Source: Desulfotignum sp. (GTDB lineage Bacteria > Desulfobacterota > Desulfobacteria > Desulfobacterales > Desulfobacteraceae). Taken from it: a DNA stretch of 64,000 nucleotides. The position numbers and the translations under genes were made by a program. The stretch spans positions 224,839-288,838 of the forward strand of contig JAABSA010000001.1 in NCBI GenBank assembly GCA_011390635.1, written 5' to 3'. The first letter of the stretch is position 1. The number at the start of each line of letters is the position of its first letter. The notes below the pieces were generated by a model. It saw only the letters and a program-made list of their open reading frames with translations, was not told the origin of the DNA and made no database searches. This document shows positions 1 through 64,000 of the stretch, piece by piece.

Positions 1-520
1 TGTATTCCCCGCTTTTAATGACCACAGGGGAGATACCGATCTTTTTTGCCACCTCCATGAGATTCACATATTCCATAATAACCCCGATGCTGCCGGTAAT
101 GGTGCCTGGATTGGCCATGATTTTTTCGGCACCCGCAGCAATATAATATCCCCCTGAGGCAGCCACTGATCCCATTGACGCAATCACTTTTTTGGTCTTA
201 CGGGTTTTTATCAGTTCCCTGAAAATTTCCTGGGATGGTCCGATACCTCCACCAGGGCTGTCCACCCGGACAATAATGGCTGCGATTTTTTCATCTTCTC
301 TAAAGGATACAATATGTTCAATCACTTTTTTGGATGACAGAATCGGGCCTGTGACCTCCACGATCCCGATATTTCCGTTGGATTCTTGATAGGAACCGGT
401 GGTGGTTTTCACCATATTTGTACTGACAAATATCAGGGTCACAACCCCGACAAACATGACCGTGGCACAGCAGGCCATCATTATCACAAAAAACAAAACC
501 GGATGTCGTCGTGAAAACAT
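1..520 (-). CDS. sppA: Signal peptide peptidase SppA, serine protease family S49 (3' part truncated by window edge)
   Basis: Reverse-strand translation starts MFSRRHPVLFFVIMMACC (membrane anchor) and contains VRVDSPGGG and GSVAASGGYYIAAGAEKIMANPGTITGSIGVI, typical of SppA. Confidence 0.9.
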   Translation of the reverse strand, partial: MFSRRHPVLFFVIMMACCATVMFVGVVTLIFVSTNMVKTTTGSYQESNGNIGIVEVTGPILSSKKVIEHIVSFREDEKIAAIIVRVDSPGGGIGPSQEIFRELIKTRKTKKVIASMGSVAASGGYYIAAGAEKIMANPGTITGSIGVIMEYVNLMEVAKKIGISPVVIKSGEY

Positions 521-546
521 AAATGTGTGTCCTCTTACAAAAAAAG

Positions 547-577
547 GGGCCGGATAAAATACTGTTTTATCCGGCCC
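547..577 (-). terminator. Rho-independent terminator downstream of rpsA
   Basis: 13-bp perfect inverted repeat GGGCCGGATAAAA-TACTG-TTTTATCCGGCCC, followed on the minus strand by a T-run. Confidence 0.8.
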
Positions 578-621
578 TCAGATTATCGTAAAACCCAGTA
601 TGTTACAGATGGAAAACGATC

Positions 622-2499
622 TTACTCATCTTCTTTGTTGTTTCCCTGAACTTTTTTGGCTTCAATCTGTTCCTGGATATTGTTGCGCAGGATTTCACCA
701 AAAGAAGAGGTTGCCGGCTTCATGTTTTTGGCAAACTCTTCCAGATATCTGTCATCATCATCATCTTCCAGTCGTTTGATGGAAAGCCCGATACGCCTTT
801 CATCAGAATTGATGTTCATCACCTTGGCAGTAATGGTATCACCCACCTGGTAATGGTCTTTGGGGCTTTTGATGTTTTCCTTGCTGATTTCAGATACATG
901 AACCAGGCCTTCAATACCTTCTTCCAGTTCCACGAACACACCAAAATCTGTCAGATTGGTAATGACTCCTGATATCTCCTTGCCCACTTCATACCGCTGG
1001 GCAACGGTTTCCCATGGATCGGACTGGGTCTGTTTGATGCCAAGAGAAAAGCGTTCATTGGCTTTGTCGATATCCAGCACCACTGCCTGAATGGTGTCGC
1101 TTTTTTTATAGACTTCAGAGGGATGCTTGATGCGCTTGGTCCAGGAAATATCGGAAATGTGAACCAGCCCGTCAATATCATCGTCAATGCCGATGAAAAG
1201 ACCAAATTCTGTAATGTTTTTAATTTTTCCCTCAATAATGGTGCCAACCGGATATTTCTGGGAAATCACTTCCCAGGGATTCTCCTGGGTCTGCTTGATG
1301 CCCAAAGATATTCTGCGGTTGTCGGGTTTGAGATCCAGCACAACTGCTTCCACCTCTTCTCCCACAGTTACCATCTGGGATGGATGGCGGATCTTACGGG
1401 TCCAGGACATTTCACTGACATGGATGAGTCCTTCAACCCCTTCTTCCAGTTCGATAAATGCACCGTAATCGGTGAGACTGACCACTTTTCCCACAATTTT
1501 AGAACCAATGGGATATTTGTCCACCGCAGTGGTCCAGGGATCTGGTGTGAGCTGTTTCATACCCAGAGACACCCGCTCTTTTTCAAAATCAAAAGAAAGA
1601 ATCTTGACCGTGATTTTATCGCCCACTGAGTAGAGTTCTGACGGGTGTTTTACCCGGCCCCAGGAGATATCTGTAATATGAAGCAATCCGTCCACACCGC
1701 CAAGGTCCACGAAAATACCGTATTCCGTGATATTTTTAACGATGCCTTCCATGACCTTGTCATTTTCAATGGCCTGGAGGGTGGCAGCCCGCAGTGTTTC
1801 ACGTTCCGCTTCCAGCAGTACCCGGCGTGACAGCACTATATTGTTGCGTTTTTTGTTGTACTTGAGAATCTTGAACTCATAGGTCTTGTTGACCATTTCA
1901 TCCATATTTCGTATGGGTCGCAGGTCTGCCTGGGATCCCGGCAAAAATGCCTGCAGCCCGATATCAACGGAAAAACCGCCTTTGACCCGGTTGGTGATAA
2001 CCCCTTTGATAGTACCGTCTGCATCATAGATATCTTTGATGGCATCCCATACTTTGACTTTTTTGGCTTTTTCACGGGACAAAAGAACCGTTTCTTCTTC
2101 CTCGTCCCATACCTCAATCATTACCTCGAAGCGATCATTGAGTTTGACATTCACATTGCCTTGCTCATCAATGAATTCCTGAATAGAGATCCGTCCCTCG
2201 GATTTATATCCCACATCAACCAGCACCATATCCTTTCCCACAGATATGACTGTTCCGGTGACAACCTGTCCCTCTTCGAATTTTTTAAGGCTGGATTCAT
2301 AGATGCCCAGAAGTTCTTCCATTGATTCTTCACCGGTAATTTCATAATCGGGTGTGGAAGTGTCTTCCTGCTCTTCAAATTCTTCCCGGGCTTCTTCCTG
2401 GGCGTCAGTTTCTTCTTGCGCCTCCAATTGTGCTTCCTGTGTCTCCACTTCTTCAGTATTCATGTCTTGATTTTCGTTTTCTTCAGTAATGTTGTTCAT
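622..2499 (-). CDS. rpsA: 30S ribosomal protein S1, six S1 RNA-binding repeats
   Basis: 625 aa; repeated S1 motifs (GxVxxxxxFGxFVxLxxGxxGLxHxSxxS); acidic N-terminus; next to cmk. Confidence 0.97.
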   Translation of the reverse strand: MNNITEENENQDMNTEEVETQEAQLEAQEETDAQEEAREEFEEQEDTSTPDYEITGEESMEELLGIYESSLKKFEEGQVVTGTVISVGKDMVLVDVGYKSEGRISIQEFIDEQGNVNVKLNDRFEVMIEVWDEEEETVLLSREKAKKVKVWDAIKDIYDADGTIKGVITNRVKGGFSVDIGLQAFLPGSQADLRPIRNMDEMVNKTYEFKILKYNKKRNNIVLSRRVLLEAERETLRAATLQAIENDKVMEGIVKNITEYGIFVDLGGVDGLLHITDISWGRVKHPSELYSVGDKITVKILSFDFEKERVSLGMKQLTPDPWTTAVDKYPIGSKIVGKVVSLTDYGAFIELEEGVEGLIHVSEMSWTRKIRHPSQMVTVGEEVEAVVLDLKPDNRRISLGIKQTQENPWEVISQKYPVGTIIEGKIKNITEFGLFIGIDDDIDGLVHISDISWTKRIKHPSEVYKKSDTIQAVVLDIDKANERFSLGIKQTQSDPWETVAQRYEVGKEISGVITNLTDFGVFVELEEGIEGLVHVSEISKENIKSPKDHYQVGDTITAKVMNINSDERRIGLSIKRLEDDDDDRYLEEFAKNMKPATSSFGEILRNNIQEQIEAKKVQGNNKEDE

Positions 2500-2626
2500 T
2501 AATAGTATTCCCCCTAATCGAATTTAGTTACTCATCCCAATTGGGTCAAAAAGGACAAGTACAATTTACCTTTATAGCAATGGGTAAAAGAAAAATCAAT
2601 AAAATTATCTGAAAATTTTATTGATT

Positions 2627-3292
2627 TTAAAGATATCTACGCATTTTGGTCACTACCTGCCGGGCCGTCAGATGGGAAGCATCGATATGAATGGCATCAG
2701 GCGCCGGTTTCAAGGGTGCCTGGGATCTTGTACTGTCATCTGCATCTCGTTTTTCCATCTGTTGCCTGACACGGTAAAAATCTTTTTCCGCATCCTGTAT
2801 TTCATCAAAACGCCGTCTTGCCCGCACCGTCAGATCAGCAAAAAGAAAAAACTTGACCGTGGCATCAGGAAAAACCACTGTGCCCATATCACGACCTTCA
2901 AACACGGCATCCTGTTCCTGTGCGATGTTGCGTTGAAGATCCAGCAGTGCCGATCTGACAGCGGGTCTGGCTGAAGTGGCAGAAGCCAGCATGGTGATTC
3001 GGGGTGTCCGGATATGGGGTGTGATATCTTTTCCGGAAGAGACCAGCCGGGGTTCCTCTTTCGTCAGAATAAAGTTCAGGTCAAGTGTTGCCAGAAATGC
3101 GGTAAGTATCTCATTGTTCTGCCAGTCGATATCCTGCTGGATAATCTCATAGGCAACACCCCGATAGAGGGCACCGGTATCAACCCGGACACATCCCAGT
3201 TCATTTGCCAGCAGCTTGCTGACAGTTGTTTTTCCGGCTCCGGCCGGTCCGTCAATGGTGATGATCCGATGGGACATGATGTTTTGCCTCAT
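2627..3292 (-). CDS. cmk: Cytidylate kinase
   Basis: ITIDGPAGAGKTTVSKLLA P-loop, VDTGALYRGVAYE, FEGRDMGTVVFPDA. Confidence 0.96.
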   Translation of the reverse strand: MRQNIMSHRIITIDGPAGAGKTTVSKLLANELGCVRVDTGALYRGVAYEIIQQDIDWQNNEILTAFLATLDLNFILTKEEPRLVSSGKDITPHIRTPRITMLASATSARPAVRSALLDLQRNIAQEQDAVFEGRDMGTVVFPDATVKFFLFADLTVRARRRFDEIQDAEKDFYRVRQQMEKRDADDSTRSQAPLKPAPDAIHIDASHLTARQVVTKMRRYL

Positions 3293-3293
3293 G

Positions 3294-4391
3294 TTAGGGT
3301 GTTGGGGGCAGAACCGCTTTTAATGCTGTGATAAATGTCTGGTTTTCTTCGGGTGTTCCGGCATTCACCCGCAAAAATGTGTCAAACCCGTATGATTTCA
3401 TGGAGCGCACAATCACCCCTTTGCGGAGCAACTTGTAAAACAGGGCGGTTGCATCGGTTCTGACATCCACCATCAGAAAATTTGACTGGGTCGGTAATGG
3501 TTCCAATCCCATGGCCGACAACTTCTGCGTTAAAAAATCAATGCCCTGGTGAATGGTATCAACGCTGTGGCGTAAAAAAGCCTGGTCTTTCAATGCCGCG
3601 CTGGCTGCTGCCTGGGCCAGCCCATTGACATTGAAGGGCTGGCGGATACGATTGAGAATCTTTGCCACCTCCCTGTCCATGATACCATACCCGATCCTGA
3701 ATCCTGCCAGACCATAGGCTTTTGAAAATGTTCTCAGGGTCACGATTCTGGGGTCCTGCAATGGACGCGCCAAAGAATTGAATACATTTGTATCTCTGAC
3801 AAATTCCATGTAGGCTTCATCCACGACAATCAGCACATCAGACGGGATTTTCGCCGCAAATTCATGGAATGCATCACGGGTAATGATACTGCCGGTAGGA
3901 TTGAAAGGATTGGTGATAAATACCATTTTTGTATCAGATGATACGGATGCAGCAATCTGTGAAAGATTGGTGTCAAATCCGGACAAAGGCACCATTATCG
4001 GCACCCCTTTTGCCGTTTTTACACTGATTTCATACATGAGAAAAGATGGCAGGGGCATCAGGGCCTTGTCCCCGGGGTCTAAAAATCCATGGGCCAGGAG
4101 GGCTATCAGGTCATCGGATCCATTGCCCAGTACAATGTTGTCAGGAGCCACCTGAAAAATATCTGCCAGGTTTGCGCACAGATCATGGGCCACAGGTTCC
4201 GGATACCGGTTCATGCTGGACAAATTTTCAAGAACCGCCCGGGTCACCTGCGGGGAAAACCCCAGGGGATTTTCATTTGATGCCAGTTTCACCGCTGATT
4301 GGATCTTGTTTTCTCTTTCCAGTTCCTTTAAAGGCTTGCCAGGCTCATATGGCGTGATGGTGGAAATGGATCTACTTGTTTTGAATTGCAT
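3294..4391 (-). CDS. hisC: Histidinol-phosphate aminotransferase
   Basis: SNENPLGFSP, NPFNPTGSI, DEAYMEF, TFSKAYGLAGFRIGY; start placed at MQFKTSRS, not at the longer ORF start (4625). Confidence 0.92.
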   Translation of the reverse strand: MQFKTSRSISTITPYEPGKPLKELERENKIQSAVKLASNENPLGFSPQVTRAVLENLSSMNRYPEPVAHDLCANLADIFQVAPDNIVLGNGSDDLIALLAHGFLDPGDKALMPLPSFLMYEISVKTAKGVPIMVPLSGFDTNLSQIAASVSSDTKMVFITNPFNPTGSIITRDAFHEFAAKIPSDVLIVVDEAYMEFVRDTNVFNSLARPLQDPRIVTLRTFSKAYGLAGFRIGYGIMDREVAKILNRIRQPFNVNGLAQAAASAALKDQAFLRHSVDTIHQGIDFLTQKLSAMGLEPLPTQSNFLMVDVRTDATALFYKLLRKGVIVRSMKSYGFDTFLRVNAGTPEENQTFITALKAVLPPTP

Positions 4392-4516
4392 GTAACGGGC
4401 TCCTTCTGGTAAAATCCAATTTTTAGTGAGGATTTGAAATTTTGTCAACACCTGTGATAGAAATCGAAACACAACCAGTTTGTTTTGAAAAAAATGACTG
4501 TAAATGGAGATAACAC

Positions 4517-5692
4517 ATGGCTCTCTGTGTAACCCTCGGACTTGAAAACCTGAAACAGCATCCCCTGTCTGCCTTACAGGGAGCTCGGCTGGGACTGCTT
4601 GCCAACCCTGCATCCGTTGATTCAAAATTTACCCATGCACTGCGGGTGCTCCAGGATTTGTTTCCAGGACAGCTGCGTGCAATTTTTTCTCCCCAGCATG
4701 GTTTTTATGCGGAAAAACAGGACAATATGATTGAATCACACCATACCATGGAACCTGATTTGAACATTCCCATCTACAGTCTCTACAGCCATTCCCGGGT
4801 ACCTGTCCCACAGATGTTTGCAGACATCGATACCCTGGTGGTGGATATCCAGGATGTGGGCACCCGGGTGTACACTTTTATATATACCATCTCTTTTTGT
4901 ATGGAACTGGCTGCACAGATGAACAAAAAAGTGGTTGTACTTGACCGGCCCAATCCCATCGGCGGCTGCCAGGTGGAAGGCAACGTCCTGCAGCAGCAGG
5001 CAGCTTCTTTTGTGGGTAGATTTCCCATCCCCATGCGCCACGGTATGACTGTGGGGGAAATTTGTCAGTTTTTCAACACAGAATTTCATCTGGGGTGTAA
5101 TCTGACCATTGTCCCCATGACCGGCTGGAAGCGCAGCATGTACTGGCAGGATACCGGCCTGGCATGGATTCCCCCGTCTCCCAATCTACCCACCCCGCAT
5201 TCATGCATGGTGTACCCGGGCCAGGTGATTTTTGAGGGGACGAATATCAGTGAGGGGCGGGGAACCACCCTCCCTTTTGAATTATTCGGGGCCCCGTTTA
5301 TGGACACCGCCCAAATGGCACCGAAGCTGAACCAGGCGATTTCAGGGGCCTGGTTCCGGCCGGTGTGTTTTCAGCCCACATCCGGCAAATGGCAGGACCA
5401 GGTCTGCAAAGGGTTCCACATTCATGTGACGGACAAAGAGGTTTTCACTCCCTATACCGCATCGCTGACGGCGCTGCAGATGATTATCAGACATCACCCG
5501 GATGCATTTGCTTTCAAGCAGCCGCCCTATGAATATGAGTATGAGCGGCTGCCCATGGATCTGATACTCGGAGACCAAAATATACGTAACCGCCTTGCTG
5601 CCTTAGAAGACATAAAGACCTTGAAAGCGTTTTGGCAACCGGGGCTATCTGCATTTAAAGCCATTGCAAGCACCTATTATCTCTATGACTGA
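4517..5692 (+). CDS. DUF1343 / NamZ-family exo-beta-N-acetylmuramidase-like protein, no obvious signal peptide
   Basis: GLLANPASVD, FSPQHGFYAEKQDNM, VDIQDVGTRVYTFIYT, DRPNPIGG, ISEGRGTTLPFELFGAP are DUF1343 signatures. Confidence 0.85.
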   Translation: MALCVTLGLENLKQHPLSALQGARLGLLANPASVDSKFTHALRVLQDLFPGQLRAIFSPQHGFYAEKQDNMIESHHTMEPDLNIPIYSLYSHSRVPVPQMFADIDTLVVDIQDVGTRVYTFIYTISFCMELAAQMNKKVVVLDRPNPIGGCQVEGNVLQQQAASFVGRFPIPMRHGMTVGEICQFFNTEFHLGCNLTIVPMTGWKRSMYWQDTGLAWIPPSPNLPTPHSCMVYPGQVIFEGTNISEGRGTTLPFELFGAPFMDTAQMAPKLNQAISGAWFRPVCFQPTSGKWQDQVCKGFHIHVTDKEVFTPYTASLTALQMIIRHHPDAFAFKQPPYEYEYERLPMDLILGDQNIRNRLAALEDIKTLKAFWQPGLSAFKAIASTYYLYD

Positions 5693-5723
5693 GGCCAGGG
5701 CTAAAAACGATTTCCGCCCATAA

Positions 5724-5757
5724 AAAAAGGGCCGGTGTAAAACAGGCCCTTCTTATT
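5724..5757. terminator. Hairpin between convergent genes
   Basis: aagggcc-ggtgtaaaaca-ggccctt stem with flanking A/T-rich sequence. Confidence 0.65.
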
Positions 5758-5777
5758 AACAATACGCCCAACCAAGC

Positions 5778-6038
5778 TTATTTGTTTTTTTTCAGATCGT
5801 TGAGTTCTTTTTCAAGTTCGGCAATCCGTGATTGCTCATCAGCTGGTGCGTCTTTGCCTTCCTTGTTTTTCCAGGAATCCTTGAGTTCATCAAAGCCAAG
5901 GTAAAGTGCAAGCCCGCCACCTAAAAGCAATACAGGGGGGATAACCCCGGCCAGAAGATTCAAAAATTCACCAAACCACACTGCCAGTCCTACAACACCG
6001 AGAAGAACAGCAATAGCACCACCGATTAATGTTTTCAT
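5778..6038 (-). CDS. Small membrane protein with C-terminal coiled coil
   Basis: 86 aa; two hydrophobic segments then charged RIAELEKELNDLKKNK; SD-like aggagg upstream. Confidence 0.7.
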   Translation of the reverse strand: MKTLIGGAIAVLLGVVGLAVWFGEFLNLLAGVIPPVLLLGGGLALYLGFDELKDSWKNKEGKDAPADEQSRIAELEKELNDLKKNK

Positions 6039-6276
6039 AAAGACATCCTCCTTAAAGTTTTATTCAATACCCAAATTATCACAACAATTAAACAGAACCG
6101 TGCGTTTGTCAATGGAAAGAGAAAAATAACACAGCCCAAACGATTTATCAAGCCAATTTTGGGAGGGTTTTACACCCGACACACCCAATTATAATATTGC
6201 CTTTAAAGCCCAGTTTTGATAATACCTAGTCGTTTCAAGTGCATTACAGCAAGGCCACATATTAAAGGGAAATTTC

Positions 6277-8922
6277 ATGAACCTGTTTGCGTCGCTCAAA
6301 ACCCTTGTTCCCAGAACCAGGGAAAGGATTCGCACCACCATTGACTGCCTGCTGGGGGGTACCCATGATTACTTCACCAACCTTTATCCGGGCAACCAAA
6401 GCTATATCGCCAGAAAGGTCCTTAACCAACTCATTAAAAAACTTACCCTTGATGACCATAACCTGGAAAAATTACACGCGCTGGACAAAAGTGACTATAT
6501 TGTTTTTGTGAGCAAAAACAAACGGCTTTTTGATTTTTTATATTTCCATACCCGGCTCAAGGAGCTTGATCTGCCATATCCGGAACTGGGATTTGACCTG
6601 CGGTTCTTTTTTCTTTTGCCCATCAAACGCCTGTGCAGGATATGGCTGTCTCATCTGGACTATTTTTTTCATCATTTTTCTTTCAAGGATTTTTATGCTT
6701 CCGGATATGCGGAACGTGAAATTTTTGCGGGAAAATCCGGATTTGTCTGTCTGATCGAAGAAGATGATTTTTACAACCGGTTCATCAAAGCCTCACCCGA
6801 TCCATTGTTTCATCTGATTGAATTTCAAAAACGCGTGGAAAAACCCGTTATCATAGTGCCTGAAGATATCATCTATGTCACCAAACCCATGCACAAAAAT
6901 CCTGGACTCGGGGACATTCTCTTTGGTACCCATGCAAAACCCGGATTTATCAAGCGGGTGAACATACTGATGCGTCATCCGGAAAAAATCCGGGTGGAGA
7001 TTGCAAGGCCGGTGAATCTTAAAGAATTCATATCACGCCCTGAGATCAATTGTCTTGATTCAGAATTTCAGACCCACCGCCTGAGAAGCCATCTGGTGGA
7101 TATTTTGAACCGCCAGCGTAAAAGCATTACCGGCCCTGTGCTCAAATCCCGCCAGGAGATCACCGAAGATATTCTGACCCGAAAATCTTTGCGCGAATTT
7201 CTGGCTGATTATGCAGCAAGAAACAATATCTCTTTAAAAAAAACAAACAAAAAAGCAGCCGCCTATATCAATGAAATTGCGGCAAACTATAACCTGCGGG
7301 TTATCAACTTCGGCAACTGGATGCTCACCTGGATATTTAAAAATATTTTTGAAGGGCTGATGGTCAACCAGAAGGAGATCAACCGGATGCGGGAAAAATA
7401 TACCGAAGCCCCCCTGATTCTGGTGCCCTGTCACAAAAGCCATCTGGATTATCTGCTTTTGCCCTATGTCATGTTCAGAAACAACATGCCCTGCCCCCAT
7501 ATTGCAGCCGGCAAAAACCTGTCTTTCTGGCCTTTGGGGCCCCTGTTCAGAGGAGGCGGTGCATTTTTTCTGCGCCGGACATTTCAAGGCGCGGAATTAT
7601 ATGCCAAAATATTTGCTGCCTACCTGGAAAAACTGCTCTATGAAGGGTTTAATATCAAAATTTTCATTGAAGGCGGCAGAAGCAGGACGGGTAAACTTCT
7701 GACACCCCGCCCGGGCGGTATGGCCATGATCATCAATGCATACCTGAACGGTGCCTGTGACAACCTGTATTTTGTGCCCATTTTTGTTGGGTATGACCGG
7801 GTTCTGGAAGAAGACGCATATCTCAAGGAAATTGAAGGAGGTAAAAAAGATCCTGAAACACTCAAGGGCCTTATCAGCACCCGAAAATTTTTAAAAAAAA
7901 AATACGGTAAGGTTTATATCCGGTTTGATGAGCCCATTTCCATCAAAGCATACATCCGGCAAAAAAACATAAACCTGTCAAGGGCCACAGCCCCGGAATA
8001 TATGGATTTTGTCAAAGGCTTCAGCTACAGATTAATGGCTGCCATCAACAAAAAAGGGGTGGCCACTCCCCACGGTATCATTGCCAGCGCCATTCTCAAC
8101 AGCCCGAACAATAATTTTGCCAAAGGCGGGATGATCGAGCAGGCCAATACCTATTTAAACATACTGATGGCCCATAACGTGGAATTATCTGAAACCCTGC
8201 TGCTGGATCTGGATAATACATTCAACACCGTCATCAATTCCTTTTTATCCAGAAACTTCATTGAACTGGCAGATGAAGATGAAGAAGAGATAACAGATGA
8301 GACCTATTTTATTGTCAAGCACAATAAACGGCCCATTCTGGACTACTATAAAAACTCGGTGATTTCTTTTTTTGTGCCCTCCGCCTTTACAGCTGTTGCT
8401 ATTTTGGAAGTGGACCGGTTTAATTTCGCCCTGTTTGATCTGGTCCAAAGATACCGGTTTTTACAAAAAATATTTCAGGACGAATTTTTCTGTGACCAGG
8501 AAATCACCTGTGAAGAGCATATTTCCGCGTGCATAAAAGGATTTATCAATGAAGGCATCCTGGTGCCGGACAACACCCGACAGGACATGTTGAACCTGAC
8601 CTCCAGGGGGTTGCGCAAACTCAAATGGTTTGCCTCCTTTATGCTGCCGTTCTTTGAATCCTATGAAACCGCGCTGCTGTATTTTGAAAAAGAAAAGAAA
8701 AGTCCCCCCGATGAAAAGGAACGGGCCAAAAAAATCCATTCCTATGGCATCCGTTTATACAAGCGCAAGCAGATCCGTCGGAAAGAGTCTTTATCGCTGA
8801 TCAACTTTCGAAATGCTGCCAGATTTTTTGTAAAAAACGGCATCAACGGCGCTGAGGACCAGATCCAGATTGATTATTACAAACAGATCATCAACCGCCT
8901 GTCCCGGCTGATCATTTCCTGA
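6277..8922 (+). CDS. plsB: Glycerol-3-phosphate 1-O-acyltransferase, PlsB-like
   Basis: 881 aa; acyltransferase motifs PCHKSHLDYLLLPYVMF, FFLRRTF, IFIEGGRSRTGKLLTPRPGG. Confidence 0.88.
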   Translation: MNLFASLKTLVPRTRERIRTTIDCLLGGTHDYFTNLYPGNQSYIARKVLNQLIKKLTLDDHNLEKLHALDKSDYIVFVSKNKRLFDFLYFHTRLKELDLPYPELGFDLRFFFLLPIKRLCRIWLSHLDYFFHHFSFKDFYASGYAEREIFAGKSGFVCLIEEDDFYNRFIKASPDPLFHLIEFQKRVEKPVIIVPEDIIYVTKPMHKNPGLGDILFGTHAKPGFIKRVNILMRHPEKIRVEIARPVNLKEFISRPEINCLDSEFQTHRLRSHLVDILNRQRKSITGPVLKSRQEITEDILTRKSLREFLADYAARNNISLKKTNKKAAAYINEIAANYNLRVINFGNWMLTWIFKNIFEGLMVNQKEINRMREKYTEAPLILVPCHKSHLDYLLLPYVMFRNNMPCPHIAAGKNLSFWPLGPLFRGGGAFFLRRTFQGAELYAKIFAAYLEKLLYEGFNIKIFIEGGRSRTGKLLTPRPGGMAMIINAYLNGACDNLYFVPIFVGYDRVLEEDAYLKEIEGGKKDPETLKGLISTRKFLKKKYGKVYIRFDEPISIKAYIRQKNINLSRATAPEYMDFVKGFSYRLMAAINKKGVATPHGIIASAILNSPNNNFAKGGMIEQANTYLNILMAHNVELSETLLLDLDNTFNTVINSFLSRNFIELADEDEEEITDETYFIVKHNKRPILDYYKNSVISFFVPSAFTAVAILEVDRFNFALFDLVQRYRFLQKIFQDEFFCDQEITCEEHISACIKGFINEGILVPDNTRQDMLNLTSRGLRKLKWFASFMLPFFESYETALLYFEKEKKSPPDEKERAKKIHSYGIRLYKRKQIRRKESLSLINFRNAARFFVKNGINGAEDQIQIDYYKQIINRLSRLIIS

Positions 8923-8929
8923 AAACCCC

Positions 8930-10612
8930 ATGAAAGCACTGATACTGGCCGCAGGATTCGGCACACGGCTTTTGCCCCATACAAAAACCATTGCCAAACC
9001 CCTTTTTACTTTGGGAGGTATCCCCATATTAGCACATACCATCCAATATCTTATCGGTTTCGGATGCCGGCAGATCATGGTCAACACCCATTATCTGCCG
9101 GACCAGATTGCCGATTTTATAGAAACCGGCAAAGAACAATTTGATGCACAGATTACCTGTATCCACGAGCCAATGATCCTGGATACAGGGGGCGCGATTG
9201 CCAATGTGAAAGATGCCATGGCAGGAAATCCTTTTTTTGTCATCAATGGTGACGTGGTAACCAATGTTGATCTGGCAGAGGTGTGGCGTTGTCATTTACG
9301 TAACCGCGCACTTGCCACACTGGTGCTCCATGACAGAAAAGAGTTCAACAAGGTGGCACTGGATGCCGGCAGCTGGATAACCGATTTCAACAGCCCCGGC
9401 AAAGGACTGGCATTCACCGGTATCCAGGTACTGTCCCCGCAGATTTTTGATTACATGCCACCTGAAAAGGTTTTTTCCAGTATTGATCTGTTTGCGGAAC
9501 TTTGCAAAAACCGGCAGATCAAAGCCTATGTGGGTACCGATATTTTCTGGGAAGATATCGGCACACCGGAGGCGTATGCCCGTGTTGCCCGGCAATGGAC
9601 CTGCGCAGCTGCCTTGAAAACAGATATTCAGGATACCGAAATTTTTGCAATGGCCGGTGACGGATCGGACCGGAACTGGTTCAGGGCAATACCCTGTAAC
9701 AGATCCCCATCCAGTTCCTTCAAACGGCCCGGATCAGTTGTCCTTTGTGACCATGGCATTTGTCTGCCCGGCAGTGAGGCCCGCGCCCAGCTGGAGGCGT
9801 TTGTACATATTGGAAACCATTTGTCCAGACAGGGGATACCAGTACCCCGCATACTGGCCCATGATCCTTTGGCCGGCATGGTGGCACTGGAAGATCTGGG
9901 CAATACCCATCTGGTTGACCAGGTTAACAATACCTGCGATGAATCAACCATAAAACAGATGTACAAAAAGGTCATCAACCAGTTGATACTGTTCTCCCAA
10001 AAAGGTGCACACGGGTTTGACCCGGCATGGACATACCAGACCCCCACCTATTCAAAGGGCCTTATTCTGGAAAAAGAGTGCCGGTATTTTATGGATGCGT
10101 TTATGAACAACTATCTGAAAAAAAACCTTTCCTTTGAAACGTTTGAAGATGAATTTTGTTTTGTGGCACAAAAAGCCCTGGACGGTGGTTTTACAGGGCT
10201 CATGCACCGGGATTGCCAGTCAAAAAACATCATGGTTAAAAATACAACCGTTTATTTTATTGATTTTCAATCCGCCAGAACAGGGCCTTTTCAGTATGAT
10301 CTGGCTTCCCTTTTACTGGATCCCTATGTTACACTGCCCAAGCAGGTGCAACAAGATCTGGTATCCTATGCCATGGACCGTCTTGGCCTTGACGTTGAAG
10401 CTCAAAGACAACGGTTTGCCCAATGTTTTCATTTCTGCTCCCTGACCCGGAACCTGCAGATACTCGGGGCATTTGCCCACCTGAGCCGTGTGAAGAAAAA
10501 AACAGGGTTTGAACAACATATCCCTGCGGCAGTGGCATCGTTGAAACAGCTGATTCAGAATATGGATACATCCCCTGTTCCGATATTAACAAAACTGATA
10601 CTGTCCCTGTAA
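8930..10612 (+). CDS. Fusion: MurU-like nucleotidyltransferase plus AmgK-like sugar kinase (APH fold)
   Basis: N-terminal MKALILAAGFGTRLLPHTKTIAKPLFTLGGIPIL, VINGDVVTNVD; C-terminal GLMHRDCQSKNIMVKNTTVYFIDFQSARTGPFQYDLASLLLDPY kinase loops. Confidence 0.8.
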   Translation: MKALILAAGFGTRLLPHTKTIAKPLFTLGGIPILAHTIQYLIGFGCRQIMVNTHYLPDQIADFIETGKEQFDAQITCIHEPMILDTGGAIANVKDAMAGNPFFVINGDVVTNVDLAEVWRCHLRNRALATLVLHDRKEFNKVALDAGSWITDFNSPGKGLAFTGIQVLSPQIFDYMPPEKVFSSIDLFAELCKNRQIKAYVGTDIFWEDIGTPEAYARVARQWTCAAALKTDIQDTEIFAMAGDGSDRNWFRAIPCNRSPSSSFKRPGSVVLCDHGICLPGSEARAQLEAFVHIGNHLSRQGIPVPRILAHDPLAGMVALEDLGNTHLVDQVNNTCDESTIKQMYKKVINQLILFSQKGAHGFDPAWTYQTPTYSKGLILEKECRYFMDAFMNNYLKKNLSFETFEDEFCFVAQKALDGGFTGLMHRDCQSKNIMVKNTTVYFIDFQSARTGPFQYDLASLLLDPYVTLPKQVQQDLVSYAMDRLGLDVEAQRQRFAQCFHFCSLTRNLQILGAFAHLSRVKKKTGFEQHIPAAVASLKQLIQNMDTSPVPILTKLILSL

Positions 10613-10621
10613 GGAAACGCC

Positions 10622-11455
10622 ATGGAAAAGATATATGTGATGATCAACGGACTTCCGGGAAATGTGGCTTCCACCATGGCCCGGGCGGCCCTTGCCGACG
10701 ACCGTTTTGAACTGATTCCCTTTTCATTGACCGGCCCGCAGATTTCGCAAAATACCATACAGATCGAAACTGTTTCTATCAGCCTTGTGAAACCGGACAC
10801 CCGGGATATCATCATTGCAGATATCCAAAAAAGGGTTGGTCGATTCATTGCCGTTGATTACACCCATCCCACTGCTGTCAATACCAATGCCAGATTCTAT
10901 ACCCGTCATGATATCCCTTTTGTCATGGGTACCACAGGCGGTGATCGGCAGGCGCTTGAAGCGTGTGTGTCCCGGGCCCGATTTCCGGCTGTCATCGCCC
11001 CGAACATGGCCAAACAGATTGTGGGATTCCAGGCCATGATGGCCTTTGCCGCTGACAGTTTTCCCGGCCTCTTTGCAGGATACACACTTGAAATTAAAGA
11101 AAGCCACCAGCAGAGCAAGGCTGACACCTCTGGCACCGCCAGGGCCATGGTAGGATATTTCAACCGGCTGGGGGTTGCCTTTGATCCGGCCCAAATCCAG
11201 CAGATCCGCGATCCAAAGGTTCAGAAAACCCAGTGGCAGATACCCCAAGAACATCTGTCCGGTCATGGCTGGCACACTTACACCCTTGCAGCTCCGGATG
11301 GATCAGCCGTGTTTGAATTCACACACAATGTCAACGGACGAAAAATATATGTGGCCGGCACCTTTGATGCGGTATTATTTTTGCAAAAACAACTTCAAAA
11401 CACCAACAATCCTAAACGATTGTTTACCATGATTGATGTGTTGCACAAGGGGTGA
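10622..11455 (+). CDS. dapB: 4-hydroxy-tetrahydrodipicolinate reductase-like protein
   Basis: VDYTHPTAVNTN, VMGTTGGDR, IAPNMAKQIVGFQAMM, EIKESHQQSKADTSGTA, FEFTHNVNGRKIYVAGT. Confidence 0.85.
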   Translation: MEKIYVMINGLPGNVASTMARAALADDRFELIPFSLTGPQISQNTIQIETVSISLVKPDTRDIIIADIQKRVGRFIAVDYTHPTAVNTNARFYTRHDIPFVMGTTGGDRQALEACVSRARFPAVIAPNMAKQIVGFQAMMAFAADSFPGLFAGYTLEIKESHQQSKADTSGTARAMVGYFNRLGVAFDPAQIQQIRDPKVQKTQWQIPQEHLSGHGWHTYTLAAPDGSAVFEFTHNVNGRKIYVAGTFDAVLFLQKQLQNTNNPKRLFTMIDVLHKG

Positions 11456-11991
11456 AATTTTTCATGGGTACGCTTTTTAACATCATTCTTGTGCTTCTGG
11501 GTCTGGCCTACCTGATCTCCCCGGTGGACATCATCCCGGAAATTCTGGTTCCGTTTCTGGGATGGGTGGATGACGGGCTGGTTTTATACTGCATCTATTA
11601 TTTGATCCGGCATGGGCAGCTTCCCTGGTTCTTTTTCAAACGAAGTACGGGTGCGGGTTATGACCGGGAACCTACCGGCCATAACCGATCCACAACCGGT
11701 TTTCAGACAAAAAATAATGGCTCTGGCCAGAAATCTGGTACCAAAACAAACAGATCCGAACCCGGGCCAAACGGTTCATATTCCCGGTCCACAAGACCTG
11801 CCCATGAAATTCTGGGCGTACCGATGGATGCCTCCTGGGAGGAGATCCAGGCTGCCTATAAACAGCAGATCAAAAAATATCATCCAGATAAGCTGTCCCA
11901 CCTGGGAAAAGAATTTTCAGATCTGGCCTCCAAGCGCTTTTTAGAAATCCAGAACGCTTTTGAAGCCCTTAAAGCTCGAAACGGCCGGTAA
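11452..11991 (+). CDS. DUF1232-like membrane segment fused to C-terminal J-domain
   Basis: N-terminal LAYLISPVDIIPEILVPFLGWVDDGLVL; C-terminal EILGVPMDASWEEIQAAYKQQIKKYHPDKLSHLG (HPD motif). Confidence 0.85.
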   Translation: MKFFMGTLFNIILVLLGLAYLISPVDIIPEILVPFLGWVDDGLVLYCIYYLIRHGQLPWFFFKRSTGAGYDREPTGHNRSTTGFQTKNNGSGQKSGTKTNRSEPGPNGSYSRSTRPAHEILGVPMDASWEEIQAAYKQQIKKYHPDKLSHLGKEFSDLASKRFLEIQNAFEALKARNGR

Positions 11992-12038
11992 TATTGGCGG
12001 ACTTTAGACTACATATCTGCCTGTAAAAAGGAAAAACC

Positions 12039-12812
12039 GTGACCGATTTTCTCACTGTTGACAATGCCAGGTACGAAGTTCAGTGGCACTGCCAAGACAA
12101 AAAAAATCATCCGATACTTGTATTTCTCCATGAAGGGTTGGGGTGTGTGCAGATGTGGAAACGTTTTCCTGTAAACCTGGCAAAGAATACAGGCTGCAAC
12201 GCATTTGTGTTCTCCAGGCTGGGGTATGGCAGATCCGATGCCGGCATGCTTCCCTGGAAAATCAACTTCATGCATACCCAGGCCGTAAAAGTTCTGCCAA
12301 AAATTCTTGCAGCAGCCGGTATCCTGGACCATATTCTCATCGGCCATTCCGATGGCGGGTCCATCGCCCTTATTTACGGCGGCAGTTCCCATGCCACAGG
12401 CCTGAAGGGCATTGTTACAGAGGCTGCGCATGTGTTCTGCGAACCTGTGACCCTGACATCCATCAAGGCTGCCAGGCAGTCATACCTTGCAGGCAGTCTC
12501 AAAGAAAAACTGGGGCGGTACCACGATCAAAACACTGACACGGCTTTCTGGGGATGGCATAATGCCTGGCTCAGCCCCGGTTTCGTGCACTGGAATATCC
12601 AAAAATTCCTCAAAAAAATTCAGGTACCGGTACTGGCCCTCCAGGGAAAAGATGATCCCTATGGCACCACGGCCCAGCTGGCTGCCATTAAAACCGGTGT
12701 CAGAAACTGTAAAACAACACCCATCAGCAACTGTTGCCATTCCCCACACCAGGAACAACCGGATGTGGTGCTGTCACACATGACTGCCTTTATCCGGAAC
12801 ATCCTGGAATAA
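12039..12812 (+). CDS. Alpha/beta hydrolase
   Basis: LVFLHEGLG, LIGHSDGGSIALIYG nucleophile elbow, LALQGKDDPYGT, C-terminal NCCHSPH. Confidence 0.88.
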   Translation: MTDFLTVDNARYEVQWHCQDKKNHPILVFLHEGLGCVQMWKRFPVNLAKNTGCNAFVFSRLGYGRSDAGMLPWKINFMHTQAVKVLPKILAAAGILDHILIGHSDGGSIALIYGGSSHATGLKGIVTEAAHVFCEPVTLTSIKAARQSYLAGSLKEKLGRYHDQNTDTAFWGWHNAWLSPGFVHWNIQKFLKKIQVPVLALQGKDDPYGTTAQLAAIKTGVRNCKTTPISNCCHSPHQEQPDVVLSHMTAFIRNILE

Positions 12813-12950
12813 TGACCGGGTCAATCGCATGTGAAAATTTACATCCTGCCAGGGAAGCATGCCGCGTCTACCACTGGAATAATGATCTGCCGGCATTGAC
12901 AAATCACCGGATCTCTGGGATATAGAACCATTTTTAAATGAGCACACACA

Positions 12951-13250
12951 ATGAAAGGAAACCGCGTGACCGGTGTAAGTGAAATTCTGGTTCTGATCCT
13001 GCTCATATCCGGCATACTGATTCTGCCCAGGATGCTCAAACCCCCGCCTGCCGGAAAAGCGGGAAACAAGATGGTCCGGTTATCACAAAAAAAACGGGCC
13101 GCGATTGTTATATCAATTGTGTTTCCGGTTGCCTGTGCCATGGTCATCAAACCATGGGAGGGCCATATTTTGATGTTCGGGACCATTGGCCTTGTTCCTG
13201 TGGCCCTGGGATGGGCCTTTTACTGGATTCTGTCCGCCCCCGAAAAATAA
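12951..13250 (+). CDS. Small membrane protein of unknown function
   Basis: 99 aa with three hydrophobic segments; GTG start (VTGV, 12966) also possible. Confidence 0.55.
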   Translation: MKGNRVTGVSEILVLILLISGILILPRMLKPPPAGKAGNKMVRLSQKKRAAIVISIVFPVACAMVIKPWEGHILMFGTIGLVPVALGWAFYWILSAPEK

Positions 13251-13280
13251 CCCGGCAGATCAAAAAACCATTCCCATAAA

Positions 13281-13322
13281 CCAATCCGGCCCTGTCCTGA
13301 AAACAGGACAGGGCCGGATTGG
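13281..13322. repeat. Perfect 19-bp inverted repeat with AAAA loop between convergent genes
   Basis: CCAATCCGGCCCTGTCCTG-AAAA-CAGGACAGGGCCGGATTGG; no adjacent T-run. Confidence 0.9.
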
Positions 13323-13359
13323 TGAGTCATCAGCTCTATTTTCTTATCGAAATAATGAA

Positions 13360-13518
13360 CTAATGCTGGTTTTCTTTTGAATCATTCATGGTATCATAGG
13401 CTGCCTTGGCAAAACAGTATGCCATGCCGGCACCCAGAATGCCGATGGCATACCAGAATCCGCCGAAAAAAAGCATATGGCCGATATCCCAGACCCATTC
13501 AAAATTAAATGGAAACAT
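13360..13518 (-). CDS. 52-aa single-TM protein directly downstream of the NrfD-like Qrc subunit gene
   Basis: Manual translation: MFPFNFEWVWDIGHMLFFGGFWYAIGILGAGMAYCFAKAAYDTMNDSKENQH*; aggagaaa SD upstream; 15 bp after qrcD-like stop; below the ORF-track length cutoff. Confidence 0.75.
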   Translation of the reverse strand: MFPFNFEWVWDIGHMLFFGGFWYAIGILGAGMAYCFAKAAYDTMNDSKENQH

Positions 13519-13533
13519 AAAATTTCTCCTTTC

Positions 13534-14790
13534 CTAAGATTCTTGTGCCTTGGATTTATTCAATTCCAGTTCCTGGGGAAACACCGGCAGGTATCTGTAG
13601 GTTACCGCAATCAGGATAATGCCGTAGGCCACGGGCAGGATGGTGGTGGCCACTTCCTGCCAGGAGGGAATATACAACGCCCAGGTGTCAAAACTCATAA
13701 CCGGCACGGCTACAACCTGAAGCACCATAACCCAGCGGTTGAGACAGACTCCGATGACAGCCAGAATAATGGCCAAAAGCCGCAGGGTAGGATTTTCCCG
13801 GGTGCTCTTGTTGATAAGCAGAATGCCGGGAATAACGCCGCAGATGACAATTTCAGTCACCAGTATCCAATAGCCGTAAAAACTGTTATTGGTATAAAAA
13901 TGGCTCATTTCAAACCCGATACCAGGAGCGGTAACCGTGGCCCAGTATATGGTGTCAATGATTTTGGCGATTATATAGGTACATATCATCCATCCGGAGA
14001 TCTTGGCCAGCAGATGGACCACATTGTCCTTTACCAGTTTTTTTCCGGTAACCGCTTCTGTGATACGGGTCACCAGAAGGGTGAAACAGGGTCCGAAAGC
14101 CGCTGCAGACCAGGTGAACAAAAAAAACGTCCAGGGCCAGATCAAAAGCCCTTCCCGGACCGCAAAAGGCCGGCCGTAAAGCACACCGGCCACCCCGCCC
14201 AGAGATCCCTGGTGGAAAAAGGACAAAAACGCACCCGTGGCCGCAAATATGGCCATAACACCGTGCATGTTGTGGGCCAGGTGATGAAAGAACGGCACCT
14301 TGTTGAGCTGCCGGTTTTCCAGGATATTGGGAATGAACTCAATGGTGAGCACCGCAAAATAGCAGGACAGGCAGAAGGCCACCTCGGTGAGCATCGAATG
14401 CACATTGGCATGCCAGAAAATAAACCAGCCCCGCAAAGGTTGACCAATATCAATGGCCAGGATCAACAGGGCCGAACTGTAGCAGATAAACCCGATGATC
14501 ACAGCAAAATTAATGATATTTTTCAGTTCATCAACTTTAAATATATATTTGAGCAGCCCGGTGAAAAACGCCCCGCCCCCTATGGCAATCACCGCCAGGT
14601 CCGCCCATATCCACAGGGCAAATCCGTAATAGTCATTCATGTTGGTCTGGTTCAACCCTTTGAACCAGCACAGCAGCATGGCATAAACGCCCCAGAGCAG
14701 GACCGCTCCCACAATGGCGATTCCCAGCATGAATTTGGGAAATGAGCACCGTTTTGCGCCTTCAGGTATTAATGCAGCATCCATATTCAA
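13534..14790 (-). CDS. qrcD: NrfD/PsrC-like integral membrane quinone-interacting subunit of Qrc
   Basis: 418 aa polytopic protein; operon order with FeS, molybdopterin-like and multiheme subunits matches qrcABCD. Confidence 0.85.
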   Translation of the reverse strand: MNMDAALIPEGAKRCSFPKFMLGIAIVGAVLLWGVYAMLLCWFKGLNQTNMNDYYGFALWIWADLAVIAIGGGAFFTGLLKYIFKVDELKNIINFAVIIGFICYSSALLILAIDIGQPLRGWFIFWHANVHSMLTEVAFCLSCYFAVLTIEFIPNILENRQLNKVPFFHHLAHNMHGVMAIFAATGAFLSFFHQGSLGGVAGVLYGRPFAVREGLLIWPWTFFLFTWSAAAFGPCFTLLVTRITEAVTGKKLVKDNVVHLLAKISGWMICTYIIAKIIDTIYWATVTAPGIGFEMSHFYTNNSFYGYWILVTEIVICGVIPGILLINKSTRENPTLRLLAIILAVIGVCLNRWVMVLQVVAVPVMSFDTWALYIPSWQEVATTILPVAYGIILIAVTYRYLPVFPQELELNKSKAQES

Positions 14791-14817
14791 TTACTCCTCA
14801 CATAGATTTTGGATTTT

Positions 14818-15675
14818 CTATTCATGGGAAGCAGCCCCATAATGATTTTTCACCTTTTCCCATTCACCATCCAGATAGTTGTCCCCGAGCTTTCTGACCC
14901 ATTCACGCTCAGACATGTAATAGACCTTGGGGTTGGTTCCCAGGCGCTCCAGCAACCGGAATACTTTTGGATTGCGTGATTTTCCCACCACATCCCGGTT
15001 AAGGGGATCCGGATGGGGATCCGGTTTGACGATCTGGTGTACCTTGTGGGAAGGGTTGTTTAAATCACCGAAGATAATGGCACCGGCAGGACATGCTGTG
15101 GTACAGGCAGTCTGATAGGCATCTTCTGCAATTTCATGGGTGCCGTCGTAATATGCTTTTTCCCTGGCCAGCTGGTATCTGTGGTAACAGAAACTGCATT
15201 TTTCCACCACCCCCCGCATTCTTGGCGATACATTGGGGCTCAGGTATTTTTCCATACCCTCGGGCCATATGGGATCCCACCAGTTGAAATACCTTGCATG
15301 GTAGGGACACGAAACCATGCAATACCGGCATCCGAAACACCGGGTGTAGATCTGGGAAACAATGCCGGTGTCATATCCATAATCGGTTGCCGTGGCCGGA
15401 CACACCGACACACAGGGGGAATGGCCGTGGTCTCCTTTACCGCCGCAGTGCTGGCATGGCCTGGGCAGGTAGGTTATCTGGGTGTCTGGAAACGACTTGC
15501 CATTGGTCAGCTTATAAACCCGCATCCAGGTGATGCTGTCCTTTTTATCGGACTCATCCTCCTTAAACGGAATATTATTTTCAGACATGCATGACACCGT
15601 GCAGGACCCGCATCCGGTACATTTGTCCAGATCAATAACCATTCCGTATTTATGTGCTTTTTTATCTTGTATCAT
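14818..15675 (-). CDS. qrcC: Periplasmic-type 4Fe-4S ferredoxin subunit of Qrc
   Basis: CTGCGSCTVSC, CQHCGGKGDHGHSPCVSVCP, CFGCRYCMVSCPYHARYFNW, CSFCYHR cluster motifs. Confidence 0.88.
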   Translation of the reverse strand: MIQDKKAHKYGMVIDLDKCTGCGSCTVSCMSENNIPFKEDESDKKDSITWMRVYKLTNGKSFPDTQITYLPRPCQHCGGKGDHGHSPCVSVCPATATDYGYDTGIVSQIYTRCFGCRYCMVSCPYHARYFNWWDPIWPEGMEKYLSPNVSPRMRGVVEKCSFCYHRYQLAREKAYYDGTHEIAEDAYQTACTTACPAGAIIFGDLNNPSHKVHQIVKPDPHPDPLNRDVVGKSRNPKVFRLLERLGTNPKVYYMSEREWVRKLGDNYLDGEWEKVKNHYGAASHE

Positions 15676-15706
15676 CAGAACCTCTTTGAAAGTTTGTCCA
15701 CATCAT

Positions 15707-17836
15707 TTAGGCCTTTGAAATTGCGGCTGTCGTTCCACAGGCAGCATCCAGTCCTGAACCAGGTTCAATTACCGGGCTGATTAATTCATGTATGTTTACA
15801 CCTTTTCCGGCCACATATTTATTGTCAAACGTGTGCCCGAGGCCTTTGACCATTCCAATGACACCGGGCATGATACCTTCGTTGAAATTCACCCGCACCC
15901 TTGCAGATCCTGTGGGGGTTGTCAGGGTTGCAAAGCCCCCATCTGTAAGTCCATTGGCAGTATCGGGATTGATTTCCACACATACGTCTTTGCCCTTGAG
16001 CACCCGGTCGGATACGGTTTTAATGGCAAAGGGAGAAGCAGCCGGCACAGTGCCGGGCAACCGCATATTGTCGATAGGCACCAGGGTGAGAGCATAATCC
16101 CCCTGTGGATATATGGTTTGCGGATTATCCGACAGAAAGGCAAAACTGGTTTCCACACTGTCGGTGGGCGGTCCTTCTGCAAGAAGGGCATACCCATTCC
16201 CGGACAGGTCCTCCCAGACACCTGCGGCCACATCTTCCAGGCATGCCCGATAATTGTTCCATGCAAAGCTCCGGGCCATGTCACCCCCAAGGGTTTTGGC
16301 CAGCTGGATTACGGTATCGCCTGCACTGCGGGTATCAAATACCGGATCCAAAACAGGCCGGGTCAGGCCCACAACGGAATTGGCTAATCCGGCTCTTGAG
16401 GGAACATCTTCCAAACGTTCCAGAAATGTGGATACCGGCAGAATCAGATCCGAGGCCATGGCGGTTTCATCCATAAAAGAGGAGAAACTTACCACAAAGG
16501 GAATTTTTTCAAAAGCAGCCCTGGTCTGTGAAGGATCATTCAGGGTGTAACAGGGATTGGCATTGTAAACAAACAAAGCCGTAACCAGCGGATCGGCAGA
16601 CTGGTTTATGTTTGTCACCATTTCCTGCACAGATGCACCCAGTTTTGCCTTGCCGAATCCGTCTTTGGCGGCTGTATCCAGGACAGGGTCTGGAAAAGCC
16701 AGGTAGTCGTGAACAGGCTTGATAAAGGTGCCGCCCTTTTTGTTGACATTGCCGGTCAGGCAGTTGAGGGTGTGCACAGCAGCAAATTCCTTGAGGCTCT
16801 GGGCCCCGTCACCGCGTCCTTTACCGGGAATGGCCACCGGCATTTTTGCTCTGGCAAAGGCAATGGCAATTTTTTTGATATCAGCAGCACTGATGCCCGT
16901 GGCCGCTGCCACTTTTTCCACCGGGTATTTTTGCTGCACCATGGCATTGAACCGGTTGAATCCACCCTTGAAACCAGCGGCAAATTCCGAATCAAACAGA
17001 TTTTCTGTCAGCAGAACCCCGCACATGGCCATGGCCAGATCCGCCTCGGTTCCCGGTGTGACCGGTATCCATCTGTCTGCTGCAGCCGCAGTGGTGGAAA
17101 GCCTGTGCTCAATCTGATAGAGTTTTGCTTTTCGTTGTTTCCGGCTGGAATTGGCTTTGAAACAGGCAACCGGAGACCCCCATCCTTCAAGGATACCGGC
17201 TCCGAAACTCAAAATAAAATCAGCATTCTCCAGATCGAACCCCAGGGTATACCCCTTGCCATGAAGGGTTTGTGCCGTCAGTGCCAGCCAGGATTCAAGG
17301 GTTGGCATAACAAAATGGTTGGGAGAGCCGAATGCGGTCATAAAATGGCTGAACAGTCCCGCCACAGACCCCTGATCCGTGTCCGTGATACAGGCGAGGG
17401 TATGGGCCTGGTCATTTTTTCTAATGCGGCCCAAATGCCCTGCTGCCAGTGCGATGGCCTCTTTCCAGGAGATAGGTTCAAACCGGTCATTGATCTTTTT
17501 CAAGGGGGTTGTTACACGACAGGGATCATACAGGTATTGGAGCCCGGCGATACCATGAAGACATGCCCCGCCGTTATTCACCGGATAGGTGTCACGCCCT
17601 TCTATTTTTACAGGCCTGCCGTCAATTTTTCTGACAGTAATGCCGCAGGTTCCCGGGCAAAGGCTGCACACTGAATGATCATAGGATATTTTTCCGTCAG
17701 GTGGAACAGGTGTCCAGGGCCAGTTCTGGGTCCAGATGGAAGAATCATCCGTCAGTTTGGCCCCAACCGGGGAAATTGCAATCCCTGCAACCGCACCAAG
17801 TCCCAATCCCAAGAAGCTTCTTCTGTCAACTTTCAT
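15707..17836 (-). CDS. qrcB: Molybdopterin oxidoreductase-family subunit of Qrc with Tat-like signal
   Basis: MKVDRRSFLGLGLGAVAG Tat motif, CSLCPGTCGITVRKIDGRPVKIEG, GKGRGDGAQSLKEF; start set at MKVDRRSF. Confidence 0.87.
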   Translation of the reverse strand: MKVDRRSFLGLGLGAVAGIAISPVGAKLTDDSSIWTQNWPWTPVPPDGKISYDHSVCSLCPGTCGITVRKIDGRPVKIEGRDTYPVNNGGACLHGIAGLQYLYDPCRVTTPLKKINDRFEPISWKEAIALAAGHLGRIRKNDQAHTLACITDTDQGSVAGLFSHFMTAFGSPNHFVMPTLESWLALTAQTLHGKGYTLGFDLENADFILSFGAGILEGWGSPVACFKANSSRKQRKAKLYQIEHRLSTTAAAADRWIPVTPGTEADLAMAMCGVLLTENLFDSEFAAGFKGGFNRFNAMVQQKYPVEKVAAATGISAADIKKIAIAFARAKMPVAIPGKGRGDGAQSLKEFAAVHTLNCLTGNVNKKGGTFIKPVHDYLAFPDPVLDTAAKDGFGKAKLGASVQEMVTNINQSADPLVTALFVYNANPCYTLNDPSQTRAAFEKIPFVVSFSSFMDETAMASDLILPVSTFLERLEDVPSRAGLANSVVGLTRPVLDPVFDTRSAGDTVIQLAKTLGGDMARSFAWNNYRACLEDVAAGVWEDLSGNGYALLAEGPPTDSVETSFAFLSDNPQTIYPQGDYALTLVPIDNMRLPGTVPAASPFAIKTVSDRVLKGKDVCVEINPDTANGLTDGGFATLTTPTGSARVRVNFNEGIMPGVIGMVKGLGHTFDNKYVAGKGVNIHELISPVIEPGSGLDAACGTTAAISKA

Positions 17837-17876
17837 ATGTAAATCCTCTGTAAAGTTTGCAATTCTTGTGTTTGGT

Positions 17877-18548
17877 TTATTTGTGACACTGGAAACAATA
17901 GCCCTGGTGGCCGGTTTCTTCTTTGTGACACACTGCGCAGTCATCCATTTTCATGCGGTCCCAGGAATTTTTCTTGATTCCCCATATATTTTTCCCCCAG
18001 ATATCACGGCTATAGCCGGTAAGCCGGTTTTCTTCATAGGGTCTGGAGGTTGTCGACTCGCCGATATGACCATGACAGGTTACGCAATCCATGCCGGCTG
18101 CTTCAATATGGGCTGCATGGGAAAAGAAAACACAATCCGGCTGTTTTGCATACACATACCAGGGAACCTCCCGCTCCTTTGCCACATATTCGCTGGCAAA
18201 AATGGCTTCATCCCTGGTTTCTCCCATGGGTTCATCCGTATGGCAGTCCAGGCAGGATGCCATTTTCGGGATCCCGGAAAAGGTGCCGTCGTCCCGAAGA
18301 AAGTGACAGGATTCACAATCACCTGTTTCCTGTACATGCAGCGCATGATCAAAATTAAAGGGTTGTTCGTGTTTGGAATAAAGCAGCTTGGGGAACAGCA
18401 GCCATCCGGATAAAAAGCAAATCAGAAATGCCACAATAAAAAAAATGACACCCAGCCCCAGGCCTGTGTCATTTTTCGGGTCTTCGGCGGCACCTTCTGT
18501 TGCACCATCCACGGAACCATGTTCAGTTTTGTTTTCTAGTTCACTCAT
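17877..18548 (-). CDS. qrcA: Membrane-anchored multiheme cytochrome c subunit of Qrc
   Basis: N-terminal TM; five CXXCH motifs (CESCH, CLDCH, CVTCH, CAVCH, CFQCH) plus CVFFSHAAH. Confidence 0.87.
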   Translation of the reverse strand: MSELENKTEHGSVDGATEGAAEDPKNDTGLGLGVIFFIVAFLICFLSGWLLFPKLLYSKHEQPFNFDHALHVQETGDCESCHFLRDDGTFSGIPKMASCLDCHTDEPMGETRDEAIFASEYVAKEREVPWYVYAKQPDCVFFSHAAHIEAAGMDCVTCHGHIGESTTSRPYEENRLTGYSRDIWGKNIWGIKKNSWDRMKMDDCAVCHKEETGHQGYCFQCHK

Positions 18549-18826
18549 GAAAACTCCATCAATGTTAAAATGTTGATGTTACCTATAACCATTTTATCCA
18601 GGCATCACCTGGCCATATTTTTTTGCAGCCGGCATTTGCCTGCCGGGTGCAATTTATCTTCACACAGGATAATCGCGTTATTCTATAGTAATATCTGAAT
18701 TTCTTGTCAAGATAAAATGAGGTTGGGATGGGGCAGGAAATGAGAAGTTACAAACGGCGGCAAACAAACCGTATCCACATCCATAACCGGGATATGGATG
18801 TGGATACGGTTGGAAAAACATACAAA

Positions 18827-19666
18827 TTATCCGTAACTGTGAAGGCCGGACAATAGAAAATTCACTCCGAAATAGGTGAACATCACCGCCATGAACCCCA
18901 CAATGGAAACCAGGGCAAGATTTTTGCCGTGCCAGCCGCGCATCATGCGCAGGTGCATGAAAATGGCATATACAAACCAGGTGATCAATGACCAGGTTTC
19001 CTTGGGATCCCAGGACCAGTATTTCCCCCAGGCAGAATTGGCCCATACCGCGCCAGTGATGATGCCGATGGTCAAAAACAGAAAACCGAATACAACCATC
19101 TGGTAGGTAAGTTCATCAATGACTTCCCCGTCAGGCAGGCGGCTAAAAATAGAGTCTTTGGATGCCTGGCCGGGTTTGATTAAATACATGAGGCTGCAAC
19201 CGAAAGCCAGGGCAAAACCGGCATACCCCAGAAAACAGGTGACGACATGGGCAATGAGCCAGTTACTTTTCAAGGCCGGAATTAACGGATTTATTGTAGA
19301 ACTGATACCGGGATCAAAAGAAGCATAGGCAATGGACAGAAATATCAACGGTGAAACCAACACTCCGAATCCCTGTTCCTTGTATTTGAGTTCCACAAAA
19401 ATATACAGTACTGCCATGGTCCAGGAAAAAAAGACCAAAGATTCATACATGTTTGTAAAAGGGGCACGGCCGAATCCCATCTGATAGGATTCAATCCACC
19501 GAAACCCGATCCCGGCCGTATTGAACACCATGCCTGTAACCAGAACAAGGAACCCGATTGTTGCCAGTTTCTTTTGTTTAAATGCAAAAGATCCGATATA
19601 GAACACCGTGGCCAGTCCATAAATAAAGGTGGCCGACGACAAAGCAAAGGAACTGTTCATAACCAC
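18827..19666 (-). CDS. ccsA: Cytochrome c biogenesis protein CcsA/CcsB-type (heme handling)
   Basis: WANSAWGKYWSWDPKETWSLITWFVYAIFMHLR WWD-type motif. Confidence 0.93.
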   Translation of the reverse strand: MVMNSSFALSSATFIYGLATVFYIGSFAFKQKKLATIGFLVLVTGMVFNTAGIGFRWIESYQMGFGRAPFTNMYESLVFFSWTMAVLYIFVELKYKEQGFGVLVSPLIFLSIAYASFDPGISSTINPLIPALKSNWLIAHVVTCFLGYAGFALAFGCSLMYLIKPGQASKDSIFSRLPDGEVIDELTYQMVVFGFLFLTIGIITGAVWANSAWGKYWSWDPKETWSLITWFVYAIFMHLRMMRGWHGKNLALVSIVGFMAVMFTYFGVNFLLSGLHSYG

Positions 19667-21039
19667 TATACCTTTTTGAGTTGATTTTCCAGATGGGTTT
19701 TCATTCTTGCAAGTCTGCGCTTCATGTCCTGGCTGCTGCGGTTTGTTCTGCCCGCCAGATGGATGCAGGTGCCCCCCTCATCCATCGGCTGAAGAGCGAC
19801 AAGATAGGACTGGTGTGACATAAAAAAAGTGATCCAGCACCCCAGAATCATCATGATAAAACCGGCGTATACATACCAGACCCCAGGATCTTTTGTCACC
19901 TGAAGCCCGGTATAATATCGTTTTTCAAAATCCTTGATGACAAAGGTGAACCGGCCTTTGCGCATCTTGTCAAAGGTGGGAAATTTTACGGGCAGCCCGA
20001 TCTGAATTTCTGGTTCACCCGCAAGGCTCACCTTTCCAAAAAAAGTCTCTTCCAGGTTGTGTCCCCTGAAGTCAAAATGGGGCAAAAAGCCCTGGAGCAG
20101 AAAACTGCCCTGGTCATCGGGCAGGGTAATGGTTTCTCCCACCTGTAAGGTCCTGGTGATCTCATCGCCGGTTTGGTTGTCCACAATGGAAAGCACCGCA
20201 GCATCGGGGGTGGCAGTGCCGTAAGAGGACTGAAATATATTGATGCCTTTGTAGCGTAAAGGATGGTTGACCCGGATATCTGTGGTCAGGCTTTCCTGTC
20301 CGTTTTCTATGATAGTCAGGTTGGAGCGAAATTCTTCAGGGGCACCGGTATTATAAAATTTCACCTCGAATTCATTGCATTTAATGGCAAAATCCAAAGA
20401 AATGGGCTCTCTTGTCTTGGCGGCAAACACCTGACGGATCTGGCCGCCTTCATCTATCCTGACAGAGGCCTTAAAGCCAAACATCGCCCCCACAAGTGCT
20501 CCGGCCAGCAGGAGCAGGACACTGGCGTGCACCACAAAGACTCCCAGGCGGGTCCACCGCCCTTTTTCTGCATACAGCAGCGTGGTATTCTGGTCTTTTT
20601 GCCGGATCACCGGACCTGCCTGTCTTGACAGCCAGGTTTCACAGGAATCGGCTATCTGGTCTGGATTATGTTCCACCGTAACTGTCTGTTTTGTTGTAGA
20701 TTTCAAAAACCGGTCCGGATGAAACCGCACCTGTTTGGGGAAAATGGTTTTCCAGATAAGAGAAAGCCGTTCCACAGAACAAACCACAAGATTGATGCAC
20801 AGCAAAAGCAGCAGAAACAAAAACCACCAGGCATGGTACATGTCATCAATATGGAAGACCTTTATCAGGTTATACATGCCTTTTCCATAAAGATCGATGT
20901 ATTGCTGGGGTGATCCGTTCTGGAGCACCACTGTTCCGATGATGGAGGTAACAGCCAGCAGCACCAGTATATAAACCGTCAGTTTGACAGAGCAGAAAAA
21001 TACCCATATCTGCCGGGGGATGGTGTCTTGATTTTTCAC
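19666..21039 (-). CDS. resB: Cytochrome c biogenesis protein ResB-like
   Basis: SVKLTVYILVLLAVTSIIGTVVLQ, GINIFQSSYG, DPGVWYVYAGFIMMILGCWITFFMSH; adjacent to ccsA. Confidence 0.92.
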   Translation of the reverse strand: MKNQDTIPRQIWVFFCSVKLTVYILVLLAVTSIIGTVVLQNGSPQQYIDLYGKGMYNLIKVFHIDDMYHAWWFLFLLLLLCINLVVCSVERLSLIWKTIFPKQVRFHPDRFLKSTTKQTVTVEHNPDQIADSCETWLSRQAGPVIRQKDQNTTLLYAEKGRWTRLGVFVVHASVLLLLAGALVGAMFGFKASVRIDEGGQIRQVFAAKTREPISLDFAIKCNEFEVKFYNTGAPEEFRSNLTIIENGQESLTTDIRVNHPLRYKGINIFQSSYGTATPDAAVLSIVDNQTGDEITRTLQVGETITLPDDQGSFLLQGFLPHFDFRGHNLEETFFGKVSLAGEPEIQIGLPVKFPTFDKMRKGRFTFVIKDFEKRYYTGLQVTKDPGVWYVYAGFIMMILGCWITFFMSHQSYLVALQPMDEGGTCIHLAGRTNRSSQDMKRRLARMKTHLENQLKKV

Positions 21040-21060
21040 TTTTTTTCTTTCATTATCAGG

Positions 21061-22797
21061 TTATGGTCCCATGACAGGATCAGAAGCATTTTTGCCCAGT
21101 TCACGGGCCAGCAGACGGGATACATTGGAGGTTTTTTCTACAGACAGGCCCATGGCTTCTCTGATGACCTCCATGCGGCCCAGAATGATGGCTTTTTTCC
21201 TGGCCCGGGTTACCCCGGTATACAGCAGCTGCCGGGTGACAACCCGGGACAGCCGGTCCGGGATCACTATCAAAACAGTCTCAAACTCCGATCCCTGACT
21301 TTTATGAATGGTTACGCCAAAGGCTGGTTCATGGGAGGGAAGATCCAGATAACGAAACTGTCGGACCAGTTTGTTCTCCATTTTGAAACCAGCTGTCATG
21401 GTACCTTTTCGGTTCAAAACAACCCCTGTATCTCCATTAAAAAGCCCCCTGGTATAATCATTTGCAGTGATCATGATCAATTGTTTAAAAAACCGTCCTC
21501 TTATACCAGAATCAAAAAACTTGCGCAAAATCTTTTCACAAATATGATTAATTTGTAATGTTCCGTATTCCCCATTTTTATGGGCACATAAAATTCTGAA
21601 CCTGTCCATGGCATTGAGCGATTGTATCATATCCTGCTGTTCCATGAACGGACCATATCCATGTTTGATATGGGTCGCAAGTGTCTGGTAATAATCTGTG
21701 TGCGGCTGTTCGAACACAAGATCAGGATACCGGCCTGTTGTAAGAATGCTGGTCACGGCATTTACATCATTTTTCCGGATGGCGGTAGCCAGATTCTCAA
21801 TACCTGTTTTTCCGCCGGATCTGAAATTATACTCCAGAAAAACCACAAAAGGCGCCATGGCATCTGTTTTGCAAATATCAGTGAACACGGCGCCAGCCTG
21901 TACCGGGGACAGTTGGTTTTCATCTCCCAAAAGAATCACCCGGGCTGTCTGGGGAATGGCTTCCATCAGGCGGGTCATCAATGCCATATCAATCATGGAT
22001 GCTTCGTCAATAATCACCACGTCAGCCGGGAGCAGATTGTCTTTCCCATGTACAAATCCAGGCTGGTCTTTTTTGGGAATCAATACGGAATGAATGGTTG
22101 CCCCATCCCTTAGGCGCACCGCAGCCTTTCCCGTGGGAGCCACTGATAAAAACCGCACAAAGGGCAGTCCATAAAATGCGGCATGGGCCTGTATCACCTG
22201 TGTGATAATGTTTGTGATATGGGTTTTTCCAGTGCCTGGTCCCCCGGAAATAATGGTGAAATTGCTTGACAATGCCTGTAAAACCGCTTCTTTCTGGTGC
22301 TGGACATGATCTGGATGCTGTCCTGTGAACCACTGATCCAATGCACCTGTAATGAAATCGTGGTTCACGGACACGGGATGTGACCGGATGCGGGCAGCCA
22401 GGTTCTGCACCAGGCGATCCTGAAAATCATGGTATTTGGACAGATAAAGACAGCCATCTGAATCCAGAACCAAAGGAAGCTGATGATGATATGAATCTGT
22501 GGAATTTTCCACCATGGATGCAGATTCCAGGGCATTCATCCAGGTGTCAAAATCAGGAAGACGTACCATATCTCCATTGTCTGGTGTCAGGTGGATGATG
22601 GTGTCCGATGCTGCTTTTATATCCAGGCGTATGTGTCCGTCGGCCAGGGCCCTGGAAACCAGAGCGCAGGAGATCGCTGCCAGAGGATGGTCTTCGGAGA
22701 ACACACCTGCCATGGTTGTGGCAAAATAATAGTCCAGATGGGATATTACGCCATGTTCATGCAGCCTGTTCAAAAGACGAAAGCCTTTTGCTGTCAT
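21061..22797 (-). CDS. recD: RecD-like exodeoxyribonuclease V alpha subunit / SF1 helicase
   Basis: IISGGPGTGKTHITNII, VAPTGKAAVRL, VVIIDEASMIDMALM, VILLGDENQLSPV, GVTIHKSQGSEFETVLIV, LLYTGVTRARKKAII. Confidence 0.9.
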   Translation of the reverse strand: MTAKGFRLLNRLHEHGVISHLDYYFATTMAGVFSEDHPLAAISCALVSRALADGHIRLDIKAASDTIIHLTPDNGDMVRLPDFDTWMNALESASMVENSTDSYHHQLPLVLDSDGCLYLSKYHDFQDRLVQNLAARIRSHPVSVNHDFITGALDQWFTGQHPDHVQHQKEAVLQALSSNFTIISGGPGTGKTHITNIITQVIQAHAAFYGLPFVRFLSVAPTGKAAVRLRDGATIHSVLIPKKDQPGFVHGKDNLLPADVVIIDEASMIDMALMTRLMEAIPQTARVILLGDENQLSPVQAGAVFTDICKTDAMAPFVVFLEYNFRSGGKTGIENLATAIRKNDVNAVTSILTTGRYPDLVFEQPHTDYYQTLATHIKHGYGPFMEQQDMIQSLNAMDRFRILCAHKNGEYGTLQINHICEKILRKFFDSGIRGRFFKQLIMITANDYTRGLFNGDTGVVLNRKGTMTAGFKMENKLVRQFRYLDLPSHEPAFGVTIHKSQGSEFETVLIVIPDRLSRVVTRQLLYTGVTRARKKAIILGRMEVIREAMGLSVEKTSNVSRLLARELGKNASDPVMGP

Positions 22798-22971
22798 TGA
22801 AATAATTTCCTGTGGGTTGCGGTTTCGTTATCATGTGTACCAATGTTTTGTGAGAAAATAAAGAGTGAACCTGCCGGTTGTATTCCCGGCATCAAACCAA
22901 CCAGCAACTCAAATGAGTTTTATAAAAAGGGGAAAGAAGATGATCATTGCAAAAAAGCAATGTGTGTAAAA

Positions 22972-23000
22972 AAGGCACCTTATAAAAAATAAGGTGCCTT
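22972..23000. terminator. Hairpin downstream of the small DRR-motif gene region
   Basis: AAGGCACCTTA...TAAGGTGCCTT, 11-bp perfect arms, A/T-rich loop. Confidence 0.65.
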
Positions 23001-23018
23001 AAAGACTGTTTAAAAAAA

Positions 23019-23303
23019 TTATACTGTTTTTGAAAAAGGTGATCTTACGCCGGACTCCCTGGTGGTTTTTCTTCTGTCACCAGAAACATTGCGCCTGTCT
23101 ACTCCTTTTCTGCGATTGTTTTGAAAGGACAGATCCACAAAGATGCCTTCTCGCACACTGCTTCTTCTGTCAGCTTTGGCTTTTCGCCGGTCTCTTCGAA
23201 ACTTGCGGGTAATGGTTCTTCTACGTTCGGAAAATCCCCGGATTCTGTAAGGTGCATCAATGGTTTCGTCCCTGACCGGTAAAATTTTATAATCAAATAC
23301 CAT
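23019..23303 (-). CDS. Small very basic protein with repeated DRR motifs
   Basis: 94 aa; FRRDRRKAKADRRSS...NRRKGVDRRNVSGDRRK. Confidence 0.6.
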   Translation of the reverse strand: MVFDYKILPVRDETIDAPYRIRGFSERRRTITRKFRRDRRKAKADRRSSVREGIFVDLSFQNNRRKGVDRRNVSGDRRKTTRESGVRSPFSKTV

Positions 23304-23381
23304 GGCTTTTTCCCATACAATTATCAGGTTGACATTAAACCCTCAGCCTGTTCATGATATCGTCTTATATACGGTGTGGCT

Positions 23382-23822
23382 TTAATTTTTTTGTTTGGTA
23401 TCTTCAATGTATTGGTGGATTCTTAAAAAAGGCACATACAGAGAATCACTGGTTTTAATATGATCCACAAGCCAGTTTCTCAGTTCCAGAATGGTCTCCA
23501 TGGTCAGGTTTGTGACATCTTCTGCAATCTCCCGTCGCAGGCTGATGGCACTTTTGATGAACTGGCGATGCGCTCTGGAATGGATATCCCGGTCAGGATA
23601 TCCCCGTTTCCTGAGAATTTTTTCCTCAGTGGAAAAATACAGTTTTGCATAGTCATTGATGTCGGAAATCATGTTGGCGAACGCTTTGGGATCCGCTTTT
23701 TTTTGTTTCAATTCAATAAGTTCATTAAAAAGTGTAAACATTTTTTTCTGGTGATTATCGATTTCGGCAACATCCACACTGAAGCCTTTATCCCATTCGA
23801 TCTTGAGATCGGTTTGTGTCAT
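23382..23822 (-). CDS. Bacteriohemerythrin
   Basis: IEWDKGFSVDVAEIDNHQKKMFTLFNELIEL, HSRAHRQFI, WLVDHIKTSD hemerythrin iron-ligand pattern; start set at MTQTDLKIEW. Confidence 0.9.
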   Translation of the reverse strand: MTQTDLKIEWDKGFSVDVAEIDNHQKKMFTLFNELIELKQKKADPKAFANMISDINDYAKLYFSTEEKILRKRGYPDRDIHSRAHRQFIKSAISLRREIAEDVTNLTMETILELRNWLVDHIKTSDSLYVPFLRIHQYIEDTKQKN

Positions 23823-23832
23823 TCTTATCTCC

Positions 23833-24021
23833 TTACTGCTTCTTTTTTTTTCCAAACCATACATTGCCGAAAATTGCAATGGAAAGCACCACTATAAAAA
23901 TTGTTGCAATCCAGGTGCCCTGTTTTCCGAATCTCGGATAAATAACCATGGGAACCAGATACATGTACAATACTATATGACATATCCCGATGCAGACAAG
24001 GCGGCCCCAGTTTTTTTTCAT
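23833..24021 (-). CDS. Small two-TM membrane protein
   Basis: 62 aa; ATG overlaps stop of mpl by 4 bp (ATGA-type coupling); two hydrophobic helices. Confidence 0.7.
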   Translation of the reverse strand: MKKNWGRLVCIGICHIVLYMYLVPMVIYPRFGKQGTWIATIFIVVLSIAIFGNVWFGKKKKQ

Positions 24022-25409
24022 GCAATCATCTCAAGCAGTCTGGTATGGATATTATCAAATCCACCATTGGACATGATCAATACAAGATCTTTTGGTGCCA
24101 GCCGGGGCTGCAAAAATGCCAGCACTGCAGTTACATCGGCAAAATGGTGGGCTTCCACCCCCATATTATTGATATCTGATACCAGTTTTTTTTGTGAAAG
24201 CCGCTCATTTTCCGGGATTGTTTTTTTCACTGAAGGATTGCATATACAAACCAAATCCGCTTCTGCAAAAGCATGCGGATAACTGGCCTGAAAAAAAGAG
24301 CGCATGGAGGTGTTGGTTCTGGGTTCAAAAACGGCAATAACACGACCTTTGCTGTAAAAAGGTTTGACTGCGCGAATGGTTTCTCTGACAGCGGACGGGT
24401 GGTGGGCAAAATCATCCATCACTGTGATCCTGTTTTTAATCCCCCGGATTTCCTGGCGGCGCCTGATACCGGAAAAAGAAGCCATGGCCTTCTGAATCAG
24501 GCCAATGTCTGCACCAATAACATCTGCCGCAGCAGCACAGGCCAGAAAATTCATCAGATTATGCTGTCCCTGCATGCGGGTCTCAATGTCATAGATCCTG
24601 TTTGGGCCATGGATTCGGGACCGGGTCACAAATCCCTGCCGTGTGGTATCTGTAAAATACCAGTCTGCTCCAATGCCATAGGTAATGGTGCGTTTTTTTT
24701 GATCCGCAAGGATATCCATGAGATGGGGACTGTCTTTGCAGGCGATGACATGGCTGGTGGCGGTTACTTTTTTGACCAGACCGGAAAAAACACGCTTGAC
24801 ATGGTCCAGGTCCGTAAAGATATCTGCATGATCAAATTCTACACCGGTGATGATGGTGATAAAAGGATCGTAGTGCATAAATTTGGGCCCTTTATCAAAA
24901 AAGGCTGTATCATACTCATCTCCTTCAATAACCATGTAATCACCTGAACCGATGTTGAAGCTGGACTGGTAATCTTTCAGAATACCGCCGATCATGAAAC
25001 AGGGATCCAGACCGGCGACGGCAAGAATATGTGCCATAATGGATGCTGTGGTTGTCTTGCCGTGGGTCCCTGTCACAAGGATTATTTTCTTATCACCTGC
25101 AATAAACCGGTTTACTGCCTGGGGCATGGACAGACAGGCGATTTTTTTTTCCAGCACAGCCTGTGCTTCGGGGTTATCCCGGGTGACGGCATTGCCGATG
25201 ATCACAAGATCCGGTTCATGGGCCAGGTTTTGCGGATCAAACCCGTTAAAAAGCGTTATCCCGTTGTCAGACAGAAAATCACTCATGGGCGGATAGACAT
25301 TCTGATCTGATCCGGTCACCTGAAATCCCATCTGTTTTAGAATACAGGCAAGGGTTCCCATACCGGTGCCACAGGCAGCCACCAAATGAATTTTTTGTAT
25401 CCCGGACAT
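24018..25409 (-). CDS. mpl: UDP-N-acetylmuramate:L-alanyl-gamma-D-glutamyl-meso-diaminopimelate ligase
   Basis: IHLVAACGTGMGTLACILKQMGFQVTGSDQNVYPPMSDFL, VTGTHGKTTTASI, EGDEYDTAFFDKGPKF, MDDFAHHPSAV. Confidence 0.92.
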   Translation of the reverse strand: MSGIQKIHLVAACGTGMGTLACILKQMGFQVTGSDQNVYPPMSDFLSDNGITLFNGFDPQNLAHEPDLVIIGNAVTRDNPEAQAVLEKKIACLSMPQAVNRFIAGDKKIILVTGTHGKTTTASIMAHILAVAGLDPCFMIGGILKDYQSSFNIGSGDYMVIEGDEYDTAFFDKGPKFMHYDPFITIITGVEFDHADIFTDLDHVKRVFSGLVKKVTATSHVIACKDSPHLMDILADQKKRTITYGIGADWYFTDTTRQGFVTRSRIHGPNRIYDIETRMQGQHNLMNFLACAAAADVIGADIGLIQKAMASFSGIRRRQEIRGIKNRITVMDDFAHHPSAVRETIRAVKPFYSKGRVIAVFEPRTNTSMRSFFQASYPHAFAEADLVCICNPSVKKTIPENERLSQKKLVSDINNMGVEAHHFADVTAVLAFLQPRLAPKDLVLIMSNGGFDNIHTRLLEMIA

Positions 25410-25412
25410 ATG

Positions 25413-26696
25413 CTATAGATCCGCCATCACCGCTTTTGCCGCGGCTATCGTATCAGCAATGTCCTGGTCTGTGTGCGCAAGGGACACAAAGCAGGCTTCA
25501 AACTGGGATGGTGCCAGGTATATACCCCTTTGCAGCATGCCCTTGTAAAAAGCGGCAAACCTGTCCAGATTGCTCGTTTTGGCATCTTCAAAATTATACA
25601 CCTTTCGGTCGGTAAAGAAAAATCCTGCCATGGAGCCTGCATGCCCGGTCTGAAAAGGGATGCCGGCATCTTCAGCAGCTGTCTGAAGTCCGTTCACAAG
25701 GGTGTGGGTCCGGGTGTTCAGGGTTTCATATACCCCTTCTTCCTGCAGGGCATTCAAGGTGGCAATGCCGGCTGCCATGGCCAGTGGATTGCCTGACAGT
25801 GTTCCGGCCTGATAAATAGAGCCAACGGGGGCAATCTGGGCCATGATATCCCGCCTGCCACCATAGGCACCCACAGGCAGGCCGCCGCCTATGATTTTGC
25901 CGAAGCAGGTCAGATCCGGTGTAATGTTGAACAGCCCCTGGGCAGATCCTTTTGCTACCCGAAAACCTGTCATGACCTCGTCAAAAATCAATAGCGCGCC
26001 ATATTTTCGGGTTTCCTGTCTCAGGGTTTCAAGGAATCCTTCTTTGGGCATCACCATGCCCATGTTACCTGCCACCGGCTCCAGGATGACCGCGGCCACC
26101 TGATCCCCTTTCTGTTCCATGATCTGCTTGAATCGGGCAATATCATTATAAGGCAACGACAAAGTGTTCTGGGTCACTGATTTTGGAATCCCGGGACTGC
26201 CGGGAATGCCCAGAGTGGCAACACCGGATCCTGCCGCCACCAGCAGGGTATCGGCATGACCATGGTAGCAGCCGTCAAATTTGATGATGATATCCCTGCC
26301 GGTAAATCCCCGGGCCAAACGAAGGGCACTCATGGTGGCTTCAGTGCCGGAATTGACCATGCGCACCATATCCACGGACGGGACCAGCCGGGTTACCAGT
26401 TTCGCCAGCCGGGTTTCCAGATGGGTGGGCGCACCAAAACTGGTACCGGTTTCCAGCACTTGTTGGAGGGCCTGGATAACGCTCGGGGGCCGGTGTCCCA
26501 GAATCAGGGGACCCCAGGATAATACATAGTCAATATATGCATTGCCATCGGCATCATACAGCCGGCTTTTGTCTCCTTTTTCAATAAACAGCGGCTGCCC
26601 GCCCACAGAACCGCAGGCCCGAACCGGAGAATTAACGCCTCCAGGAATCAGTTTTTGGGCCTCATCAAACAAGGTTGCAGATTTTGGAAATATCAT
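25413..26696 (-). CDS. hemL: Glutamate-1-semialdehyde 2,1-aminomutase
   Basis: [75 protein letters not shown]. Confidence 0.96.
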
Positions 26697-26882
26697 ATGG
26701 TTTCCTTATGACGTCTAAAAGGTGATATCCAGACAGGGCTGGATTTTATACTGCTTTATATAAACAGGTAACTATAGCAAACCTCCTTTTATCGGGTCAA
26801 CCGGTTTGTTCACCCGGGCTCGTGAAAAAACCATTGACATCCGGTTTTGCGGCTGGTATTTTGCCCTCTGTTGAAATGCAAC

Positions 26883-26958
26883 GGGCCGTTAGCTCAATTG
26901 GTAGAGCAACTGACTCTTAATCAGTAGGTCGAAGGTTCGATCCCTTCACGGCCCACCA
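26883..26958 (+). tRNA. tRNA-Lys (anticodon CTT), CCA encoded
   Basis: Cloverleaf: GGGCCGT/ACGGCCC acceptor, anticodon arm ACTGA-CTCTTAA-TCAGT, T-arm GGTTCGATCC, ends ACCA. Confidence 0.96.
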
Positions 26959-26967
26959 GTAATATAA

Positions 26968-27008
26968 AGGGTTTTTAGCTTTTTGGCTAAAAACCCTATT
27001 TTTTTTAC
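26968..27008 (+). terminator. Rho-independent terminator after tRNA-Lys
   Basis: AGGGTTTTTAGC-TTTTTG-GCTAAAAACCCT followed by ATTTTTTTT. Confidence 0.9.
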
Positions 27009-27121
27009 ACAGGCAGTTACACCAACACCATATAAAACCTGAAACACACTATATGGCAATGAAAAGAGCACTATTCTGTAAAAGAATGGTATGTCATTTA
27101 CACGAAACATAAGGCTATTAC

Positions 27122-27403
27122 ATGAACATTTATGTCGGCAATTTATCTGAACAAATTACGGAGAATCATTTGAAGACGATTTTTGGAGAATATGGTAAAG
27201 TGGAAAAGGCAAAGATTATATCCGATAGATTTTCAGGCCGGACCAAAGGGTTTGGTTTTGTTGAAATGCCCAGCAATGCAGAGGCTGATCAAGCCATCAA
27301 GGCCCTGAACAGGACCGTCCACCAAGGCAAACAGATAAAAGTCAATCCTGCAGATTCCGGGGGAAAAAAACCCAAAAAAAAGTTTCACAAAAACCGTTTC
27401 TAA
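27122..27403 (+). CDS. RRM-domain RNA-binding protein
   Basis: NIYVGNLSEQITENHLKTIFGEYG (RNP2), RTKGFGFVEM (RNP1), basic C-terminus. Confidence 0.95.
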   Translation: MNIYVGNLSEQITENHLKTIFGEYGKVEKAKIISDRFSGRTKGFGFVEMPSNAEADQAIKALNRTVHQGKQIKVNPADSGGKKPKKKFHKNRF

Positions 27404-27611
27404 CGGCTTCTTGTTGAACCTGTGGAAACACTTTCTATTTTATAAAAATCTGTTCATCCAAGCCTGAAAATCGTCTGACAAAAAATCATATGTGTTTCGC
27501 AGCACTTTGGCGCTGTCAGGTCATTCATGGCATAAAACCGGTGTTTGCGGGCCTGGTATGGATCTGTTTTTGCTTTTTGTCACTCCTGCCGGCAGGCACG
27601 CACAACATACC

Positions 27612-27720
27612 AATGAAGTACAGCAACCCGCCCTCTGTTTAAAGACTATCCCGGCATGTCTTACCATCATGACCTTCGGCTCTGACGGTCCGTTCGCAGT
27701 ACTCCATCAGGGGCCCCTCA
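27612..27720. repeat. Diverged copy A of an intergenic repeat (partner at 49413-49527)
   Basis: Shares CGGCTCTRACGGTCCGKTCRCAG, GGCATGTC/TGCATGTC and CAGGGGCYCCT in the same order as the second copy; aligned by eye. Confidence 0.5.
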
Positions 27721-27828
27721 TAGAGCGCACTCTGCTGCAGCAAATATTAAGATATACCATAAATATTTTGACATTTTTGACTATATTGTGGTATTTTTTT
27801 TGACGACACAATGCCCAGGCAAAACCCC

Positions 27829-27857
27829 TTACAATCGGTTGCGATTGAATTTATATT
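27829..27857 (+). promoter_or_regulatory. Putative sigma70-like promoter with a palindrome in the spacer
   Basis: TTACAA - 17 bp - TATATT; spacer region carries CAATCG-GTTG-CGATTG. Confidence 0.4.
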
Positions 27858-27885
27858 GTAAATCGCGTTCAATCATGGAGATATT

Positions 27886-28434
27886 GTGATGAATGATTTT
27901 TTAAAAAATCTGAGAAGCTCCCAGAAAAAAGAAACCCCTGGCACGCGAAAAAACCAGGCGGGCAGCTATTACCCCGAACCTGACCGGCGCATGAACCGAG
28001 ACAGAAGAATGACCTATCCCAATACCAAGGAGAATGCACCATGGCAGCACCGAGATATCATGCCTGAAGTGCTGGAACATATGGCAAGCCTTTCCGAAAA
28101 TATGGAAAGGCTGGTGAACGCCCAGGAGACAGTGGTGGAAGCGCAGATAGAACAGCACCATGCAGTAACCCGGTTTTTCACCACCCTTAACACCATGCTC
28201 TGCCATGACACGGCGACCACTGCCAACCCTGGAGATCATCCGCCCAAAACCACCACCAGCTATACATCCGGCACCCATTACACAAAAGATGAAGTTATGA
28301 CCATGATCCATGATTTGCGCACACAGGGAGCCACGTTTTCAATGATCGCAGATCATTTGAAACAAAAAAATATCCCCACCTTCTCCGGAAGAGGGGAATG
28401 GCATGCCCAGACAATTCACAGGATTTGCAGATAG
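27886..28434 (+). CDS. Uncharacterised protein with C-terminal recombinase-like helical segment
   Basis: 182 aa; PDRRMNRDRRMTYPN near N-terminus; C-terminal GATFSMIADHLKQKNIPTFSGRGEWHAQTIHRICR. Confidence 0.7.
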   Translation: MMNDFLKNLRSSQKKETPGTRKNQAGSYYPEPDRRMNRDRRMTYPNTKENAPWQHRDIMPEVLEHMASLSENMERLVNAQETVVEAQIEQHHAVTRFFTTLNTMLCHDTATTANPGDHPPKTTTSYTSGTHYTKDEVMTMIHDLRTQGATFSMIADHLKQKNIPTFSGRGEWHAQTIHRICR

Positions 28435-29066
28435 GGGGGTTTTTTCTGCAGACCCTGGATGATAATTTTAAATGCAGTGATGAGTGTGGACTTTACAAAA
28501 TCTTTCTGGTTGTTGAGCTTTTTTTTAGAGTCCACCCACAGCACTACGCCTGCATAGGAACCCCACAGCACATCAGCCATGGCTACCGGGTGTTCATCAA
28601 TGAAAATACCTTTTTCGATTCCCTCTTTTATGACCTGGATGATGGCACCATGGGCCTGGGCTGAATTTTGTTTTAACTGGGCCATGACTTCATCCGACAG
28701 ATTGTGAAGGGTTTCCCCTGACTGCAGGTGAAACAGGTTGATCAAAATGTTGGGATCATGGTCATACAGATCGATGAATACATCTCTGAACCGCTCAATT
28801 TTTTCTTCCACATGGATATCCTGGTTCACCACCTTGTGAATCTGGGTGGACAGATATTTGAGAATATCAATGGAAAGGGATGTATGGAGTTCTTCTTTGT
28901 TTTTAAAATACAGATAGATGGTCCCGGGACTCAGTTCGGCTTCAGAAGCAATCTCTTCCATGGTTGCGCTGTTGAATCCCTTGACGGAAAAAATCTTTTG
29001 GGCCGCATTGATGATATCCCTGCGCCGCCGTTGTTTTTCCCTTTGTTTTCGCTCATATATGCCCAT
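28416..29066 (-). CDS. TetR/AcrR family transcriptional regulator
   Basis: RRRDIINAAQKIFSVKGFNSATMEEIASEAELSPGTIYLYFKNKEEL helix-turn-helix. Confidence 0.95.
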   Translation of the reverse strand: MGIYERKQREKQRRRRDIINAAQKIFSVKGFNSATMEEIASEAELSPGTIYLYFKNKEELHTSLSIDILKYLSTQIHKVVNQDIHVEEKIERFRDVFIDLYDHDPNILINLFHLQSGETLHNLSDEVMAQLKQNSAQAHGAIIQVIKEGIEKGIFIDEHPVAMADVLWGSYAGVVLWVDSKKKLNNQKDFVKSTLITAFKIIIQGLQKKPPYLQIL

Positions 29067-29285
29067 TTCTTCCCCGTTATTTTATGAATCAACTTCATTT
29101 ATTGTGCAACTAAATAAAACATATACAAAATTGCCTTGCATTTCACAAGGATAAAAATGAAAATATGAAAATATAATCAGTTTTCTGATTTTATCACCCC
29201 GTTCATTTTTTTCATGCTTTTTTGTTCCCATTATCAGGTTTTTTGGTTATGATAGAAAGCTAAAAACATACTTGGAGATATAATT

Positions 29286-31205
29286 ATGCCAAAAACGACA
29301 TATTGGGCTGATGCATACGTGCAAAAAGCCTGTGGTGCAGCCGACGCTTTGCAGCACATACGCCCTGGACAGCGGGTGTTTATCGGCTCATCCTGTGGTG
29401 AACCCCAACACCTGGTGGCTGAACTGTCCAAGGCATCGGCCCGGTTTACAGATCTTGAAATTGTCCGGCTGTTAAGCATTGAAAGCGGTCCGCTGACCCT
29501 GATTGCAAACCGGTCCCATTCCCAGCAGTTCAATATCCGTTCCTTTTATCTGGGCTCGGCATCTCCCACCAAAATTCAAAAAAACCAGCGGTTCATCACC
29601 CCCATCAACCTGTCTCAGATACCCCATCTGTTCAAATCCAAACTCATGCCCTTGAATGCCGCCCTGATCCAGGCATCTCCGCCCGATGATTTCGGATGGA
29701 TGAGCCTGGGAGTTTCCGTGGACATCACCATGGCTGCCTGCGAATCCGCAGATCTTGTGATTTGCCAGGTGAACCCTAACATGCCCAGGGTATTAGGACG
29801 AAGCTTTATCCATGTCAATGATGTGGACTATATTGTGGAACATGAAGAAGATCTGCTCACCATCCAGCCCCTGCCGGAAATGGAAACTGCCAATACCATA
29901 GCCAAACATATTTCCCGCCTCATTGATGACGGATCCACCATCCAGACAAGCCTTGGGGTCACCAATGATGCCACCATGGTCTGCCTGGCCGAGAAAAACG
30001 ATCTGGGAGTCCATTCCCAGTACATATCTGAACCCATGATGCGCCTTTTCTCCATGGGGGTGATCACCAACAAGAAAAAAGGACTCAACAACGGAAAACT
30101 GGTGGCCGGCAGTGCCGTAGGTTCCAATCTGCTCTATGAGTTCATTGATGACAACCCGTCCATTGAATTTCATCCGTCGGATTATATCAACAACCCCACC
30201 ATCATCGGCCGCCACAACAAAATGATCTCTTTGAATACGGCCATGGCCATAGATTTGACCGGCCAGGTGGCTGCAGATGCCCTGCCCTACAACAATTATA
30301 CCGGTATCAACGGTCTGCTGGATTTCACCCGGGGGGCTGCCATGTCCCGGGATGGAAAATCCATCCTCATGATGACTGCCACGGCAGACAATGGACGTAC
30401 CAGCCGGATCGTAGCACAGATGTCAAATATTGCAGTCGTGGTACCAAGGGGGGATGTCCAGTTTGTGGCCACAGAATACGGCGTGGTCAACCTGTTCGGC
30501 AAAACCCTTCAAGAACGGGCCATGGCCCTGATCAGTATTGCACATCCGGATTTCAGGGATGAATTGTTTTCCAAGGCCAAAGAACTAAACCTCATCGATG
30601 TGGACCGCAAATTCAAACAGGCCATCAAAGGAGTATATCCCCTCAAATATGAGGAAAACAGGGAAATACAGGGGATCCACATCACCTTCCGTCCGGCAAA
30701 ACCCATAGATGAACGGAGTATTCAAGAACATTATTACACCATGAACCGCGGGGATATCATTTCCCGGTTTTTCCATGAGAAAAAAAGTTTTGTTCATACC
30801 CAGATTGAAACCACCTTTGAAATTGACTATATCAATGATCTGACCATGGTGGCCACCATCGGAGAACTGGGATTTGAAACAATCATTGCCGTGGGCGAAT
30901 ATTTCCGCAACACCATTATCAATATGGCGGAAATCGCCTTTTCCGTGTCCAGAGAATACCAGGGCATGGGCATTGCCAAAGTTCTCCAGGAAAAGCTGGC
31001 CACCGCTGCCAAAGAAAACGGCATCAAAGGCCTGATCGCCTACACATCTCCTCACAACAAAGGCATGATCCAGTTGTTCAACAAGCTGCCCTATAAGGTC
31101 AATTATGAAAAAGATGATGACATGATCATCCTCAACTGCCTGTTTTCCGAACCCCTGGACAAAGCAAAAGCACCCGGGACTATTCCCGATATTTCCATGA
31201 TATAA
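29286..31205 (+). CDS. Acetyl-CoA hydrolase/transferase family protein fused to GNAT acetyltransferase domain
   Basis: CoA-transferase part (IRPGQRVFIGSSCGEPQHLV ... GINGLLDFTRGAAMSRDGKSI); C-terminal GNAT SREYQGMGIAKVLQEKL. Confidence 0.9.
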   Translation: MPKTTYWADAYVQKACGAADALQHIRPGQRVFIGSSCGEPQHLVAELSKASARFTDLEIVRLLSIESGPLTLIANRSHSQQFNIRSFYLGSASPTKIQKNQRFITPINLSQIPHLFKSKLMPLNAALIQASPPDDFGWMSLGVSVDITMAACESADLVICQVNPNMPRVLGRSFIHVNDVDYIVEHEEDLLTIQPLPEMETANTIAKHISRLIDDGSTIQTSLGVTNDATMVCLAEKNDLGVHSQYISEPMMRLFSMGVITNKKKGLNNGKLVAGSAVGSNLLYEFIDDNPSIEFHPSDYINNPTIIGRHNKMISLNTAMAIDLTGQVAADALPYNNYTGINGLLDFTRGAAMSRDGKSILMMTATADNGRTSRIVAQMSNIAVVVPRGDVQFVATEYGVVNLFGKTLQERAMALISIAHPDFRDELFSKAKELNLIDVDRKFKQAIKGVYPLKYEENREIQGIHITFRPAKPIDERSIQEHYYTMNRGDIISRFFHEKKSFVHTQIETTFEIDYINDLTMVATIGELGFETIIAVGEYFRNTIINMAEIAFSVSREYQGMGIAKVLQEKLATAAKENGIKGLIAYTSPHNKGMIQLFNKLPYKVNYEKDDDMIILNCLFSEPLDKAKAPGTIPDISMI

Positions 31206-31230
31206 CACCTATAGGCGTTTCGCATAAGGG

Positions 31231-31274
31231 CGTGTTGTGCATGGGCGGTTCGCGAACCGTCCATGCACAACACG
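31231..31274. repeat. 44-bp near-perfect loopless palindrome between convergent genes
   Basis: CGTGTTGTGCATGGGCGGTTCG|CGAACCGTCCATGCACAACACG with one mismatch pair; no T-run. Confidence 0.9.
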
Positions 31275-31367
31275 GACCATTCCCGGTATATTCATGATAT
31301 GGCCCTGAATGATTTGGATCATATACTCTGGCGGGCAGTGGCATACCCCCCTGCCTGGACACGCCGG

Positions 31368-32756
31368 TTACCTGGATGCGAGTAAGGCCACGGATTCGAT
31401 GTGGTAGGTATGGGGAAACATGTCCACCGGCTGAACTTTCTGCACTTCATACACAGGACAAAGCAACGCAAGATCCCGGGCCAGAGTGGCGGGATTACAG
31501 GAAACATATACAATGGTTTCAGGACGCAGTGTAAGCACCTGGGCCACCACATCCTTGTGCATTCCCACCCGTGGGGGGTCGATGACCACCACATCAGGGG
31601 TCTGATTGAGTTCCGGCAGGACCTGCCGGATGTCTCCTTGCAAAAATCGGCAGTTTTCAATATGGTTGCGGCGGGCATTTTTCCGGGCGTCTGCCACAGC
31701 TGAATCAATAATCTCAATGCCGGTCACCTGCGCGGCCTTGTCTGACAGCCAGATGGGGATGGTTCCGGTGCCTGAATACAGATCCAGCACGGTTTGTTCA
31801 CCCGTGAGATTACAGTATCGGGCAACGATATCATACAATTTTTCACAAGCCCGGGTATTGGTCTGGAAAAAGGAGTTGGCTGATATGTCAAATGCAAACC
31901 TGCCCAGGCGTTCGGTGATCACATCTTGGCCATGGAGCAGTATTTCTTCTTTGCCCAGGCTGACACCGGATCTGGCATCAGTGATATTGTTTACAATGGA
32001 TGCAATGTCACCAAAGGCCCGGGCCAGCTCACGGGCCAGGGCTGTGACAACGGCCGGATTTTTATCTGTGGTGACAATATTGACCATCCACTGGTCATAT
32101 GCCACAGAATGCCTCAGCATGACAAACCGCCAGAACCCGGTATGATGGCGCAGGTGATAGGCAGGCAGGCCCGATTTTTTTACAAAAGTCCTGATGTGAT
32201 CCAGGATCTTATTGCCCGGATCCGGCATGATTTCACACTGGCCGATATCAATGACCTGGTCAAAGGTGCCGGGCACATGCAGTCCGATCCCAAGATCCTT
32301 TGTAATTGTCTCATCCGCGAGTTCCTCGGGCATGAGCCAGCGTCTGGCAGAACAGGAAAACTCCATTTTGTTCCGGTATCCAAACACCTTTTCCGAGGCA
32401 ATCGCATCCAGGACCGGCACATGGTCCAGCCCCCCGATGTGGACCAGGGACTGAACCACATGCTGTTTTTTATAGTCAAGCTGGGTCTGGTAGGGAATCT
32501 GCTGCCATTTGCATCCCCCGCAGAAATTACAGTATTGACACCGGCCTTCCTGACGCAGAGAAGACGGGGTGATGATCCGGATCAGCTTGCCTTCGGCCCA
32601 GGATTTTTTCTTTTTGACAATCTTTACCAGAACCTTGTCTCCCGGGACACACCGGTCCACAAAAACGGGAAACCCTTCCGGTTTGGCCAGTCCTTTGCCC
32701 CCATAGGCAAGGTCAATGATCTCAAGTTCACAGGTACCGCGTTTTTTAATGGTCAT
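31368..32756 (-). CDS. rlmD: 23S rRNA (uracil-5-)-methyltransferase, RlmD/RumA-like
   Basis: CQYCNFCGGCKWQQIPYQTQLDYKK FeS motif, VLDLYSGTGTIPIWLS, VVIDPPRVGMHKDV, IVYVSCNPATLARDL. Confidence 0.93.
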   Translation of the reverse strand: MTIKKRGTCELEIIDLAYGGKGLAKPEGFPVFVDRCVPGDKVLVKIVKKKKSWAEGKLIRIITPSSLRQEGRCQYCNFCGGCKWQQIPYQTQLDYKKQHVVQSLVHIGGLDHVPVLDAIASEKVFGYRNKMEFSCSARRWLMPEELADETITKDLGIGLHVPGTFDQVIDIGQCEIMPDPGNKILDHIRTFVKKSGLPAYHLRHHTGFWRFVMLRHSVAYDQWMVNIVTTDKNPAVVTALARELARAFGDIASIVNNITDARSGVSLGKEEILLHGQDVITERLGRFAFDISANSFFQTNTRACEKLYDIVARYCNLTGEQTVLDLYSGTGTIPIWLSDKAAQVTGIEIIDSAVADARKNARRNHIENCRFLQGDIRQVLPELNQTPDVVVIDPPRVGMHKDVVAQVLTLRPETIVYVSCNPATLARDLALLCPVYEVQKVQPVDMFPHTYHIESVALLASR

Positions 32757-33005
32757 GCGTGTGTTTTTCTCATCTGCTGGTTCAGGTTGATTGTCCTGCT
32801 GTCAGGCAGCCATGTCAGTCAATTTACAAGGTCGGTGCCTGTTATTTTAAACAGTCAGGCCGCTTTTTGCTTTCATACCCCGTGCCGGTTTTATATGAAA
32901 GAACCGGGAAATCCATTTGAATTCTTTCATGATTTATTGTGCCCGCCAGGGCATGGGTGTCATTCAAAACTTGATATTATAAGCACTTCATGACATAAAG
33001 ACAAG

Positions 33006-33749
33006 ATGCAAATGATGGAGACACAGTTTGTGGTGGATCACCTTACCCTGACAGGAGAGCTGTTCTTGCCAGACACCATGGACCCTCCCCTGGTGGTGGG
33101 GTCCCACGGCTTAGAGGGCAGCCGCCACTCTGCCAAACAGCAGGTACTCTCCCGGCTGCTGCCGGAAAACGGTATGGCATTTTTCCGGTTTGACCACCGG
33201 GGGTGCGGGGACAGCCAGGGAAATTTTGTTACTGACACCTCCCTTGCCAAACGGACCAAAGATTTTGTGGCGGCTGTGGGGCATGTTCTGAAACGTGAAC
33301 TCACCTGCCGGAGTATAGGGTTGTTCGGTTCTTCCATGGGCGGGGCCATCTGCATCAATGCCTGGCAGGCCCTGGAAAAAACCGGTGTCAACCTGTGCGG
33401 CGGTGTGCTGTGTGCAGCCCCCGTGAAAAGCCGGACCATCCATAACATCCCCACCCGGAGAACTGATGCCCGGCCGGCCCTGCCCCTTGCTTTTTTTAAA
33501 AATAACCTGCTGTTTGACCTCACCGGCCAGGCAGCCGCCCTCCACCATGTATTGCTTTTCCACGGGGATGCCGACAAGGTAGTGCCGGTGTCCAATGCCC
33601 ATATCATTTATGACAGCATGAAAGCTCCCAAAGAATGCATCATACAACAAGGCGGGGACCACCGGATGTCCTCGCTTGCCCATCAGGCCCAATTTGAAGC
33701 ACGGGCTTTGGCATGGTATAATAAAATATTTGCCCGGGCATTGTCTTGA
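33006..33749 (+). CDS. Alpha/beta hydrolase
   Basis: VGSHGLEGSRHSAKQQ, FRFDHRGCGDSQG, GLFGSSMGGAICIN, LLFHGDADKVVPV, GGDHRMSS. Confidence 0.9.
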   Translation: MQMMETQFVVDHLTLTGELFLPDTMDPPLVVGSHGLEGSRHSAKQQVLSRLLPENGMAFFRFDHRGCGDSQGNFVTDTSLAKRTKDFVAAVGHVLKRELTCRSIGLFGSSMGGAICINAWQALEKTGVNLCGGVLCAAPVKSRTIHNIPTRRTDARPALPLAFFKNNLLFDLTGQAAALHHVLLFHGDADKVVPVSNAHIIYDSMKAPKECIIQQGGDHRMSSLAHQAQFEARALAWYNKIFARALS

Positions 33750-33825
33750 AAGGTCACCGGACCGGGCCGAACCGGTTCTGAATGCAATTTTTTGATCAGG
33801 CACACCTCCTTTTCTCTGTGTGGTT

Positions 33826-35184
33826 TCACCCCTGCTCCCCATTCTTGTCTGTCAGATGTCGCCTGAGGGTTTCCAGGGCCATGGCGGCAAACATTTTCTT
33901 GTTTTTGCTTCTGTCGTCAAACCGGAACGTATAGGTTTGTGATATTGCCACCCCGGGTCCGGCCAGGCCGATACACACCGTTCCCACAGTTTTTTGTGTC
34001 GGACCGCCCCCGGGACCTGCAATGCCGGTAGTGGAAACAGCCCAGTCAGATCCGCTGATCTGTCTTGCACCAGAGGCCATTTCCAGGGCTGTGGTTTCAT
34101 GGACCGCACCATGGGTTTCCAGGGTTTTGGGATTGACATTGAGAATCTTTATTTTGGCTGTATTGGCATAGGTGACCGCTGACAATAAAAAATAATCCGA
34201 ACTGCCCGGCACCTCCGTGATCAAATGGGAAATCAGCCCGCCGGTGCAGGATTCTGCAACCGAAAGGGTCTGGCCGCGCCGGGTGAGCAGTCTGCCCACC
34301 TCAGCTTCCAATGACAGGCCGGTAAACGACACCACCTTGTTTTTCAATTGGTCTTCAACCCATTGTCCTGCCCCGGTTATATAGGCTTGTGGTTCTTTTA
34401 TGGGTGTGTTTATGGTATCAGGATTCCTGGATCCGGTATCCATGGATGCATCATCAGTAACCATGGACTTGATCATGGATTTACCGTCAATGTTGCCGGC
34501 ACGTGCAGCGTCATACACCAGTTTTACTTCAATGGTGGGAAAGCTGGCGCGAAATCCCAGGCGGATACCGGGAAATCTGTCATCAAACCCATCCAGCAGC
34601 GCACCGACTTTGGATTCATGAAGTCCAAAAACAGTCAGACGTCTGATATGCAGGCTGGTTTTGAGAGCAAAGGTTTTTACGATATGCGGTACCACCCGGG
34701 TTTCCATCATCTGTTTCATTTCCGATGGCACCCCGGGCATACAGTAAAACCAGCACTGGTGCAGCAAAAAACAAAATCCCGGTGCCGTGCCGTGGTGATT
34801 GACCAGAACATCTGCCGATGCCGGCAGCCAGGCCTGTTTTTCGTTGTCAGGGGTGAGTGCAAATCCCCGGCGGTCAAAATATGCCTGCATGGATGCACGG
34901 GCTTCTTGGTTCAGCACCAGCGGTTTATTTGCGGCCCTGGCGCAGGCCCGGGCCGTGATATCATCCCGGGTGGGTCCAAGCCCCCCTGTGACCAGGCAGA
35001 GACGGGCCCGCAGGGAAATACGCAACATCGTTTCTGTAACGGCATCCACATCATCCCCTATGGCCGTAATCTGGGAAACCACAATGCCCATCTGTTTGAG
35101 CCGGTCACATAAAAAGCCGCTGTTGGTGTCCACCAGATCTCCCAGCAGCACTTCATCGCCCGTGGACAGAATTTCCGCTCTCAT
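33826..35184 (-). CDS. cinA: CinA family protein (MoaB-like domain plus NMN amidohydrolase domain)
   Basis: MRAEILSTGDEVLLGDLVDTNSGFL, VTGGLGPTRDDIT, SVAESCTGGLISHLITEVPGSS, GIAGPGGG. Confidence 0.94.
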   Translation of the reverse strand: MRAEILSTGDEVLLGDLVDTNSGFLCDRLKQMGIVVSQITAIGDDVDAVTETMLRISLRARLCLVTGGLGPTRDDITARACARAANKPLVLNQEARASMQAYFDRRGFALTPDNEKQAWLPASADVLVNHHGTAPGFCFLLHQCWFYCMPGVPSEMKQMMETRVVPHIVKTFALKTSLHIRRLTVFGLHESKVGALLDGFDDRFPGIRLGFRASFPTIEVKLVYDAARAGNIDGKSMIKSMVTDDASMDTGSRNPDTINTPIKEPQAYITGAGQWVEDQLKNKVVSFTGLSLEAEVGRLLTRRGQTLSVAESCTGGLISHLITEVPGSSDYFLLSAVTYANTAKIKILNVNPKTLETHGAVHETTALEMASGARQISGSDWAVSTTGIAGPGGGPTQKTVGTVCIGLAGPGVAISQTYTFRFDDRSKNKKMFAAMALETLRRHLTDKNGEQG

Positions 35185-35221
35185 GTCATATCCTTTTGCA
35201 TATCATTTTTTTTGATAATCA

Positions 35222-36778
35222 TCACTTATCCGGTGTGCCGGCCGTTTTTTGTCTGTCATCCATGCTGCGATTGAAAAATATGGCGTGGTTGGAGGAAAAA
35301 AAAGCAGGGTTCCTGCGGAACCGTGATCCAATTCCCAATTGTTTTTTAAAGGTTTTGTCCAAAAAAAATTTCACCTGTTTTCGGCCCCACCCTGCTGGAT
35401 GGATGAAGTTAAGATACAACGAAAGATCCCCGTGGTAAAATTCCCTGGTATCAAGATCCTGTGCATCCTGGCTGAACCTGGGCAGATTAAATACCGCCAG
35501 GTTCAAATAATCAATATACTCCTGGTGGTGCCTCGTAAAATCAAGGGTTTTACAGGCAGAGGCCTTATCTTCGAAACTGGTGCCGAACAGCAGATATACA
35601 TAGGTAAAAATACCGGCCTGGCTGAGATTTTTCAAAATCCGGGACACCAGGGCCAGATCCGTGCCCTTGTGCATGCTGTCCAGGACAGCCTGGTCACCGG
35701 ATTCCAGGCCCAGTTTGAGCATGCCGCACCCGCTGCGTTTTAATTGAAGGCAGAAATCTTTGCTGGCCAAATCTTTTTCAAACCGCACAAACCCATACCA
35801 GGTAAAGGGAATATCATTGCCAAAGGCGGCCAGTGCCCGTAAAAATGCAGGGGTCATGGCATTGTCGATAAAATGTATCGTGTCCGGATGAAACCGCTTA
35901 TACACTTCCATGACATCATCCAGCACAAGTGCGGCACGTCTGGTGCGGTAGGGGCGGATTTCCGCTTTTTCAGGGCAGAACCTGCATTTGCGCCAATAGC
36001 AACCGATAGTGCTTCTGAACGGCAGAATCTTTGCCGGGGCCAGGTAGTCATGGGCTGCGGCAAACCCGTAATCCGGAACATAGTGCCGCTTTGTGGTACC
36101 GGGTTTACCCAGCAGTTCCAGCAGCGGGATCTCCCCTTCTCCGGGTATCATGACATCAATGAGCCCGGTAAAGGGATTGGTGAAGTCCGGCTGGCTCATC
36201 CAGGAAGAGACCAGTCCCCCGCCCATGACCAGTTTTTTATGAACAAAATTGTCCCGAATCCAACCGGCCAGGGCAAAGCTGACCAGGGCCTGGTTAAGAT
36301 AGCACAGAGAAATTCCCACCCAGCAAGAATCCCATTGGGACAGCACCGGCCGAAGCCGGTCTTCAAAATACTCATAAAACGGATTGGAACGGTAGGTTTG
36401 TGCACTTGTGAGCAGGTCTTTGCTGCGCACAGAAGACAGATGGTGATCCGCATAATCACTCAAGGTCACTTTGAACCGCTTATCCACGGCAAGGGTCAGC
36501 AGTTTGTTTAGATCATATACCCGCTGGTGGTAACGGTCCTGGTTGGTATATAATGCCGGATCCCGCAGATCGGCAAGAATGAAGTCCCGGTTTTTCAATG
36601 CCCTGGCAGACCAGGAATCCGTGGGGATCAACTCCCGGCTGATCAGGTATAAAAAACCGTCAATGCTGGCATCAATCACCTGGCAAAAAATACCATTGTC
36701 TGCCAGGGCTCCTGCCAGATATGCCACCCCTGCAGGTGGTTCACAGGGTTTGGCCACAGGGGGAAATAGTAATAACAT
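35222..36778 (-). CDS. Radical SAM protein with B12-binding-like N-terminus
   Basis: PPAGVAYLAGALADNG, GCYWRKCRFCPEKAEIRPYR (CxxxCxxC), LKLGLESGDQAVLDSM. Confidence 0.88.
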   Translation of the reverse strand: MLLLFPPVAKPCEPPAGVAYLAGALADNGIFCQVIDASIDGFLYLISRELIPTDSWSARALKNRDFILADLRDPALYTNQDRYHQRVYDLNKLLTLAVDKRFKVTLSDYADHHLSSVRSKDLLTSAQTYRSNPFYEYFEDRLRPVLSQWDSCWVGISLCYLNQALVSFALAGWIRDNFVHKKLVMGGGLVSSWMSQPDFTNPFTGLIDVMIPGEGEIPLLELLGKPGTTKRHYVPDYGFAAAHDYLAPAKILPFRSTIGCYWRKCRFCPEKAEIRPYRTRRAALVLDDVMEVYKRFHPDTIHFIDNAMTPAFLRALAAFGNDIPFTWYGFVRFEKDLASKDFCLQLKRSGCGMLKLGLESGDQAVLDSMHKGTDLALVSRILKNLSQAGIFTYVYLLFGTSFEDKASACKTLDFTRHHQEYIDYLNLAVFNLPRFSQDAQDLDTREFYHGDLSLYLNFIHPAGWGRKQVKFFLDKTFKKQLGIGSRFRRNPAFFSSNHAIFFNRSMDDRQKTAGTPDK

Positions 36779-36862
36779 CAGATTAGGTCCTCATTTGGTA
36801 TCTTTGATGCCAGCACATGCTTGTACCATATTTGCGGGAAATTGCCCAAAGAAAATGTGAGA

Positions 36863-36918
36863 AAATGTTTCTGTCCATAGAAACATTTGTCTTGACAACC
36901 CGATGCAAATTGTATAAT
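36863..36918 (+). promoter_or_regulatory. Putative trp operon promoter with abutting operator-like inverted repeat
   Basis: AAATGTTTCT-GTCCAT-AGAAACATTT (36863-36888), then TTGACA (36892-36897) and TATAAT (36913-36918), 15-bp spacer. Confidence 0.55.
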
Positions 36919-37033
36919 TTGCCCGGCAGCGTAACAATGCAGCTTTGATTGCCAAAGGAAAAAATGCAGTCCAGAACATTGCAGATACACCCTAAACTTG
37001 TCACATATCTTTGGATAACCACAGGCAGTTCCC

Positions 37034-38551
37034 ATGATCTTATCCCAGTTTCCCGGTAAATCCCGCTTCAGACAATTTGCCAAAAACCATAACGTGGTAC
37101 CGGTGTGCACCAGGATTCTTGCAGATACCGATACCCCGGTTTCCATCTTGAACAAATGCCATGCTCCAGACAGGGAAACGTTTCTTCTGGAAAGCGTGGA
37201 AGGAACAGAACGATGGGCCAGGTACAGTTTTTTAGGGGTGCGTGCCTATGGCAGCGTGCAGGTGTTTAAAGAGCATGTAACGCTTGTTACCCATAAAAAC
37301 ACTGCCCAAGAAAAATACCAAACCATTGCTCATGACAATGACCCTCTGGCTGTTATCCGCAACATTATTGCAGGTTATCACCCGGCACATATCCCGGATC
37401 TTCCCCGTTTCTGGACCGGTCTGACAGGATATGTGACCTATGAAATGGTCTCTTTTTTTGAGAACATCCCGGTATCCCTGCCTGAAAATGAACCCTATGC
37501 CCATTTTATTATCCCGGACCAGATGGTTATCTTTGATAATGTCCAGCAGACCCTGACCTGTCTGAACATCTGTTACCTGGATGCAGATGCACACCCGGAT
37601 GGGGTATATGAACTGGCAGTGCACGACCTGCACCGGCTTGTGCGCATGGTGAACGCCACGCCCCGGACCCCTGTTTTTTCAAAGACAGATCCTGTGACCC
37701 TGGAAAGCCTGATTCCCCCATCCCGATACCTTGCCGGGGTGGATACCATCAAGCACCATATCCGGGAAGGAGATATCTTCCAGGCGGTGTATTCCCAGCC
37801 GTTTTCCTGCAGAACCAACCTGGATCCGATCCTGTTCTACCGGGCTCAGCGGTACATCAACCCCTCTCCCTATATGTTTTTCATGAACTTCGGTGACAGG
37901 GTCATTGCCGGATCATCTCCGGAAACCATGGTCAGGCTGGAAAACACAGTGGCCACTCTCAGACCCATTGCCGGAACCCGGCCCAGGGGAACCACTGAGC
38001 AACAGGACCAGGCACTGGCAGATGAACTGCTCGGTGATGAAAAAGAAAGAGCAGAGCATGTCATGCTCATCGATCTGGGCAGAAACGATCTGGGCCGGGT
38101 GGCAGAACCCGGCACCGTGCAGGTGACAGACACCATGATCATCGAACGGTATTCCCATGTCATGCACCTGGTATCCAATATCACCTGTGACCTGAAACAG
38201 ACCTGTGATGCCCTGGACCTGTTTGCTGCCACCTTTCCCGCCGGCACCCTTACCGGAGCCCCTAAAATAAAGGCCATGGAGATCATCAGCAGGCTGGAAG
38301 ACCAGCCAAGAAAAATATATGGCGGGGCTGCCGGATATATTTCCTTTACAGGCAACATGGATTTTGCCATTATCATACGTACCGCAGTCATGGAAAACCA
38401 GACCCTGACAGTCCAGGCCGGGGCCGGCATTGTGTATGATTCAGATCCCGAAACAGAACTCGAAGAATGTAAAAACAAAGCAAAAAGTGTCGGGGCCGCC
38501 TTGAAACTGGCACTTTCCCACACCCCCCTTTCCCATACCAATGGAGGCTGA
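37034..38551 (+). CDS. trpE: Anthranilate synthase component I
   Basis: NPSPYMFFMNFGDRVIAGSSPETMVRLEN, RPIAGTRPRG, GAPKIKAMEIISRLE, QAGAGIVYDSDPETEL. Confidence 0.96.
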   Translation: MILSQFPGKSRFRQFAKNHNVVPVCTRILADTDTPVSILNKCHAPDRETFLLESVEGTERWARYSFLGVRAYGSVQVFKEHVTLVTHKNTAQEKYQTIAHDNDPLAVIRNIIAGYHPAHIPDLPRFWTGLTGYVTYEMVSFFENIPVSLPENEPYAHFIIPDQMVIFDNVQQTLTCLNICYLDADAHPDGVYELAVHDLHRLVRMVNATPRTPVFSKTDPVTLESLIPPSRYLAGVDTIKHHIREGDIFQAVYSQPFSCRTNLDPILFYRAQRYINPSPYMFFMNFGDRVIAGSSPETMVRLENTVATLRPIAGTRPRGTTEQQDQALADELLGDEKERAEHVMLIDLGRNDLGRVAEPGTVQVTDTMIIERYSHVMHLVSNITCDLKQTCDALDLFAATFPAGTLTGAPKIKAMEIISRLEDQPRKIYGGAAGYISFTGNMDFAIIIRTAVMENQTLTVQAGAGIVYDSDPETELEECKNKAKSVGAALKLALSHTPLSHTNGG

Positions 38552-38553
38552 TC

Positions 38554-39126
38554 ATGCAGGTGGTCATCATCGACAATTATGATTCATTTACCTTTAACCT
38601 GGTACATTATCTGCTGCATACAGGTGTGACAGTAGAGGTGTTCAGAAACGACAAAATCAGTGTCAGGGACCTGGAAGAAATGGACCCCGGTGCCATTGTT
38701 ATTTCACCCGGCCCGGGCCGGCCCGAAGATGCCGGCATATCGCTGGATGTGGTGGGTCATTTGTCCGGCAAGATTCCCATCCTGGGGGTTTGTCTCGGTC
38801 ACCAGGTCATAGCCCGGAGCTTCGGAGGCACCATTGTTCATGCCCAACAGATCATGCACGGCAAAACATCAATCATCACCACGGACGGAGACCATATTTT
38901 TGCGGGCATTTCCCGGCCCTTTGCCGTGATGCGGTACCATTCTCTGGCAGTGCGGGCATCAGATCTTCCACACTGTCTCCAGGTAACCGCCAGGACCAAA
39001 GATGGTGAAATCATGGGCATCCGGCATAAGGACCACCCCACCCAGGGGGTCCAGTTCCATCCGGAATCCTTCATGACCGCCGTGGGCAAACGGTTGATCC
39101 GCAATTTTATTACAGGAGCGGCATAG
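38554..39126 (+). CDS. trpG: Anthranilate synthase component II (glutamine amidotransferase)
   Basis: IDNYDSFTFNLVHYL, ISPGPGRPEDAGIS, ILGVCLGHQ, GVQFHPESF. Confidence 0.97.
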   Translation: MQVVIIDNYDSFTFNLVHYLLHTGVTVEVFRNDKISVRDLEEMDPGAIVISPGPGRPEDAGISLDVVGHLSGKIPILGVCLGHQVIARSFGGTIVHAQQIMHGKTSIITTDGDHIFAGISRPFAVMRYHSLAVRASDLPHCLQVTARTKDGEIMGIRHKDHPTQGVQFHPESFMTAVGKRLIRNFITGAA

Positions 39127-40134
39127 ATGACTTTCATTGACAATCTCAACTGTATTATCGCAGGCCAAAACCTTACCCGGGAGCAGGCTGCAGAGATGAT
39201 CACAGATATTTTCAGCGGCACTGTAACCCCTGCCCGGACCGGGGCATTCATGGCCGCTCTGGCCACCAAGGGTGAAACCTTCGAGGAACTGGCAGGCGCG
39301 GCCCGGGCCATGCGCAGAAAAGCCGCCCGGATACAGACCCTGTCCAAAAAGGTCATTGACACCTGCGGCACCGGAGGTGATGCCTCAGGTTCCTTTAATA
39401 TCTCCACCACAGCCGCCTTTGTGGTGGCAGGTGCCGGAATCACGGTGGCCAAACACGGCAACCGCAGTATCTCGAGCAAATGCGGCAGTGCGGATGTGCT
39501 GGAAGCACTGGGGGTCAATCTTGACCTTGATCCGGAGATTGTGGAAGAAGCCATCAATGAGATCGGCATCGGGTTCATGTTTGCCCCCCGTTTCCACGGG
39601 GCCATGAAACATGCGGCACAGGCCAGAAAGGAATGCGGTATCCGCAGCATATTCAACATGCTGGGGCCCCTGAGCAACCCGGCTGCCGCCTCCTGCCAGA
39701 TTGTAGGGGTGTATGCCCCGGCCCTTACGGAAATGTTTGCCAAAGCCCTGCATCTTCTGGGCGTGGAAAACGCCTTTGTGGTCCATGGCCACGACGGCAT
39801 GGATGAAATCACCACCACGGATCTGACCCGGGTATCCCAATTGTCCAGGGGCCGCATCAAATCCTATGATCTGGATCCGCTGCAGTATTTTGACGATTAT
39901 GCCGATCCCGCAGATCTTATGGGAGGTGATGTACAGACAAATGCCGGCATCACTGCCGCCATCCTGGACGGTGAAAAAGGCCCCCGGCGGAATATTGTAC
40001 TGATCAATGCCGGGGCAGGCCTTGTGGCGGCTGATGCGGCCAAAGACATCCACCAGGGGATAGAAATGGCGGCAGATGCCATTGATTCGGGCAGGGCCAT
40101 GAAAAAATGCCGGGCGCTGGTCCGGTTTACTTAG
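39127..40134 (+). CDS. trpD: Anthranilate phosphoribosyltransferase
   Basis: DTCGTGGDASGSFNISTTAAFVVAGAGITVAKHGNRSISSKCGSADVLEALG. Confidence 0.97.
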   Translation: MTFIDNLNCIIAGQNLTREQAAEMITDIFSGTVTPARTGAFMAALATKGETFEELAGAARAMRRKAARIQTLSKKVIDTCGTGGDASGSFNISTTAAFVVAGAGITVAKHGNRSISSKCGSADVLEALGVNLDLDPEIVEEAINEIGIGFMFAPRFHGAMKHAAQARKECGIRSIFNMLGPLSNPAAASCQIVGVYAPALTEMFAKALHLLGVENAFVVHGHDGMDEITTTDLTRVSQLSRGRIKSYDLDPLQYFDDYADPADLMGGDVQTNAGITAAILDGEKGPRRNIVLINAGAGLVAADAAKDIHQGIEMAADAIDSGRAMKKCRALVRFT

Positions 40135-40148
40135 AGCGAAGGGCACAG

Positions 40149-40946
40149 ATGAAAATCAGCGGGTTTTTAAAAACCATACAAGAGATCAAGCAACAGGAGG
40201 TGGAGCAGCACCGGCGCAATTTCCCCCTGGCTGCCTTGCGCAGGAAAGTTGAGCAGTTGCCCGGCCGGGCTGATTTTTTTGCAGCCATGACAAAAAGCTG
40301 CCCGTCAGATGTGGGCATTATTGCGGAAATCAAAAAAGCCTCCCCTTCCAAGGGGGATATCCGGCTGGATTTGGACACCAGATCCTTTGTTGCAGCTTTC
40401 ACCGATGCAGGGGCAAGGGCTGTGTCGGTGCTAACGGAATCGAAATATTTCAAAGGCAGCCTGGCAGATCTTGCAACCGCCTGCACTGCCACGGATCTGC
40501 CGGTGCTCAGAAAGGATTTCATCATCCATGAGTACCAGATCTATGAAGCAAAACAGGCAGGGGCTTCGTCTGTGCTGCTCATCACCACATTGCTGTCCTC
40601 TTGCCAGCAGGCGGAGTATACCAGTCTTGCACGTGAACTGCACATGGAACCTTTGGTGGAAATCGCTTCTGAGTGGGAAATGGAGCAGGCCCTTGTGACC
40701 GGGGCAAAGGTGGTGGGCATCAACAACAGAAATCTTGCCACCCTTGAAGTGGACACAGCGGCTGCCGGCCGTATCGCCGCTGTTTTGCCCAAAGACATCC
40801 TGCCGGTGGCAGCCTCGGGGATTGTCTGCCGCAGGGATGTCACAGACGGGGTAAATGCCGGTATATACAACTTTCTAGTGGGAGAAAGCATTGTCCGTGC
40901 AAAAAATCCCGGGGCATTTATCCGTTCTTTGATCCAGGATGCATAA
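40149..40946 (+). CDS. trpC: Indole-3-glycerol phosphate synthase
   Basis: IIAEIKKASPSKGDIR, VLRKDFIIHEYQIYEAKQAGASSVLLI, VGINNRNLATLEVD; start at MKISGFL. Confidence 0.96.
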   Translation: MKISGFLKTIQEIKQQEVEQHRRNFPLAALRRKVEQLPGRADFFAAMTKSCPSDVGIIAEIKKASPSKGDIRLDLDTRSFVAAFTDAGARAVSVLTESKYFKGSLADLATACTATDLPVLRKDFIIHEYQIYEAKQAGASSVLLITTLLSSCQQAEYTSLARELHMEPLVEIASEWEMEQALVTGAKVVGINNRNLATLEVDTAAAGRIAAVLPKDILPVAASGIVCRRDVTDGVNAGIYNFLVGESIVRAKNPGAFIRSLIQDA

Positions 40947-41637
40947 AACCGTGGCAGTATCCTTTACCCACAAATTTCCCGCCCTTCGCCCCTTTATCAA
41001 GATCTGCGGATTGACCGATCCTGACAATGCAGCGGCATGCGCCCGGGCAGGTGCCGATGTCATCGGGCTGGTGTTTTACCCAAAAAGTCCACGGCACCTG
41101 CCGATATCCCGGGCCGTGGAGGTGGTACAGGCCCTTCCCTCCCATGTCCCGGTCTGGGGGGTGTTTGTAGATGCAACTTTGGATGCCATCATGGCACATG
41201 TGGATGCCTGCGGTTTAACAGGTGTACAGCTCCATGGCATAGAGCCGCCGGAACTTCTGGATGCGTTGGCCCAAAAAAATCTGACCGTGGTCAAGGCTGT
41301 TTTTTCCTCCAGGCATCCGTGCTTAGATACCATCGGCCAGTATGCATCTGCTGACGGCTTTTTGGTGGAATGCGGGCTGGGAAAACTGCCCGGCGGCAAT
41401 GCCAGGACCTGGGACTTTCACCGGGCTAAAAAAATTACCGCACAGCACCCGGTGATTCTGGCCGGCGGCTTAAACAGAGACAACATCAGCCAGGCCATTG
41501 CCGATGTTTCCCCTATGGGGGTAGATATCTCATCAGGTGTGGAAACCGCTCCCGGCACCAAGCACATCCCCAGGGTTGCTGACCTGGTCATGCAGGTCAA
41601 AGGATTGCAGGATGTAATCTACGGAGGCAGTGCTTGA
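40939..41637 (+). CDS. trpF: Phosphoribosylanthranilate isomerase
   Basis: FIKICGLTDPDNAAACARAGADVIGLVFYPKSPRHL, GVQLHG, LAGGLNRDNISQAI, GVDISSGVE; overlaps trpC by 8 bp. Confidence 0.96.
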   Translation: MHKTVAVSFTHKFPALRPFIKICGLTDPDNAAACARAGADVIGLVFYPKSPRHLPISRAVEVVQALPSHVPVWGVFVDATLDAIMAHVDACGLTGVQLHGIEPPELLDALAQKNLTVVKAVFSSRHPCLDTIGQYASADGFLVECGLGKLPGGNARTWDFHRAKKITAQHPVILAGGLNRDNISQAIADVSPMGVDISSGVETAPGTKHIPRVADLVMQVKGLQDVIYGGSA

Positions 41638-41666
41638 GCATGGTGGTGCCCCAGCGCGGTGGTGGC

Positions 41667-42359
41667 TCATCGCACCAGGATATTTGTGCCGGGATAAATC
41701 CGGGCCTCCGCATCCATATTGTTGAGTTTTCGCAGTGCTGGCACAGTGGTGTTATATTCCTGGGCAATGCGCCACAGGGTTTCCCCTTTTTTTACCGTGT
41801 GAAACACCTCTGAGGTTTTTTTGTCCTGAACCTTTGGGGCTTTTTTTACGGTGGGTGTGGTTTCCACAGATTTTACCGGCGCAGGGGATGCAGCCATTTT
41901 ACTAACAGTTGACAGCTTTTGCTCCAGATTTCCCATACGTTCGGTCAGAGAATCAAATTTGATCTGGGCAGCAGCTTCCAGCCGGGATACCTGCTGCTGC
42001 ACCTGTGACAGGGTTGCATCCATATCTGTTTGGGTGCCGGCACCAGCACCGGTCATCAGTTTTGCCTGTATGTTCTCCAGTGCGGTTTCCATGGTTGCCA
42101 GCCGATCTTCTAATGCCCCGGGATTTGCATTCTGTGACAAGGAGGGCACCGTCTGTGTGTCGGTATCAGATGAACTGAAAAACAAGAAAAACACAACCAG
42201 GGTTACTGCCAGTGCACCGGCAATGATCAGGGTGAATTCATGTTTTTTCAGCAAAGACGATCCGGCAGCCATGGATCCGGATGGATCAATTTGTTTTTTC
42301 CGGTTGGTGTTTGTTCGGGTGGTGGTTATTTTTGAAGCCAATCTGTCTTTTTGTGTCAT
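41667..42359 (-). CDS. Membrane-anchored coiled-coil protein with C-terminal LysM domain
   Basis: TM segment FTLIIAGALAVTLVVFFLFF; C-terminal HTVKKGETLWRIAQEYNTTVPALRKLNNMDAEARIYPGTNILV. Confidence 0.9.
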   Translation of the reverse strand: MTQKDRLASKITTTRTNTNRKKQIDPSGSMAAGSSLLKKHEFTLIIAGALAVTLVVFFLFFSSSDTDTQTVPSLSQNANPGALEDRLATMETALENIQAKLMTGAGAGTQTDMDATLSQVQQQVSRLEAAAQIKFDSLTERMGNLEQKLSTVSKMAASPAPVKSVETTPTVKKAPKVQDKKTSEVFHTVKKGETLWRIAQEYNTTVPALRKLNNMDAEARIYPGTNILVR

Positions 42360-42549
42360 CTCTTGCTCCTGTTTTATGCGGTGTTTTTGTATTTCATATC
42401 ATTCCACACAAAATTTTAAAACCATTTCACATCATTTTTGTGTTGCACATTTTTTCGTTCAGACGGTTTCAAGATTGGACACGCCCCCAAGGTTATGGTA
42501 AAACAATGATAACAGAAAACTTTGTTACCAGATTTCAGGAAATCTTAGA

Positions 42550-43413
42550 ATGACATTTTTAGCCAGATATCTTGTCCAGGCCCTGATTTTTTCGTGCACT
42601 GTATTATGCTGCATATCATTTGGTGCTGCCGATGAAACACAAATACATACCAACCAGCTGGGAATGCGGTTTGTTCTGATTCCGGCCGGCCGGTTTGTCA
42701 TGGGCAGCCCTCCTTCTGAAAAAGGCCGGCAATGGAATGAAAAACAACACCAGGTAACCATTTCCAAAAGTTTTTATATGGGTGAAACAGAAGTCACACA
42801 GGGCCAGTGGAACCGTCTGGTTTCACCCAATCCGTCTGCCTTCAGGCTGGGAAATCAGTATCCGGTGGATTCCGTCTCCTGGCATGAGGCCATGCAGTTT
42901 ATCGCATTTCTCAATACACTGGAAAACACCGCCCGATACCGGCTGCCCACGGAAGCAGAATGGGAATACGCCTGCCGGGCCGGCAGCACAACCGCTTTTT
43001 CCAGCGGACCAATCACCACCATTTCCTGTGTGGAACCGGAGCCGGCTCTGGTGAATACGGCATGGTATTGTTATAATTCCGGGCTGGCCAACCCGCCCAG
43101 GGATTTTAAACCCCATCCGGTAAAAACCCTGAGACCCAATGCCTGGGGGCTTTACGACATGCACGGAAATGTCCAGGAATGGGTGTTGGATGCCTGCAAA
43201 GGGCGCAGTCTGTTCCGGACAAGCGTTGGTGCGGTGACCGACACATACAAAGAAAACATGGTTGATCCGCTGGAAAAAAAAGGCGATCACCGGGTTGTCC
43301 GGGGCGGTGGCTGGTTCCAGAACGGCAAATACCAGAGAAGTGCCTACCGCAGTTTTTACAAACCCGTTGCCGTCAGAAACAGCCTGGGATTTCGCGTTGT
43401 TTACACCCGCTGA
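42550..43413 (+). CDS. Formylglycine-generating-enzyme (SUMF1)-family protein with signal peptide
   Basis: FVLIPAGRFVMGSPPSEKGR, GETEVTQGQWNRL, YRLPTEAEWEYACRAGS, NAWGLYDMHGNVQEWVLD, RVVRGGGWF. Confidence 0.93.
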   Translation: MTFLARYLVQALIFSCTVLCCISFGAADETQIHTNQLGMRFVLIPAGRFVMGSPPSEKGRQWNEKQHQVTISKSFYMGETEVTQGQWNRLVSPNPSAFRLGNQYPVDSVSWHEAMQFIAFLNTLENTARYRLPTEAEWEYACRAGSTTAFSSGPITTISCVEPEPALVNTAWYCYNSGLANPPRDFKPHPVKTLRPNAWGLYDMHGNVQEWVLDACKGRSLFRTSVGAVTDTYKENMVDPLEKKGDHRVVRGGGWFQNGKYQRSAYRSFYKPVAVRNSLGFRVVYTR

Positions 43414-43448
43414 TACCCAATGATCTATAAAGGTATGGTGCAGATACG

Positions 43449-43766
43449 TTAGAACCTGGACTGGATCCGCTTATACATACCCAGTCTTTTTTTTAGAATC
43501 AACAGCCTGAGCCATTCTTCCATTTTTTTTGCCAGCCGGCCTTTCATTTGGTTTTCATCTGTTTTGTGCTCTTGTCCACTGCTGTATGAAACAGAAGGCC
43601 CGGCTTTTTCCAGGATCTTTTTCATGCGTGTGCAACCAGCCTGTATATCCTGGTCTGTGCCCTGATATGTTTCATTGAGGCTGTCATACATATCCAGCGC
43701 ATCCTGGTAATATCCCTGATGTTCATATGCTTTGGCCAGCTCCAGGCTCTTATATTCATGGTCCAT
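43449..43766 (-). CDS. Small TPR-like protein of unknown function
   Basis: LELAKAYEHQGYYQDALDMYDSLNETYQ; tightly spaced with the neighbouring gene. Confidence 0.65.
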   Translation of the reverse strand: MDHEYKSLELAKAYEHQGYYQDALDMYDSLNETYQGTDQDIQAGCTRMKKILEKAGPSVSYSSGQEHKTDENQMKGRLAKKMEEWLRLLILKKRLGMYKRIQSRF

Positions 43767-43776
43767 GGCTATCCTT

Positions 43777-44070
43777 TTATTCTTTTGTTTGTATAAAAAT
43801 CAACTCATCGGGCGCTGCCATACCATGTTCATGCTTTGCCAGGTGTTTAATATAGGCAGCATCCTGTTTCAACCGCAGAATCTGTTTTTCAATGGCTTTG
43901 TTTTCCTGTCTGGTAATCTGTATGCGGGACAATACATGAGCCTGTTTCAATGTAAGCTGGTCATAGTCTCTGATTCCGTTCTCAGAAAAATACATTACAA
44001 ACAGGATCAGCACCATGAGAACAAGAGCCAGATAAAAAATGGTTTTTTCAATCATTACCATAAAAATCAA
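43777..44070 (-). CDS. FtsB/DivIC-like septum formation initiator family protein
   Basis: N-terminal TM plus coiled coil with KQDAAYIKHLAKHEHGMAAPDELIFI. Confidence 0.7.
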   Translation of the reverse strand: MIFMVMIEKTIFYLALVLMVLILFVMYFSENGIRDYDQLTLKQAHVLSRIQITRQENKAIEKQILRLKQDAAYIKHLAKHEHGMAAPDELIFIQTKE

Positions 44071-45617
44071 TCCTTTTGTGAACCCTTTTTCAACCAGTCT
44101 TTAACCAGATCAATCTCTGGAAATTTCAGTGCTGCGGCAGCCAGAAAAACCAGTGTGATGCCCATCACCACACAAACAGTCACACCGGCAGCCAAAAAAA
44201 GCTTTCCGTGTGCATCATTGATGATAATTGTCGCAGCCCATCTTACAGACATTGCCATTATAACAGATAAAAAAAGGGCGCGGCAAGCTGAAATCAGCAT
44301 ATGAATCCGTGAAAATCTCACCCGGGCCGGGGGATGAAACACCAGATAAACAAATCCCGCACCTGATGACAATGATACAGACAGGGCCAGCCCGTTGATC
44401 CCCATGAGGCCGGACAAAACAGGTGCCAGCACGAGATTGGTGCAAATGCAGATCATGCCGGCAAAAAATGGATGCCAGATACTGGACACGGCATAGTGAA
44501 GGGTTACAAAAACACGGGATCCGATGAATGCCCACAACCCTGTTGCCAGATAAAACAGGCATGCTGCCGTCTGGGTAACGGCATGGGCATCAAATGCCCC
44601 CTGACCGAACAAAAGTCTGACAATAGGGTCGTTCAGGGCCATGAGCCCTGCCATGGCGGGCATAGTCACAAACATTACCAGCCGGACCCCGGTATCAAAT
44701 ACAGGGGTAATGTGGGTCATTTGCCCAATGGCTGCTTTTTTGGCAAAAAATGGCAGCAATACGATGGAAAAAGAAACAGCAATCAAAGACATTGGAAACT
44801 GCACCAGCCGGTCTGCATAGTACAAAAAGGATACACTGCCCTCTGCCAGAAAAGAAGCAAGAAAAGATACCACCAGAATATTCACCTGAAAGGGCGCCGC
44901 TCCAACCATGCAGGGGATCATTTTTTTTGCCGTATTAACAACACCCGGGTGGCATATCACAAACCGGGCAGGCCCCAGCATGCCGTGCTGGACCATGAAA
45001 GGCACCTGAAAGCCCAATTGCACCAGACCGCCAAAAATAATGCCCAGGGCAAGCCCTGTGACCGGGATATCAAAATATCCGGCGGCAAAAAGGGTGAACA
45101 GAATCACCACCAGGTTAAACAAAAGGGGGGTCATGCCCGGCAGCCAGAAATTACCCAGGGTGTTGAGCACCCCCATGCACAAAGAAATCACCATGATGAT
45201 CCAGACATAGGGTACCATGATTTTAAACAGAACAAGGGCAAGTGAAAACCGCTCACTCCCCGGCACAAAACCCGGTGCCATGACCTGCAGGATCCAGGGC
45301 GCCAGCAAAACCCCGCACAGAACAAGAAAAACACCCAGTGCAGACAGCATCACCAGCGCGGAGAACACCATGGAAACCGCCTGGTCTTTTCTGCCGGTCT
45401 CAATATACCGGGAAAACCAGGGTACAAAAGAAATACTGAATATCCCGTCACTGAACATTTTTCTGAGCAGATCAAAGGGCCGGAACGTAATAAAAAATGC
45501 ATCGCTCTGGGCGGAAGTGCCGATGACCATGGCAATCACTGCATCCCGGATGACCCCGAAAATCCGACTCAAAAGGGTAAAACCACTGACAGACATGGTG
45601 TTTTTAACCAGGGACAT
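44067..45617 (-). CDS. murJ: Lipid II flippase MurJ (MviN family)
   Basis: TLLSRIFGVIRDAVIAMVIGTSAQSDAFFITFRPFDLLRKMFSDGIFSISFVPWFSRY; polytopic; start at MSLVKNT. Confidence 0.93.
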   Translation of the reverse strand: MSLVKNTMSVSGFTLLSRIFGVIRDAVIAMVIGTSAQSDAFFITFRPFDLLRKMFSDGIFSISFVPWFSRYIETGRKDQAVSMVFSALVMLSALGVFLVLCGVLLAPWILQVMAPGFVPGSERFSLALVLFKIMVPYVWIIMVISLCMGVLNTLGNFWLPGMTPLLFNLVVILFTLFAAGYFDIPVTGLALGIIFGGLVQLGFQVPFMVQHGMLGPARFVICHPGVVNTAKKMIPCMVGAAPFQVNILVVSFLASFLAEGSVSFLYYADRLVQFPMSLIAVSFSIVLLPFFAKKAAIGQMTHITPVFDTGVRLVMFVTMPAMAGLMALNDPIVRLLFGQGAFDAHAVTQTAACLFYLATGLWAFIGSRVFVTLHYAVSSIWHPFFAGMICICTNLVLAPVLSGLMGINGLALSVSLSSGAGFVYLVFHPPARVRFSRIHMLISACRALFLSVIMAMSVRWAATIIINDAHGKLFLAAGVTVCVVMGITLVFLAAAALKFPEIDLVKDWLKKGSQKD

Positions 45618-45720
45618 TATAAATTTTCCTTGACAAAAATCCAAAAATTTTATATCTGTTCTTTTTTAAAACATAAAATTTTTTAACAGTTAACTGACGA
45701 ATATAAGGAGTAACCGCAAA

Positions 45721-45978
45721 TTGGCCAACCACAAATCTGCAAAAAAACGGGCAAAACAGAACCTGGTGAGACGTCAACGAAACAGATCTGTAAAAACCAC
45801 ACTGAAAACATTGGAAAAAAAGGTGCGCGCGGCCAAAGCATCCGGCGATGATGCGGCAGTGGAATTGATGCGCCAGAACCAGTCTGCGCTTCAAAAAGCG
45901 TCCCAAAAAGGCATCATCCATAAAAAAACCGCTTCCAGAAAGATTTCAAGATTATCCAAACTTGTGAATGCCTCCTGA
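45721..45978 (+). CDS. rpsT: 30S ribosomal protein S20, TTG start
   Basis: (M)ANHKSAKKRAKQNLVRRQRNRSVKTTLKTLEKKVRAA; begins at TTG with aaggag upstream. Confidence 0.95.
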   Translation: MANHKSAKKRAKQNLVRRQRNRSVKTTLKTLEKKVRAAKASGDDAAVELMRQNQSALQKASQKGIIHKKTASRKISRLSKLVNAS

Positions 45979-45988
45979 GGTTTTATGA

Positions 45989-46022
45989 AACGACAGGAGT
46001 CCCCAGGGCAACTCCTGTCGTT
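45989..46022. terminator. Hairpin between convergent rpsT and lptE
   Basis: AACGACAGGAGT-CCCCAGGGCA-ACTCCTGTCGTT, 12-bp perfect arms; no clear T-run. Confidence 0.65.
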
Positions 46023-46039
46023 GAACCATATCGCTTGTG

Positions 46040-46576
46040 TTAGAAATTGACCATCATCTGACTGACAACCCTTTCTGCAATCCGTTGCGCAATTATCTCA
46101 ATTGCTTCATTGATACTGGCTTCATCATTTATCTTGTCTTCATCCACCATATAGGATTCAGATGAAGAAAAATTGGACACAGACCACAGAATATCATCGT
46201 CTGTGTCCAGAAGCTGAACATCCACCACAGCGGTTACATTTCTTTCAACCACTGTCTCCGTAGAAGACCGGGATAAAACCGAAAAAGTGATGGCTTTGAT
46301 CTTGCCCTTGATCCTCCGGGCAGCATTTGCAGGATCGACCACTTTTGTATCGGATTTTTCCTGAATTTCCCGTATCAACCCATTGGTGAAATCGATTGCT
46401 GCGCGTGTCTGGGATGTTTTGTTCTCAAACACCTCCACCCCCACGCGGGTCACCCCCTGGTAAATATATCCGCCCCCTTCCAGGCGATATCCGCAACCGG
46501 AAAACAAAAGCAGCACCCCCGCCAGTATACAGAGCGATTTTTTCCCATTGTCGCTTTTGATGCCAGACAGTTTCAT
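46040..46576 (-). CDS. lptE: LPS-assembly lipoprotein LptE-like
   Basis: Lipobox LLLFSGC followed by GYRLEGGG; VGVEVFENKTSQTRAA; upstream neighbour is leuS. Confidence 0.82.
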   Translation of the reverse strand: MKLSGIKSDNGKKSLCILAGVLLLFSGCGYRLEGGGYIYQGVTRVGVEVFENKTSQTRAAIDFTNGLIREIQEKSDTKVVDPANAARRIKGKIKAITFSVLSRSSTETVVERNVTAVVDVQLLDTDDDILWSVSNFSSSESYMVDEDKINDEASINEAIEIIAQRIAERVVSQMMVNF

Positions 46577-46577
46577 G

Positions 46578-49188
46578 TTACACCACTATATTTACAAGTA
46601 TCTGTTTTTTGCGTACAAGGATGATCTTTTTTACCGGTGCATCCTGGATATGTTTTACAACCTTGTCATCTGCCAGGGCCGCATCTTTAATGGCAGGTTC
46701 GGCAGTATCTGCCGCCACACTGAATCTGGCACGCAGTTTGCCGTTCACCTGGACCACTACCAGCACCTCATCTGTTTCAATGCTGTCTGTGCGAAATGTG
46801 GGCCAGGACTGTTCCAGAATGGATCCTTGATGTCCCATTTTCTCAAACAATTCCTCACAAAAATGCGGTACAATGGGACTGAGCAGAAGCAGCATGTTTT
46901 CCATGGCAGATAACACAACGGCCTTGATTTCATTGTCTGATGTGTCCAGGTCAATGGTGTAGACCGCATTCACCAGTTCCATGACAGCGGCAATGGCCGT
47001 GTTGAAATGAAAGCTTTCATCAATATCCGCCGTTACCTTTTTGATGGTCTGTTGGGTCTTGATATACAGGGATCTGGCCGACTGGCTTTTCAGATCCCCG
47101 GCAGGCCCTTTGAATGCTGTCACCTGGCTGGTATCAATCTTTTGCATGCACGCAAGGGCCAGGCGCCAGACACGGTTGATAAAGCGGTTGCTGCCCTCGA
47201 CCCCGTCTTCACTCCATTCCAGATCTCTTTCCGGCGGAGCAGCAAACAGACAGAAAAGCCGGGTAACATCAGCCCCGTATTTTTCCAACAGCTCATTGGG
47301 ATCCACCACATTTTTTTTGGATTTGGACATTTTAATGACCCGGCCTATTTCAACATCCTTGCCGCACCGGGTGCACACGAACGTTTCATTTGCTTCTTTT
47401 CTGGCTTCCTCCGGGTAAAGATATCCATGCTCAGGACAGGTCATGGTTTCTTTGCACACCATTCCCTGGGTGAGCAGCCGGGTAAAGGGTTCTTTGAAAT
47501 CGATCATGCCAAAATGGTGGAGCACCCGCATAAAATAGCGGGAATAGAGCAAATGAAGGACTGCATGCTCCACCCCGCCGATATACTGGTCCACAGGTGC
47601 CCAGTATTTCACGGCAGCCGGGTCAAACATTCCCTGGTCAAATCTGGGGGAGCAGTACCGCAGATAATACCAGGAGGATTCCACAAAGGTATCCATGGTA
47701 TCTGTATCCCGTCTGGCATCTTTGCGCCCGCACCTGGGACACACCGCCTGTTTGAAATAATCCAGCGTGGGCAGAGGGGATCCGCCTTTTTCTAAAAGGT
47801 TGGCATCTTCGGGCAGTGCTATGGGAAGATCTTTTTGGGAAACCGGCACCACTTTGCAGTCCGGGCAGTGTATGACCGGGATGGGGGCACCCCAGTACCG
47901 CTGGCGTGAAATACCCCAGTCCCGCAGCCGATAGGAGACAGCCTTTTTCCCCCTTCCTTGCTCTGCCAGCCAGTCTGTGATGGTTTCAATGGCTTTTTCG
48001 CTGTCCATGCCGTCAAACTGACCGGAATTCACCATGATACCCGGTCCGGTATAGGCGGTTTCCATGGTATCCGGATCCAGGGGGGGGGAGGCCGGCTGCA
48101 CCACCACACGAATCTCAAGGCCATATTTTTTTGCAAAGTCAAAATCCCGCTGGTCTCCGGCAGGCACCGACATGATAGCACCGGTGCCGTATCCCATGAG
48201 CACAAAATTGGCTGTATAAATGGGGATCTCTTCTCCTGTGGCAGGATTGATGCAGTGCCTGCCCGTGAAAACCCCTTCTTTCTCATATTTTTCCAGGCCC
48301 TCCAGGGACCGCTCCTGGGCAGCGACTTTTTCAAGAAAAGCTGCCACATCCTTTTCCTGTTTGGTTCCTTTGCACAGGGTTTCCACCAGGGGATGCTCGG
48401 GTGCCAGGCACATAAAGGTGGCCCCGAAAATGGTATCCGGACGTGTGGTAAACACCGGTATCTGAGCCTCCATGCCGGCAACCTGAAATGTCAGTTCCGA
48501 TCCCACGCTTTTGCCGATCCAGTTTTTCTGCATCACCGTGACCTTGTCCGGCCACCCAGGCAGTTTATCACAATAGACCAGCAGGTCTTCGGCAAAATCG
48601 GTGATCCTGAAAAACCACTGCCACAGCTTTTTCTGGTGAACCGGGCGGGAACACCGCCAGCACTTATCCTGTTCCACCTGCTCATTGGCCAGAACTGTCT
48701 GGCACTTTTCACACCAGTTGACAAAAGATTCCTTGCGGTAGGCCATGCCGTTTTCCAGCATTTTAAGGAACAGCCACTGCTCCCACTTATAGTATTCCGG
48801 CCGGCAGGTGGCAATCTCTCTGTCCCAGTCATAGGAAAACCCCATCTTTTTCAACTGGGCCCGCATGGCACGGATATTATCATAGGTCCAGGCAGCCGGA
48901 TGGGTATTGTTGTCAATAGCTGCATTTTCAGCCGGCATGCCAAAGGCGTCCCATCCCATGGGGTGGAGAACATTGAATCCCTTCATCCTTTTATACCGCA
49001 CCACCACATCACCGATGGTATAATTGCGCACATGGCCGATATGAATTTTCCCTGACGGATAAGGAAACATTTCCAGCAGATAATATTTTTCTTTTTCAGG
49101 ATCTTCGGTGACTTTGAAAAGGTGATGATCCTGCCAATATGCCTGCCATCTGGGTTCAACATCAGCAGGGTTGTACCATTCCTCCATT
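46578..49188 (-). CDS. leuS: Leucyl-tRNA synthetase
   Basis: [23 protein letters not shown] (HIGH), [12 protein letters not shown] (KMSKS), editing domain [12 protein letters not shown]; start set at [15 protein letters not shown]. Confidence 0.96.
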
Positions 49189-49355
49189 CTATATTTTCCT
49201 TTCACAAGCATCTTCACACAGATTTTTAGATTATCAAAACCTATTAGATGCCACAACCAAAGGCAAATAGCAAGACAGTTTGAATTACCGCTGGATATTT
49301 GCCATAAGTGCATTGTTTTTTTCATCCTTCCATGCAGTGTCCAGGTCCCGGGCCC

Positions 49356-49521
49356 GCCCCTGGAGGTTTGCTGCGCCCGGCCCGAGATCCTGCGCGGGCC
49401 TGTTTTTATCAGAATGATAATACAACGCAACACCCCTTGTGGTTGAAAGGCTGACATCCTTGCATGTCCGGCCAGGCCCCCTCCGGCTCTAACGGTCCGG
49501 TCACAGCAAACCTCCAGGGGC
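49356..49521. repeat. 18-bp perfect inverted repeat bracketing ~130 bp of intergenic sequence
   Basis: GCCCCTGGAGGTTTGCTG (49356-49373) and CAGCAAACCTCCAGGGGC (49504-49521). Confidence 0.9.
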
Positions 49522-49527
49522 TCCTTA
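49413..49527. repeat. Diverged copy B of an intergenic repeat (partner at 27612-27720)
   Basis: By-eye alignment with copy A: TGCATGTC, CGGCTCTAACGGTCCGGTCACAG, CAGGGGCTCCTTA. Confidence 0.5.
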
Positions 49528-49560
49528 CCGCGATCCTCCCTGTACATCATTGGTCATAGC

Positions 49561-49598
49561 AAATATTCAGGCGCCATCCCGATGGCGCCTGAATATTT
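49561..49598 (+). terminator. Strong hairpin with no recognised gene upstream on the plus strand
   Basis: AAATATTCAGGCGCCAT-CCCG-ATGGCGCCTGAATATTT, 17-bp perfect arms, followed by TGATCTT. Confidence 0.7.
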
Positions 49599-49728
49599 TG
49601 ATCTTGACCCAGACAGCGTGTAATGGTATATAAAATGGTTTTGATAAGCACCTGAATGGCAGGCGCTGCTGTATATAATCCTTGCTCCGGAACCATATGC
49701 CGGGGCTTTATATCCGCAAGGAGAAAAA

Positions 49729-50247
49729 ATGAGAAAGTATGAAACTATCGTTATTTCTGACCCTGATCTTCAGGATCAAACACGCACTGAGCTGTTTGAT
49801 AAAATCAGAGATATCATTACCAGAGAAAACGGAATTTTTTTATACCTTGATGACTGGGGCAGTAAAAAGCTGGCCTATGAAATCAGAAAAAAATTGCGGG
49901 GCCACTATGCATGCCTTACCTTTGGCGGCACAGGAGACCTGGTAAAGGAACTGGAAAGAAATCTGCGCCTCAATGAAAATGTCATGAAATTTATGACCAT
50001 CCTTGTTTCTGATGACGTGACTGCAGAATCACTGGCCCAGGAAGTCAAAGATGCCGAAGCTGCAAAAGCTGCTTCTGATGCTGCCCAGGCTGCTGCGGTT
50101 GCTGAGAATGCAACCAAAACTGACGCAGATACTGGTGTCGAGACCAGTGAAGAACCTGTGAAAACAGCGCAGGCATCCGGATCAGATAAACCGGCAGTAC
50201 AAACAGAAACGCAAACTGCTGAAACAGTCACTGATGACCAGAACTGA
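49729..50247 (+). CDS. rpsF: 30S ribosomal protein S6 with long acidic/alanine-rich C-terminal tail
   Basis: [30 protein letters not shown] ... [20 protein letters not shown]; next to rpsR. Confidence 0.95.
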
Positions 50248-50270
50248 TTCAGGATTGGAGGAAAAATATC

Positions 50271-50534
50271 ATGTATAAAAGTCAAGGTCAAAGAGGTGAC
50301 AGCAAGAACCGGTTTTACCAGCGGCGTAAAATATGCAGATTCTGTGTGGACAACGGCATGGACATCGATTACAAAAACCCCAAAGCCCTTAAACAGTTTA
50401 TTACTGAACGCGGAAAAATCATTCCCAGACGGATTACCGGAACCTGTGCCAAACACCAGCGCAAATTGACACTCGCCATTAAACAATCCCGCCAGATAGC
50501 GTTGCTGCCGTTTGTGGGAAGACCCCCGCAGTAA
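50271..50534 (+). CDS. rpsR: 30S ribosomal protein S18
   Basis: [65 protein letters not shown]. Confidence 0.97.
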
Positions 50535-51489
50535 ATCAGGACTGCCGGAGTATTTCAAGGTGACCAACATCATCCCCTACCCGTCTGCTGTCAAAGACAT
50601 TGTTCTGGGAATCTGCCTGTGCATTCTGATCTTTGCCGTCAGCTATACGTTCCCTTTTGTGGGCGTGTTTGCCCTGCTGGTGCTTCCTTTGCCGGTGCTG
50701 TTTTACCGGCTGAAACTGGGACGGAACAGCGGCGGTATCATAGCAGCCATCAGCTTTGCCATTCTCATGGTGATGACCCGTGGATTTGCATTTGACACCC
50801 TTTATTTTGGTGCCCTGCTCATGACCGGGATGTTTTTGGGTGAATGCATCGAACGTCATATGGGCATTGAACGGACAATGATCTATACCGTTACCGGTGT
50901 TCTGGGTTCTGCACTGGCGGCATTTGTCGTGTATGCCGGAATTCAGACGACAGCCATGGGTGATATGGTGTCGGATTATATCACGCAGTACTTTCACCTG
51001 ACGTCTGCCTTGTATACTGACATGGGCATTGACAAGGAACAGATTGCCGTGTTGAACTCCGCATTTCTCATTGTTATGCCCGGTATGCTCATTGTCTCGT
51101 ATATGACCACAGTATGGCTCAATATCCTGATCATCAAAAAACTGCTGCGCAGGATCGGAATAATCCTCAAAAACATGGAGGATTTGAACCGTTTCAAGGC
51201 ACCTGACCTGCTAGTCTGGGTGGTGATCGGACTGGGCGTGTTGCTGGCTTTGCCCGTTGGCGCTGCAAAATACGTCGGCATCAATTGTCTGATTATACTA
51301 ATGCTTGTTTATTTTTTTCAAGGAATTGCCATTATATCATTTTATTTCCAGAAAAAAGGATCCCCAACTTTTTTAAAAGTATTTTGCTATGGACTGATTG
51401 CCGTACAGATCTATTTTCTCATTCTGGTCATCGGCCTTGGATTCTTTGACAACTGGATCAACTTCAGGAAACTGGAGACGCAAAAGTGA
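50512..51489 (+). CDS. DUF2232/YybS-like membrane protein (GTG at 50560 is an alternative start avoiding overlap with rpsR)
   Basis: Polytopic protein in the rpsF-rpsR-x-rplI-dnaB context. Confidence 0.85.
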
Positions 51490-51543
51490 TAACAAACCCT
51501 ATCGGCCCATGTAAAAGGGGCTGAACCTTTTTTGGAGGTTTAC

Positions 51544-52002
51544 ATGAAAGTCATATTAAAAGAAACCATTGATACCCTGGGTATTGCAGGCTCGGAATGT
51601 GAGGTTGCCGCTGGATATGGCCGCAACTATCTGCTTCCCCAGGGAAAAGCAATGATTGCCACGCCCCAGAACAAACGCGTTATGGAACAGGCCAGGGCAA
51701 AACTCGAACTGCAGATTGCCAAAGAGAAAAAACTGGCCGAAGAGATGGCCGCAAAAATCAAGGATGTGGTCTGCAGACTCAAAGCCAAAGTCCGTGAAGA
51801 GATATATCTTTACGGATCCATCACCACTCACGACATCAAAGAATCCTTGAACAGCCAGAACATATCGGTGGAGCGCCGTTCCATCCTCCTGGCTGAACCC
51901 ATCAAGGAGACTGGTGAATACAAGGTTCCCATAAGGCTCTACAAGGATGTGGAGCCGGAAATCACCGTGGTTGTTGAAGCAGAAGAAAAACAGGAAAAAT
52001 AA
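51544..52002 (+). CDS. rplI: 50S ribosomal protein L9
   Basis: MKVILKETIDTLGIAGSECEVAAGYGRNYLLPQGKAMIAT. Confidence 0.97.
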   Translation: MKVILKETIDTLGIAGSECEVAAGYGRNYLLPQGKAMIATPQNKRVMEQARAKLELQIAKEKKLAEEMAAKIKDVVCRLKAKVREEIYLYGSITTHDIKESLNSQNISVERRSILLAEPIKETGEYKVPIRLYKDVEPEITVVVEAEEKQEK

Positions 52003-52071
52003 AAGACATCCGCCTGTGCTGCCCGGTTACCCGGCCGGTGTCAGCACAGGTTCAAAACGGTTGGAAACTTC

Positions 52072-53451
52072 GTGGCCAATATCAGATCCAGAAAGTCAGA
52101 TCCCCTCTTAGACCGCACACCGCCCCATGATCTGGATGCGGAAGCCTCATTGTTGAGCGCTATTTTCATCACCAATGATGTGCTGTTTGATATCACCGAT
52201 ATTTTAACCCCTGAAGACTTTTACAAAGGTGCCCATAAAAAAATTTTCCGGGTCATCCTGGACCTTGCGGCCCAGGAAGAGCCGGCAGATCTTGTGACGG
52301 TTGCCAATGCCCTTAAAAAAAAGGATGAGCTGGAAAGCATAGGAGGTGCAGCATATCTGGCATCCATTGCAGATGCGGCACCGGTTGCGGTAAATGCAGT
52401 ACATTATGCCAGAATTATCCAGGGCAAAGCCTCCTTGCGCATGATGATTGATGCTGCCTCAAAAATCATCCAGCTCTGTCTTGAAGACAAAGGAAACGTG
52501 GAAGATACCATTGATTTTGCTGAATCTTCCATTTTCCAGATATCGGAAAAAAAATCAGGTGGATCTTTCAGATCCCTGGGAGAACTGATTAATATCAACA
52601 TTGATAAACTGGAAGAACAGCAGGGAAAAGATGGGGGGCTTTCCGGGCTTTCAACGGGGTATATGCGCCTGAACAAAATCACCTCCGGACTTCAAAAATC
52701 GGATCTCATCATTCTGGCGGCCAGGCCCAGTATGGGCAAAACCGCCTTTGCTCTGAACATTGCCAGAAATGTTGCACTCGAAGAGCAAAAGCCGGTGGCT
52801 GTCTTTTCCCTTGAAATGTCCAATGAACAATTGTCCATGCGGCTGTTGACCTCTGAAGCCCGCATTGATTCCAACCGGCTGCGCACCGGGTTCATCAGCC
52901 AGGAAGACTGGCAGAATGCCACGGACGCCGCGGGTATTCTCAATGAAATGCCCATTTTTATAGATGATACCCCCAATATCACGGTCATGGATGTTCGTGC
53001 CAAGGCCAGAAAGCTTTACCAGAAGCATGGAGAGCTTGGGTTGATCATCATAGACTACCTCCAGCTCATGAAAGCCCCGTTCAATTCCGACCGCAGGGAC
53101 CTGGAGATCGCTGAAATATCCCGGGGATTGAAAGCGCTGGCAAAAGAGCTGGATATCCCGGTCATGGCCTTGTCCCAGCTCAACCGCATGCTGGAACAGC
53201 GCAGCGATAAACGGCCCATGATGTCGGATCTGCGTGAATCAGGTGCTCTGGAACAGGATGCAGACATCATTGCCTTTATTTACAGAGATGAGGTTTACAA
53301 CAAGGAGCCGGACAACCCCAAAAAAGGGACTGCTGAAATCATTGTGGCCAAAAACCGAAACGGCGCCATCGGTACGGCCATGATGCATTTTCACGACCAG
53401 TATACCCGGTTTGAGGAACTGGCACCGGACAGATATCAGGAATTTCAATGA
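52072..53451 (+). CDS. dnaB: Replicative DNA helicase DnaB, GTG start
   Basis: PPHDLDAEASLLSAIF, ILAARPSMGKTAFALNIARN, FSLEMSNEQLSMRLL, IIDYLQLM, LSQLNRMLEQRSDKRPMMSDLRESGALEQDAD. Confidence 0.97.
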   Translation: MANIRSRKSDPLLDRTPPHDLDAEASLLSAIFITNDVLFDITDILTPEDFYKGAHKKIFRVILDLAAQEEPADLVTVANALKKKDELESIGGAAYLASIADAAPVAVNAVHYARIIQGKASLRMMIDAASKIIQLCLEDKGNVEDTIDFAESSIFQISEKKSGGSFRSLGELININIDKLEEQQGKDGGLSGLSTGYMRLNKITSGLQKSDLIILAARPSMGKTAFALNIARNVALEEQKPVAVFSLEMSNEQLSMRLLTSEARIDSNRLRTGFISQEDWQNATDAAGILNEMPIFIDDTPNITVMDVRAKARKLYQKHGELGLIIIDYLQLMKAPFNSDRRDLEIAEISRGLKALAKELDIPVMALSQLNRMLEQRSDKRPMMSDLRESGALEQDADIIAFIYRDEVYNKEPDNPKKGTAEIIVAKNRNGAIGTAMMHFHDQYTRFEELAPDRYQEFQ

Positions 53452-55082
53452 AAAAAGAGATCTACGGCAATCTGGCAGGTCTTCGCAACGTTCAGATCAA
53501 ACGCATTGAAAACCTGTACTCTGTAAAATCTGCGCCTGAATATATCATAAGCCCTGATATTGCCGCAGAGCTGGTGCAGATATCCCATGATATCCGCCGC
53601 CAGGTGGGATTGATGGTGGACAGAAACGGCAAAACAATCTGTGTCATTGCCGGAGACCCACACCGCATTGTGATTCCTGTGACACCGGACCATATGGCAA
53701 TACCGGGACGGCTCAAAGGCCTGCGGTGCATCCACACCCACCTGCAGAATGAACCCCTTACCCAGGATGACCTCACCGACCTTGCCCTGCTCCGTTTAGA
53801 CTATATCACTGCCATCTGTCTGACAAAGGATGGACAGCCCGGACCGGTTTATTCGGGTCACGTGCTTCCGGATGAAACCCGGGAACCCTATCAGATACTG
53901 CCCGCAGCCACCATATATGATCTGAACATCGACTGTCTGTCCCGGATCATGGCCCTGGAAACCGAACTGTCCCGGAAAAACGCACTGCACAAACCGGCGT
54001 CCGGCCGGGAAAATGCCTTTTTGATCAATGCCGTCACCCAGGATCCCCAGGAAGCATCCGCTTCCATGGAGGAACTCAAAGAGCTTTGTAAAACCAGCAG
54101 CATCAGCGTTATCGGCAGCGCAATCCAGCGCAGAAAACAGATCGACCCCAAATTTGTGGTGGGAAAAGGAAAATTATCTTCTCTGGTGATAAAAGCCATA
54201 CAGAACCATGCTACCATGCTGGTATTTGACAGAGAATTGTCGCCTTCCCAGATCCGGTCCATTACCGATTTTGTGGAAATGAAGGTCATAGACAGAACCC
54301 AGTTGATCCTGGACATTTTTGCCAAACAAGCCAGATCCAGGGAGGGAAAATTCCAGGTGGAACTTGCCCAGATGGAATATCTGCTGCCCCGGCTTATCAC
54401 AAAGAATACAGCCATGTCCAGGCTCACCGGCGGCATCGGCGGCAGGGGTCCTGGCGAAACCAAGCTGGAAATCAACAGAAGGCGGGTGCGGGACAGAATC
54501 ACCCGCCTGAAAAAAGAGATTGTGCAAATTCGCAAACAACGCAGCCAGCAGAAAGCAAAAAGAAGACAAAAAAACCTGCCTGTCATTTCCATTGTAGGGT
54601 ATACCAATGCTGGCAAATCCACCCTTCTCAACACCCTGACCCAGAGCAATATCGTTGCGGCAGACCGGCTTTTCGCCACCCTGGACCCTTCTTCCAGGCG
54701 CCTGCGGTTCCCCCGGGATATCGAGGTTATTATCACCGATACAGTGGGGTTTATCCAGAATCTTCCCAAAGAACTGCTGGAGGCATTCCATGCCACTTTG
54801 GAGGAACTGGCCGAAGCAGACATCATTTTGCATGTCATTGACATCAGCAATCCCCGGTATATGCAGCAAAAACAGTCTGTGGAAAAAATTTTAACCCAGC
54901 TGGAGCTGGATAAAATTCCGGTGCTGTATGTATTTAACAAGCTGGATCTGGTGGATATGACAGATTTTGACAACAAATGGCTGTTACACCAGGGAATCTG
55001 TGTGAGTGCCCAAGACAAGCAGACCCTGTCTCCTCTGGTGGAAAAACTGGAAACCATGGTCACCTTGCACAATACCAATTAG
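53448..55082 (+). CDS. hflX: GTPase HflX with extended N-terminal domain
   Basis: GGIGGRGPGETKLEINRRRVRDRI, VGYTNAGKSTLLNTL, TDTVGFIQNLPKELLEAFHATLEE; 4-bp overlap with dnaB. Confidence 0.96.
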   Translation: MKKEIYGNLAGLRNVQIKRIENLYSVKSAPEYIISPDIAAELVQISHDIRRQVGLMVDRNGKTICVIAGDPHRIVIPVTPDHMAIPGRLKGLRCIHTHLQNEPLTQDDLTDLALLRLDYITAICLTKDGQPGPVYSGHVLPDETREPYQILPAATIYDLNIDCLSRIMALETELSRKNALHKPASGRENAFLINAVTQDPQEASASMEELKELCKTSSISVIGSAIQRRKQIDPKFVVGKGKLSSLVIKAIQNHATMLVFDRELSPSQIRSITDFVEMKVIDRTQLILDIFAKQARSREGKFQVELAQMEYLLPRLITKNTAMSRLTGGIGGRGPGETKLEINRRRVRDRITRLKKEIVQIRKQRSQQKAKRRQKNLPVISIVGYTNAGKSTLLNTLTQSNIVAADRLFATLDPSSRRLRFPRDIEVIITDTVGFIQNLPKELLEAFHATLEELAEADIILHVIDISNPRYMQQKQSVEKILTQLELDKIPVLYVFNKLDLVDMTDFDNKWLLHQGICVSAQDKQTLSPLVEKLETMVTLHNTN

Positions 55083-55143
55083 GTGTTGACCAACCTTTCA
55101 TTTTGCTTTACATATACACACATTTTTTACAAATAAAAGAGAG

Positions 55144-55365
55144 ATGCAGACAGGACATTTGGAACAGATGATTATCAGCGACCGTGAGAGACAGGATTCA
55201 ATGGACATGCCTGAATGTTTTGGCGAGTTCAGTAAGAACAACAAGCTGTGCTTTTCCCATTGCGCCATGTCGATCCGATGCTGTATCATGCGCAGCAGAC
55301 ACCCCAAAATGGACATTCTTGAAAAGCTGCTCATCCACAACCATTATGCGGTAAAACCCCACTGA
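55144..55365 (+). CDS. Small Cys-rich protein of unknown function
   Basis: 73 aa; MPECFGEFSKNNKLCFSHCAMSIRCCI with ordered cysteines; start could be internal (55198). Confidence 0.55.
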   Translation: MQTGHLEQMIISDRERQDSMDMPECFGEFSKNNKLCFSHCAMSIRCCIMRSRHPKMDILEKLLIHNHYAVKPH

Positions 55366-55503
55366 CAGCCATGCCCCTGCGGGCGCAACAACGCATGATA
55401 ACAAGGGCCACAGGATTGTTCCGTTTTCATATGCGAAACGTCACCCGTCATTGCTCAGTTATCAGCTTCTAGTAAACAAACACAAATTCTTCCCTGCTGT
55501 TTA

Positions 55504-55531
55504 CTAACAGCTAACGGCTAACAGCTATCAG
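55504..55531. repeat. Four tandem heptamers overlapping the glcD stop codon
   Basis: CTAACAG CTAACGG CTAACAG CTATCAG. Confidence 0.8.
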
Positions 55532-56907
55532 ACAAAAATTTTTCCGGGATTCAGTATCTGACGGGGATCAAACACAGCTTTGATCTTTTTCATGAGATCC
55601 AGTTCAACCGGTCCGATCTCCAGTGACAGATAGGCCATTTTGGTCAGTCCCACACCGTGTTCCCCAGTGATGGTGCCGCCCAGCTCAAGGGTGGCTTCAA
55701 AAAGCTGGTCCACGGCTTTTTGGGCCTGTTTTGCCTGGGAGGGATTTTGCTTGTCATACATGATATTGCAGTGGATATTGCCATCTCCGGCATGGCCGAA
55801 ACTGACAATGGTAAGGCCGGATGTCTGTTGAATTTTTTTAATGCGCGCCACCATGTCCGGTATTCTGGAGATAGGCACCACAATATCTTCGTTGATCTTC
55901 TGGTTGGCAATTTTATAGAGAATGGGGGACAAGGCTTTTCTGGCCTCCCACAATGCAGCAGCCTCATCCTGATCTTGTGCCAAGCGGATGTTAAGTGCCC
56001 TGGATTTTTTGCAGAAATCTATGATCAAATCTGTCTGGGTCTTCACTGTCCGTGCATCCCCGTCCACTTCCAGAATCAGCAGGGCGCTGGCCTGGTCCGG
56101 CAGTGCAAAGGTCAAATAGTCTTTTACCAGGCCCAAAGATGCTTCATCCAGGTATTCCACACACCTGGGAATTACCGCCAGGCGCATGATGCCGGAAACA
56201 GTTTTCGCCGCCTTGTGCATGTCATCAAAACACACAGCCAGGGTGGACACGCATTCGGGTTTTGGCAAAAGCTTGAGCGTAATCCGGGTCACCAGGGCCA
56301 GGGTACCTTCGGACCCCACAATAAGGCGTGTCAGATCATATCCCGCCACCCCCTTGGCTGTGGAAACCCCGGTTGTGATGATATCACCACAGGGCAGCAC
56401 CGCACGAAGCCCGAGTACGTACTCTCTGGTCACCCCGTATTTCACGGCCCTGGGTCCGCCGGCACATTCGCCGATATTTCCGCCGATGCTGCATATGGAA
56501 GCGCTGGCCGGATCAGGCGGATAAAACAGTCCGCGCTCTTCCACTGCTTTGTGAAGATGGGACACGATCACCCCGGGTTCCACTGTTGCCGTAAAATTCT
56601 CCGGATCAATGGCAATGATGCTGTTCATCCGTGTGGTCACCAGAACCAAGCCTCCCTGGATTGGTACCGCCCCCCCTGTCATGCCCGAACCGCTTCCCCT
56701 GGGAATGACCGGCATTCGTTTTTCCCAGGCCAGTTTCATGATATCTGCCACCTGGGTTTCTGATGCCGGGAACACCACTGCATCCGGCAGACAGGAGGTG
56801 CCTGTGGCATCATAGGAATAGCACAGAAGATCTTCTTTGTTCCGGGTCACATACTCCTTGCCCACAAGTTTTTGAAGATGCTTGTAGACCGATGCGCACA
56901 TAGCCAT
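55528..56907 (-). CDS. glcD: FAD-linked oxidase, GlcD/D-lactate dehydrogenase family
   Basis: VIPRGSGSGMTGGAVPIQGGLVLVTTRMN, GGNIGECAGGPRAVKYGVTREYVLGL, GHAGDGNIHCNI, GGTITGEHGVGL. Confidence 0.93.
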   Translation of the reverse strand: MAMCASVYKHLQKLVGKEYVTRNKEDLLCYSYDATGTSCLPDAVVFPASETQVADIMKLAWEKRMPVIPRGSGSGMTGGAVPIQGGLVLVTTRMNSIIAIDPENFTATVEPGVIVSHLHKAVEERGLFYPPDPASASICSIGGNIGECAGGPRAVKYGVTREYVLGLRAVLPCGDIITTGVSTAKGVAGYDLTRLIVGSEGTLALVTRITLKLLPKPECVSTLAVCFDDMHKAAKTVSGIMRLAVIPRCVEYLDEASLGLVKDYLTFALPDQASALLILEVDGDARTVKTQTDLIIDFCKKSRALNIRLAQDQDEAAALWEARKALSPILYKIANQKINEDIVVPISRIPDMVARIKKIQQTSGLTIVSFGHAGDGNIHCNIMYDKQNPSQAKQAQKAVDQLFEATLELGGTITGEHGVGLTKMAYLSLEIGPVELDLMKKIKAVFDPRQILNPGKIFV

Positions 56908-58305
56908 CTAAAATTTTCCTGATTCAATCTTTTTTGACAGATACTGCACCTGTTCAAACAGAATACCTTTCTGCTGCAGTTCTTTTTCCACGGCATTCAC
57001 CGAATAAATGGCGGTGGCATGGTAGCGCTTGAAGCTGGAACCAATTTTCTTGATGGGCTGGTCTGTATATTTTCTGGATAAAAATATGGCCACCTGGCGG
57101 GGTTTGACAATGCGTTTTTTCCGGGATTTGGAGACAAGGTCCTGCTCGGTTACGGCATATTCTTTACACACCAGTTTTTTGATCACATCAATGGTGATAC
57201 GTTTTTGATGTTTGCGGATATTGGCCAGCACACTTTTTGCCAGTTCAATATCAATATTGCACCCGAGAAGCTGACCTTTGGCTGCCACACCAAACAACCC
57301 GCTTTCCAGCTGCCTGACATCATCGCACAATTCCTGGGCAATGTATTCAGTGACCTGGGTGGGAATAATGCAATCCAGGTGTTTTGATTTCTGTCTGAGA
57401 ATTTTCACCCGTGTTGTAAAATCCGGCACCTGAATTTCGGTTACCAGACCCATGGTCAGGCGGGACCGCAGCTGGTCATCCATTTTGGGGATATCATCCG
57501 GAAGGTCGCAGCCTGAAAAAATAATTTTCCGGTCAGCATTCAGCAGATAATCAAGGGTAATGGCCAGTTCTTTCTGGATGGCCTGCTTTCCGGATAAAAA
57601 ATGGATATCTTCTAAAATCAGCATCTCGCATTTCTTGCGGTATTTTTCCTTGAATGTATCAATGGTATTATTTTTCAAAGCATAAATCATTTCATTGGTA
57701 AAATCCTCGGCTGTTACATAATACACCCGCAATGCACTTTGTTTGGTGATCACATGATGCCCCACAGCCTGGGAAAGATGGCTTTTGCCAAGACCGGTTT
57801 TGCCCAAAAGATACAAAATACCCGCACCGTTCATTTTTCCCTGGGCCAGAGACAGGGAAGCGGAATAGGCAAAACTGGAATTGTCCCCCACCACAAAATC
57901 ATCAAAGGTGTAGCCTTTTTTCAGCATCCTGCCGCTGCTGAAGCACCGACCGAATCCGGGCAATGAAGCCTGAATCGGATGTTTTATTTCGGATTGTAAA
58001 ACCCTTGCAGCCAATACGCCATCAGGATCTTTTTTGGGAATTTCTTGTGTTGTAAAGGTAATGTGTACCGGGTGCCCGAGTTTTTTGAATTCTGTTTCAA
58101 ACAATGCCTGGTAATTTTCCTTCAACCGTCTGACAAAAAACGCATTGGGTGTAGACAGACTGATGCAGCCATCTTTATATTCCAGAAGGTCAAGGGGATC
58201 TATCCACATCCTGTAGCTGTGATCAGGGATTGTTTTTTTGATTTGAGATTTAACCTGTGCCCAGAATCCGTCCATGGTTTTCAACAAGCAGACCTTTCTT
58301 TTCAC
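56908..58305 (-). CDS. dnaA: DnaA-family replication initiator with divergent domain IV signature
   Basis: YTFDDFVVGDNSSFAYSASLSLAQ, LLGKTGLGKSHLSQAVGHHV, LILEDIHFLSGKQAIQKEL, PRQVAIFLSRKYTDQPIKKIGSSFKRYHATAIYSV. Confidence 0.9.
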   Translation of the reverse strand: MKRKVCLLKTMDGFWAQVKSQIKKTIPDHSYRMWIDPLDLLEYKDGCISLSTPNAFFVRRLKENYQALFETEFKKLGHPVHITFTTQEIPKKDPDGVLAARVLQSEIKHPIQASLPGFGRCFSSGRMLKKGYTFDDFVVGDNSSFAYSASLSLAQGKMNGAGILYLLGKTGLGKSHLSQAVGHHVITKQSALRVYYVTAEDFTNEMIYALKNNTIDTFKEKYRKKCEMLILEDIHFLSGKQAIQKELAITLDYLLNADRKIIFSGCDLPDDIPKMDDQLRSRLTMGLVTEIQVPDFTTRVKILRQKSKHLDCIIPTQVTEYIAQELCDDVRQLESGLFGVAAKGQLLGCNIDIELAKSVLANIRKHQKRITIDVIKKLVCKEYAVTEQDLVSKSRKKRIVKPRQVAIFLSRKYTDQPIKKIGSSFKRYHATAIYSVNAVEKELQQKGILFEQVQYLSKKIESGKF

Positions 58306-58600
58306 ATAAAAATTGGAATTATTATCAATGGTGCCAAGTTAGCGTGATACTCAGCGAATACGAGCAGACCCAAAAAAAGTATGTGTTTTTCTATGCGAAT
58401 ATCCATTCCTGGTCAAACCGGATCATTCGTGTTAGGAAAAGATGAGCATTTTGTTTGGCACAATTATTCAACACATTGAAATTGCAGTATTTTTTTTGTG
58501 AAACAGGAATTTTTTCAAAAATTACAGTCACTTCCCCAAGTTCTTATTTTTGTAGGAAATTTCATTGATTCACCTGTTATACAAATCTGATTAGAAAAAA

Positions 58601-58654
58601 TTTTTCTTTGTTTTTCTTTGTTTTTCTTTGTTTTTTGTCAATTTAGACAAAAAA
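58601..58654. repeat. AT-rich tandem repeat and inverted repeat upstream of dnaA and pdxA
   Basis: TTTTTCTTTG x3 (58601-58630) followed by TTTTTTGTC-AATTTA-GACAAAAAA (58631-58654). Confidence 0.9.
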
Positions 58655-58759
58655 CAGGAATTTTTTTTTGTTCTATCATACCAATGGTTTCACAATTTAT
58701 CAGGTCCCATAATATTTACAATCCCCACCCGCAATAGTATATTGTTTTCTTTTAACCAA

Positions 58760-59825
<1,066 letters not shown>

Positions 59826-59833
<8 letters not shown>

Positions 59834-62642
59834 CATCATTATCCAGGGTGCCAGGGAACACAACCTGAAAAACATTGATGTGACGATTCCCAAAAACCGC
59901 CTCACGGTGATCACGGGACTGTCCGGTTCAGGCAAATCCACCCTGGCCTTTGACACCCTGTATGCCGAAGGACAGCGGCGGTATGTGGAATCTTTATCCA
60001 CATATGCCAGGCAGTTCTTAGGGCAGATGGACAAACCGGATGTGGATGTCATTGACGGTCTGTCTCCTGCCATATCCATTGAACAGAAAACCGCCGGCCA
60101 CAATCCCAGATCCACGGTGGGCACTGTAACTGAAATTTATGATTACCTGCGGCTGTTGTTCGCCAGGGTGGGAACCCCTTATTGTCATCTGTGCGGCAAA
60201 CCCATTCTGGCCATGTCGGTTGACCAGATCTGTGACCGAATCATGGCCATGAAACAGCAGACACGCATCATGCTTCTTGCACCCCTTATCCGGGACAAAA
60301 AAGGACGGCATGACACTGTTTTTTCCAAAATGATAAAACAAGGGTTTGCCAGGATCCGGGTGGATGGTCAGATATATCCTGCCCAGGACCATCCGGTTCT
60401 GGACAAAAACAAAAAACATGATATTGCAGCGGTTGTGGATCGCCTTATTATCAAACCCGGCATTGAAAAGCGGCTCACTGATTCTCTGGAACTTGCCCTG
60501 TCCCTGTCAGAAGGAACTGTCATCGTAATGGATATAACCCAAAACCGGGACATTTTGTACAGTGAAGCCGCCTTTTGCCACACCTGCCATATCAGTTATC
60601 CGGAACTTACCCCTGCCGCTTTTTCCTTTAACTCCCCCCATGGCGCCTGTCCCCATTGTGACGGTTTAGGAACCGTCACCGAGTTTGATCCTGATCTGAT
60701 CGTACCGGATCCTAATATCTCTTTACGCCAGGGGGCTGTACTTCCCTGGCAGAACCGTGATTCCGTCCAGTTCATGGAATTTTTGGATGCCCTTACCACC
60801 CATTTTAATGAAGATATTTATACCCCCTTTAAAGACTTGTCTTCTCCATTTCGCCATTCTCTTTTATTTGGATCCGGACAGGAAAAAATCAGCTTTTACA
60901 TGGAACGTGCCGGCAAAAAAATCATCTATAAAAAAACATTCGAGGGTATCATCCCCAATTTAAAACGGCGCTTTCATGAAACCGATTCCCCTGTTGTGCG
61001 TGATGATATCAAAAATTATATGAATTTTATTGCCTGCCCCCAATGCAAAGGTACCCGCCTGAATCCCGCTTCTGCCTGTGTCAGGATCGGAAAATACACC
61101 ATCTGGGAACTTTGCAGCCTTTCTATTCCCAAGGCCCTGGCTGCCATTTCCGCACTGGAACTTACAGGAAAAAAAAAGGTCATTGCCGCTGGCATTCTGA
61201 GGGAACTTTTACAACGTCTGGGTTTTTTGGAAAACGTTGGCCTGGAATACCTGACCCTTTCCCGGTCTGCTGCCACCCTGTCCGGCGGTGAAAGCCAGAG
61301 AATCCGCCTGGCCACCCAGATCGGGTCCAGGCTTACAGGTGTTCTATATGTGCTGGATGAACCCAGTATCGGTCTGCACCAGAGAGATAATGCCAGGCTT
61401 ATCAAAACCCTCATGGATTTGAGGAACCTGGGCAATACCGTTGTGGTGGTGGAGCATGACCTACAGACCATAATATCCGCAGACCATGTCATCGATATCG
61501 GTCCAGGTGCCGGTATAAACGGGGGCCGGGTCATATTTTCCGGACCGCCTGAAGACCTGGCTGCCTGTGCAGATTCTCTGACAGGCCAATACCTGTGCGG
61601 TAAAAAAAAGATTCCTGTGCCAGCCACCCGCAGAAAAGGCAATGGCAAGACAGTAACCATTGTCAAGGCATCTGCCAATAATCTCAAACATATCACGGTT
61701 TCCTTTCCTTTGGGGTGCTTTATCTGTGTGACCGGCGTATCAGGATCAGGAAAATCCACGCTTGTATTGTCCACCCTGTACCAGGCCCTGTCCAACCAGA
61801 TCAACCATTCCCGGAAAACCGTGGGATGTCATGAAGAGATCACGGGCATTTCGTATCTGGACAAGGTCATTCACATTGATCAGTCCGCCATTGGAAAAAC
61901 CCCCCGGTCCAACCCGGGCACCTATACCGGTGTGCTCACCCATATCAGGGAATTGTTTGCAAAGACTCCGGAATCTCGTGCCAGGGGATATAAATCCGGC
62001 CGGTTCAGTTTTAATATCCGGGGCGGCAGGTGTGAGGCCTGTTCCGGGGATGGTATTGTCAAAATTGAGATGCATTTTCTGCCTGATGTGTATGTGGCCT
62101 GTGATGTGTGCAAAGGAAAACGCTACAACAGAGAAACCCTGGATATCAGATACAAGGGATACAATATCGCCCAGGTACTGGATATGACCATCAACCAGGC
62201 TGTCTTGTTCTTTGATAGAATATCCGCCATCCAGGTAAAACTTGCCACTTTGGCGGAAGTGGGGCTGGGCTATATCAAACTCGGGCAGTTTGCCACGACC
62301 CTTTCCGGAGGGGAAGCCCAACGGATCAAGCTGGCCAGAGAATTGTCCAAAAAAAGTACCGGAAAAACCATTTACATTCTGGATGAACCCACCACAGGGC
62401 TGCATGCCGATGACATAAACCGATTGTTATCGGTTCTGGACAGGCTGGCGGCTGCCGGCAACACAATTGTGGTCATAGAACATAACCTGGATGTAATCAA
62501 ATACGCCGATCATATCATTGACTTAGGTTTGGAAGGCGGTGACAAGGGCGGTCAGATCATTGCCCGGGGCACGCCTGAAAATGTGGCACAAACCAGCCAA
62601 TCTTATACCGGGTACTATCTGGCAAAGGTTCTCAACGGTTGA
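59826..62642 (+). CDS. uvrA: Excinuclease ABC subunit A
   Basis: [65 protein letters not shown]; two ABC modules with zinc-finger CXXC motifs. Confidence 0.97.
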
Positions 62643-62686
62643 ACAGCCTTTTGCACAGCCAAAGGCTATGACAAAAGCTGTGGCAT

Positions 62687-63268
62687 TTATGCCTGATGTG
62701 TTCTGTTTGAATCAATGACACAGATATCCGTGTCACAGGGGCAAGCCCCATCCACCTCAAAGGCATAGGCTATTCTGGATGCCTTTTTGTACAGATCAAC
62801 TGAAATTTCGGGAAAAAATGTGTCATCATCCAGGGAGTCCAACGCTTTTTTATCAGGAATTGCATCTATCCCCTGGCCTGTGACCTTGCCGGTAAGCCCA
62901 TTGATGATCTCAGCATCTTCACCATTGGTGGTCACAATGACAGGAATCTGGTAGGAAAAAACGATCCGGGACAAAGCCAGATTGGAGAGCCTGCGGGACA
63001 CAAGGGAACCTGGCGCATACCTTACCATCATACCGGTTTTTTCCCCTGATTGGACAAGAAAATCGATACGCAGAGAAGCGGATCTTTCCCGGGCATGGAT
63101 GATCACCGGCCAAAGGCTGAGGATCTCTTTTCTGTCATACCCGCAGATCTGGACCAGGTGACGGGCGATTTTTTGTCGGTACCGTTCATCATGGGTATCG
63201 GGCACAATGCTATTGGTCAAAAAATCGGTGAGTTCTCCCATAACAAGGTGGTGTGGATTTTTTTGCAT
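62687..63268 (-). CDS. Type I restriction enzyme HsdR N-terminal-domain-like protein
   Basis: RQKIARHLVQICGYDRKEI, RIDFLVQSGEKTGMMVRYAPGSLVSRRLSNLALSRI; stand-alone domain; start at MQKNPHH. Confidence 0.7.
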   Translation of the reverse strand: MQKNPHHLVMGELTDFLTNSIVPDTHDERYRQKIARHLVQICGYDRKEILSLWPVIIHARERSASLRIDFLVQSGEKTGMMVRYAPGSLVSRRLSNLALSRIVFSYQIPVIVTTNGEDAEIINGLTGKVTGQGIDAIPDKKALDSLDDDTFFPEISVDLYKKASRIAYAFEVDGACPCDTDICVIDSNRTHQA

Positions 63269-63343
63269 GGACCTCTCCTGTATCAGTAAAATGCGCCACA
63301 TAGATGTGTTGCATTATAATACGCCGGGCTCTGGTGTAAAGCA

Positions 63344-63384
63344 AAAAAGCCCTGACCGGTAGCTGTAACCGGTCAGGGCTTTTT
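63344..63384 (-). terminator. rRNA operon terminator
   Basis: AAAAAGCCCTGACCGGT-AGCTGTA-ACCGGTCAGGGCTTTTT, 17-bp perfect arms, immediately 3' of 5S on minus strand. Confidence 0.9.
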
Positions 63385-63392
63385 GATAGATA

Positions 63393-63510
<118 letters not shown>

Positions 63511-63660
63511 TAAGATGGTTTGGATCCGGCAACTTCTGAAGGCTTTATCCGCCAAAACCGCCGGCGGTACATGTCCCATGAATCCAAAAATTCGTTGCAG
63601 TAAATATTATGATAATGTGTTCTCATGAAAGCGTTTAAACCTGTAAGGGAAAAAAAAGTG

Positions 63661-64000
<340 letters not shown>

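Follow-up and report, generated by a model that had tools for sequence, protein, structure and literature searches.

The 64,000-nucleotide stretch of the Desulfotignum sp. genome analysed here (the window) carries dnaA, which is separated from the divergent pdxA by an intergenic region (58306–58770) holding two inverted TGTTTCACA/TTGTGAAAC elements that are found family-wide (Table 1). The dnaA open reading frame is intact and opens with GTG; the ATG at residue 11 (window position 58275) probably corresponds to the start used by its homologues. DnaA_N, Bac_DnaA and Bac_DnaA_C (domains I, III and IV) all score above the Pfam cut-offs, and the protein reaches 382.7 bits against the TIGR00362 DnaA equivalog model (cut-off 343.9). 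Its closest named relatives belong to Desulfotignum, followed by Desulfospira, Desulfobacula and Desulfobacter. In an AlphaFold2 model (mean pLDDT 80.9), for which 8btg, the basal-unwinding complex of B. subtilis DnaA, is the best-matching PDB entry, the helix-turn-helix is kept: helices are predicted in domain IV at residues 397–413, 418–424 and 429–444, and the last of these, the recognition helix, begins at the conserved His.

Table 1 Features of dnaA and of the dnaA–pdxA intergenic region (window coordinates)
Feature	Coordinates	Strand	Basis
dnaA, 465 aa, predicted sole chromosomal initiator	56908..58305	-	Single PF00308 match in 4.09 Mb genome; Pfam, TIGR00362
Walker A GKTGLGKS, residues 168–175, order-wide T→S variant	57781..57804	-	Alignment to E. 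coli
Domain IV (Bac_DnaA_C), residues 372–439, DNA-binding domain	56989..57192	-	Pfam; predicted helices
Altered recognition motif FKRYHATAI, residues 425–433	57007..57033	-	Alignment: corresponds to E. coli FGGRDHTTV
Probable dnaA promoter TTGACC-17-TAGAAA, conserved in family alignment	58388..58416	-	Consensus match only, read from sequence
TGTTTCACA element, dnaA–pdxA intergenic, conserved family-wide, not an origin-type DnaA box	58497..58505	-	k-mer search, family comparison
GTTTCACAA element, inverted partner of the 58497–58505 element, ~190 bp apart	58687..58695	+	k-mer search, family comparison

A preliminary description of this gene had left two options, the main initiator of a lineage with an altered origin code or a second DnaA paralogue, of which the first is supported. 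A profile search of the whole Desulfotignum sp. genome returned one PF00308 and one PF08299 match above cut-off and no canonical GGRDHTT-type dnaA elsewhere. At a genome completeness of 96.4% a missed gene is conceivable, but the idea that the window protein is a second or decaying paralogue of a canonical DnaA encoded elsewhere is contradicted by the single copy in the single-contig relatives G019, G029, G033 and G034; the AAA+ essentials are also intact, and we give this idea practically no weight. Exactly one full DnaA was found in each of 56 of the 58 relatives. Because the motif change is order-wide rather than a local oddity, the sequence data support the window DnaA as the main, ordinary, single replication initiator and not a stray paralogue. 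Some other members of the phylum carry two DnaA genes with different motifs (L153/L154 in G069 and L155/L156 in G072), for example FNRDHST and LGGKDHST within one genome.

The window protein does not have a GGRDHTT-type recognition motif. Relative to E. coli FGGRDHTTV, its FKRYHATAI lacks G430 and shows G431→K, D433→Y, T435→A and V437→A, in agreement with the earlier reading of a motif one residue shorter, with KRY in place of GGRD and Ala in place of the first T of HTT; P423 of the recognition segment is also changed, to K/Q. Alignment of domain IV revealed the shortened motif in every Desulfobacterales DnaA aligned, usually as F-[KN]-[RK]-[YQ]-H-[AGT]-T, with Tyr at position 433 in 102 of 106 sequences, Ala at 435 in 103 of 106, and R399, H434 and T436 retained. 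Elsewhere in the phylum, well-scoring DnaAs carry GG[KR]DH[ST]T, and further shortened motifs, such as FNRDHST, FSRKHSS and FRRHHSS, occur in other lineages. Judged from these alignments, the shortened motif is order-wide and old. The slightly atypical AAA+ core that had been pointed out (GKTGLGKSHL, LEDIHFLSGK) is likewise present and order-wide, with E. coli T179 replaced by Ser in 109 of 112 sequences and D235 by Glu in 108 of 111. Equivalents of K178, R285 and R334 (Walker A Lys, arginine finger and sensor 2) are present in the window DnaA and kept, or nearly so, across the order. Within the family, the Walker B D235→E and Walker A T179→S differences from E. coli are general, most DnaAs have Q in place of box VII R281 and many have A in place of B-motif R245.

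No cluster of the canonical DnaA box was found upstream of dnaA. To compare GC skew, dnaN was located in eight genomes. In Desulfotignum sp. the skew changes at dnaN from −0.035 on the left to +0.062 on the right, and the same negative-to-positive change occurs at dnaN in six relatives (G007, G019, G020, G029, G033 and G044). Skew sampling in G019 alone was too noisy. The G034 record begins at dnaN and has positive skew on both sides with no local sign change; its cumulative skew peaks at a distance of ~2.1–2.3 Mb, which agrees with an origin close to dnaN. Parallel inspection of parS-like sites and ParB genes gave no convergence on one place. In G019, G029, G033 and G034, dnaA is 1.5–2.5 Mb away from dnaN/oriC, in the direction of the chromosome half that holds the terminus; for the 5.2 Mb G034 the dnaA–dnaN distance was measured as 2.66 Mb. 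The chromosome origin is thus likely to lie upstream of dnaN and not at dnaA, with a predicted position at ~77,700–77,998 of contig C11 (G000) in Desulfotignum sp.

This location bears on the first candidate from k-mer counting, TGTTTCACA, which was dropped as an origin DnaA box because the origin was located at dnaN, where it has 0 sites. The TGTTTCACA/TTGTGAAAC pair is unique in the Desulfotignum sp. genome. That the lineage's DnaA box might be this conserved inverted pair upstream of dnaA gains from its strong family-wide enrichment there (32 versus 0.4 expected) and its resemblance to TNCACA, but besides its lack of sites at the dnaN-upstream origin the pair is not at the skew switch, is missing from dnaA-upstream DNA in other families that share this DnaA motif and resembles a parS half-site (family sites TGTTTCACATGAAACA), making such a role highly improbable.

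Unbiased k-mer counting of dnaN-upstream DNA, followed by one-mismatch spectra, pointed to a different word. Enriched k-mers were TTTTGAACA (19 versus 1.2 expected) and TTTTAAACA (23 versus 2.0). Across the 32 family dnaN-upstream regions, TTWTNAACA (hereafter A6, for the base at position 6) occurs 72 times against 6.6 expected, whereas the canonical TTWTNCACA (C6) is not enriched (2 versus 2.8 expected); in the family dnaA–pdxA region A6 is not enriched either (12 versus 11.1 expected). Other families of the order gave 19 versus 3.1 expected for A6 and 1 versus 1.2 for C6. In the family spectrum, position 6 is A in 72 boxes, C in 2, G in 5 and T in 6; the preceding base is G in 50 of 72, position 3 is T or A, position 5 is mostly G or A, and a pyrimidine mostly follows the box. 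The predicted origin, which carries TTWTNAACA rather than TTWTNCACA, supports the non-canonical box suggested in the preliminary description.

In Desulfotignum sp., the dnaN-upstream region consists of boxes of the type GTTTTRAACAY, then CCCC, then DnaA-trio-like repeats, in the order GTTTTGAACAT (inverted), CTTTTGAACAC, ATTTTCAACAC, then GTTTTAAACA-TATCAACA-CCCC-TTATTGTTATTATTATT and AT-rich DNA. The five boxes within ~150 bp are the densest cluster within the genome DNA examined, and the only tandem-box-plus-trio match in the genome (C11:77847–77870) lies 128 bp before dnaN. Tandem boxes, a GC-rich spacer and a trinucleotide repeat make up the architecture of the basal unwinding system (PMC8287927); counting TTWTNAACA as a box, GTTTTAAACATATCAACACCCCTTATTGTTATTATTATT has tandem boxes, a short GC-rich spacer and at least three DnaA-trios, and it sits at the GC-skew switch. 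Another origin protein might instead bind the TTTTRAACA sites upstream of dnaN, DnaA having its boxes elsewhere, since the box is unlike every experimentally known DnaA box found. The order of box, box, GC-rich spacer and trio is nevertheless that of the DnaA system, and it matches outgroup origins except that the first box has A6 where theirs has C6, so we consider a different binding protein very unlikely.

Many genera within the family share the origin core. Its tandem-box-plus-trio pattern was detected in 42 of 76 family genomes and in 11 of the 314 genomes from the rest of the order, compared with 2 of 390 for the reversed control. Genera g2, g3 and g6 have no boxes adjoining dnaN: in g2 the pattern occurs at a locus away from dnaN, surrounded by 8–12 A6 and 0 C6 boxes, most of these A6 boxes lying outside the search pattern itself, and in g6 (Desulfobacter) the pattern search mostly found no origin. 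In the single-contig genome G034 (C1; L240 and L356) the origin core is present three times: at 5197070 and 5197696, where it is duplicated in tandem immediately before dnaN, and at 5190340.

As outgroups we used genomes with a GG[KR]DH DnaA. Upstream of dnaA these have 31 C6 boxes versus 1.8 expected, with TTATCCACA dominant, and 12 A6 boxes versus 2.3; downstream of dnaA they have 31 A6 versus 3.4 expected and 25 C6 versus 1.6. The A6:C6 ratio is 72:2 in the family and 43:56 in the outgroups (Fisher p ~1e-15, which overstates independence because the sites and genomes are related). Another 19 phylum genomes, mostly with other short motifs, showed no evident origin upstream of dnaA or dnaN and are uninformative on covariation because their origins were not located. 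At outgroup origins A6 is often the trio-proximal second box beside C6 boxes, an arrangement that lends some weight to the view that the Desulfobacterales DnaA still binds canonical TTATNCACA best, TTWTNAACA sites being weak boxes of the basal-unwinding type and the domain IV changes neutral drift. Against this view, C6 is enriched neither at family origins nor around relocated origins, and the Desulfotignum sp. genome has no tandem C6 pair, a search for direct TTATNCACA pairs 0–30 bp apart having found none anywhere. Residues 433 and 435 are, moreover, almost invariant in their new state, so the changes there are not drift; we regard continued preference for the canonical box as unlikely. According to the preliminary description, a motif that proved common and bound TTATNCACA normally would speak against an altered box: the motif is indeed common within the order, but the order's origin is without TTATNCACA.

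The motif change, the single gene copy, the skew switch, the box enrichment and the origin architecture are read directly from the sequences. The explanation we favour, at a probability of about 0.76, is a lineage-wide DnaA-box variant, C to A at position 6, that accompanies the changed DnaA recognition segment, with the origin upstream of dnaN. The lineage box would be 5′-(G)TTTTRAACA(Y)-3′, in which TTWTNAACA replaces TTWTNCACA and a purine is preferred at position 5; a TTTTGAACA-like word would take the place of the textbook TTATCCACA, and DnaA would prefer GTTTTGAACA over TTATCCACA. We suggest that the major-groove recognition segment was altered by a turn one residue shorter, D433→Y, T435→A and P423→K/Q, and the box altered with it, and that DnaA opens the dnaN-upstream origin by the usual basal unwinding, using the tandem boxes TTTTAAACA and ATATCAACA, a C4 spacer and the trio-like TTATTGTTATTATTATT. 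E. coli DnaA uses helix 434–451 to read TnCACA from the major groove and R399 to read TTA from the minor groove, and its T435M and R399A variants no longer bind the box (PMC5742627). The kept R399 (minor groove, 5′ TTA half) and H434/T436 would fit a box whose 5′ half and final ACA have stayed the same, and the loss of D433 and T435 with R399 retained would match a change at position 6 with the 5′ half intact. We infer that DnaA binds TTWTNAACA boxes; it may also reject C6 boxes, and Y433/A435 may be the cause of the box change.

The outgroup counts suggest how such a change could have arisen. Because A6 is enriched at outgroup origins, often in the trio-proximal position, tolerance of A6 appears older than the motif change, and on these counts the lineage-specific part is the loss of C6. 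The likeliest path would be that A6 was tolerated first, since outgroups whose DnaA is normal already have it in the second, trio-proximal box, that C6 boxes were lost later and that DnaA then specialised. Covariation of motif and box is, from the genomes compared, essentially one evolutionary shift, and residue-to-base causation is therefore inseparable from ancestry. A stricter version, in which Desulfobacterales have a mutually exclusive box code that requires A6 and rejects C6 through D433Y, T435A and the loop deletion, so that initiator and origin would work largely independently of the E. coli type as an orthogonal pair, falls just short of an even chance.

A search of the open-access literature returned no account of an oriC from Desulfobacterales or of a TTWTNAACA-type box. 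We take the palindrome TGTTTCACGTGAAACA to be the parS consensus of ParB, so that a word derived from it, 'TGTTTCACG', may not be a DnaA box. This word was proposed as the DnaA box of Bradyrhizobiaceae (PMC2275245). The Desulfobacterales system shares with the canonical DnaA/TTATNCACA oriC of E. coli and B. subtilis the domain order, the AAA+ motifs, R399, H434, T436 and the arrangement of tandem boxes and DnaA-trios (PMC8287927), and differs from it in the shorter turn, D433Y, T435A and P423K/Q, in A rather than C at box position 6 and in an oriC that adjoins dnaN with dnaA far away. Like Thermotoga maritima DnaA, it combines a shortened motif (FNRSHPVVV in T. maritima, aligned here) with a lineage-specific box; the T. 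maritima 9-mer ACCTACCAC diverges throughout (PMC10316083), whereas the Desulfobacterales box differs only at position 6 and in its position 5 preference. Epsilonproteobacterial DnaA, with the core TTCAC, also shows a lineage-wide box shift, attributed to changes in helix 5, but its box has an invariant T at position 5 and retains C6 (PMC5043019), and D433-H434 is kept in the protein, whereas Desulfobacterales have lost both C6 and D433. Bdellovibrio, formerly grouped with the deltaproteobacteria, has a characterised oriC with the canonical box NN(A/T)TCCACA, unlike that of Desulfobacterales (PMC5124646). The same study lists box residues 4 and 6–9 among those that distant bacteria have in common (PMC5124646); the predicted Desulfobacterales box departs from this rule at position 6.

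These results offer a concrete, cheaply testable case of initiator–origin co-divergence, in which a few residues are set against one box base, and provide a large sulphate-reducing order with a predicted oriC and a consensus for its box. In Desulfobacterales, software built on the assumption of TTATCCACA next to dnaA would search in the wrong place and for the wrong word, and the predicted origin and box may therefore be relevant to origin annotation and to replicating plasmids for anaerobic sulphate reducers.
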